Source of the DNA: Acidobacteriota bacterium
Lineage (GTDB): Bacteria; Acidobacteriota; UBA4820
Length of the DNA stretch: 36,994 bases
Assembly: GCA_029559035.1 (NCBI GenBank)
Contig: JAKQCT010000076.1
Span: 1-36,994, forward strand
Direction of reading: 5' to 3'
Shown: one piece after another, positions 1 to 36,994 of the stretch
How positions within the stretch are numbered: position 1 is the first letter of the stretch
How the letters are laid out: every line of letters begins with the position of its first letter
The notes under the pieces: model-generated
Databases searched by the model: none
What the model was told of the DNA's origin: nothing
What the model saw: the letters and a program-made list of their open reading frames with translations, nothing else
Program-made: the position numbers and the translations under genes

Positions 1-252
1 GAAAAAGCAAACAATAACTGCAAGCATCATGCAGCGGGTGTAATGAGTCTTCACCACTTCTGATTTGAGCATCCATCCCTCCACCGCTCAATTCTAGGCT
101 TGCACCCAAGGAGAGTCAAGGAGATATGTCCCATTCACTTAATGAGCTGGGACTGAAATCCGGGGATACAATACTAATTTCCCGTCACCATCACCATTTC
201 CCATTTATCAGACGATCCTTCCTTCCAAGCTTGCCTCTTCAGCCTTCAGCCT
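1..252. other. Intergenic region, no gene seen
   Basis: I see no convincing gene here. Around 127-187 there is a block containing 'tgtccc', 'gggactg' and 'ggggatacaatactaatttccc'-like text, split across 128-182, that looks like a dispersed non-coding element with short complementary G/C runs at its edges. Its family cannot be settled from this one copy. The right edge runs into CAGCCTT repeats. Confidence 0.35.
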
Positions 253-267
253 TCAGCCTTCAGCCTT
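240..267. repeat. Heptanucleotide tandem repeat (CAGCCTT)x4
   Basis: Four perfect contiguous copies of CAGCCTT. The stop codon of the minus-strand glycosyltransferase (253-255) lies inside the array, so its last residues (K-A-E-G) are encoded by repeat sequence. Related heptamers recur near 5700-5733 (CTGAAGG form) and 15961-15972, so this is a dispersed simple repeat of the genome. Confidence 0.85.
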
Positions 268-1044
268 GAATATCTCTCCCTCGATCTTCTTGCCGGGCTC
301 GCGTTTCAGTTCGTGGAGGAGGGTGTATTTCAGGAAAACGGAATAGGCGCCGAGGTAGGCATTCACCGCCCCGGGGATGCCGTCGAGAAATCCGAGCCTA
401 AGGAAGTATTGCTTGATGAAACGATGGATGGGCCTCAGGACAACGTTGACGAATCCGGCCTTCTGGCCTCCGATAAGAGCCTGCTCGGCGCCCCATTTCG
501 AGTAGCGGTGGAGCTTGATGAGGTAACTGTTCCAATCCTTGAATGTGTGGTGTTCGAGGCGGCCGGCGAGGCTTCCCAGCTTCTTGTAACCTTTCACCTC
601 TGCGTGGACGCGCTTGTCCTCGTAGAAACATTCCTTCCTGAAAAGCCTTATCACCCTGTCGTTCTGAAGGCCTCCGGACTTCAGCGCCCTTCCGAGGAAG
701 ACGTTCCTCCTCTTCACTTCGTAAGCGTCGCAGGCCGGGTTTTCGAGGGCTTTCTTCACGGCGTCGACAAGTCTCCGGTCGGGCCGTTCGTCGGCGTCCA
801 GGAGGAAGATCCACGGATGGCTAGCCCGGGGAATGGCCCAGTTCTTCTGTTTCGCGCTGTAGCCGTACTCGTGCTTTTCCACTCTAATATCGGGAGAGGC
901 GGATTTCGCCAGTTCGTAAGTCCCGTCCGCGCTCGATTCGTCGACAACGACATAGACCTCGTCGGCCCAGAGGACGCTCTTCACCGCTTCGACTATGTTG
1001 TCCGCCTCGTTTCCCGCGGGGATCATCGCGGTGATTTTTTCCAT
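253..1044 (-). CDS. Family 2 glycosyltransferase, WaaE/KdtX-like
   Basis: Predicted GT-A glycosyltransferase of the LPS-core glucosyltransferase type. It would transfer a sugar from a nucleotide-sugar donor to an envelope glycolipid at the cytoplasmic face of the inner membrane. Visible motifs are the N-terminal nucleotide-binding strand (TAMIPAGNEADNI, residues 5-17), VVDESSADGT (33-42), SAKQKNWAI (63-71) and the metal-binding DADER (83-87). The C-terminal hydrophobic stretch (about 225-247) suggests membrane association. Length (263 aa) suits the family. The ATG at 1044 is preceded by AAGGAG at a workable spacing. It is separated from era by about 156 bp of AT-rich filler, so it is probably its own unit. 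The C-terminus runs into the CAGCCTT repeat, so its last residues may vary between strains. The acceptor sugar is unknown. Confidence 0.85.
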   Translation of the reverse strand: MEKITAMIPAGNEADNIVEAVKSVLWADEVYVVVDESSADGTYELAKSASPDIRVEKHEYGYSAKQKNWAIPRASHPWIFLLDADERPDRRLVDAVKKALENPACDAYEVKRRNVFLGRALKSGGLQNDRVIRLFRKECFYEDKRVHAEVKGYKKLGSLAGRLEHHTFKDWNSYLIKLHRYSKWGAEQALIGGQKAGFVNVVLRPIHRFIKQYFLRLGFLDGIPGAVNAYLGAYSVFLKYTLLHELKREPGKKIEGEIFKAEG

Positions 1045-1065
1045 CAGGCAGCTCCTTGAACTTGA

Positions 1066-1157
1066 TTGAAAATTGAAAGTTGAAAATTGAAAAAATTAGA
1101 ATGAAAGATCAATAAATACCTCCATTTTGAAATTTTCAATTTTCATTTTTCAATTTT
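1066..1157. repeat. AT-rich dispersed intergenic repeat
   Basis: Runs of TTGAAAATTGAAA on one side and TTTTCAATTTTCA on the other form an imperfect long inverted repeat between era and the glycosyltransferase. The same word family fills the spaces at 17060-17193, 21860-22036 and 25882-25917. Confidence 0.6.
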
Positions 1158-1200
1158 AAATTCACGGCCATCTTTTTAACCTCTCTTTTTCCGTGCCGTG

Positions 1201-2094
1201 TCACATCCCCATATTCTTCAGCAGGTGAGGGTCGTCCATCCATCCCGGTTTCACTTTGACGAAAAGCCTGAGGTCGATCTTGCAGCCGAGGATGACCTCC
1301 AGCTCCTGTCTCGCGCTTATGCCTATCGCCTTGATAGCCTGTCCGCCTTTTCCGATGACGATCGGCTTGTGGCTCTCCCTGTCGACCAGGATGACGGCCG
1401 AGATGAAGAGCTTGTCCTTCTCGCGCGAAGGCTCCCTGAACTCCTCGATATAGACGGCCGTAGAGTAGGGGACCTCGTCCCTCATCCTCATGAAGACGTG
1501 CTTCCTGACTATCTCGGAAGCTACCTGCTTTTCTACCTGGTCGGTGTAGAGCTCCTCCGAAAAGAGTGCCTCTCCTTCGGGAAGTATCCCGAAAAGAATA
1601 TCGAGAAGGGGCCCCGTGAACTTCTTGTCGAGCGCGCTCATCGGGTAGATCTGCGATTCGGGCAGGACCTTCGATATCTCGGCGATGATCGGAAGCAGAA
1701 AGCCCTTGTCCTTGACCTTGTCCACCTTGTTGATGGCGATGACGAGGTTCCTGCCGAACGACCTCAGCTTGTCCTTCAGCCTCTCCTCGTCGTGCCCCCA
1801 CGGTTTCGACGCGTCGAGAAGCCAGAGTACGCCGTCCACTCCCTCGAGCGCTTCGTAGGCGATCGAGACCATCCTCCTGCCGAGGTTCTTATCGGGCTTG
1901 TGAAGCCCGGGCGTGTCGAGGAAGACGATCTGCCCCCGTTCTTCGTTGAAGATGCCCCGGACGACGTTCCTCGTGGTCTGCGGCTTGGGGGTGACGATAG
2001 AGACCGACTCGCCTACGACGGCGTTCAGGAGCGTCGATTTTCCGACGTTGGTTTTTCCGAATATCGCTATGATCCCGGCTCTTTTATCCATCAT
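1201..2094 (-). CDS. era: GTPase Era
   Basis: Era binds the 3' end of 16S rRNA and helps assemble the 30S subunit. The N-terminal G domain shows G1 GKTNVGKS (13-20), a TPKPQTTR switch I (35-42), G3 DTPG (60-63) and G4 NKVD (122-125). The C-terminal KH domain shows IGKGG (247-251). Length (297 aa) is typical. The second residue of G1 is K rather than the common R (GRPNVGKS). The start overlaps the suhB stop in an ATGA arrangement. Two ATG codons lie in tandem, so the start may be one codon later. Era is the last gene of the murA-rdgB-xerC-suhB-era run, consistent with one transcript. Confidence 0.97.
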   Translation of the reverse strand: MMDKRAGIIAIFGKTNVGKSTLLNAVVGESVSIVTPKPQTTRNVVRGIFNEERGQIVFLDTPGLHKPDKNLGRRMVSIAYEALEGVDGVLWLLDASKPWGHDEERLKDKLRSFGRNLVIAINKVDKVKDKGFLLPIIAEISKVLPESQIYPMSALDKKFTGPLLDILFGILPEGEALFSEELYTDQVEKQVASEIVRKHVFMRMRDEVPYSTAVYIEEFREPSREKDKLFISAVILVDRESHKPIVIGKGGQAIKAIGISARQELEVILGCKIDLRLFVKVKPGWMDDPHLLKNMGM

Positions 2095-2876
2095 CCCGCT
2101 CCGGAGATCATCTCTTTCATCGCGGAGTGGATCTTTGCGGTCGCCGCGGCGAGGATGTCTCCCCTGAAGATGTCAAGTTTACCACCATCTGTGCCCGATA
2201 CTGTCCCGCCCGCCTCTTCGGCTATCAGCCTTCCGGCCGCGATGTCCCACGGCTTCAGGCCGAACTCCCAGAAGGCGTCGAACCTTCCGCAGGCTGTCCA
2301 GCAGAGGTCTATCGCGGCCGAGCCGCATCTCCTGACGCCGCCTGTCGAACCGATTATCTTCTCGAAGCCCGCGAGGTACTCGCTTATCCTTCCCCTCTCC
2401 CTGAACGGAAATCCCGTCGCCACGAAAGCCTCTGAGACCTCTTCCTTGCCGGAGGTACTGATTTTATGGTCATTGAGGAACGCTCCGCCGCCTTTTCCGG
2501 CGGAGAAAAGCTCGCCGTGGACAGGGTCGAAAACGACTGCGCAGGTTGACTCTCCGTCTTCAACCAGGGCCAGAGAGACGCAGAATATGGGCACGAGGTG
2601 GACGAAGTTGTTCGTGCCGTCCAGGGGGTCGAGGCAGAAGAAGCGCCCTTCGCTTCCCTTGGCGGTCCCCGTCCCTTCCTCAGCCAGCAGGGGGATATCA
2701 GGAAAGCACCTGTTAAGCTCCGCCTTGACGAACGCCTCGATCTTCCTGTCGGTGTCGGTCACGTAATCGTTCCTGGCCTTCAGCGCCACGCCGGTCGGGC
2801 CGTCCTCGTAGTGCTTCTTCATCATGGCGCCGGCGTTCACGGCGATCGCCTTCATCGTTCCTAGCGGTTCATTCAT
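2091..2876 (-). CDS. suhB: Inositol monophosphatase family protein (SuhB-like)
   Basis: Mg/Li-sensitive phosphatase fold that hydrolyses inositol-1-phosphate or a related sugar phosphate. In some bacteria SuhB also joins rRNA antitermination complexes. Metal-site motifs are present: LLAEEG (63-68), DPLDGTNNF (83-91) and WDIAAG (210-215). Length (261 aa) matches. The start at 2876 overlaps the xerC stop by 8 bp and has GGAGAAGG upstream. The stop overlaps the era start. The family cannot be divided reliably into phosphatase and regulator from sequence alone. Its position directly before era, a ribosome-assembly gene, is compatible with either role. Confidence 0.9.
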   Translation of the reverse strand: MNEPLGTMKAIAVNAGAMMKKHYEDGPTGVALKARNDYVTDTDRKIEAFVKAELNRCFPDIPLLAEEGTGTAKGSEGRFFCLDPLDGTNNFVHLVPIFCVSLALVEDGESTCAVVFDPVHGELFSAGKGGGAFLNDHKISTSGKEEVSEAFVATGFPFRERGRISEYLAGFEKIIGSTGGVRRCGSAAIDLCWTACGRFDAFWEFGLKPWDIAAGRLIAEEAGGTVSGTDGGKLDIFRGDILAAATAKIHSAMKEMISGAG

Positions 2877-3819
2877 CGTCCTTCTCCCGGTGTGCCTGTT
2901 TCTTCGCCCGCGGGTGCGCCGAGTCGTAGATCTTCTTAAGCTCCGCGGCGGCTATATGCGTGTATTTCTGGGTCGTGGAAAGGCTCTGGTGCCCCAGCAG
3001 TTCCTGGATAGTCCTGAGGTCCGCCCCGCGCGAGAGCAGGTGCGTCGCGAAGCTGTGGCGGAATGTGTGCGGCGAGGGGTCCTTCTCCATGAAAAGTTCT
3101 TTCCCGTATTTCTCGACTATCCTCTGCAGGGAGCGCGAAGTAAGCGGTCCGCCCTTCAGGTTAAGGAAGATAAAATCGGCCGGCTTTCTGCCTTCACCCC
3201 TTACGGAGAGATAGCTCGAGAGCGCCTTACCCGCGCTCACGCCGAACGGGACGATCCGCTCCTTCCTGCCTTTGCCGAGGATCCTTATGATCCCGTCGGC
3301 GGTGAAAAGGTTCTCGAACCTCAAGGAGACGATCTCGGAAGCCCTGAGGCCCGTGGCGTAAAGCATCTCAAGAAGCGCGAGGTCCCTCGCCGAGGCGACG
3401 GGAGAGTTCTTCGTTTCTTTTCTGGGTACTGTCCCGGGCGATTCGATGAGGATGCCTGCCTCCTCCTCGCTCATCACACGGGGGATCGTTTTGGCCAGGC
3501 GGGGGCTGTGAAGGATCTTCGCGGGATTCCGGGAGAGATGGCCCTCCCTGACGAGGAACCTGAAGAATGATTTGAGAGACGCCAGCTTCCTCATCACCGA
3601 CCTCTTGTTCAGACCCCTCGAATGGAGGAATCCGAGGTAGCCCCTGAGGGCGGTGACGTCTATCGCCTGTATCTCGATGCCCTGGGGGAAGATTCTGCCC
3701 GTGAACTCTATGAACTGGTCTATGTCAGAAATGTAGTTCTTGACCGTGTGCGGCGAGAAGCGCTTCTCGTCGTCGAGGTAGAAACGGAATTGGCCGCGCA
3801 GTTCTCTAAGCCTTTTCAA
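2869..3819 (-). CDS. xerC: Tyrosine recombinase XerC/XerD-type
   Basis: Site-specific recombinase expected to resolve chromosome dimers at dif with FtsK. An N-terminal SAM-like core-binding domain (about 1-100) is followed by the catalytic domain. The full catalytic set is visible: R159 in TGLRASE, K183 in GKGRKER, H251 and R254 in HTFRH, H277 in LLGHQS, and the nucleophile Y286 in KYTH. Length (316 aa) is normal. Translation appears to start at a TTG (3819-3817) with AAGGAG seven bases upstream, overlapping the rdgB stop by 14 bp. A chromosomal Xer enzyme is favoured over a mobile integrase because it is embedded in a housekeeping operon. C versus D is not decidable here. Confidence 0.92.
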   Translation of the reverse strand: MKRLRELRGQFRFYLDDEKRFSPHTVKNYISDIDQFIEFTGRIFPQGIEIQAIDVTALRGYLGFLHSRGLNKRSVMRKLASLKSFFRFLVREGHLSRNPAKILHSPRLAKTIPRVMSEEEAGILIESPGTVPRKETKNSPVASARDLALLEMLYATGLRASEIVSLRFENLFTADGIIRILGKGRKERIVPFGVSAGKALSSYLSVRGEGRKPADFIFLNLKGGPLTSRSLQRIVEKYGKELFMEKDPSPHTFRHSFATHLLSRGADLRTIQELLGHQSLSTTQKYTHIAAAELKKIYDSAHPRAKKQAHREKDDE

Positions 3820-4408
3820 CGAGGAGCTCCTTCAGCTTTTCGAGGGCCTTCCTGCGGTGGCTGAGCCTGTCTTTCTCGTCGGCCGACATTTCGGCGAATG
3901 TCCTGTCGAAGCCTTCGGGGATGAAGACCGGGTCATAGCCGAAGCCGCCTTCCCCCCTCGCCGACCCGGGGATCGTCCCTTCGACGCTTCCCCTGAAAAA
4001 GCGCTTTTTCCCGTCGGGCGAAAGGAGGCACACGACGGCGACGAAACGAGCTTTTCTTTTATCGGCCGGAAATCCTTTCATCGCTTCGAGAAGGGCGCCC
4101 GCCTTGTCCCTGTCTTCCGAGAGCCCCTCGTACCTGGCGGAAAAAACCCCCGGCGCGCCGTCGAGGGCGTCCACGGAAAGGCCGGAATCCTCCGCCGCCA
4201 CGAAACGGCCGCCGGCCATTGTGCCGTAATGAATCGCCTTCAGCGCGGCGTTCTCCTCATAATCCTTTCCCGTCTCTTCTGGCGGGTCGATCTTCCCTGC
4301 AAAGCCGTCCAGGAAAGAAAGCTCCCAGCCCTGAAGGCCGGAAAGGATCCTTCTTATCTCTTTCTCCTTGCCCCTGTTGGAAGTGGCGAAGAGAAGCTTC
4401 TTCGTCAT
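3806..4408 (-). CDS. rdgB: RdgB/HAM1 family dITP/XTP pyrophosphatase
   Basis: Non-canonical purine NTP pyrophosphatase that hydrolyses dITP, ITP and XTP to monophosphates, keeping deaminated purines out of DNA and RNA. Motifs: N-terminal ATSNRGKEKEI (substrate loop), EDSGL with the catalytic acidic pair, FGYDPVF, and C-terminal SHRRKAL. Length (200 aa) is typical. The frame is open further upstream, but homology begins at the ATG at 4408, which overlaps the murA stop (ATGA). That start is chosen. Confidence 0.95.
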   Translation of the reverse strand: MTKKLLFATSNRGKEKEIRRILSGLQGWELSFLDGFAGKIDPPEETGKDYEENAALKAIHYGTMAGGRFVAAEDSGLSVDALDGAPGVFSARYEGLSEDRDKAGALLEAMKGFPADKRKARFVAVVCLLSPDGKKRFFRGSVEGTIPGSARGEGGFGYDPVFIPEGFDRTFAEMSADEKDRLSHRRKALEKLKELLVEKA

Positions 4409-5661
4409 CCCCTGATCCTCTCGATACTGGCCCCGAGCGCCGAAAGCCTCTCCTCGAAATGCTCGTAACCCCTGTCGAGGTGGTATATCCTGTTGACCTC
4501 GGTCCTTCCCTTCGCGACGAGGGCGGCGATTATGAGCGAAGCCGAGGCGCGGAGGTCGCTGGCCATGACTGGGGCTGCCTTGAGCGGCGTCATCCCGCGC
4601 ACGACGGCGAGATTCCCCTCCAGCCTGATGTCGGCCCCCAGCCTCTGAAGCTCCGGCACGTGCATGAACCTCGTCTCGAAGATTTCCTCCCTGACCGTTC
4701 CGCTCCCCTCCGCCTGGGTCAAAAGGGCCATGAACTGCGCCTGGAGGTCCGTCGGAAATCCGGGGAACGGGGCGGTCATTATGTCGGCCGATCGAAGGGC
4801 GCATGTCGACCTGACAGTGATCTGTTTTTCTCCTGCAACGATATCCGCCCCCATCTCTTTTAGCTTTAAAATATATGCTTCAAGATGATGTGGGTCGGCG
4901 TTCTTGATCACGGCCTCACCCCCGGTTATGGCTATCGCCGCGAGGATGGTTCCGCACTCGATCCTGTCCGGAATGGGGGAGTGCGTCGCTCCGTGAAGTT
5001 CGTTCACTCCTTCGACCGTGATGGTGTCGGAACCCAGTCCTTCGATCCTGGCGCCCATGGAAATGAGAAGGTTGCCGAGGTCGGCGATCTCCGGTTCCTT
5101 TGCCGCGTTGGAAATCGTCGTCGTACCTCTGGCGAGGACGGCTGCCATCAGGATGTTCTCCGTGCCGCCCACCGTCACCTTGTCGAAGAAGACCGGCGCG
5201 CCGGTCAGTTCCCTCGCCCGGGCGATGATGTATCCGTTGTCCACATCTATCTCCGCTCCGAGGGCCTGGAGGGCTTTGATGTGAAGGTCCACCGGTCTCG
5301 CTCCGATGGCGCAGCCGCCGGGGAGGGATACCTTGGCCTTGCCGAACCTCGCGAGAAGCGGGCCGAGGACCAGGACGCTCGCCCGCATCTTCCTGACGAG
5401 GTCGTACGGCGCGTCGAAGGTCCCGATCTCCGAAGCGTCGAACGAAAGGGCGCCTCCCGGCCTGCCGCCGATGGCCACGCCGAGGTGCTGGAGAAGCCGG
5501 CACATGGAATCGATGTCCATCAGGTTGCTGGTTTCCGAGAGCGTCACCTTTCCGCCGGTCAACAAAGACGCCGCCATGCAGGGCAGAAGCGCGTTCTTCG
5601 CCGGTTTTATCGATATCTCCCCTCTGAGGGGGTTTCCGCCTTCAACGATGAACTTGTCCAT
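4405..5661 (-). CDS. murA: UDP-N-acetylglucosamine 1-carboxyvinyltransferase MurA
   Basis: First committed step of peptidoglycan synthesis: transfer of enolpyruvate from PEP to UDP-GlcNAc in the cytoplasm. K22-N23 (AKN) and the active-site C117 in the LPGGCAIG loop are present, so the enzyme is of the cysteine, fosfomycin-sensitive type. A later FPTD segment supplies the conserved aspartate. Length (418 aa) is exact for the family. The frame is open to 5748, but the start at 5661 (MDKFIVEGG) carries a perfect GGAGG seven bases upstream and matches the family N-terminus. It is the first gene of a five-gene minus-strand run that ends with era. Confidence 0.97.
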   Translation of the reverse strand: MDKFIVEGGNPLRGEISIKPAKNALLPCMAASLLTGGKVTLSETSNLMDIDSMCRLLQHLGVAIGGRPGGALSFDASEIGTFDAPYDLVRKMRASVLVLGPLLARFGKAKVSLPGGCAIGARPVDLHIKALQALGAEIDVDNGYIIARARELTGAPVFFDKVTVGGTENILMAAVLARGTTTISNAAKEPEIADLGNLLISMGARIEGLGSDTITVEGVNELHGATHSPIPDRIECGTILAAIAITGGEAVIKNADPHHLEAYILKLKEMGADIVAGEKQITVRSTCALRSADIMTAPFPGFPTDLQAQFMALLTQAEGSGTVREEIFETRFMHVPELQRLGADIRLEGNLAVVRGMTPLKAAPVMASDLRASASLIIAALVAKGRTEVNRIYHLDRGYEHFEERLSALGASIERIRG

Positions 5662-5679
5662 GAAGGACCTCCAGGAGAA

Positions 5680-5706
5680 AGTATAACTCATAAATTTGCA
5701 GGGCTG
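5680..5706 (-). promoter_or_regulatory. Possible murA operon promoter
   Basis: On the minus strand a TATACT -10-like hexamer lies at 5685-5680, about 20 bases before the murA start. The -35 position carries only a poor match (TTCAGC-like). The leader would be very short, just including the GGAGG site. Weak. Confidence 0.28.
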
Positions 5707-5885
5707 AAGGCTTATGGCTGATGGCTGAAGGATTGTCGGTATGGGCACGTTGCCGCGCGCCCAGTATCTTTATCGCATATGGCTGTTCGAACGCCGACAT
5801 AATCGGTATGCCTCCGGCAATGTCCGTCGGGCGGCGTCTTTGCCCGGATAATGCCGGAAAAGGTTTTTTCTCCCGCCGTCGGCAT

Positions 5886-6074
5886 CCGTATGACGACCGT
5901 CCGAATTCGGATGGACAGCGGCGTAATTGGTATGTTGCACGGCATTGTTCGTATGGCGCGCTCCAAAGCTCGTATGACGACCGGCAGAGTCCGTATGGCG
6001 CACCCCAAAATTCATATGATAACCGGCTGAGTTCGTATGCGGAAAGGCGGCATCGGGATGAGTGGCGGCGGTTT
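5886..6074. repeat. 21-bp tandem repeat array, nine units
   Basis: Nine units start at 5886, 5907, 5928, 5949, 5970, 5991, 6012, 6033 and 6054, exactly 21 bp apart. Each begins with a heptamer close to YCGTATG (CCGTATG, TCGGATG, TGGTATG, TCGTATG, TCGTATG, CCGTATG, TCATATG, TCGTATG, CGGGATG). The other 14 bases vary but alternate in type: units 5 and 7 share ACCGGC.GAGT, and units 4 and 6 share GCGC..CCAAA. This gives a 42-bp higher-order period in the middle. There are no unique spacers, so it is not a CRISPR. Confidence 0.85.
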
Positions 6075-6207
6075 GCGGATAAACAGACCGAATGAATTAT
6101 TATCGCCGGTCGGGTACCTAATCAGTCCCGCTGATGGTTTTCAAGCGACATCATTTTGCCAGGAATGTAAATATATCGCCCGTAAACAGTTTTCACTCTT
6201 CCGATCA

Positions 6208-6236
6208 TTGACAACCCGCCCGGAAGTTGCCACAAT
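6208..6236 (+). promoter_or_regulatory. Sigma70-like promoter for the 6264 gene
   Basis: A perfect TTGACA (6208-6213) is followed after exactly 17 bases by CACAAT (6231-6236). The start codon of the large secreted protein follows 27 bases later, with a GGGGGA ribosome binding site between. Confidence 0.6.
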
Positions 6237-6263
6237 GTATATGCAAATTAAAAGGGGGAAGAG

Positions 6264-9200
6264 ATGATGAAGGCAAAAATCGGTTTTATCGGGCCGGGGC
6301 GGTTCTGTTTGCTTGTCTTGATCTCAATTATTGCTGCTTGTTCACTTATAATTGTCGCGCAAGAATCAAGCGGCGGCGCCGGACAGAAAGCTGTTTCGAT
6401 CCGTTCCGCTGTTCATTCTGAAAATCCTCCTCCGGGCCCTGAAAGACAGACTATCGCCTATCGCCAGGAGCGAAACGGTCCCCAGCCTGAGGCTACCGAT
6501 CCGGTTCTTCTTCTTGTCGACAAGACATGGGATTCGACGGCTGGGAATTGGATAGTCGATCTTTCCTGGTCGTCGGGAACAAGCCCTTATACTGTTTCAT
6601 ACAGCCCCGACACAAGCTTCCAGAGGGGCAACAAGACTCTGGCGATGAATACTTCCGCAACCGCCCTGAGCGTCGCAGCGAACTCATCCTATTCCCTTGA
6701 GTGTTACTCGGTAACAGAGGCTGAAGGCGTCAGCCCTGCCGTCCAGGGAATGGGATATGATCCCTATCCCGAAATCCCCGAGCCCACAATCGAGGCGAAC
6801 AATCTATGGTGGGGCGATACGGTCACACTCCACGGCGATTACATGGACCTTATTCCTGCGGCCAATTCGATGGCGATGTTCGCCCGGACGGAGAAGGCGT
6901 CGTCAGTGACCGACGGCGGCAACGGGTTTGCTTCATCCGTATCCTTTACCGTCCCTGATGATGGAAGGGGAACATACACCTTCGTCTCGACGGCGGGTAA
7001 ATATCCGTCTGCGTCCCCGTACCTTCGGCTTTCCCCGAGAAACATCCCGACCTATTCCAACATCAGGAACATTATCTATGCGCCTCAAACGGGGCACATA
7101 TGGGTGTCGTCCGACGGAAAAGTTGACGAGATCGATCTGTTCCAGCATGAGCCGGAAGTTGTCCGCTCGATCACAAGCTATACGAAACCTTACATATCCC
7201 ATGCGACCACGACAGGCATTATCCTCGTTGTTGACGGGGTGACAGGCGTCGGCCAGATCGACCAGATAGATGTTTTTTCCGGAGCAGTATCCCTCTTTGC
7301 CTATACGACCGATACGCTCAACACTCCCAATTTCACGAGACAGATCCTTCCAGTCGGAATAGCGGCGACGCCGGATGGCACGATGGGTTTTGTGGCCGAC
7401 GCGATAGGCGGTTCGGGAGCGTCAAAGGTTGTAAGGTTCCCCTCAAATAACGGCTCCGCAGTAACCGACAGCTGGGGCAACAGAAGCAACTGGACTTTTT
7501 ATGATCCGTGCGGGATGGATGTGGGTCTGTCGGGAAAGCTCTATATCGGTTGGGCGACGGGCAACGGATACATATACTGGATTTCAGCAACCGGTACAAG
7601 CAATTCCATGAAATATTCTTATACCGGCAACGTCGCAACAATCAATCTCGACCGGGATATTTCCAACACAACATCGGATAATTTCTGGTATTCCGAAGAA
7701 CCGTTCACCCATGCTTTCAACCAGAACCAGATAGAAGGCTTCTCGGCGAGATTCCTTGGAGCTTCTATTTACGGATTCGAAGGGAAGCTGGATGTCCAGC
7801 AGTTGTATAACTACGCCGTTGTTGGGAACGCGCCCAAGGTCGTGATATTGAACAACGCGGGTCAAAGTTACCCATATCTTAACAGTTATCAGGTGGCGGA
7901 CAGGATAGTGATGATGACCGTGAACGGATTCGGGGGCGTTCCGATCCATCTGCGGATGATAGATCCTCCCGACTTTTCACCTTACGCGCCCGTCGGTGGA
8001 TGGGACGCCACAGACCCGATCAATCGTCCGGCGGTTCCTCCCTACGAAGCCAATGACAATTCAGTGTGGGCTTCTACAGAGACGGACTACGGCCTTATGA
8101 CGTCGCAGACCGGGACCCCGGCACTGGAAATCAACGTTACTCCATCCACCTCTTATCCCTACCAGGCGACATTTTATATGAAGCTCCCGCCGAGATACTC
8201 GGGCGACAACTGGCAGGTGGAAGTTACAAGGAAGAACCTCAGCGGCAGCATTGTGGCAAACCAGGTATGCACCTATTCGGCGGTTTTCAACGGCTGGAAG
8301 AGGGTCTTCGTCGAACGGGACAAGATGTTCAGGAGGGGAGGGTTGCTGTTTGCTCATGATGAAACAGACAATGTGTATTCCTCTAATATTTCGACAGTCT
8401 ATATCTATAAAAACTCAGATGGGTCGCAGTGGGATAACTTGAACATTGGTGACAAGATTGCCTTATTTGATTCAACGACGCCTTATGAGAACTGGAACCA
8501 TGATGAATGTTATGTCGGGGATATTGATAGGTCAAGCTGTCCCGATTATGCGATAGTCTACCTGACCCTTAGCGACCTTTCCACACCTTATACAACGAAA
8601 TGCAGCTATACGGCCTCTCCTTGGGTGAATTCCACCGATAAATATCCCGACTTTTCTCTGGGTTCAAGCGCGGGGATAGGTGTCGTTTACAGCACAACCG
8701 TCATTGACGGCCAAATCGTTGATGATATATACGGCAACCAGATCAACGGTGCAGGCTCTGCTTTTTATGAAGCCGATATGCAGGAGATCGAAAAAACCTT
8801 CAACGATGCGTATGTTCAGTTTGTGGGTCTGCGAAGCGGGATGAATGTGGCCCCGTATCTGCATTTTGCAACTGAGCCTGCTTATGCCTTGCTTAATAAT
8901 TATCAAAGGATTTGGTATGGCAACAAGGATAAAACCAATTACTTACATCTGGTAGGTGCGGAAAAGTATTACGAAGGATCGGATTATGCAGGTTTTGCTC
9001 TTTTTGATCCTTCTACGAATCTTGAACAAGGATGCAGCTTCGTCTGTGTTAAACTTATAGAAACTACCAAGCCAACTTACACATCAGAATGGATTCAATA
9101 TGCGACAGTTCATGAAAAGAGCCACAATTTCTCCATTTACGGATACGATCAGAACACTTATCACTGCGAGAATGTGGCCAGAACACCGCCTGAAGATGGG

Positions 9201-9344
9201 CAGGAATGCATCATGAACGTTCCAATTGTTCTGCATATAGGATATCCGGCAAGATTCTGTGTGCCGCATTTGTTTACCGGCGGCGATTCCATTACAGGCG
9301 TACATACGAGCATTCGTAACCAGATAGATCCGCTGCCGTATTGA
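6264..9344 (+). CDS. Large exported protein with C-terminal metzincin-like zinc protease motif
   Basis: 1026-residue secreted or surface protein of no family I can name. The N-terminus has a long hydrophobic segment (about 13-32). It contains IAAC at 23-26, a possible lipobox, but hydrophobic residues continue past it, so an ordinary signal peptide is equally likely. The middle (about 250-560) is rich in short beta-type repeats (IWVSSDGKVDEID, LYIGWATGNGYIYWIS) suggesting a beta-propeller. Near the C-terminus are HEKSH (950-954) in a reprolysin-like context (VHEKSHNFS), an HC pair at 967-968 and CIMN (982-985). The last resembles the Met-turn that follows the zinc site of metzincins. E951 would be the catalytic base. 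The spacing to the third ligand is longer than the standard HExxHxxGxxH, so activity is inference. RBS GGGGGA precedes ATG 6264 (or 6267). The next gene starts 10 bp downstream. Confidence 0.7.
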   Translation: MMKAKIGFIGPGRFCLLVLISIIAACSLIIVAQESSGGAGQKAVSIRSAVHSENPPPGPERQTIAYRQERNGPQPEATDPVLLLVDKTWDSTAGNWIVDLSWSSGTSPYTVSYSPDTSFQRGNKTLAMNTSATALSVAANSSYSLECYSVTEAEGVSPAVQGMGYDPYPEIPEPTIEANNLWWGDTVTLHGDYMDLIPAANSMAMFARTEKASSVTDGGNGFASSVSFTVPDDGRGTYTFVSTAGKYPSASPYLRLSPRNIPTYSNIRNIIYAPQTGHIWVSSDGKVDEIDLFQHEPEVVRSITSYTKPYISHATTTGIILVVDGVTGVGQIDQIDVFSGAVSLFAYTTDTLNTPNFTRQILPVGIAATPDGTMGFVADAIGGSGASKVVRFPSNNGSAVTDSWGNRSNWTFYDPCGMDVGLSGKLYIGWATGNGYIYWISATGTSNSMKYSYTGNVATINLDRDISNTTSDNFWYSEEPFTHAFNQNQIEGFSARFLGASIYGFEGKLDVQQLYNYAVVGNAPKVVILNNAGQSYPYLNSYQVADRIVMMTVNGFGGVPIHLRMIDPPDFSPYAPVGGWDATDPINRPAVPPYEANDNSVWASTETDYGLMTSQTGTPALEINVTPSTSYPYQATFYMKLPPRYSGDNWQVEVTRKNLSGSIVANQVCTYSAVFNGWKRVFVERDKMFRRGGLLFAHDETDNVYSSNISTVYIYKNSDGSQWDNLNIGDKIALFDSTTPYENWNHDECYVGDIDRSSCPDYAIVYLTLSDLSTPYTTKCSYTASPWVNSTDKYPDFSLGSSAGIGVVYSTTVIDGQIVDDIYGNQINGAGSAFYEADMQEIEKTFNDAYVQFVGLRSGMNVAPYLHFATEPAYALLNNYQRIWYGNKDKTNYLHLVGAEKYYEGSDYAGFALFDPSTNLEQGCSFVCVKLIETTKPTYTSEWIQYATVHEKSHNFSIYGYDQNTYHCENVARTPPEDGQECIMNVPIVLHIGYPARFCVPHLFTGGDSITGVHTSIRNQIDPLPY

Positions 9345-9354
9345 GGAGGAGAAA

Positions 9355-10428
9355 ATGAAGAAGTATTTGTTTCTCTTGATTAATTTCTTGCTTGCAATGG
9401 TATTTTCCCAGGCTCATTCAACTCAGGAGTTATCTTTGATAATGAAAGTTCGCAATCCTGAAATATTATTCAAAGAGCCGATATCAATGGAAATCATTTT
9501 GAAGAACGAAGGCAAGATACCCCTGAAATTGCCTTTTGAGCCTGATGGGGATGTTCTCGGGCCGTGGTCGTCAAAACCGTCGGTGCTGATATGTACCGAG
9601 GACAAGAAAGATGTGTTTTGCATTCAGGATTCGAGGACTATGAGGGCAAATTTTGATTCGGTTTTGGAGGACGGCGGATATATTACCCCGCCCGGCGGCA
9701 CATTTACATTTGAAGTAAAAATGCTACTCCCAAAGCAATATGCGGACAAGGCTGGCAAAATGCAAATATACGGAAGATATGTTTCCAAAGGGAAGCATTT
9801 GGGCCAGCTTGGCGCAGCTGTTGGAAAGAACGGCGAAATAGTGGAACCGGCAAAATATCATTGTGACGGATGTTGGGAAGGATCCGTTGAAAGCGTGCCG
9901 GTTCCTTTAAATATTTCTATGCCCACAGGTGTTGACCTTGAAGCCTACGATTATTTAAAGGGTGAGCCTTTATCCAACCCAACTGTACTTCTCCAGAGAT
10001 TCCCCACCTCAACATACGCGGGATATGAGTTGTGCAAAGGCGGTCCGTCATTAAAGAGGGCGGCAGAGATAGATGACGCGAAGCGTGATATGGATTGGTT
10101 CGTTACGCCGCTTGCTTCACCGGATGAAAAAAGCAAAAGGAGAGAGATGGTGAGGCAAGGGTGGACAGAGAAAGCCGACAGGATCATTGCATTTTTAAAA
10201 ATTCATCCAGATTTTGCCAAAGCCGACCTGTTGCGAAGAAGCTTGGCTTCATACCTCTTCTACTTGGACAGACGGAGCGAAGCCATAGAACAGCTTGAAA
10301 TCCTTTCCAAGATGGAGGGGCAAAACGCCGAGGACGCAAGGGAGGTTCTTGGGTGCGTGGAAGGAAAGAAGAAGATCGATGCCGCCCCTATCGAAAAGAG
10401 TGCCCCTGAAGCAGTTGTCGTAAAGTAG
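9355..10428 (+). CDS. Exported protein of unknown function, Ig-like N-terminal region
   Basis: 357 residues, not recognised. A clear Sec signal peptide (residues 1-21, cleavage near QAHS) leads into a beta-rich region. Its text (MEIILKNEGKIPLKLPF) resembles Ig-like inhibitor or adhesion domains with a 'K-N-E-G-x-x-P' strand turn. The C-terminal third (about 235-345) is helical and Arg/Lys-rich, with an ASYLFYLDRRSEAIEQLEIL segment like a tetratricopeptide helix pair. GAGGAGG lies just before ATG 9355, and the gene follows the metzincin-like gene by 10 bp. The two are almost certainly co-transcribed and act outside the cytoplasm. Codon use is more AT-rich than in the core operons. No catalytic motif was seen. 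Confidence 0.65.
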   Translation: MKKYLFLLINFLLAMVFSQAHSTQELSLIMKVRNPEILFKEPISMEIILKNEGKIPLKLPFEPDGDVLGPWSSKPSVLICTEDKKDVFCIQDSRTMRANFDSVLEDGGYITPPGGTFTFEVKMLLPKQYADKAGKMQIYGRYVSKGKHLGQLGAAVGKNGEIVEPAKYHCDGCWEGSVESVPVPLNISMPTGVDLEAYDYLKGEPLSNPTVLLQRFPTSTYAGYELCKGGPSLKRAAEIDDAKRDMDWFVTPLASPDEKSKRREMVRQGWTEKADRIIAFLKIHPDFAKADLLRRSLASYLFYLDRRSEAIEQLEILSKMEGQNAEDAREVLGCVEGKKKIDAAPIEKSAPEAVVVK

Positions 10429-10466
10429 AGCGAACCACGTTGATGTCAGTGAAAGGAGGGTGTGTG

Positions 10467-11162
10467 ATGGAAAGGATCAAACCGAATTGGGAGTTGTCCG
10501 AAGCGATTTCATCGGCACGAAAAACCTTGAAGGCCCTCGAAAAGTACGGGAAAGAGCTTGAGCCGAGGCTTCCGGCGGGAGCGGTTGACGGCCTGAAGAC
10601 CGACCTGGCCGTGATGGCGGAATCGAAGGTCAGCCGCCCGGCCTACAGGAAGACGGCCCTCGCCAAGACAAAGAGCGAAAGGATTCTCGCTAAAGAGGGG
10701 GCGGATCTTCTTTCCCGCCTCAGGTATTCCATCAGGGTCTGCCCCGCCGCGACGCCCGAAATCCTCAAGGCCGTCGGTGTCGGCAGTCAGGTCAATCCTG
10801 GAAAGACCACTTCCGTTGCGGAAAGCCTGAAGGCGATGGTTGAAGCGTCGAAGGTTTACGTTGACACATTCAGGGCCGCCGGGATTCTGGAAAGCGACCT
10901 GAATGAAGCCCGCGACTTTATGACATCCCTGCTCGGCGCGGACGAGATCCAGCAGGAGACCCAGTACACGAAGAAGGAGCTTACGGAACTGAAGAACGCC
11001 GCACAGAAGCGCGCCGAAGAGACGATCTCCGCCGTGGCCGCCGCAGGCCAGGTGCAGTTCAGGAAACAGGCCGCCAAGCGCGCCGTCTTCGAGAAGCTTG
11101 TCCCGAAAAGCGCCAAGAAGAAGGGTAAACCTACCGCCCCGCCGAAGGAAGAGAAGAAGTAA
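10467..11162 (+). CDS. Helical Lys-rich protein of unknown function
   Basis: 231 residues. The frame is open from 10440, but the ATG at 10467 has GGAGGG seven bases upstream and is preferred. There is no signal peptide. The sequence is mainly amphipathic helices (for example SSARKTLKALEKYGKEL near the N-terminus and TKKELTELKNAAQKRAEE near 180). A short loop with AVGVGS lies in the middle, and the tail is basic and Pro/Lys-rich, ending KEEKK. It looks like a four-helix or coiled-coil, possibly nucleic-acid-binding protein. I do not recognise the family. GC content is as high as in the core genes, unlike the next genes. A strong GC hairpin follows the stop. Confidence 0.6.
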   Translation: MERIKPNWELSEAISSARKTLKALEKYGKELEPRLPAGAVDGLKTDLAVMAESKVSRPAYRKTALAKTKSERILAKEGADLLSRLRYSIRVCPAATPEILKAVGVGSQVNPGKTTSVAESLKAMVEASKVYVDTFRAAGILESDLNEARDFMTSLLGADEIQQETQYTKKELTELKNAAQKRAEETISAVAAAGQVQFRKQAAKRAVFEKLVPKSAKKKGKPTAPPKEEKK

Positions 11163-11177
11163 AGAAGATGAAAGAAG

Positions 11178-11213
11178 CCCCCCGCCTTCAAGTGAAACTG
11201 AGGAGGCGGGGGG
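11178..11213 (+). terminator. GC hairpin after the 10467 gene
   Basis: CCCCCCGCCT (11178-11187) pairs perfectly with AGGCGGGGGG (11204-11213) around a 16-base loop, 15 bases after the stop. No U-run follows, so it may stabilise the mRNA end or work with Rho rather than act as a classic intrinsic terminator. A sister hairpin lies at 11690-11714. Confidence 0.6.
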
Positions 11214-11244
11214 ATAGCCACTATATAAAAACAAGGAGGATAAC

Positions 11245-11454
11245 ATGCCAAAGTACAGTAGAAAATTCAAATCACCAGCACACATCACAGCTGAAATAAT
11301 GGATGAAAAGTTAAAAAAGTTCGGTACAATTAGAATAAAACCGGTATCCGTCTCTTGGAAACAACCTAATGAAAGAAGATTCTACACTGTATCGCTAGAA
11401 GAATTTATTTCTTGGATCATGAGTAATAAGAAGTCTAAGAGAGGGAAAAGTTGA
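11245..11454 (+). CDS. Small basic protein, 69 aa, unknown
   Basis: 69-residue hypothetical protein with a strong ribosome binding site (AAGGAGG, six bases before ATG). It is rich in Lys/Arg (KYSRKFKS at the start, KKSKRGKS at the end) with an aromatic middle (FYTVSLEEFISWIM). It has no signal peptide and no cysteine motif. Its AT-rich composition contrasts with the preceding gene. The reading frame continues past the TGA with three further in-frame TGA codons down to a TAA at 11662. The tail of that stretch (11536-11664) still looks like coding sequence. The good RBS supports real expression of the short form. No function is suggested by sequence. Confidence 0.5.
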   Translation: MPKYSRKFKSPAHITAEIMDEKLKKFGTIRIKPVSVSWKQPNERRFYTVSLEEFISWIMSNKKSKRGKS

Positions 11455-11475
11455 GAAGTAAAAAATAGATGAATC

Positions 11476-11538
11476 GCCTCAACCAACGGTTGAGCGATCC
11501 TCGAAACCGATAGGATTAACTCGCTCGCTACTTGAGGC
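11476..11538 (+). other. Candidate structured RNA with alternative pairings
   Basis: GCCTCAA (11476-11482) pairs perfectly with TTGAGGC (11532-11538). Inside, GAGCG (11492-11496) pairs with CGCTC (11522-11526), and ATCCT (11497-11501) with AGGAT (11512-11516). An alternative stem, CTCAACC (11478-11484) with GGTTGAG (11488-11494), excludes the outer and inner stems. That is the layout of a switch or attenuator. It lies between the 69-aa gene and the Sel1 gene. I do not recognise a known RNA family. Confidence 0.35.
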
Positions 11539-11664
11539 AAGTACTACGGTGATATTCTATCGATCTTTGACCGAAGCATACGCACCGCAGACTTCTGCTT
11601 CAAGAAAGCGTCGAAAGACAAGAAGGAAAAACCGGCCAAGAAAAACGAAGAGCCGAAGGCGTAA
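11536..11664 (+). pseudogene. Possible decayed 3' end of a Lys-rich protein gene
   Basis: An open frame without a start codon runs GKYYGDILSIFDRSIR... to a Lys-rich tail (KKEKPAKKNEEPKA) and TAA at 11662. It is followed at once by a purine-rich stretch and a C6GC3/G3CG6 hairpin. The intact gene at 10467-11162 has the same end architecture: Lys-rich tail, stop, purine-rich stretch, near-identical hairpin. A degraded paralogue end is a reasonable reading, but the protein similarity is limited to composition. Confidence 0.3.
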
Positions 11665-11689
11665 GAAAGAAAAAAAAGAGAAGGAAGAA

Positions 11690-11714
11690 CCCCCCGCCCC
11701 GAAAGGGCGGGGGG
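11690..11714 (+). terminator. GC hairpin upstream of the Sel1 gene
   Basis: CCCCCCGCCC (11690-11699) and GGGCGGGGGG (11705-11714) form a perfect 10-bp stem with a five-base CGAAA loop. No U-run follows. It is a near-copy of the stem at 11178-11213 and sits just before a promoter-like sequence, so it probably closes the preceding unit. Confidence 0.55.
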
Positions 11715-11718
11715 GGAG

Positions 11719-11748
11719 TTGACTTTATAGCGCAAGTATCATTAGACT
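11719..11748 (+). promoter_or_regulatory. Promoter-like sequence for the Sel1 gene
   Basis: TTGACT (11719-11724), an 18-base spacer and TAGACT (11743-11748) lie 45 bases before the start codon at 11793. The Shine-Dalgarno (AGGGGGG) falls at 11779-11785. Confidence 0.42.
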
Positions 11749-11792
11749 TTAGACTCGAATTAAGTTTCATGAATTGAAAGGGGGGATGATAA

Positions 11793-13397
11793 ATGGCACA
11801 CATTTCTTTAAATAATACTTTTAACATCGGTATCCTTTTGAGCACTTTGTTCTTGGCTATTGCGCTCAATCCCCTTCCATGCTTTTCCTGCGATCTCATG
11901 GTTGTTCTAAAAGAAACCACCCTTTATAAGGATGCCGTAGATAAACCATCCGGAAAAGAAATTGTAAAGACTATGCTTCAACCAGGAACGGTCCTTTTGC
12001 CAAGCAAAGCGCATAGCACTGGGAAAATTGCTGTTATTTATGATAATTGCCTCTTTGTCCAACACTGGGCCGCCTGCGAGTTCCAAGATTCAGTAACCCA
12101 AAACGGACGCACGGAAGTCATTTGCCTTGTCGAAGACAATAAATGGAGCCTTGGATGGGTTGAACTAAATGATAATGTGATAAGAGGTACTTATCAGGAT
12201 CGAGCACAGTTGAAATCGTGCGCAGGCGGCCCACCGAAACAAATCCTTGATCCGTCATGCTATCTGACCGCCGCTAAGACTTTATTCGATTCTGGCACAT
12301 TAGCGCTGCAGAAAAAGCAAGAATTGGCATCTTTGATAGAAAAGGCAACCAACGGACAGCAGGATGCACAATATGAATTAGGGATTCGTTACTACTACGG
12401 GATGAACAACGACCTAGATACAGCCAAAGGAATTGAATGGCTTTCCAAGGCTGGTGAAGGTGGTTACTTACTGGCGCAAAACAAACTAGCCTCCTTGTTT
12501 TCTACTGGCGATAAGGCACTGCCCCAGGACAAGGTAAAAGCTCTTTACTGGACCATCAAATCTGCCGAACAAGGCCAAACTCAATCAATGGCATTGGTAG
12601 GTAAAGCTTATTTAGAAGGAGCTGGAACCGCAAAAGATTTTTCAAAAGCCTTTCTATGGACCAAGAAGGCGGCAGAAGCTGGCGATGTTGCATCAGAAAA
12701 TATGCTTGGGGTTCTTTACCATAATGGTCAAGGGACGGAAAAGAATGTTGAAGAAGCTAAAAAATGGTGGCTGCTCGCTGCCAATCAGGGGAGCAAGGAG
12801 GCGAAACAGAATTTGGAATATTCACAAAGGGAAGTCACCATATCTAACAAGGGTGTGGCTGACCCAAGAGAAACTGAAAATACTGCCCGCCCCACCAAAG
12901 AGATTAATATAGTTGATACGCGTGGAGCTAATAACAATAATTCTTCTGTGACGACGTTAGGAGTTACATTAGAAACCGTTAAGCGAGCTTTTCAGGAATT
13001 GGGTTTAGTTTTAACGCCACCCAAAACGAAAGGTGACCAAACAGCTGTGGAAGTATTTTCTAAATGCCTTGGAATTCGAATAGGCCTTAGCGGTGAGGCT
13101 GTTCTATATATCTATCTTAAGCAAAATATGGGCAATATTTGCAGATATCACCAAGTCGATATGGCAGTATTTGAACGATGTATTGAATTGGGATTTGGCG
13201 AGAGAGCGGAAGAAGCCAAACGAATCTTCAGAAAGAATCTTGCAGAATCCGGTAGCTATCAGACCTACTGGAGAGAGAACAATATTGATGGGAACATTAT
13301 GAAAACATCAGTAGTTCCAGAATCAGAATTGGCGCTGGGAATAGATCCGGCTGGTAACGAGAGTAAATTTGGACACCCCGCCAAATGGGCGAATTAG
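11793..13397 (+). CDS. Exported Sel1-repeat protein
   Basis: 534 residues. The N-terminal hydrophobic signal (about 10-30) ends near CFSC. Next comes a compact region (35-150) with paired Cys and Trp residues (QHWAACEF). About four Sel1-like helical repeats follow (about 190-335). Diagnostic text is AQYELGIRYYYG, TAKGIEWLSKAGEGG, ALVGKAYLEGAG, and FLWTKKAAEAGD leading into MLGVLYHNGQG. Sel1 repeats are protein-binding alpha-solenoids, often in periplasmic or host-interaction factors. The C-terminal 130 residues (VKRAFQELGLVLTPP onwards) match no domain I know. RBS AGGGGGG precedes the ATG by seven bases. The gene is AT-rich and stands alone, with a convergent minus-strand gene 23 bp downstream. 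The partner is unknown. Confidence 0.8.
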   Translation: MAHISLNNTFNIGILLSTLFLAIALNPLPCFSCDLMVVLKETTLYKDAVDKPSGKEIVKTMLQPGTVLLPSKAHSTGKIAVIYDNCLFVQHWAACEFQDSVTQNGRTEVICLVEDNKWSLGWVELNDNVIRGTYQDRAQLKSCAGGPPKQILDPSCYLTAAKTLFDSGTLALQKKQELASLIEKATNGQQDAQYELGIRYYYGMNNDLDTAKGIEWLSKAGEGGYLLAQNKLASLFSTGDKALPQDKVKALYWTIKSAEQGQTQSMALVGKAYLEGAGTAKDFSKAFLWTKKAAEAGDVASENMLGVLYHNGQGTEKNVEEAKKWWLLAANQGSKEAKQNLEYSQREVTISNKGVADPRETENTARPTKEINIVDTRGANNNNSSVTTLGVTLETVKRAFQELGLVLTPPKTKGDQTAVEVFSKCLGIRIGLSGEAVLYIYLKQNMGNICRYHQVDMAVFERCIELGFGERAEEAKRIFRKNLAESGSYQTYWRENNIDGNIMKTSVVPESELALGIDPAGNESKFGHPAKWAN

Positions 13398-13420
13398 TGG
13401 GTTGGCGTTCATCGTTAGAA

Positions 13421-13696
13421 CTATCTCCTCACCCAACAAGCACATGAATCATATGTCCCATGTATGGTTTTTGAAAACGAAAGCCCTCTCCTGTCAATCA
13501 GGTCGTCTTCTAGCAGAACTATTCTGTTAGCAATCAGTCCGTGATATCCATTGGTATTATCTCCACTAAATGATGAATGATATACATCAGAATATCTTTC
13601 AATCAGAAGTTGGATAACAGTATGGCTATCAAAAAAAAGACCTGACGTGATAGTAGACTCAACAATCTCTCTTATAGCTTCATCTAAATCGTCCAT
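13421..13696 (-). CDS. 91-aa protein, copy B of a tandem pair
   Basis: Small cytoplasmic protein of unknown family. The frame is open further upstream, but the ATG at 13696 has GGGAGGAT just before it and makes the protein exactly as long as its neighbour at 13809-14084. By eye the two share more than half their residues: LDEAIR, IVES/IVDS, HTVIQ-LIE-YSD-Y, SSFSG, GYHGLI, SK-IHG-Y and a C-terminal C-CWV-basic end. The central HTVIQxLIExYSDxY stretch looks like paired helices, and the conserved C-x-C could bind metal. It is the third gene after the methyltransferase-nuclease fusion, in the same direction and with the same AT-rich composition. A regulator or accessory of that enzyme is possible but unproven. 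Confidence 0.6.
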   Translation of the reverse strand: MDDLDEAIREIVESTITSGLFFDSHTVIQLLIERYSDVYHSSFSGDNTNGYHGLIANRIVLLEDDLIDRRGLSFSKTIHGTYDSCACWVRR

Positions 13697-14134
13697 GGCA
13701 TCCTCCCTTCCATAAGGAATAAAATAACAAAGGAATAAAAGAAACGTAAAAACGGCTGAAAAAAGTAAATAAAAACTCTTTCGGCCCCCAACCCTCAGCG
13801 CCTGTTTTTTACTTCTTAACCCAGCAATCACATTCCGTATATTTGCCGTGAATGTTTTTTGAATATGCCTTTCTTCTTAAAATTACGAAAGATTCTCCTA
13901 GGTCTCGGATTTTTTGAGCAATTATGAGTCCATGATATCCTTCTGTTGTACCTCCAGAAAACGACGAAAGATATGTATCGCTGTATTCCTCGATCAATTT
14001 TTGGATCACCGTATGATTGTCAAAAACAAGACCCGCGCTAATAGAATCGACAATCTGCCTAATCGCTTCATCTAACTCGTCCATAGCATCCTCCTTTCTA
14101 TAAGGATGAAAATAACAAAAGAATAAAAGAATCT
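13697..14134 (-). repeat. Duplicated ~48-bp leader ahead of the 91-aa genes
   Basis: The bases directly upstream of the two start codons (13697-13746 and 14085-14134) are nearly the same: GCATCCTCC, then CATAAGGA/TATAAGGA, then ATAACAAA and GAATAAAAGAA, written on the plus strand. The duplication therefore includes the ribosome binding site and perhaps a promoter. The span given covers both copies and the gene between them. Confidence 0.6.
13809..14084 (-). CDS. 91-aa protein, copy A of a tandem pair
   Basis: Paralogue of the 13421-13696 product and identical to it in length. It has the N-terminal acidic helix (MDELDEAIRQIVDS), the FDNHTVIQKLIEEYSD helix pair, the SSFSGG-T-GYHGLI turn and the C-terminal KYTECDCWVKK with the C-x-C pair. 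The ATG at 14084 has AGGAGGAT nearby. It begins 74 bp after the end of the methyltransferase-nuclease gene, on the same strand, and 112 bp before copy B. There is no signal peptide or membrane segment. I do not recognise the family. A helix-turn-helix-like regulator, a modification partner or an anti-nuclease are all conceivable, with nothing to choose among them from sequence. Confidence 0.6.
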   Translation of the reverse strand: MDELDEAIRQIVDSISAGLVFDNHTVIQKLIEEYSDTYLSSFSGGTTEGYHGLIIAQKIRDLGESFVILRRKAYSKNIHGKYTECDCWVKK

Positions 14135-14158
14135 ACCTTTCTTCTTTCCACCCCCCCC

Positions 14159-15766
14159 CTAAAACCCCTTCAACACTTCCTGTTTCGCTTTCTTTCCTTC
14201 TTTCTTGGCCTTCTTGAAGTTGTAGGTGCCGGAGGAGATGTCGGGGTGTTCGGGGCGCTTCTTGCCGGAAAGAAGGTCTTCGATGGTGAGGATCTGTATC
14301 TTGGCGAATTCACCCTTTACCGATTCGTAGAAGCCTGCGGTGACGGATTCCTTGACCATTGGGTCGGTGGGGTCTGTCAGGGTGACGAATATTCCCATTG
14401 CGGCTTTCTCCCTTTCGACCGTGCCTTTCAAATCTCGGATTTGGTTGACACCAATATGTTCGCCGCCCTTGACGGAAACGATGATCTTCTTTGCCCCCTG
14501 TTCGTCGTCCTGGAAGAACTTGATGCCGTCAATGCCGCCGTCCGCGCCTTTCTTCTTTCCTTGATAGGGCTGTGCGCCGACGAGTGAACAGGCCCACCAC
14601 TGGAACTGGTACTTGTCACGCTCGGCGAGGTTCCTGGCTCCCTCCAAATCCTTCGGCGTTCCGTGGACATCGAAGGCGATTCCGGGGAAGGCGTCCTTCA
14701 TTCTCTTTTCAATGAGGCTTATCGAAAGATGGGTGATGTCAATACCGATCCAATCCCGCCCAAGCTTCTGAGCCGCGTGGACCGCCGTTCCGCACCCGCA
14801 GAAGGGATCGAGGACAATATCGCCCTTGTTCGAACTGGCTTCAATGATCCGCTCAAGCAAGGCTAGAGGCTTTTGAGTGGGGTAGCCGAGCTTCTCAACA
14901 GACTGTCCTGAGAGCGGAGGAATGTCAATGATAACTGAGTTTATTGGGTTTCCTTCTTGTTCATGTAAATACCTCTTAAGATATGGCCTGCCAGTCTTAC
15001 TCCATACTATTCGCCCATCATTATCAAGTTTTTCCACCTTTTCTCTGATTAGCCGCCAACCCCATTCTGGCTTGTATCCTTTATATTCATAGCTCAGATT
15101 TGGCCTTGCACCCATTGATGCTGTCCTGATAATTTCATGAAGACGATATGTTCCTTTTTCATCTTCAAAGCGATAAAAATTCTTGACATAGTTTTCGTCA
15201 TGGGCTGTGTAAACCGGGTTCCAAGTAAAAGAGTCGCCCTTTTTATAAAAGAAGATCACATCATGAATACTGGCCCATTTTTTTGAATCATTGTGGCTGC
15301 TAGTTCTTTGCCAGATGATTTCATTTACATAATCCTCTGGCCCAAACACCGCATCCATCACCACCTTCAAATAATGGCTTGCTGTCGGATCGCAGTGGAG
15401 GTATAGGCTTCCGGTGGGCTTGAGGACGCGGTGGAGTTCGAGCAATCGGTTGGCCATCATGACGAGGTAGGCCATCATGTCGCTTTCCTTGAGGAAGCGG
15501 CGCAGGGACTGGATCATTTCGGCAACGTCGGTGTTGGGATGTTTGAGAAGTTCGCTGAACTCCCTTTCGGCCTGCTCTCCCCAGTGCCAGGAATCCTCGA
15601 AGGCGGTTATCTGTGCGTCCGATTCGTGCCCCTTCGGCGTCTTGAGGAAAACGTTGTAATCGCGCTTGCTGTTGAACGGCGGGTCGAGATAGATAAGGTC
15701 AATCGCCTCGTCCTTTATCTCTTCCCTAAGAACATGCAGATTATCCCCGAAATATAAAGCACCCAT
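14159..15766 (-). CDS. DNA methyltransferase fused to an Mrr-like restriction nuclease domain
   Basis: 535-residue enzyme. Residues 1-360 form a beta-class amino-methyltransferase. Catalytic DPPF (28-31) comes first, then a variable target-recognition region (about 145-280), then the AdoMet-binding DPFCGCG (320-326). DPPF points to N6-adenine. Residues about 385-500 look like a PD-(D/E)xK domain of the Mrr type: GADGGIDG (407-414, metal ligand D413), then IIVSVKGG (428-435, K433), then GVNQIRDLKG and GIFVTLT. The usual E or Q before xK is S431 here, so cleavage competence is uncertain. A Lys-rich tail closes the protein. Modification and restriction in one chain would make a self-contained R-M enzyme. 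The start at 15766 (MGALYFGDNL) has only a weak GGGAAACTGG site. Two small paralogues follow on the same strand. Confidence 0.85.
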   Translation of the reverse strand: MGALYFGDNLHVLREEIKDEAIDLIYLDPPFNSKRDYNVFLKTPKGHESDAQITAFEDSWHWGEQAEREFSELLKHPNTDVAEMIQSLRRFLKESDMMAYLVMMANRLLELHRVLKPTGSLYLHCDPTASHYLKVVMDAVFGPEDYVNEIIWQRTSSHNDSKKWASIHDVIFFYKKGDSFTWNPVYTAHDENYVKNFYRFEDEKGTYRLHEIIRTASMGARPNLSYEYKGYKPEWGWRLIREKVEKLDNDGRIVWSKTGRPYLKRYLHEQEGNPINSVIIDIPPLSGQSVEKLGYPTQKPLALLERIIEASSNKGDIVLDPFCGCGTAVHAAQKLGRDWIGIDITHLSISLIEKRMKDAFPGIAFDVHGTPKDLEGARNLAERDKYQFQWWACSLVGAQPYQGKKKGADGGIDGIKFFQDDEQGAKKIIVSVKGGEHIGVNQIRDLKGTVEREKAAMGIFVTLTDPTDPMVKESVTAGFYESVKGEFAKIQILTIEDLLSGKKRPEHPDISSGTYNFKKAKKEGKKAKQEVLKGF

Positions 15767-16195
15767 TCCAGTTTCCCTTTCCTCTTATATTATACTCCCT
15801 CCACCGTGTCATTTGGAGCGACAGATGGAAAATCCCCCTCGATCTCCCTTGGAGCCGGGGGACACGATCCCGATTCAAAATGACGAATCGGGTCATGTCC
15901 CCCTCGGGCGGCAAACAGCCGTTCGCCCCTACGAAAGACAAATAATTTCCAATTGACCCATCAGCCTTCAGCCCATAACTTGCCCGAAGGGCGTATAGTG
16001 CCGCGCCCAAAGACGACTTCACGTCGCGACAGGGCGCTTTCTCTGCCGGGGAGGTGTTCAGCGAGCGAGTTTACGAGCGGAGCGCCTAAGAGGGGAGAGG
16101 ATCGCCCCCCTCTTCGGGAAGCGAAGCGTCATGCCTTCCCTCGTGGATGCTTGCCGTTGTCTGCTGCAATGGCATATATTGGGAGCGGAGAAATC
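15767..16195. other. 429-bp spacer without a gene
   Basis: The sequence is hairpin-rich. CCCGATTC (15869-15876) pairs with GAATCGGG (15885-15892). AAGAGGGG (16088-16095) pairs with CCCCTCTT (16107-16114). GCCGTTCGCCCCTAC at 15918-15932 is the exact reverse complement of 25925-25939. A CAGCCTTCAGCC remnant lies near 15961. A frame in phase with the downstream glycosyltransferase is open from 15953, but it has no family similarity or RBS. Probably a mix of small dispersed repeats. Confidence 0.55.
16151..16180 (+). promoter_or_regulatory. Weak promoter-like sequence before the 16196 gene
   Basis: TTGCCG (16151-16156), an 18-base spacer and TATATT (16175-16180). It would give a leader of about nine bases that barely keeps the ribosome binding site, which lowers confidence. 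Confidence 0.28.
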
Positions 16196-16945
16196 ATGCT
16201 TATAAGCGTCCTGATGCCGGCATACAACGAGGAAGAGCTTATCGGAAGGGCGATCGGTTCCGTCAGGGAGAGCTTTGCGTCCGCGGGACAGGACTCCTAC
16301 GAGATCGTCGTCTGCGACAACAACTCGACCGACTGCACGGCAAAGATCGCTTCGGAAATGGGCGCGAAGGTTGTCCCGGAGCCGCACAACCAGATAGCAA
16401 GAGCCAGGAATACAGCCGCGAAAGCCGCTTCCGGGGAATGGCTCATATTCATCGATGCCGATACCAGCCTGAACTCGGGCGTCCTCATGGAAGCCCTAGA
16501 TCACATCTTGTCGGGCAATGTTTGCGGGGGCGGCGCGAGGATGGAGTTCGACGGCGACATCGGGAAGATCGGCCGTTTCATGTGCCGTCTCTGGAACCGG
16601 CTCTCGAAGACATTCAAGCTCGCCGCGGGGGCTTTCATTTTCTGCAGCGCCGAGGCGTTCCGCGCGACCGGAGGATTCAGCGAATCTTTTTACGTCTCGG
16701 AGGAGGTATGGTTCTCCCTGAAACTGGGAAGGTGGGGCAGAAAGAGGGGGAAGGAGTTCGCCGTCATCTGGGAAAGGCCGGTGATCACCTCCGCGAGGAA
16801 AATTGAATGGTACGGACCCTGGCGCGTCCTCCTGCAGTTCCTATTGTTCCTTGTTCCCGGCGCGATAAACACCCGCCTCGCAGCCAGGCATTGGTACACC
16901 CGGCCGGATAAACCCAGACAGTTCGAAAAACCTAGCCGGGATTGA
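16196..16945 (+). CDS. Family 2 glycosyltransferase
   Basis: GT-A glycosyltransferase of 249 residues, probably acting on an envelope glycan or lipid-linked sugar. Features are the N-terminal ISVLMPAYNEEELIGRAI, VVCDNNSTDCTAKIA (the CDNxSxD nucleotide site), IARARNTAAKAASGEWLIFIDAD (split across residues about 64-86, ending in the DAD metal site) and an acceptor-side GGFSE..YVSEEVWFSLKL segment. A hydrophobic C-terminal helix (LLQFLLFLVPGAI) may anchor it to the membrane. The start is placed at 16196, just before the homologous region and after GGAGCGGAG. The frame is open 81 codons further upstream, without family character. It stands alone. Its GC-rich composition matches the core genome rather than the AT-rich genes to its left. 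Confidence 0.88.
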   Translation: MLISVLMPAYNEEELIGRAIGSVRESFASAGQDSYEIVVCDNNSTDCTAKIASEMGAKVVPEPHNQIARARNTAAKAASGEWLIFIDADTSLNSGVLMEALDHILSGNVCGGGARMEFDGDIGKIGRFMCRLWNRLSKTFKLAAGAFIFCSAEAFRATGGFSESFYVSEEVWFSLKLGRWGRKRGKEFAVIWERPVITSARKIEWYGPWRVLLQFLLFLVPGAINTRLAARHWYTRPDKPRQFEKPSRD

Positions 16946-17207
16946 AAATGGATTGCCGAAACCCTAGAGCTGAAGGCGAAAGTCTTACACAAGCTGGGAA
17001 GCAAGATAAAAGTCAGAAGTGAGAAGGCAGAAGACAGAAGTTTTATAAGGAAATAGATTCCACAATTTTAAATTTTGCACTTTTCAATTTTCAATTTAAA
17101 ATTCGCCGAAGGCGCTACATGAGAAGAGTCAATCCTTCCACAAATTTAAAATTTGCACTTTTCAATTTTCAATTTAAAATTCGCCGAAGGCGCACCCCCC
17201 TAACCCC
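16946..17207. other. Spacer before the rimP promoter, dominated by AT-rich filler
   Basis: No gene was seen. The left part has purine-rich simple sequence (GAAGGCAGAAGACAGAAG). The right part is a 56-bp direct duplication of the AT-rich filler ending in TCGCCGAAGGCGC. Confidence 0.6.
17060..17193. repeat. 56-bp direct duplication of AT-rich filler
   Basis: Copies at 17060-17115 and 17138-17193 (offset 78 bp) are identical apart from a few bases. Each runs CCACAA, AT-rich words, TTGCACTTTTCAATTTTC, then AAAATTCGCCGAAGGCGC. The TCGCCGAAGGCG end forms a small GCC-GAA-GGC hairpin. Confidence 0.8.
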
Positions 17208-17236
17208 TTGCAATTGATCTGATTATGTGGTATAAA
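17208..17236 (+). promoter_or_regulatory. Promoter of the rimP-nusA-infB operon
   Basis: TTGCAA (17208-17213), a spacer of exactly 17 bases and TATAAA (17231-17236). The start site would fall near 17243, giving a short leader that begins almost at the hairpin at 17248. Confidence 0.68.
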
Positions 17237-17247
17237 TCCGCTCTTGG

Positions 17248-17275
17248 AAAGTGGGCTTCACGCCCACTTTTTTTT
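17248..17275 (+). terminator. Terminator-shaped hairpin in the rimP leader
   Basis: AAAGTGGGC (17248-17256), a TTCAC loop and GCCCACTTT (17262-17270), then T to 17275. The stem is nine perfect base pairs with a U-run, so it has the form of an intrinsic terminator. It lies between the promoter and the rimP ribosome binding site, within the first ~35 nt of the predicted transcript. It could attenuate, protect the 5' end, or end a transcript entering from upstream. Confidence 0.6.
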
Positions 17276-17290
17276 CTGAAGGGAGCAAGT

Positions 17291-17770
17291 GTGGCGGGTA
17301 CGGACTGGAAGGAAAGGCTGAAGGGGTTCGCCCTGCAGGCGAGCGCGAGGAATTCTGTCGAGCTCTACGATGTGGAGACGACGCAGTCCGGAAGAAGGTG
17401 GACGGTCAGGGTCACTCTCGATTCGCAGGAGAGGGAGATCTCGATCGCCGACTGCGAGGCTGTCTCGCGGGACCTTTCGGCGGCTTTCGACCTGGAGGAT
17501 GTGATCCCCCACGCCTACACCCTTGAAGTGAGCTCCCCCGGGCTCGAGAGGAAGCTGAGGAGCCTCAAGGAGTTCGAGAGGTTCACGGGAAGAAAGGCCA
17601 ACGTGGTGTACGACACGCTGTCGGAAGAGATACCGCACGGCTTCATTGAAGGGGAGATCGCGGGAGTTTCCGGGGAAACGGTGACGATAAAGCCGGAGAA
17701 GGGCTTCCCGCTGGAGATACCATACGGAAAGATAAAACGGGCGAGGCTCGTTTTCGAATTTTCAAAGTGA
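17291..17770 (+). CDS. rimP: Ribosome maturation factor RimP
   Basis: RimP helps late assembly of the 30S head. The N-terminal alpha/beta domain carries the typical VELYDVETTQSGRRWTVRV strand pair and DCEAVSRDLSAAFDLEDVI. The family signature YTLEVSSPGLERKL (about 76-89) follows, and the C-terminal SH3-like domain ends IKRARLVFEF. I choose the GTG at 17291 (VAGTDWKERL), preceded by AAGGGAG, giving 159 aa, the family length. Longer forms would read through the leader hairpin. It is the first gene of the translation operon, and nusA follows after 15 bp. Control probably involves the hairpin just upstream. Confidence 0.93.
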   Translation: MAGTDWKERLKGFALQASARNSVELYDVETTQSGRRWTVRVTLDSQEREISIADCEAVSRDLSAAFDLEDVIPHAYTLEVSSPGLERKLRSLKEFERFTGRKANVVYDTLSEEIPHGFIEGEIAGVSGETVTIKPEKGFPLEIPYGKIKRARLVFEFSK

Positions 17771-17785
17771 GAGGAGTTTTTTGCA

Positions 17786-19117
17786 ATGAATGAGATCCTT
17801 CAGGCAATCGAAATGGTCGGCAGGGAAAAGGGGCTGGGACGGGAGATAATCATCGAGGCTCTCGAAGAGGCCATGGTCGCGGCGGCCAAGAAAGTGCTCA
17901 AGACCAACAAGAAGATCATCGGCCATTTCAACCCGGACAACGGAGAAGTGGAACTTTTCAGCCTCATGACGGTCGTGGACCCGGAGAACCTTCCCGAAGA
18001 GGAAGAGTTCAACGAGGACGTCCACCTGCCGTACGATGAGGCTCTGCGCCTCGCCCCCGACATCGAGATCGGCGACGCGCTGGAGTTCCCGCTCGAATCG
18101 ACCCCCCAGATGGGCAGGATCGCCGCCCAGCAGGCGAAGCAGGTCCTGACGCAGAAGATTCGCGAGGCCGAGAGGGAGATCATCTACGAAGAATTCAAGG
18201 AAAAGCTGGGGACCATCATAAACGGGATAGTGAAGAGGGTCGAGCGCGGCAACCTGATCGTGGACATAGGCAGGACCGAAGCGATCCTCCCGATCTCCGA
18301 GCAGGTTAGAAGGACCGAAAGGTTCGCCCAGGGCGAGAGGATCAGGGCGCTGATCGTAGAAGTCCGCGACCAGGCGAAGGGCGGAAGCCAGATAGTGCTT
18401 TCCAGGAGCAGGCCCGAATTCGTTTCCAAGCTCTTCCTGATGGAGGTCCCCGAGATCTACGACGGGACCGTCATGATCAAGGGCGTCGCCAGGGACGCGG
18501 GCGAGCGCACCAAGATCGCCGTCGCCTCGAAGGACAAGGAAGTAGACCCGATAGGAGCATGCATCGGAATGCGCGGCATGAGGGTCCAGGCCGTCACCCG
18601 CGAACTCAGAGGCGAAAAGATAGACATCATATCCTTCAAGGAGGACCTCACCGATTACGTCAAGGCGTCCCTCGCTCCGGCCGTCATCACGAGGGTCGAG
18701 GTGATAGACACCGAGACCAAGAGGATGGAGGTCATCGTGAGCGAGGACCAGCTCTCCCTCTGCATCGGCAAGAAGGGCCAGAACGTGAAGCTCGCCGGCG
18801 AACTTGTCGGCTGGGAGCTTTCCGTGAAGAGCGAAAGCACCAAGAAGGAGGAGCTGCTCGCGGCGATGGCTTCCGGCAAGGCGCAGGAAGCGGCCGAAGG
18901 CGGCGAATCCGAACAGGCTCCGGAGGATGTCGAGGTTGCGCTTCCCGACATTCCGGGCGTCCCCGTGAAAGTCCTCGAGGCCATCGTGCTGAAAGGCTGG
19001 GCAAACGGCGAAGCGCTCGCGGAGATATCCGACGAGGAACTTCTGGCGCTCCCCCAGATGAACGAGAGAGCGCTGAAAGCCCTTAGAGCCTGGGCCGGGG
19101 AGAGGAGAGATAGTTGA
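17786..19117 (+). CDS. nusA: Transcription elongation/termination factor NusA
   Basis: NusA binds RNA polymerase and nascent RNA, modulating pausing, termination and antitermination. In order: an N-terminal polymerase-binding domain (about 1-130), an S1 domain beginning GIVKRVERGNLIVDIGRTEA (about 142 on), and two KH domains (about 200-345) with IGMRGMRVQAVTREL and CIGKKGQNVKLAGEL. After an acidic linker the protein ends in a helix-hairpin-helix-like unit (PGVPVKVLEAIVLKGWANG..LLALPQMNERALKAL, about 391-435). The full length is 443 aa. RBS AGAGGAG precedes ATG 17786. The infB start follows the stop by one base. The ylxR and L7Ae-like genes often found between nusA and infB are absent. Confidence 0.97.
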   Translation: MNEILQAIEMVGREKGLGREIIIEALEEAMVAAAKKVLKTNKKIIGHFNPDNGEVELFSLMTVVDPENLPEEEEFNEDVHLPYDEALRLAPDIEIGDALEFPLESTPQMGRIAAQQAKQVLTQKIREAEREIIYEEFKEKLGTIINGIVKRVERGNLIVDIGRTEAILPISEQVRRTERFAQGERIRALIVEVRDQAKGGSQIVLSRSRPEFVSKLFLMEVPEIYDGTVMIKGVARDAGERTKIAVASKDKEVDPIGACIGMRGMRVQAVTRELRGEKIDIISFKEDLTDYVKASLAPAVITRVEVIDTETKRMEVIVSEDQLSLCIGKKGQNVKLAGELVGWELSVKSESTKKEELLAAMASGKAQEAAEGGESEQAPEDVEVALPDIPGVPVKVLEAIVLKGWANGEALAEISDEELLALPQMNERALKALRAWAGERRDS

Positions 19118-19118
19118 A

Positions 19119-21836
19119 ATGGCGAAGTTAAGGGTCCACGAACTCGCGAAGAAAAGAGGCATCAGCTCCACGAAGCTTCTCGAAGACCTCAAGGCCCACG
19201 GATATGACGTAAAGGCGGTCGTAAGCATGGTCGACGAGACCTGCGTCGACGCCAAAGGCAACGTCGTGCCGCCCGTCCACGGCGCGAAGAAAAAGGCCAA
19301 GGAAGAGAAGGCCCATCCCGCGCCGGCAATAACAGAAGAGTCGAAGCCCGAACCCCCGAAGGAGCCCGAGGGGCTGAAGGTGGTCGCGCAGGTCCCGAAG
19401 GCAGGCCAGAAGCATGTTTTCAGGGTTTCCAAGGCGCTGAGCCAGATCAAGCCGGAAGAGCTGCGTCCCGTCGCGCCGCCCCCTCCGCCGCCCCCTCCGC
19501 CGGAGGAAAAACCTCCGAAACATGAAAAGGAGGCCAAGGCGGAACCTTCGAAGAAGAAGGAAGAGGCGCCTTCAAAGGTTGAAAAAGCGGAAAAACCGCA
19601 GGCGGTCGAACAAGTGGAGCAAGCGGAGGCAGAGACGGCCCCACAGGCGAAAGCGGAAGAGGCTCCGTCTCCTGAGCACGCCGAGCCGGCCCCCGCGGCA
19701 GCTGCTCCTGCACCGCACAAGAAGGGCGAAGAGAGGAAGGTCGTTCTTCCGAAAGCTCCCGTGAGGGAACCTTCGATCACCCATGTGCCCAGACGCCCCG
19801 TCCCCGAAGGCGGGGCCAGGATCATCCATCACGCGCCGAGGCCGGTCAAGACCGATCAGCCGGTCCCGGAGGGGACCACCGCGGGGCCTTCGCCGAAGCT
19901 CATTCCAGTTCCCGAAAGGCACGCCGGAAAGCCGGCGGGAGCGGCTCCGTTCCCGGCGGGTTACCAGCGGCCGACGGACAGCAAGAAGAAGAGCAAGAGG
20001 GACAGGAGGATCGACAAGCTCCAGGCCAAGCAGGAGAGGTTCGAGAGGATAGAGCAGGAGGTTCTCAAGGACCAGGAGATGGGAGAGAAGGGCGAAGCCA
20101 TCTTCATCCGCGAAGGTATCACCGTCAAGGAATTGGCGGAAAAGATAAATACCAAGGTGAAGGACATCATCCAGAAATACATGATGAGAGGAGTCTTCCT
20201 CACCATCAACCAGCCGCTCAACCCCGACCTCGCGATCCAGATATGCGCGGGTTTCGGCTACCAGGCCGAGATCATCTCCTTCGAGGACGAACTGGTGATG
20301 ACCCAGGAATCCCCGAGGGAGGGCGAAAAGGCGGGCAGGGCGCCGATCGTCACCGTCATGGGGCACGTCGACCACGGGAAATCCAGCCTCCTCGAGGCCA
20401 TCCACCACATCGACATCACCGGGCACGAGCACGGCGGGATAACCCAGCACATCGGCGCCTACAAGGTCAGGCACAAGGAGAGGGAGTACGTCTTCCTCGA
20501 CACGCCCGGCCACGAAGCTTTCACGATGATGAGAGCGAGGGGCGCGAAGGTCACCGACATAGTCATACTCGTGGTCGCCGCGGACGACGGCGTCATGCCC
20601 CAGACCATCGAGGCGATCAACCACTGCAAGGCGGCCAATGTTCCGATCATCGTGGCTATCAACAAGATCGACAAGCCCGGGTCCACGCCGGACAGGGTCA
20701 AGCAGGACCTGATGACGTACGGCATCGTGACGGAGGATTTCGGAGGCACGACAGTGGCGGTCCCGATCTCCGCCAAGAAGAGGATCGGCATAGACGACCT
20801 TCTGGACATGCTCTCCCTCACGGTGGAAATGATGAACCTCAAGGCGATCCCGACATCGCAGGGCACCGGAACGGTCCTGGAAGCCAAGCTCGACAAGGCC
20901 AGGGGCGCCGTCGCGACTGTCCTGATCCAGGACGGCACCATCAAGATAGGCGACGTCTTCCTCTGCGGCTCGACCTGGGGAAGGATCCGCCAGCTCTATA
21001 GCGACAGGGGCGAGAAGATAGAGAAGGCGGGGCCGGCGACGCCCGCCGAAGTACTCGGGTTCCTTGAAGTTCCGGCGGTCGGAGCGATCTTCCAGGTGGT
21101 CGAGAGTGAAGCCCAGGCAAGGCAGATATCCGGGTTCAGGAAGGAAAAGGAGAAGCAGCAGGCCCTCCAGAGGAAGAAGGTCACGCTGGAGAACGTCTTC
21201 GGCGCCATCAAGGAAGGCGAGGTGCAGGAGCTCTCGATCATCCTCAAGGCCGACGTCCAGGGTTCCATCGAAGCTCTCGGGCAGCAGCTCGCCGACGTTT
21301 CGACCTCGGAAGTCAAGGTGTCGATCGTCCACAGCGGCGTGGGCGCGGTGACGGAGAGCGACGTACTGCTCGCCTCAGCCAGCAACGCGGTGGTCATTGC
21401 CTTCAACGTGCGTCCCGACAAGAAGGCCGTAGACCTTGCCAAGGCCGAAGGGGTCGAGATCAAGACCTTCACCATCATCTACAACCTGCTCGAAGAGATA
21501 AAGCAGGCGCTGACCGGGATGCTCAAGCCGATCGAGACGGAAGTGGTCCTCGGACACGCCGAAGTGAGGGAAGTCTTCAAGATCGGAGGTTTCGGGACCA
21601 TCGCCGGATGCATGGTGAGCGACGGCAAGATCCCGAGAAGCGCCAGGATACGCGTTCTCAGGGACAACGTGGTCGTTTACGAGAGCACGCTGAAATCGCT
21701 CAAGAGGTTCAAGGACGACGCGAGCGAGGTGAAGGAAGGGCTCGAGTGCGGCATAGGCATCGAGAACTTCAACGACATAAAGACCGGCGATGTCATCGAG
21801 GCGTTCGAGACGAAGACGGAGGCGAGGACGCTGTAA
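19119..21836 (+). CDS. infB: Translation initiation factor IF-2
   Basis: GTPase that places initiator tRNA on the 30S subunit and promotes subunit joining. The N-terminal small helical domain (AKLRVHELAKKRGISSTKLLEDL, here split as residues 2-24) is followed by a long low-complexity Pro/Glu/Lys/Ala linker (about 50-290, including a run of prolines near 121-131). The second IF2_N region (about 335-390, ITVKELAEKINTKVKDI) precedes the G domain. G1 is GHVDHGKS at 415-422, G3 is DTPGHE and G4 is NKID. Domains II to IV follow to the end (905 aa). G1 has S rather than the usual T after K. It starts directly after nusA and ends at an intrinsic terminator. Confidence 0.97.
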   Translation: MAKLRVHELAKKRGISSTKLLEDLKAHGYDVKAVVSMVDETCVDAKGNVVPPVHGAKKKAKEEKAHPAPAITEESKPEPPKEPEGLKVVAQVPKAGQKHVFRVSKALSQIKPEELRPVAPPPPPPPPPEEKPPKHEKEAKAEPSKKKEEAPSKVEKAEKPQAVEQVEQAEAETAPQAKAEEAPSPEHAEPAPAAAAPAPHKKGEERKVVLPKAPVREPSITHVPRRPVPEGGARIIHHAPRPVKTDQPVPEGTTAGPSPKLIPVPERHAGKPAGAAPFPAGYQRPTDSKKKSKRDRRIDKLQAKQERFERIEQEVLKDQEMGEKGEAIFIREGITVKELAEKINTKVKDIIQKYMMRGVFLTINQPLNPDLAIQICAGFGYQAEIISFEDELVMTQESPREGEKAGRAPIVTVMGHVDHGKSSLLEAIHHIDITGHEHGGITQHIGAYKVRHKEREYVFLDTPGHEAFTMMRARGAKVTDIVILVVAADDGVMPQTIEAINHCKAANVPIIVAINKIDKPGSTPDRVKQDLMTYGIVTEDFGGTTVAVPISAKKRIGIDDLLDMLSLTVEMMNLKAIPTSQGTGTVLEAKLDKARGAVATVLIQDGTIKIGDVFLCGSTWGRIRQLYSDRGEKIEKAGPATPAEVLGFLEVPAVGAIFQVVESEAQARQISGFRKEKEKQQALQRKKVTLENVFGAIKEGEVQELSIILKADVQGSIEALGQQLADVSTSEVKVSIVHSGVGAVTESDVLLASASNAVVIAFNVRPDKKAVDLAKAEGVEIKTFTIIYNLLEEIKQALTGMLKPIETEVVLGHAEVREVFKIGGFGTIAGCMVSDGKIPRSARIRVLRDNVVVYESTLKSLKRFKDDASEVKEGLECGIGIENFNDIKTGDVIEAFETKTEARTL

Positions 21837-21837
21837 C

Positions 21838-21859
21838 AAAAAGGCCTGAAAGCCTTTTT
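21838..21859 (+). terminator. Intrinsic terminator after infB
   Basis: AAAAAGGC (21838-21845), loop CTGAAA, GCCTTTTT (21852-21859), two bases after the infB stop. The A-run upstream and U-run downstream make it potentially bidirectional. It would partly separate infB from ylxP-rbfA-truB. Confidence 0.75.
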
Positions 21860-22036
21860 GAATTTAAAGTTGGAAATTGTAAATTGAAAATTTTAAATTT
21901 GAGGAGAAAAATTTCCCTGAATTTAAAATTTCAAGCGGGCGATTTGAAATTGGAGGTTGAAAAGTGAAAAATGAAAAATCAGGGAAAAACAATTCCTCAA
22001 TTTTAAATTTTTCAATTTTCAATCTTATATTTTCAA
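21860..22036. repeat. AT-rich dispersed intergenic repeat
   Basis: Successive words of the AATTTAAA, TTGAAAATT and TTTTCAATTTTC type, the same family as at 1066-1157, 17060-17193 and 25882-25917. No gene is visible between infB and ylxP. In this copy the words change orientation halfway, so the transcript could fold back on itself. Confidence 0.6.
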
Positions 22037-22038
22037 TT

Positions 22039-22058
22039 CCCTCCGGCGAAGCGGAGGG
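22039..22058 (+). promoter_or_regulatory. Hairpin covering the ylxP ribosome binding site
   Basis: CCCTCCG (22039-22045), loop GCGAAG, CGGAGGG (22052-22058). The 3' arm contains the GGAGGG Shine-Dalgarno that serves the start at 22067, so folding would hide it from the ribosome. Confidence 0.5.
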
Positions 22059-22066
22059 TGGTTGAC

Positions 22067-22360
22067 TTGCCCGAACGGGCCGTTGTCGCCGTCATCAGGC
22101 TCGATTTCAGGCTTCCCTACTCTGGAAGCCTAAAGGACAAGAGGTCAGTGGTGAGGTCTTTCAAGGAGAAGGCGCGGAGCCGTTTTTCCGTGTGCGTCGT
22201 TGAGAGCGGGAAGCAGGATCTCGCGGACGAGGCTTCGCTCACCTTAGCCTCGGTCTCCTGCAACGGCGAAGAGGCGAGGAAAGTGCTTAAAGCGGCGGTG
22301 GAGTTCCTGGAGGACAATTATCCGGTCCAGGTGACCGCAGTGATCGAAGAGGTGTTCTGA
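22067..22360 (+). CDS. ylxP: YlxP-like DUF503 family protein
   Basis: Small protein usually found between infB and rbfA, linked to ribosome assembly; its biochemical role is not established. The text is typical: VVAVIRLDFRLPYSGSLKDKRSVVRS, then KARSRFSVCVVESGKQDL and a C-terminal VQVTAVIEEVF strand (segments listed separately). The TTG at 22067 is chosen as start because GGAGGG lies eight bases upstream and the result is 97 aa, the family length. A GTG at 22058 overlaps the Shine-Dalgarno itself and is unlikely. The stop overlaps the rbfA start (TGATG), so the two are translationally coupled. Confidence 0.88.
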   Translation: MPERAVVAVIRLDFRLPYSGSLKDKRSVVRSFKEKARSRFSVCVVESGKQDLADEASLTLASVSCNGEEARKVLKAAVEFLEDNYPVQVTAVIEEVF

Positions 22361-22722
22361 TGAGGCGTTTCTCGAAAACGGACAAGGTTTCAGACCTGTT
22401 GAGGCACGCGATATCCAACGCGCTGCTTTTCGAGCTCCAGGTCGAGAAACTGAAGTGGATAAGCATTACGGACGTCAGAGTCAACAGGGACGTCAAGATC
22501 GCCGACGTTTATTACACGGCCATAGAATCCCAGGTGACTAAGGAGGAGGCCGCGGCGCTCATCTCGAGGCACCTCCCGGAGCTGAAGCGGTACCTTGCCC
22601 GGAACCTTAGGCTGAGGCAGCTGCCTGAGCTGAGGTTCAAGATCGACGACGTGGAGGAGAAGGCCCAGGAAATAGACAAGCTGCTTCTCGAGATCTCGAA
22701 AGGCGTCAAGAATGACGGATAG
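22360..22722 (+). CDS. rbfA: 30S ribosome-binding factor RbfA
   Basis: Cold-shock-associated factor that binds immature 30S subunits and assists 16S 5'-end processing. The single KH-like domain is intact: KVSDLLRHAISNAL, ISITDVRVNRDVKIADVYYT and LRLRQLPELRFKIDD, the last matching the family's 'R..PEL.F..D' signature. At 120 aa the length is standard. It starts in the TGATG overlap with ylxP and ends overlapping truB by 11 bp, so ylxP, rbfA and truB are coupled. Confidence 0.95.
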   Translation: MRRFSKTDKVSDLLRHAISNALLFELQVEKLKWISITDVRVNRDVKIADVYYTAIESQVTKEEAAALISRHLPELKRYLARNLRLRQLPELRFKIDDVEEKAQEIDKLLLEISKGVKNDG

Positions 22723-23602
22723 CGCTCCTGTCAGGCCCGGGCTGATCCTCCTGGACAAGCCTTCAGGGCTTACTTCCCACGACTGCGTGAAGGAAGTGAG
22801 AAGGCTCTGCCCGAGGCGGACCAAGGTCGGCCATGGAGGCACCCTCGATCCTTTCTCGACGGGCCTTTTGATGGTGCTGGTCGGGAAAGCCACGAGACTT
22901 GCATCCTTTTTCCAGGGCATGGACAAGGTTTACGAAGGTTTGTTCCGGTTCGGGGCGTCGACCGACACCTTCGACAGGGACGGGCAGGTAGTCGAGGAAG
23001 GGCCGCTGCCGGATTGGAGCAGGATCGATCTCAGGGAGCTCGAAGCCTCTTTCGTGGGGCCGCAGATGCAGGTCCCTCCGTCGTTCAGCGCGAAAAGGAT
23101 AAAGAAACAGAGGGCTTACGAGCTGGCGAGGATGGGTGAGGATGTGGTCCTGGAACCTGTTCCCATAGAGATCTACAGCTTCAAGTTGGAAAGGAATTCC
23201 GAAGATTCTCTCAGGTTCAGCCTCAGATGCTCTTCGGGCACTTATGTCCGGTCGATCGCGAGGGACGCGGGGGTAAAGATAGGCTCCCCCTGCCATTGCG
23301 TCGAGCTCATCAGGAGGACGGTCGGGCCCTTCTCCCTGGAATCAGCCAACGGTATTTCGGAGCCGTTCGCCGAGAAGGGGTTCATACCTTTCGACAGGAT
23401 AGACCTCGCCATCCCCCCTGTAAGGGTCGATTTCCGCGAGGAAAGGCTGGTCCTGAACGGCCAGGACGTGATAGCCCCCCGGGACCTGCCCATAGATTCA
23501 AAGTGGGTCAAGCTGGTCAGCCCTAGGGAAGCTTTTCTGGGGATCGGCAGGGTGGAAGGGCGCGCGATCCACCCCCATGTCGTTTTTCACGAGCAGAGTT
23601 GA
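22712..23602 (+). CDS. truB: tRNA pseudouridine-55 synthase TruB
   Basis: Isomerises U55 in the T-loop of most tRNAs. The N-terminal LILLDKPSGLTSHDCV and the catalytic loop GHGGTLDPFSTGLL (D46 the nucleophilic aspartate) are present. LDPFS replaces the common LDPLA. YEGLFRFGASTDTFDRDG, the RCSSGTYVRSIARDAG motif and a C-terminal PUA-like region (about 240-296, VRVDFREERLVLNGQDV) complete it. 296 aa is normal. The ATG at 22712 lies inside the rbfA 3' end. It is the last gene of the conserved translation block. Confidence 0.96.
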   Translation: MTDSAPVRPGLILLDKPSGLTSHDCVKEVRRLCPRRTKVGHGGTLDPFSTGLLMVLVGKATRLASFFQGMDKVYEGLFRFGASTDTFDRDGQVVEEGPLPDWSRIDLRELEASFVGPQMQVPPSFSAKRIKKQRAYELARMGEDVVLEPVPIEIYSFKLERNSEDSLRFSLRCSSGTYVRSIARDAGVKIGSPCHCVELIRRTVGPFSLESANGISEPFAEKGFIPFDRIDLAIPPVRVDFREERLVLNGQDVIAPRDLPIDSKWVKLVSPREAFLGIGRVEGRAIHPHVVFHEQS

Positions 23603-23644
23603 GTAACTTTCGGATAAATGCTATTTTATTAGCAGGGGATGAGA

Positions 23645-24358
23645 ATGGTTAAGAAGCTTTTTCCGGCAATCCTTATGCTTCTCTGCCTGAAAGCGGCGGC
23701 GCTCGATCCTCTGCCGCAGGAGGCCGCCCGGGCCAGGCTGGCATCCCTGGAGGGGCTGCTGGCCGCCAACAGGTCTCTCGTCGAAGCCAGGTGGCAGGAG
23801 CTCAAGAGGATCGACAAGCTGATCCTAAGCCTCTGGAGCGAGAGCTCCGAGTTCGCGGACGACGAATCCTCGGCCTACAAGTCGGAGAAAATGCTTGAAT
23901 CGGAGGAGAGGCTTTCCCAACTCCACATGAGGAGGCTGAGCATTCTCCAGCAGATACACATGTCCTACGAGGAGGAGAAGGCGATCAGCGAACAGATAAC
24001 GGTGCTCAGGGAATCGCTCGCCAACAGGGAGCAGGTCCTGGACGGAAGGTGGTTCGTCACTCTGATGCCCTCGGAACAGAAAGGGGAGATCATCCTCACC
24101 CAGAACGGGACCATCGTGGAAGGAGAATACAGGCTGGACGGAGGCCAGAGCGGGAACGTCCAGGGGACCTTCGTCAGGGGGCACCTGGTGCTGGAAAGGA
24201 TAGACGCGCAGTACGGAAGGATGGGGAAATTCGAAGCCCAGCTAATGAAGGACCAGAATTCCCTCAAGGGTTCGTGGTATAGTTATGATCTGGCGTCCGG
24301 CCAGCCGCTCGTGGGTGCGCTGGTGATGGAAAGGCCGGCCAGGGAAGCTACGCAGTAA
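23645..24358 (+). CDS. Exported protein with coiled-coil and C-terminal beta domain, unknown
   Basis: 237 residues, not recognised. The signal peptide is MVKKLFPAILMLLCLKAAA. A long charged helical region (about 25-125, for example ARWQELKRIDKLILSLWSE and EEEKAISEQITVLRESLA) probably forms a coiled coil. The last ~100 residues (from VLDGRWFVTLMPSEQKGEI) read as a small antiparallel beta domain with N-G-T-I-V-E-G-E-Y, like a lipocalin-type sheet. The ATG at 23645 is preferred because GGGG lies at good spacing. An ATG six bases earlier abuts the RBS. It lies 42 bp after truB and 50 bp before the STAS gene on the same strand, so co-transcription is likely. A role in the envelope is inferred only from the signal. 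Confidence 0.65.
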   Translation: MVKKLFPAILMLLCLKAAALDPLPQEAARARLASLEGLLAANRSLVEARWQELKRIDKLILSLWSESSEFADDESSAYKSEKMLESEERLSQLHMRRLSILQQIHMSYEEEKAISEQITVLRESLANREQVLDGRWFVTLMPSEQKGEIILTQNGTIVEGEYRLDGGQSGNVQGTFVRGHLVLERIDAQYGRMGKFEAQLMKDQNSLKGSWYSYDLASGQPLVGALVMERPAREATQ

Positions 24359-24408
24359 GCGCGGGGGAAACGCCGCTTTTAGATATTCTTTGGCGACGGA
24401 GGCGGTCG

Positions 24409-24753
24409 ATGAAGCTTGTCAAAAAAGTTATCGAGAGCATCGTGATCCTTGACATCACGGGAGAGATCAGGCTCGGGGAGTCAGCCAGCCAGCTGACCGT
24501 GGAACTGGAGAAGATCCTGAACGACCAGTCGGTCAAGGGCGTCATCCTGAACATGGAGAACATCAACTACATCGACTCCACCGGCCTCGGAGAGCTTGTC
24601 GGCTACCTGGGCAGGTTCAAGGACATGGGCAAGAAACTGAGGCTCGTGAAGCCCAACATGACCGTCACTAACCTCCTGCGCCTTACGAAACTCGACACGG
24701 TCTTTACGATAAAGGCCGACGAGGAGAGCGCGCTGGAAGATTTCGCCGAATAG
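24409..24753 (+). CDS. STAS-domain anti-sigma factor antagonist
   Basis: 114-residue SpoIIAA/RsbV-like protein. In this family the unphosphorylated form captures an anti-sigma kinase, and phosphorylation of a conserved serine turns it off. Here the site is S57 in INYIDSTGLGEL (52-63). The beta-alpha pattern (IVILDITGEIRLG, GVILNMENINYID, KLRLVKPN) covers the whole protein. GGAGG lies before ATG 24409. It is followed after 12 bp by an MglA-type GTPase gene. No kinase or phosphatase partner is in the window, so the switch would be completed by genes elsewhere. Besides sigma control, such proteins also act in polarity and second-messenger circuits. Confidence 0.9.
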   Translation: MKLVKKVIESIVILDITGEIRLGESASQLTVELEKILNDQSVKGVILNMENINYIDSTGLGELVGYLGRFKDMGKKLRLVKPNMTVTNLLRLTKLDTVFTIKADEESALEDFAE

Positions 24754-24765
24754 CGGGATGCGGAG

Positions 24766-25863
24766 ATGCTGGTAAACCAATCGTCGAAAGAGATCACTTC
24801 CAAGATCGTCTACTACGGTCCCGCCCTTTCAGGGAAGACCACGAACATACAGTATCTGTACGAGGTCCTCGACCCGACGCAGAGGGGCAAGCTGCTGACG
24901 ATCTCGACCGAGGGCGACAGGACCATCTTTTTCGATTTCATGCCCATCGAGCTGGGTGAGGTCAAGGGGTTCAAGCTCCGCCTCCAGCTCTATACCGTCC
25001 CCGGCCAGGTCTTCTACGAAGAGACGAGGAAGAGGGTGCTCAAGGGCGCCGACGGCGTGGTCTTCGTGGCCGACAGCCAGAAGGACATGCTCACCTCCAA
25101 CCGCGAGGCTTTCGAACAGCTCAAGATGCACCTCTCGGAGAACGGCCTCAATCCCGACAAGACGCCGATAGTCCTGCAGTTCAACAAGCGCGACCTGAAG
25201 AACGTCCTCACCTTCGAGGAGCTGGACAAGGCGCTCAATCCGGGCAACATCCCTTTCTTCGAGGCTATCGCGACCGAAGGGCTCGGGGTGGAGGACACTT
25301 TAAGGTCCATATCGAAGCTGGTAGTGAACAATATCCTCGCCCAGCTGACGGAGACTCAGAAGATCACTAAGGGGGGCACTTTGGGAGGGAAGTCGAAGAC
25401 CGACTTTTTCAAGATGGACACCAAGAAACTTCTTTCGGAGCTGGGGGCCAATCCCAAGAAGAAGGCGAGCGCCGAGAGCCTTTTCGAGAGCGACCCTCAG
25501 GAAAAGACTGCCGACCAGCCGCAGGTAGCTGCAAAAGCCAAAACCGGGTCGGAAGCCGGCAAGCCCAAGGACTCTCAGCAAAAGCCCAGGGAAGACCTTA
25601 ACAAGACGGTCGAGGACAGCTCCGCGCAGATATTCGCGGACGACCAGGCGGAGACGAACCTTTTCGAGGAGCAGTCGGAGTCGGAGCCTTTGCTCCTGAC
25701 CGAGGCGGAAGAGCTGCTTCCCGGGGAGGCGGAGGAGATCGACACGGGGGATTTTTCGAAGTCGGCGGGGGCGGTGGCGATCAAGGAGGGCGAGAGGATC
25801 TCGATCCCGGTGGAGATCGAGGGGAAGAGGTTCGTCCTCACGCTCGAGCTGAAGGCGGAATGA
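24766..25863 (+). CDS. mglA: MglA-type small GTPase with long C-terminal extension
   Basis: Ras-like bacterial GTPase of the MglA class, which sets cell polarity and positions motility or secretion machinery. Motifs: P-loop GPALSGKTT (18-26), TISTEGDRTIFFDFMPIELG as two adjacent segments (45-64), the G3-like YTVPGQVFY (76-84) and G4 NKRD (140-143). The G domain ends near 195. Canonical MglA stops there, but this protein adds about 170 residues: an acidic, Gln/Lys-rich linker and a terminal beta hairpin (ISIPVEIEGKRFVLTLELK) that may bind a partner. The start lies directly after GCGGAG. It is last in a row with the STAS protein, and no MglB-like partner was seen. Confidence 0.9.
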   Translation: MLVNQSSKEITSKIVYYGPALSGKTTNIQYLYEVLDPTQRGKLLTISTEGDRTIFFDFMPIELGEVKGFKLRLQLYTVPGQVFYEETRKRVLKGADGVVFVADSQKDMLTSNREAFEQLKMHLSENGLNPDKTPIVLQFNKRDLKNVLTFEELDKALNPGNIPFFEAIATEGLGVEDTLRSISKLVVNNILAQLTETQKITKGGTLGGKSKTDFFKMDTKKLLSELGANPKKKASAESLFESDPQEKTADQPQVAAKAKTGSEAGKPKDSQQKPREDLNKTVEDSSAQIFADDQAETNLFEEQSESEPLLLTEAEELLPGEAEEIDTGDFSKSAGAVAIKEGERISIPVEIEGKRFVLTLELKAE

Positions 25864-25866
25864 AGG

Positions 25867-25881
25867 CGAGGCTTCGCCTCG
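25867..25881 (+). terminator. Small hairpin after mglA
   Basis: CGAGGC, loop TTC, GCCTCG, three bases after the stop. No U-run follows. It probably works with the stronger terminator at 25929. Confidence 0.4.
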
Positions 25882-25917
25882 AATTGAAAATTTAAGATTG
25901 AAAATTGAAAAAATTAA
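25882..25917. repeat. AT-rich dispersed intergenic repeat
   Basis: Another copy of the TTGAAAATT word family, here between two hairpins downstream of mglA. Confidence 0.5.
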
Positions 25918-25928
25918 AAGTGATGTAG

Positions 25929-25955
25929 GGGCGAACGGCCGTTCGCCCTTTTTTT
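25929..25955 (+). terminator. Intrinsic terminator after the mglA unit
   Basis: GGGCGAACGG and CCGTTCGCCC form a perfect 20-bp palindrome (25929-25948) followed by seven T. The left part with its flank (25925-25939) recurs inverted at 15918-15932, so the stem may derive from a dispersed element. Confidence 0.7.
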
Positions 25956-26425
25956 ATCGCAAATGCCGGTTCTAATGCCGACTCTCCCTTTTCCAAAGGG
26001 AGACACAGAGGGATTTTCAAACACAATTCAGGCGCAGGGCGATGCTCCGCATCTCACTCTTCGCAAATGTCGGTTCGAACGCTAACGCGTTCCTCAGCAA
26101 ATCCCAGTCTCTTTCAAAAGCAAGCTTTTTCAGAGCCTGGTCTTTGCCTTTGTCGAAAGCCTGCGGCTTTCTCCCCGACATTTTCGGCATAGCAAACATT
26201 CATCCACCCCCCCACACCGTTGCACACGCCGACGGCGACGGGCCATCTATGTTGTCAGATATCGGCTCTTGGGTGCTCGATTTCTATATTATCCCGCTCG
26301 GTTCGGAGCTCTCGCTGACTTAAAGCCAAGCAGTTGGCTTTAGATGCCTCGGGTTGCCATCGCATTCCTTGCCTCTGGCCCATCGGCGTCTATGCGTCGG
26401 CAGCTTCGCTTGCCCAACCTGTTTT
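25956..26425. other. Spacer between the mglA terminator and the insertion sequence
   Basis: No convincing gene was found. CGCAAATGCCGGTTC (25969) and CGCAAATGTCGGTTCGAACG (26062) are related direct repeats. TAAAGCCAA (26321-26329) pairs with TTGGCTTTA (26334-26342) around GCAG. A 60-codon minus-strand frame (26017-26199) has no RBS or family character. The last eight bases, CCTGTTTT (26418-26425), are the left target duplication of the IS. Confidence 0.55.
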
Positions 26426-26489
26426 GGTAGTGTCAAGTATTTTTCGCACTTTCTGATAATCCTTATCATTGCTGTGTTCTGAGCATTGT

Positions 26490-26511
26490 CCATCAGCCCG
26501 AGGGCTGATGG
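26490..26511 (-). terminator. Hairpin downstream of the transposase gene
   Basis: CCATCAGCCC and GGGCTGATGG form a 10-bp stem around GA, 15 bases past the transposase stop inside the IS. It lacks a U-run. It may end the transposase mRNA or block outside transcription. Confidence 0.45.
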
Positions 26512-26525
26512 ATAAGAAACGTGGG

Positions 26526-27767
26526 TCATCCAGCCTCCTGCCTTTCCGAAACTCCAGGGTTGTAGATCCTGTCCATATCCATGTATCGGACCGTGCCCCA
26601 CTTGCAGGACGCAACGTGTCTGAGCCTCGCTGCGACGAGCATTAAGGCTGACTTCCCGTCGGGGAACGATCCGACAACGCGGGTCCTTCGCCTGATCTCG
26701 CGCATTATCCGCTCCATAGGGTTGTTCGTCCTTATCTTCCTCCTGTGCTCGCTTGGGAAGTCGTAATAGGAGAACGTCTCGGAAGATCCTTCCCTGACTA
26801 TCTGGGCCGCACTCGACAGCTTCATCTCAATCAGCTTCTGCGCAACAGCCGCCGCCTTCTTCTCGGCCTCGAGCCTGTCTTCCTGAGCGTGGATGGCCTT
26901 CAGCATCGCCGCAACTTCCCTCATCTTCCCCCTTGGTACCATCGTGAAGACGTTGCGGTAGAAGTGAACAACACATCTCTGCCACTTCGCATCGGGGAAC
27001 GTCTCTGTTACCGACTCGATCAAGCCGAAACACTTATCGGAAATCACAAGCTTCACGCCCTTAAGGCCCCGTTTTAGAAGGTGGCGAAGGAACTCGCTCC
27101 AGCTCGCACGATTCTCTTTGCCTCCCTCGGTAACTCCAAGGATCTCCCTGAAGCCTTCCCGGTTCACCCCTATCGCCACAAGGACAGAGACGTTGGCAAC
27201 CTCTCCTCCCCAGCTGCGCTTCAGATAGAGGCCGTCAAGGTATAGGTAGGCGTAATCGCCTTCTATCGGGCGATTACGCCACTCCTCGATCCTCTCGTAC
27301 ACCTTCTGGTTTAGCCTGCTTACCGTTGAAGGACTTACCCTTGTTCCCCACAAAGCCTGGGTGATATCCTCCACACGGCGCACGGACACCCCCGCGAGAT
27401 ACATCTCTATCAGCGCTTCCTCGACCGAACTCTCCCGTCTCTTGTACCTCTCTATGATAGCCGTTTCGAACGGGACCGTCCTCAGCTTGGGCACCTTCAG
27501 CGTTACTTCGCCCGCCTTGGTCTCCAGCTTGCGCGTGTAATGGCCCGCCCTGGTATCCTTGCGGTTCTCGTCATGCTCGTACCTCTTGGCACCGCACAAA
27601 TCGTCCGCTTCCGCGTCCAGAAGCCCGTTAAGCGTCTCTTCTACCGTGTCCCTGACGATCTCTCCGAGGTGAGACTTGATCCGCTGCTCGTCTATCCGGA
27701 TCACCTTCCCTACATCCACACCGACTTCCTCCGGCTTGCCGCCACCCTTATCACGCTTATCTGCCAT
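26526..27767 (-). CDS. IS256 (Mutator) family transposase
   Basis: 413-residue DDE transposase that cuts and joins the ends of its own element. The catalytic triad is in place: D178 in LYLDGLYLK, D244 in VISDKCFGL and E352 in NNPMERIMREIRRRTR. The family signature WQRC-VHF-RN lies at 262-272. VPKLRTVPFETAIIERYKRR (split, 92-111) and GVSVRRVEDI (126-135) are the usual N-terminal DNA-binding landmarks. Length is full and no frameshift was seen, so the element may be active. The ATG at 27767 has GGAGG nine bases upstream. SDKCFGL differs from the commoner SDxHxGL. Confidence 0.96.
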   Translation of the reverse strand: MADKRDKGGGKPEEVGVDVGKVIRIDEQRIKSHLGEIVRDTVEETLNGLLDAEADDLCGAKRYEHDENRKDTRAGHYTRKLETKAGEVTLKVPKLRTVPFETAIIERYKRRESSVEEALIEMYLAGVSVRRVEDITQALWGTRVSPSTVSRLNQKVYERIEEWRNRPIEGDYAYLYLDGLYLKRSWGGEVANVSVLVAIGVNREGFREILGVTEGGKENRASWSEFLRHLLKRGLKGVKLVISDKCFGLIESVTETFPDAKWQRCVVHFYRNVFTMVPRGKMREVAAMLKAIHAQEDRLEAEKKAAAVAQKLIEMKLSSAAQIVREGSSETFSYYDFPSEHRRKIRTNNPMERIMREIRRRTRVVGSFPDGKSALMLVAARLRHVASCKWGTVRYMDMDRIYNPGVSERQEAG

Positions 27768-27787
27768 CTCTGGTCCTCCCTACCGGC

Positions 27788-27933
27788 CTTCCCGGCTTAA
27801 GTTTACCCTTCTCTATTAAAGGGTTCCAGAAATGTGCGAAAAATAGTGTACGTTATCCCGGGCTTCCCGGCTTAAGTTTACCCTTCTCTATTAAAGGGTT
27901 CCAGAAATGTGCGAAAAATAGTGTACGTTATCC
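27788..27933. repeat. 75-bp tandem duplication of the IS right end
   Basis: The stretch from CTTCCCGGCTTAAG through AAAAATAGTGTACGTTATC occurs at 27788-27858 and again at 27863-27933, 75 bp apart and identical as far as I can read. Each copy contains the GTGCGAAAAATA terminal motif. The outer copy abuts the target duplication and is the one used at insertion. Confidence 0.88.
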
Positions 27934-28048
27934 CTGTTTTCAACCAGCCTGTAAATTAAGCGATGTTGAGAGATGACTTAGTGCTTGGCAAATCAGTATG
28001 TGTCCCCCGAAATCACCCGAGGGCGGGGGAAAGGTAGTTAATCACCAA

Positions 28049-28984
28049 TTATCGCCATAAAAAGTTACTGCCATACTCCCATTTCTTGTTTTTGCTAGAG
28101 TAGCAATAATAAAAATCTGGCGATTCCCAAAATTCAAGTACATAAAAGTCTGTGCCTTCACCATGGAAGTATATTTGTTCTTGTTGTTTTATCAGCAATG
28201 GTGGCTTTTGTAATTTAGCACTTATCGGCAATTGGACAGGGAAGTACCCTTTTGTTGTTTTCGTATCTTCGACAACCTCAATAATATTATGGCAGTATTC
28301 CATGGCAGAAGGGACAAATTGTCGCGCCACCAGACATCTGAGACCACAAAAAGAGAACCAAGCTATTACAACGGAAAGCCCTACCCATCTAAGAAATTGA
28401 GATATGTTTTTCCTTGAATAAACAAAAGACGAGAAGTACAGGAATATTGCGCAGGCCACATGCACAAGCAGTAGGTTTTTATAATAATAGTAATTGTGAC
28501 CCAATAATAGCGTTTCAACTGCCGGAAAGAGCGTTGAAAAAACCAGAAGTGCCACAACAATGGAATATGCATTTTTTTTAACCGTAACATCCATAGTCCT
28601 TAAAAGCAACTTCTTTTTTGAGAACAAGTAACAGCCCAAGATAATCAAGTACGCAATACAATTAAAAGCAATAGCCCATAATCCTATTCTCCGTTCAACT
28701 GGTTCTAATCCAAAAAAGTTAATTATTTTCAATTTGCTGTCAAGGATAGAGAGCAACAAGCAGGCTAGAAACGCCATAAAGAAGATTGTTTCTATCCAAA
28801 ATACTGGTTTTATCATAGAAACTTTAACTTGATGCTCCATTGATGTATTGTTTATTACTCGTATTTCAAATGATAGTAAAACGCTGATAAAACAAAACAT
28901 CGATAGAATCAGGCCCGTGTACCATGTAATTAGAATATATGAAGGAGAAAAAGGTTGGATACCTGCACTACCCATTATTTCCAT
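28049..28984 (-). CDS. Multi-pass membrane protein of unknown function
   Basis: 311 residues, very AT-rich. Hydrophobic segments near 17-40, 60-84, 104-124, 138-160, 170-190 and 200-220 suggest about six membrane helices. A C-terminal soluble domain (about 230-311) follows, rich in aromatic residues (FYVLEFWESPDFYYCYSS). No motif I know is present. The ATG at 28984 follows GGAGGGGGAGGGG. A second ATG three codons later is possible. It lies 13 bp upstream of nothing on its own strand except the end of dgt, whose stop is at 28997. Base composition unlike its neighbours, and an IS next to it, suggest acquisition by transfer. Confidence 0.6.
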   Translation of the reverse strand: MEIMGSAGIQPFSPSYILITWYTGLILSMFCFISVLLSFEIRVINNTSMEHQVKVSMIKPVFWIETIFFMAFLACLLLSILDSKLKIINFFGLEPVERRIGLWAIAFNCIAYLIILGCYLFSKKKLLLRTMDVTVKKNAYSIVVALLVFSTLFPAVETLLLGHNYYYYKNLLLVHVACAIFLYFSSFVYSRKNISQFLRWVGLSVVIAWFSFCGLRCLVARQFVPSAMEYCHNIIEVVEDTKTTKGYFPVQLPISAKLQKPPLLIKQQEQIYFHGEGTDFYVLEFWESPDFYYCYSSKNKKWEYGSNFLWR

Positions 28985-28996
28985 CCCCTCCCCCTC

Positions 28997-30280
28997 CTAA
29001 TACAAACTCGTGATGCCTCTCTCTTCGGGTTCGAAGAGGATGCGGTAGAACTCGCTGGCGAAGCGGTCGGTCATGCCTGCCATAAAATCTACGACCACCT
29101 GCAGTCTCTTCACGGGGTCCGAGGAGGCCTTCACGTGCTCCTGCGTGGCGTAGGGGAGGAGCTTCATCGAATTGGACCCTTCGTTCTCGATGTCCTTCGT
29201 AAGCGCCAGGAATATCCGCTCGAGGATCAGCGACGCTTTCGACGACATCCTCTCCGCGATCGGGTGAGTGTAGACCCGGTCGAAGAGGAAGTCGCGGACC
29301 TGGGTAACCGCGTCGTTCATCGCGGGAGAGAAGGCGACAACGAGTTTTTCCGATCCTTCGATCTCCTCCGGGCTCTTGAACCCAGTGAGGTTCTTCGACG
29401 TTTCGGCAACGAGGTCGGTTATCAGGATGTCTATCATGTTGCGTATGAGAAGGCGTCCCCAAAGGATCCTGTCCCGCCTGTTCTCCCCGCCTATGCGCTT
29501 TTTCGCTTCTCTCAGTAGGAAGTTGTCCAGCTCCGAGAGGTCCTCCGCGGAGAGGAAGCGCACCCTGAGGGCGTCCTCGAGGTCGTGTGTGACCCAGGCG
29601 ATCTGGTCGGAGAGGTTGACGATCTGCGCTTCGAGTGAAGGGTTCTTCGACCTGAAATATAGGTCCTCTATCTCCTTCGCCCGCGCCGGTTCGGCTTTCT
29701 CGTATGGATAGGGGATGGTGGGCCTGTCGAAGGCCGTTTCGTGCCTCAGGAGAGCCTTGAGAGTGGGGACCGAGAGGTTGAGGCCGGGGAAGTCGGGGTA
29801 TCTTTTCTCCAGTTCGGAGACGATCCTGTAGGACTGGAAGTTCTGCTCGAATGCTTTTTCGCCGTCTTTGGGCTTGAGGCCTGCTTTCCTCTCGAGGGCG
29901 TCTACGAAGAGGTCGTTGAGGGCGTCCTCCCCCCTGTGGCCGAATGGGGGATGGCCGAGGTCGTGGGCGTACGAGACCGCCTCGCAGAGGTCCTCGTTGG
30001 CGCCCAGCGCCACGGCGAGGCTCCTCGATACCTGGGAGACCTCGAGGCTGTGCGTGAGCCTGGTCCTGTAAAAATCGCCCTCGTGGACGACGAACACCTG
30101 CGTCTTGTAGCCGAGCCTCCTGAACGCCTCCGAATGAAGGACCCTGTCCTTGTCCTGCTGGAAGAAGGACCTGAACTTCGGGTGGTTGGTCGGATGTTCG
30201 TGGCTGATGTCGCCCGTGCACCTCACCGCGTAGGGAGCGAGAAAGGATTCGAGGCGGTCGCATGGATGGCTTTCTTTCAT
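28997..30280 (-). CDS. dgt: Deoxyguanosinetriphosphate triphosphohydrolase-like HD protein
   Basis: HD-superfamily dNTP triphosphohydrolase, releasing tripolyphosphate from dGTP or other dNTPs and so tuning dNTP pools. The N-terminal FRSFFQQDKDRVLHSEAFRRLGYKTQV (in two segments, 36-62) is the family hallmark. Metal ligands are H77 in RTRLTHSLE, H106-D107 in AHDLGHPPFGH, and a later aspartate in DQIAWVTHDLED. 427 aa suits the class of shorter dGTPase-like proteins. ATG 30280 is preceded by GGAGGAAT. It is separated from the beta-helix gene by a terminator, so it needs its own promoter, which I could not identify clearly. Confidence 0.94.
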   Translation of the reverse strand: MKESHPCDRLESFLAPYAVRCTGDISHEHPTNHPKFRSFFQQDKDRVLHSEAFRRLGYKTQVFVVHEGDFYRTRLTHSLEVSQVSRSLAVALGANEDLCEAVSYAHDLGHPPFGHRGEDALNDLFVDALERKAGLKPKDGEKAFEQNFQSYRIVSELEKRYPDFPGLNLSVPTLKALLRHETAFDRPTIPYPYEKAEPARAKEIEDLYFRSKNPSLEAQIVNLSDQIAWVTHDLEDALRVRFLSAEDLSELDNFLLREAKKRIGGENRRDRILWGRLLIRNMIDILITDLVAETSKNLTGFKSPEEIEGSEKLVVAFSPAMNDAVTQVRDFLFDRVYTHPIAERMSSKASLILERIFLALTKDIENEGSNSMKLLPYATQEHVKASSDPVKRLQVVVDFMAGMTDRFASEFYRILFEPEERGITSLY

Positions 30281-30327
30281 CTATTCCTCCACTCAGACAT
30301 TCTATAACATCGGGAGGTTCGACGCCA

Positions 30328-30365
30328 TAAAAAAGAACCGCCCGGAAGGGTTCGACTCCGGGCGG
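30328..30365 (-). terminator. Intrinsic terminator after the 30391 gene
   Basis: On the minus strand CCGCCCGGA, a 10-base loop and TCCGGGCGG are followed by TTCTTTTTTAT. The nine-pair stem plus U-rich tail closes the long secreted-protein gene, 25 bases after its stop. Confidence 0.8.
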
Positions 30366-30390
30366 CCGGGAAAATCTTGTCAAGCGGAGG

Positions 30391-33300
30391 TCATTCGGAT
30401 GCCTCCTGGTCAAGAGAGTCAACAGTTGCGACATCGTAGTAATATAGGTTCTCGTCGCCCAGTACGCCCGCGTGGTCCCACGGGCTTGTTCCCGGCGTTC
30501 CGAGCACTTCCGCGCCTGTCCTGGTGAACGGGGGCGTGCTGGAGCGGAGCACCCTGTAAACCTTGTAGTGCTGGACCGGATTCTCCGTCGTTATGGGAGT
30601 CCACAGGAGCCGTGCGTCGGATCCGTTCTTGAAAACCTTCAGGTCGGTGACGGGGGTGACGCCGCCTGCAGTGGTGGGAACGGCGGAGGTTTCGAGGGAA
30701 CTGAGCCCCTCGATGCCGGACACGTTCTCCGATCGGACGACATAATGGTAGGTCGTGCCGTTGACGAGGCCGCTGTCGCGGAAGAGTTCGCCTGTAACAA
30801 GAGAGGCGTTGACTTTCGAATACGGTCCTCCCGCTGTCGCGGAGCGGTAAACGTTATATCCGGCGACACCCTGCACGGGAGACCAGGCGACGTCGATCAC
30901 CGTGTTGTAGGGAAGCGCGTAAACGGGATCCGGTGCGGGGATGTTGAGTCCCACCATCCTCACACCCCATTCGGCGGTGAAGCTGTCGGGAAGGTTGAGA
31001 GGGTTCTGGAAGCAGATCACGTTCGTCGCGGAGTCGTTGACCAAGCCGTCGTCAATGAAGACCGACCTCGTGGACGACCATGCCCCCGGACAGGCTGCGC
31101 CCTGGCTCCCGACTATGGTCCCTCCTGCAAGGATGATGAAATTATCTTCCTGGCCCGCGGGGATGTTGTAGACCTGGTAGACGATCGTCACCCCGCCCGA
31201 TGTTCCGGGGAAAGTGTAATAGACCCTGTCGCCCCTCGCGGTGTCTTCCGATATCGAGGGCATGTAGCCGCGGGCGCTTTCCTCCGGCATGGGGAAGCCG
31301 GCGGTGATGAACCTTGTCGGCGAGCTGTAGCCGCTGGTGTATTCGGAGTCCGCCGCATTCGCGCGCCACCAGTGCCACCTTGAATATTCCAGAGGAGGGC
31401 TCACGGTCCATCCCGTCGTGCCGGTGCAGCAGTTGCCTGATTTGGTCGTGCTGGCGGCCAGCGTCAGGAACGACTGCGAGACGGAGACCTCGAAAGTGTA
31501 GGAAAGGTCGTCGTGGTCGGGGTCGTTCGCGTTGTCGAGATAGAGGTTCGGCTGGAGGACGGCCTGATAGGTATTGTCTGCAGGTGAATTGTTCGCAGGG
31601 GCTGAAGGAGGGTCATTCTCGGTTGAAACGTAGAAGCTTCGCGAACCGCTCCAGCTGCCGTCCTGCGTCCCGTCGTTCGCCCTCGCCCTCCACCAATACT
31701 GTGTATCTTCGGAAAGATCCGTTCCCACGGCGGCATTGGTGAAGTTTATCCCCTCGGACACGCCTGACTGGCTCCACACGAGACTTGTCATCCCTGAATC
31801 CGAATAAACCGCGAACTCGTAAGTCAGGAGATAGTCCATCGTCTCGTTGTCGTCGGGGTCGGCAGTATTGTTGACCGTCAGCCCGGGTGTGAAGGTGTCG
31901 ACCTGGGCCAGGTTTGACGGCGAGTTCAAATAGGGCGCGTTCGGCGGGTCGTTGACTGAATTCGTGAAGAACCGCCAGATATCGGTCCAGGAGGAGGGAA
32001 GCGCCGAACCCTGGTCTTCCACCCTGCAGCGCCAGTAATGAGTAGTGTTCTCGTTCAGGGTGGAAGGCACCGTCCAGGAAGTGGTTCCGCTCCCGGGAGA
32101 GACGAGGCTCTCCTGCAGGCCGATGGTGAAGGAAGTGTTCCTCGCCACCTGGAAGCGGTACATCAGTGTCCCCGGCGACGGGCTGTTTGTTACGGTAAGG
32201 ACGGGAGTCGCGCTGCCTGATTCCGAGGGGGAGGCCGGATAGAGCGGCGTCGGAGGATCGGGCGGTTGGAACCCCGAACCGACGAATCCCGTGTAATCCA
32301 CATTGTTCGTAACCGCGTCGCCCGTTCCCGCGTTTATGCCGAGGAGGCAGGTGTCGGCTGCAGCCGAAGCGTCGTTCGGGCCGCTATCGGCCCCCCAATA
32401 GTTGTACCTTGCGTCCACGCAGATCGTCCCCAAGTTCTCGACCCCGTAGACCGAATTCGCGTAGATCTCGTTTCCCTGCCCGGAAGTGCCTCCGATGACG
32501 GGATTCGCCCCGCCGGAGGCGATCGTGATGCCTCTCTGGTTGTCGCGAATAGTGGTATTCGTGATCACGGTGTTCGTGGAAGCCCAAAGGGCGTATATCC
32601 CGCGGTTGAGGCTGTTTCTTATAGTGCAGTTGTCGATGCTCGTGGGGCACCCGTTCTCGATGTAGATTATCTGGTTGAATCCCGTGTAGCCGCCTCCGTA
32701 CTTCAGATAGGTATAGTCAAGGGAGCCGAGGTCGGCGCCGCCCTGATACCTTATGAACCACCAGTCGCCTGACGCGGGCGCGGTGGCGTTCCCGTCCGCG
32801 TTCGTGTCTCCCCCCGTGGAATCGTCTTTTATCGATGTGACCGTAATAGGGTCTTCGGCAGTTCCCGTAAAATCCAGTATCCCGCCTGACGTGGTGATGT
32901 GGCCTGAGGGGTTCATCTTCAAAATGTTTCCCGCGCCGGGGTGGAAGGTCACGTTGTCGTCGACGGTGACGTTTCCAGCCAGCCAGAAGGGGACGGCAAG
33001 CTTGTTCCAGGCTATGTTCAAAGGCGTAGCTGAAGTAAGTGTCTGGGAGTAAAGGTAGACGCATTGATGATGATTTCCCGTGAAAGTATTGCTCGAGGCG
33101 ATCACGGGGGCGAATTTTGGATCCATTTGGATCGGGTACCTGCCGCATCCTTCAAATTCATTCAATGCTACCGCGCCGGGGGCGTATCCGGTTGCGCAGA
33201 ACAGGCCGTCCTTCGCGGAATGGGCGATCCTGGAATTCGTTATCTGCGACGGCGCGCTGTTGTAACAGTAAACGGCGTAGTTGTAATTCAGGTATCCTCC

Positions 33301-34920
33301 CGCGAACAGGATGTCCGCGTGATCGATGACGCCCGTTCCGCCGTCGAAGCGGATGTACCACCAGTCGCCGGCTTCAGGGGTGGAAGGCCCGTCTCCGTTG
33401 GTGTCGCCCCCTATGGAGTCATCCCTGTAGGATGTGAAAGTTATCCTGTCCAGTTCGTTTCCCTGGGCGTTGAAAGTCCCGCTGGAGACCGATATGTTGG
33501 TCGAGGTGTCAAATTTGAGGACCGCTCCTGGAGAAATCGTCAGGATGGCCCCGTTCGCCACTGTTACCGAACTGTCAATCGCGTAGGGGACCGCCAGCTT
33601 GCTCCAGGTGTAGCTTCCCGCGGGTAGAGATTCCCCAACGACCCTGACTCCGCTCTTAGTGAGAGTCCCGAAAATGTTGTTCGCGGAAATTTTCCCTGTA
33701 TCTCTGGCGTGAAGCCTGATGGGGAAATCCGGCATGTCGGAGAAGTAATTGCCGGAAAAAACCGGCGGGAACTGGCCGGCCGTATTGCAATAAACTCCGT
33801 AAAGCTTTGAATTGCGGAACACGCAGTTCGTCACCGATGACGACCCTCCATCGAGGACGTAAAGTGCATAGTGGTAATTTAAATAACCCCCAGCGTAAAG
33901 GATGTCGCAGTGGTCCAAGATCACCGATCCGGCCCCGGTGTTTATCCTCAGGTAGTACCAATCGCCCGCGACGCCCTCCGAGGGGCCGTCTCCGTTCGTG
34001 TCCCCGCCGTTGGCGTCATCCCTGTAAGAGGTGAAGACGATCCTGGATCCGGAAGTCCCCGTGGCATTCATCGATCCGGATATAGTCAGGTGGGCTGCGG
34101 TCGGGAATTTCATCACCGTTCCCGGCGAAAGTGCCAGGGAGCCGCCCGAGGGAACCGTCAGGATCCCTCCCATGTAGAAGGGTACACCCGGGTTGATCCA
34201 GGAGTGAGAGGCGGTTGCCAGGGTCTGGGCGGCCAGGAACACGCCGTTGCTGCCATTGGAGACGAAGGAGTTGTTCCCTGCCAGCACGGAAACGTCGTTC
34301 GGGTACATGCTTACGGGGAATGTCCCGTTATCGGAGAAAGCACAGCCTGATATAACGGAGGGCCTTATGCCGTTCGCGCAGTAAAGACCGATCTCAAAGC
34401 TGTGGGAGATCGTTGAATTGGTTATCTGGGAGGGAGCGCCGCTTGTACACGAGATGTTATATTCGTAGTTGGTGTATCCGCCGCCGTAGCGGACTACGCA
34501 GTAATCTATGATCCCCGAGCTTCCCGAGGCGAAGTTGATCCTGTACCAGTCCCCGGGCGCGGGCGAAGTCGCTCCGCCGTCGCCGTTGGTGTCCCCGCCG
34601 GTGTCGTCCTTAATCGAAGTGAAGTAGATCGGCTCGGAAGAAGTTCCCTGCGCCGTGAGTGTCCCTCCTCCCGTTCCGCCTATTCCCAGGGAATACGGGC
34701 CGCCGAACTTGACGACGACTCCCGCTTCGATCGTAAGCACGGCGCCGTTCGAAACTGTTACGTTGCCCGTTACCCAGTAGATCCCGTCGGTGGCTGGAGA
34801 GCTCTTGCCCCAGGTCTGGCTAGAGCTTATTGTTCCGCTGACAGTCACGTAGGCCGGAGCCGACAACCAGCAGGCCAGAAGAACAACGCCAAATGCAACT
34901 TTGATCGCCCTATTAAACAT
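30391..34920 (-). CDS. Giant secreted beta-helix protein with fibronectin-type repeats
   Basis: 1509-residue exported protein with a signal peptide (1-23, cleavage near SAPA-Y). Residues 28-870 hold four modules of about 190-200 residues. Each has a G-A-V-L-T-I-x-x-G strand (right-handed parallel beta-helix), F-T-S-x-(K/R)-D-D, the acidic loop GGDTNGDG (GGDTNADG in the fourth), GDW-(Y/W), and N-S-T-I-x-x-(S/N)-type coils. From about 900 there are three Fn3/Ig-like units introduced by NDPPxAP or PPDPPTP. A beta-sandwich follows (about 1190-1340). A final Fn3 domain (VDVAWSPVQGVAGYNVYRS) and one more end at the stop without a sorting or anchor signal. It is probably an adhesin or matrix protein, and enzyme activity is not excluded. 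The hairpin and promoter upstream look dedicated. Confidence 0.88.
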   Translation of the reverse strand: MFNRAIKVAFGVVLLACWLSAPAYVTVSGTISSSQTWGKSSPATDGIYWVTGNVTVSNGAVLTIEAGVVVKFGGPYSLGIGGTGGGTLTAQGTSSEPIYFTSIKDDTGGDTNGDGGATSPAPGDWYRINFASGSSGIIDYCVVRYGGGYTNYEYNISCTSGAPSQITNSTISHSFEIGLYCANGIRPSVISGCAFSDNGTFPVSMYPNDVSVLAGNNSFVSNGSNGVFLAAQTLATASHSWINPGVPFYMGGILTVPSGGSLALSPGTVMKFPTAAHLTISGSMNATGTSGSRIVFTSYRDDANGGDTNGDGPSEGVAGDWYYLRINTGAGSVILDHCDILYAGGYLNYHYALYVLDGGSSSVTNCVFRNSKLYGVYCNTAGQFPPVFSGNYFSDMPDFPIRLHARDTGKISANNIFGTLTKSGVRVVGESLPAGSYTWSKLAVPYAIDSSVTVANGAILTISPGAVLKFDTSTNISVSSGTFNAQGNELDRITFTSYRDDSIGGDTNGDGPSTPEAGDWWYIRFDGGTGVIDHADILFAGGYLNYNYAVYCYNSAPSQITNSRIAHSAKDGLFCATGYAPGAVALNEFEGCGRYPIQMDPKFAPVIASSNTFTGNHHQCVYLYSQTLTSATPLNIAWNKLAVPFWLAGNVTVDDNVTFHPGAGNILKMNPSGHITTSGGILDFTGTAEDPITVTSIKDDSTGGDTNADGNATAPASGDWWFIRYQGGADLGSLDYTYLKYGGGYTGFNQIIYIENGCPTSIDNCTIRNSLNRGIYALWASTNTVITNTTIRDNQRGITIASGGANPVIGGTSGQGNEIYANSVYGVENLGTICVDARYNYWGADSGPNDASAAADTCLLGINAGTGDAVTNNVDYTGFVGSGFQPPDPPTPLYPASPSESGSATPVLTVTNSPSPGTLMYRFQVARNTSFTIGLQESLVSPGSGTTSWTVPSTLNENTTHYWRCRVEDQGSALPSSWTDIWRFFTNSVNDPPNAPYLNSPSNLAQVDTFTPGLTVNNTADPDDNETMDYLLTYEFAVYSDSGMTSLVWSQSGVSEGINFTNAAVGTDLSEDTQYWWRARANDGTQDGSWSGSRSFYVSTENDPPSAPANNSPADNTYQAVLQPNLYLDNANDPDHDDLSYTFEVSVSQSFLTLAASTTKSGNCCTGTTGWTVSPPLEYSRWHWWRANAADSEYTSGYSSPTRFITAGFPMPEESARGYMPSISEDTARGDRVYYTFPGTSGGVTIVYQVYNIPAGQEDNFIILAGGTIVGSQGAACPGAWSSTRSVFIDDGLVNDSATNVICFQNPLNLPDSFTAEWGVRMVGLNIPAPDPVYALPYNTVIDVAWSPVQGVAGYNVYRSATAGGPYSKVNASLVTGELFRDSGLVNGTTYHYVVRSENVSGIEGLSSLETSAVPTTAGGVTPVTDLKVFKNGSDARLLWTPITTENPVQHYKVYRVLRSSTPPFTRTGAEVLGTPGTSPWDHAGVLGDENLYYYDVATVDSLDQEASE

Positions 34921-34971
34921 TACAACCCCCTTTCCCCGGAAAGGCTTTACCTTTGGTCTTTACCCGAAAAG

Positions 34972-34999
34972 TCTATAACATGGATCAAGGCGCGGTCAA
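34972..34999 (-). promoter_or_regulatory. Promoter for the giant secreted protein
   Basis: On the minus strand TTGACC (34999-34994), a 16-base spacer and TATAGA (34977-34972). Downstream, CCTTTCC/GGAAAGG (34929-34944) forms a small hairpin just ahead of the AGGGGG ribosome binding site. Confidence 0.55.
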
Positions 35000-35155
35000 T
35001 CCCCGAGATGAATTCGATCCGGACGACGGCGGCAAACATTTCGTTGATGTTTGCGTATAACCGAAGGTCTGGAGGCGAAGCGATGACGGGGTTTCCTCTT
35101 CCTTTTTGGGGCCGGATATGGTAAAAAGTAAGCCTGCGCTAGATCGGAGGGAAGC

Positions 35156-35773
35156 ATGGGTATGTTCATGATGCCAAAGGAAGAGAAATTTTTCGACATG
35201 TTCAAGGAGACCGCTAAAGTGACCGTGAGGGGCGCCCAGCAATTCAAGGACCTCTTCGACGACTATACGGAAGTGGCTGAAAAGGTGCAAAGGCTCTCGG
35301 AGATAGAAAAGGAGGCCGACGGCCACACACACAGGATGGTCGAGGCGCTCAACAAGTCGTTCATCACCCCCATAGACAGGGACGACATTTACGAACTCAA
35401 CTCGATCCTCGACGACCTGATCGATTACATGGAAGCGTGCGCCGTGAGGCTCCAGCTTTTCAAGATAGACAAGACCAACGCGGGGATGAAGCGCTTCGCG
35501 TCGCTGATCTACCAGGCCGTGGAGGACATCCAGAAAGCCATCAACACGTTTCCCAAGATGCACGGGCTCATGACCATAACAAGGGACATCAAGACGATCG
35601 AAAGCGAAGGGGACACGCTTTCCCACAAGCTGATCGCCGACCTTTTCGAGAACGAGAAGGACCCGATAGAACTCATAAAGCTCAAGGAGATATACGGAAG
35701 GCTCGAATCGACCCTCGACAGGTGCCAGGACCTGGCGCTCCTCCTCGAGGCCATATCGCTCAAGAACGGGTGA
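35156..35773 (+). CDS. DUF47/PhoU-like protein
   Basis: 205-residue all-helical protein of the PhoU-related DUF47 family, cytoplasmic and usually a regulator of a Pit-type phosphate transporter. Family features are FFDMFKETAKVTVRGAQQF near the start, the EIEKEADGHTHRMVEALNKSFITPIDRDDIYEL core (residues about 49-81, listed here in parts: EIEKEADG, ALNKSFITPIDRDDI) and LDDLIDYMEACAVRLQLF. The second half repeats the bundle with IESEGDTLSHKLIADLFE, ending CQDLALLLEAISLKNG. GGAGGGAAGC lies before ATG 35156. No Pit transporter gene follows; the next gene is an unrelated membrane protein. It is divergent from the giant secreted protein. Confidence 0.9.
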   Translation: MGMFMMPKEEKFFDMFKETAKVTVRGAQQFKDLFDDYTEVAEKVQRLSEIEKEADGHTHRMVEALNKSFITPIDRDDIYELNSILDDLIDYMEACAVRLQLFKIDKTNAGMKRFASLIYQAVEDIQKAINTFPKMHGLMTITRDIKTIESEGDTLSHKLIADLFENEKDPIELIKLKEIYGRLESTLDRCQDLALLLEAISLKNG

Positions 35774-35813
35774 CGGGGCCGGGGGGAACGGGTCAACGAA
35801 GGAGAGGTGGACC

Positions 35814-36842
35814 ATGAAGATCTCGATCGACGCGGCTCTGAGGAACGGATGGACCAGGATGATGACGACCCTTTTCAGGCCGTTCGACTTCCTCAAGTGG
35901 CTGGCGATCGGTTTCGCCGCTTTTCTCGCCTCTCTAGGACGGAGCAAGGGTTTCAACTTCAATTTCCCCTCAGGGGGGGACTTCGGCTCCGGCGATACCT
36001 GCGGCAGCGCAAAGGCGTTCGAAAGCTGGTTCTTCTCCAACATGTGGCCGATAATCCTTTTCGGCCTCGGCATAGGGCTGGTCGTCTTCGCGGTCGTCCT
36101 CCTGGTGGTTTGGCTGAGCAGCCGGGGGCAGTTCGTTTTCATCAGCCAGCTTCTCACCAACAAGGCGGATATCAGGGAGCCGTGGGTTAAATACGGATGG
36201 CTGGGCGACAAGCTGTTCCTTTTCAGGATACTTTTCGGCCTGTGCGTTTTCCTGGCGGTTCTGCTTGTTCTAGGCGCAGGAGTGCTGCTCTCGTTCCCTT
36301 ACATAAAATCAGGCGTTTTCCCGATGATCTTCTGGATGATACTGATCCCCACGACGCTCTTGCTCATCGCCATCGCTCTCGCGGGAGTGATCATCAACGC
36401 GGTCCTGATGGATTTCGTCGTTCCCGTTATGATGAAGCGGGAGACGGGGGTCATGCAGTCCTTCGGGACTTTCCGCGACGAGATCTTCAGGGGGCACCTT
36501 GGAGACTTCGTCATCTTCTACCTGGTCAAGATAGGGCTTAGCATAGCGGCAAGCGTGATAATGGTTCTCGTGACGATCTTCACCTGCTGCCTCTGCCTCT
36601 TCATGTGCATCCCCATACTTGGATGGTATGTCTCGGCGGTCATTTTCCTCCCGATCTCCGCCTTCATCCGGAACTACACCCTGTGCTTCCTCGAGCAATT
36701 CGGCGACGACTGGAAACTTTTCACCTGGAAGCTCCACGGGGACGATCCTGCCCCACCGCCGGCTCCAAGCCATGAGGAATTTCCATCAGCACCTGCGGTT
36801 CAGCAAGAGCCTGAGCCTTCGCCGGAACCCCCGGCAATTTAG
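35814..36842 (+). CDS. Multi-pass membrane protein of unknown function
   Basis: 342 residues. Hydrophobic segments near 25-43, 78-102, 138-160, 168-195, 245-275 and 277-295 suggest about six membrane helices. Between the first two lies a Gly/Ser-rich loop (NFPSGGDFGSGDTCGS) with one Cys. A cytoplasmic-type loop (VPVMMKRETGVMQSFGTFRDEI, two segments) resembles the core of uncharacterised DUF-type permease-like families. The C-terminus is a Pro/Glu-rich tail (from about 312) likely to be disordered. RBS GGAGAGG precedes ATG 35814, 40 bp after the DUF47 gene, so the two may be co-transcribed. No transport motif was recognised. Confidence 0.7.
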   Translation: MKISIDAALRNGWTRMMTTLFRPFDFLKWLAIGFAAFLASLGRSKGFNFNFPSGGDFGSGDTCGSAKAFESWFFSNMWPIILFGLGIGLVVFAVVLLVVWLSSRGQFVFISQLLTNKADIREPWVKYGWLGDKLFLFRILFGLCVFLAVLLVLGAGVLLSFPYIKSGVFPMIFWMILIPTTLLLIAIALAGVIINAVLMDFVVPVMMKRETGVMQSFGTFRDEIFRGHLGDFVIFYLVKIGLSIAASVIMVLVTIFTCCLCLFMCIPILGWYVSAVIFLPISAFIRNYTLCFLEQFGDDWKLFTWKLHGDDPAPPPAPSHEEFPSAPAVQQEPEPSPEPPAI

Positions 36843-36994
36843 AGCCTATCCGGAAATAAGACATGGCCGCGACGGTAGTTGTCGGAGATGCATGGCGCGG
36901 AAGCGAACGAAGGCCGATGTCTGGCGCATCGGATGAGCGAGCTGACAAAGCCAGACGCTCCGACAGCCCCGTCCCGAAGGGCGCGGGCGGCGGG
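36843..36994. other. Window end, nested inverted repeats
   Basis: TGTCGGAG (36880-36887) pairs with CTCCGACA (36958-36965). Inside it GTCTGGC (36919-36925) pairs with GCCAGAC (36950-36956), and the two right arms are one base apart. CCGATG and CATCGG form a competing small stem over the inner left arm. No gene was seen. The pattern could be the end of a mobile element or a structured RNA cut by the window edge. Confidence 0.4.

Follow-up and report, generated by a model that had tools for sequence, protein, structure and literature searches.

Upstream of a three-gene operon for a secreted protein, an Acidobacteriota genome carries a tandem array of nine 21-bp units with one heptamer (YCGTATG) in each, and copies of this array precede paralogous operons at two further loci of the same genome. 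The window analyzed is a stretch of 36,994 nucleotides belonging to a genome of 2.86 Mb in 99 contigs, and the other two array loci lie on contigs C87 and C74 (Table 1). With about even confidence, we read the array as an upstream operator for a putative regulator that would bind direct repeats, confined to this subfamily of operons. This reading draws on the array itself, its three copies, the constraint on the heptamer, the kept phase, the common promoter, and the lack of a coding signal or an unusual RNA fold.

Organization of the Array

Phasing from position 5886 gives nine units at exact 21-bp steps up to 6074, as an earlier sequence-only reading had described. The heptamer is exact in five units (5886, 5949, 5970, 5991, and 6033), has one mismatch in three (5907, 5928, and 6012), and two mismatches in one (6054); the conservation claimed for it is real but looser than the heading of that reading implied. 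As a lone word on both strands of the window, YCGTATG occurs 9 times against 4.6 expected, with at least 9 occurrences in 5 of 100 shuffles. The periodic arrangement, rather than the frequency of the lone word, is the unusual feature. The heptamer-like copy at 5804, CGGTATG, stands off the 21-bp phase and reads CCGTATG in both C87 and C74.

A 42-bp super-period is also borne out. TRF reports a 42-bp-period array at 5950–6039 (score 117), and in the best 150-bp stretch lags 42 and 21 give self-identities of 0.61 and 0.58, both well above the best of 20 shuffles over lags 10–60 (0.41). The alternation of A and B units is seen, mostly owing to the even units. In the window, the spacers of units 2, 4, 6, and 8 differ from one another at a mean of 5.5 of 14 positions, whereas odd-even pairs average 7.8 and odd-odd pairs 8.0; the same comparison in C87 gives 4.8, 7.8, and 8.5.

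Table 1. Coordinates of the array, operon, and associated features in the window.
Feature	Position	Strand	Remark
Block 5′ of the array, common to three loci	5771–5871	+	Includes the off-phase heptamer-like copy at 5804
Array of nine 21-bp units, one heptamer YCGTATG per unit	5886–6074	+	Heptamer starts: 5886, 5907, 5928, 5949, 5970, 5991, 6012, 6033, 6054
Tract of 45 bp identical in window and C87	5946–5990	+	Permutation P 0.0008 (20,000 substitution shuffles)
Two copies of the 42-bp A+B pair (units A1 B1 A2 B2)	5956–6039	+	
Sigma-70-like promoter TTGACA-17-CACAAT	6208–6236	+	Common to five paralogs
Ribosome-binding site GGGGGAAG	6254–6261	+	Read by eye
Operon gene 1, 1026-aa protein	6264–9344	+	N-terminal signal-like stretch (by eye)
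Operon gene 2, 357 aa	9355–10428	+	27% identical to the C87 gene in the corresponding place
Operon gene 3, 240 aa	10440–11162	+	95% identical to the C87 gene in the corresponding place

Other repeats also occur in the window. Many tandem stretches have a 7-bp period (237–267, 1065–1162, 5702–5731, 17010–17181, 21856–22038, and 25882–25919), and the GGCTGAA-type 7-bp repeat has 47 further matches in this genome among the 50 matches listed. Heptameric repeats are known to be over-represented in many bacteria (PMC4692102). A 75-bp unit is tandemly duplicated at 27783–27934 with a 98% match, and a minus-strand gene at 14159–15766 joins a DNA methylase (N6_N4_Mtase) to an Mrr_cat-like nuclease domain.

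Copies at Paralogous Operons

Within its own genome the array is not a one-off. It recurs at C87 (78953–79126, minus strand), with nine units, and at C74 (25730–25847 onward, plus strand), with seven, and all three arrays lie upstream of paralogs of the 1026-aa gene. BLAST homology to the window starts at 5743 for C87 and 5727 for C74, and the three-way alignment is continuous from about 5771 to the start codon. In the window, the array sits where it had been placed, between murA (minus strand, start near 5661) and the secreted-protein gene (plus strand, 6264). The upstream neighbors of the three copies are two divergent genes, murA and a Memo-like gene, and a release-factor gene that runs in the same direction. 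Since these neighbors differ, the array goes with the secreted-protein operon, and a tie to murA finds no support.

The C74 array is shorter by exactly one 42-bp A+B pair, and this absence of two whole units is the sole indel of the three-way alignment over 5771–6208. Because the remaining B unit of C74 is one base off the second B of C87 and two off the first, loss of one pair by deletion would be the simplest reading.

A search of the genome for tandem pairs of units with at most one mismatch returns 18 matches against 4 in the control; 13 of the 18 fall inside the three arrays, and the other five are on C50, C3, C14, C28, and C91. Single unit-like sites with at most two mismatches number 50 genome-wide, equal to the 50 of the reversed control, with the six perfect matches and five of the nine one-mismatch matches falling in the arrays. 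Single units are not in excess, and therefore no wider regulon is visible.

The proposed search of the genome and its relatives yielded the three loci at home and none in the relatives searched. A three-unit pattern with at most one mismatch matches 1 of 396 genomes of the phylum, namely the array's own (eight matches); the reversed control gives five matches, all in one other genome. Among 13 genomes of the class, a search with the 493-bp region recovers the three known copies and nothing in the 12 other genomes; phage records gave no match. Periodicity was also surveyed 5′ of nine more distant homologs, seven in relatives and two in this genome, fragments lacking a 5′ end and C56 being left out. 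Seven of the nine are within the range of shuffles, and two are slightly above it: G003 (0.413 at lag 42 versus 0.407) and C48 (0.447 at lag 30 versus 0.407). The G003 value is reached by 2 of 500 shuffles, and its upstream region holds no heptamer even at one mismatch; the upstream sequence present in G003, G005, and G002 is limited to 223, 497, and 467 bases, respectively, G002 and G003 being of the same family as this genome.

Several of these features would also fit an old minisatellite, the main rival explanation, in which slippage multiplied a 21-bp unit and, on one occasion, a 42-bp pair; duplication of the operon came later, and the copies have since drifted without function. Copy number in C74 differs by a whole pair, the outer units are degenerate, and the array is missing from the relatives searched and from the paralogs on C57 and C48. 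What bears against such an origin is the pattern of change within the units.

Constraint on the Heptamer

Heptamer columns change less between loci than spacer columns do. Between the window and C87, 7 of 70 heptamer and 38 of 140 spacer columns are changed over ten units (p = 0.004), or 6 of 63 and 30 of 126 over nine; between the window and C74 the counts are 6 of 56 and 32 of 112 (p = 0.011), and between C87 and C74 the contrast (1 of 56 versus 12 of 112) stays below significance (p = 0.06), all of these being comparisons among three paralogs of one genome that are not independent and may have undergone conversion, with a heptamer whose choice for constancy across units favors it in the test. 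The core is thus more constrained than the spacers, significantly so in two of the three paralog pairs. The possibility that the heptamer is no better conserved than the rest of the unit is refuted inside this genome, and the neutral expectation of equal divergence in core and spacer does not hold for the window and C87, under the same paralog caveats. Among the 21 cyclic placements of seven columns, the heptamer has the fewest window-C87 changes (7; the next have 9 and 11). When the 45-bp identical tract is removed, the contrast persists (7 of 56 versus 38 of 109, p = 0.003).

Fourfold-degenerate sites in the first 500 codons of gene 1 provide a further standard, with 83 of 241 changed between the window and C87, 78 of 241 between the window and C74, and 54 of 247 between C87 and C74. 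For the window and C87, the heptamer differs from these sites (p = 4e-5) and the spacer does not (p = 0.17). That spacers diverge about as fast as fourfold sites is in keeping with a drifting minisatellite, but the heptamer columns change less than the spacers and far less than the fourfold sites. The 45-bp tract (P 0.0008) also counts against it, as does the absence of any indel among the 101 window-C87 substitutions over 5771–6208, by which the 21-bp phase is kept. On balance, we regard functionless drift of an old minisatellite as possible but doubtful.

The 45-bp tract is the longest that the window and C87 share without change, and it contains heptamers 4 and 5 plus the spacer after each. 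The next longest is 6218–6236 in the promoter region, and the top six include 6204–6215 and 6252–6263, covering the promoter and start region. Window-C87 substitutions within the array (5872–6074) are mostly transitions (32 of 44), compared with 11 of 22 and 19 of 35 in the flanks.

The same alignment bears on whether the array could encode a seven-residue repeat within a longer coding sequence, which is extremely unlikely. The unit length is a multiple of three, and the window has an open frame at 5721–6095 whose translation is a heptapeptide repeat. On the minus strand, two frames stay open over the whole 438-bp stretch of C87, and frame -0 meets no stop in C74 and one in the window. However, window-C87 substitutions over 5771–6208 are spread evenly over codon positions (34/31/36), the plus frame carries stops in both C87 and C74, and the 124-aa product has no Pfam match; a coding repeat was rejected on the codon-position counts and the stops in the paralogs. 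A structured RNA or transcribed repeat, toward which the conserved block upstream of the array might point, is very unlikely. Folding energies are not below those of shuffles (z 0.13 and 1.72), and Rfam yields a single match up to E = 1, an Xist exon that stays below threshold. An RNA element was rejected because the fold is no stronger than shuffles and no Rfam family reaches threshold.

Promoter

The promoter starts 133 bp downstream of the array and is the only sigma-70-like match in 5650–6300, where shuffles average 0.7 matches; taken alone, it means little. C87 and C74 have these hexamers at identical spacing, and in the more distant paralogs on C57 and C48 both hexamers and spacing are kept with unrelated spacer sequences, these five paralogs being the ones whose 5′ ends were read. 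C57 and C48 carry the promoter without the array, which is therefore an extra element of one subfamily and not the promoter itself. A search of seven relatives for the strict promoter pattern gave only TTGACA-18-TAGAAT, in G003.

In C57 (L095, about 1370–1440) and C48 (L094, about 5865–5915), the -35 hexamer is directly preceded by a G+C-rich hairpin and a run of T's. The CCCGCCCCGAAGCGAAAGC hairpin lies directly 5′ of the -35 in the array-less homologs C57, C48, and G003 (L062), and in C57 and C48 it looks like an intrinsic terminator.

Mosaic Structure of the Operons

The gene 1 product carries an HExxH motif at residues 950–954, with residues 950, 951, and 954 invariant in seven homologs, and its predicted structure has a mean pLDDT of 46. 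Nucleotide identity between the window and C87 is 85.5% over 5743–8352, breaks off, and returns at 88.3% over 10383–11213, with a short homology island at 8735–8862 within the diverged part. Amino acid differences in gene 1 run at 3–20% per 100 columns and rise to 39–72% past column 700. Judged from these alignments, the operons are mosaics of a constant 5′ part, a diverged middle, and a near-identical third gene. The diverged middle (8353–10382) comprises the HExxH-bearing C-terminal part of gene 1 together with gene 2, which could possibly form a pair of enzyme and partner. The diverged parts of C87 have their counterpart in C62, which may carry the missing portion of the C74 gene, because C62 and C74 both break off within the gene.

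This mosaic also suggests how the array could be kept alike by conversion instead of selection, lying as it does near the left edge of a constant 5′ part exchanged by recombination between copies. The break and return of C87 homology fit such an exchange, as do a third gene that is near-identical beside a second that is not and C87-C74 upstream regions that differ by 5–7% when fourfold sites differ by 22%. Between these two loci, not only the heptamers but the spacers too change less than fourfold sites, as conversion or recent sharing would give. Conversion leaves unexplained, however, why heptamer columns and promoter hexamers change less than their neighbors, and we consider it unlikely. 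A further reading, tentative and rather improbable, would make the array, the promoter, and the N-terminal part of gene 1 a constant 5′ arm within a system that diversifies secreted proteins, with the diverged middle and the near-identical third gene as its other parts; the shared operator would coordinate or select the variant expressed.

The Array as a Candidate Operator

A repeated core at helical spacing with a promoter downstream is what an operator array would present, and the preferred reading is that of a UAS-like upstream operator of the three-gene operon. Each unit would offer one TCGTATG heptamer on the same helix face as its neighbors, at a distance of two turns. A regulator that recognizes direct repeats would line up on the array in several copies, most tightly at 5946–5997, and once bound would influence the TTGACA-N17-CACAAT promoter through looping or contact with RNA polymerase. 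Binding by a protein, its cooperativity, its sign (activation or repression), and the nature of the regulator are inferred. The suggestion of protein binding made at the outset is favored by the least-changed heptamer and the kept phase, and is weakened by the lack of an array in the relatives searched.

Comparison With Known Systems

Direct repeats about 21 bp apart are familiar from the two direct half-sites of AraC and from plasmid iterons, which have a conserved core and lie at plasmid origins beside a Rep gene. The array resembles both in its spacing and the iterons also in its core. No Rep match was found among the scanned genes by the arrays (murA, release factor, Memo-like, and operon genes), part of the genes having been scanned.

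The ptx promoter of Bordetella offers another likeness. It has weak heptad-based BvgA~P sites on a single face of the DNA, with dimer centers spaced by 22 bp (two helical turns), and imperfect 21-bp direct repeats had been noted there earlier (PMC7250471). Heptads at two-turn spacing upstream of a promoter are thus common to both, but BvgA dimers use inverted heptads, whereas the heptamers here are direct repeats that stop 133 bp short of the -35. All heptamers of the window, C87, and C74 point in the same direction, with no BvgA-like inverted half-sites among them. The same paper calls the earlier by-eye heptads and 21-bp repeats at ptx a misinterpretation and not real sites (PMC7250471), a history that serves as a caution for the present array.

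Sites of LytTR regulators are 9-bp direct repeats mostly separated by 12 bp, giving 21-bp spacing, and occur as ACCxCTTAT-like pairs mostly about 10 bp from the -35 (PMC6193735). The array shares this spacing but differs in its nine units and in a genome where no LytTR domain was found: PF04397 has no match in this genome (95% complete), and as a control the profile matches in 5 of 14 known genomes. A LytTR-regulated promoter was rejected on this ground. BldC forms head-to-tail multimers that bind cooperatively to direct repeats of varying number, but its sites are 9 bp long, set end to end, with the consensus AATTXXXX(C) (PMC5859096).

Implications

If the operator reading is wrong, the array would be a clear example of a tandem array near a promoter that merely looks regulatory. 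If it is right, the nine-site array would be ready bait for a direct-repeat-binding regulator in a poorly studied lineage of Acidobacteriota, and that regulator would be tied to a family of mosaic secreted proteins.
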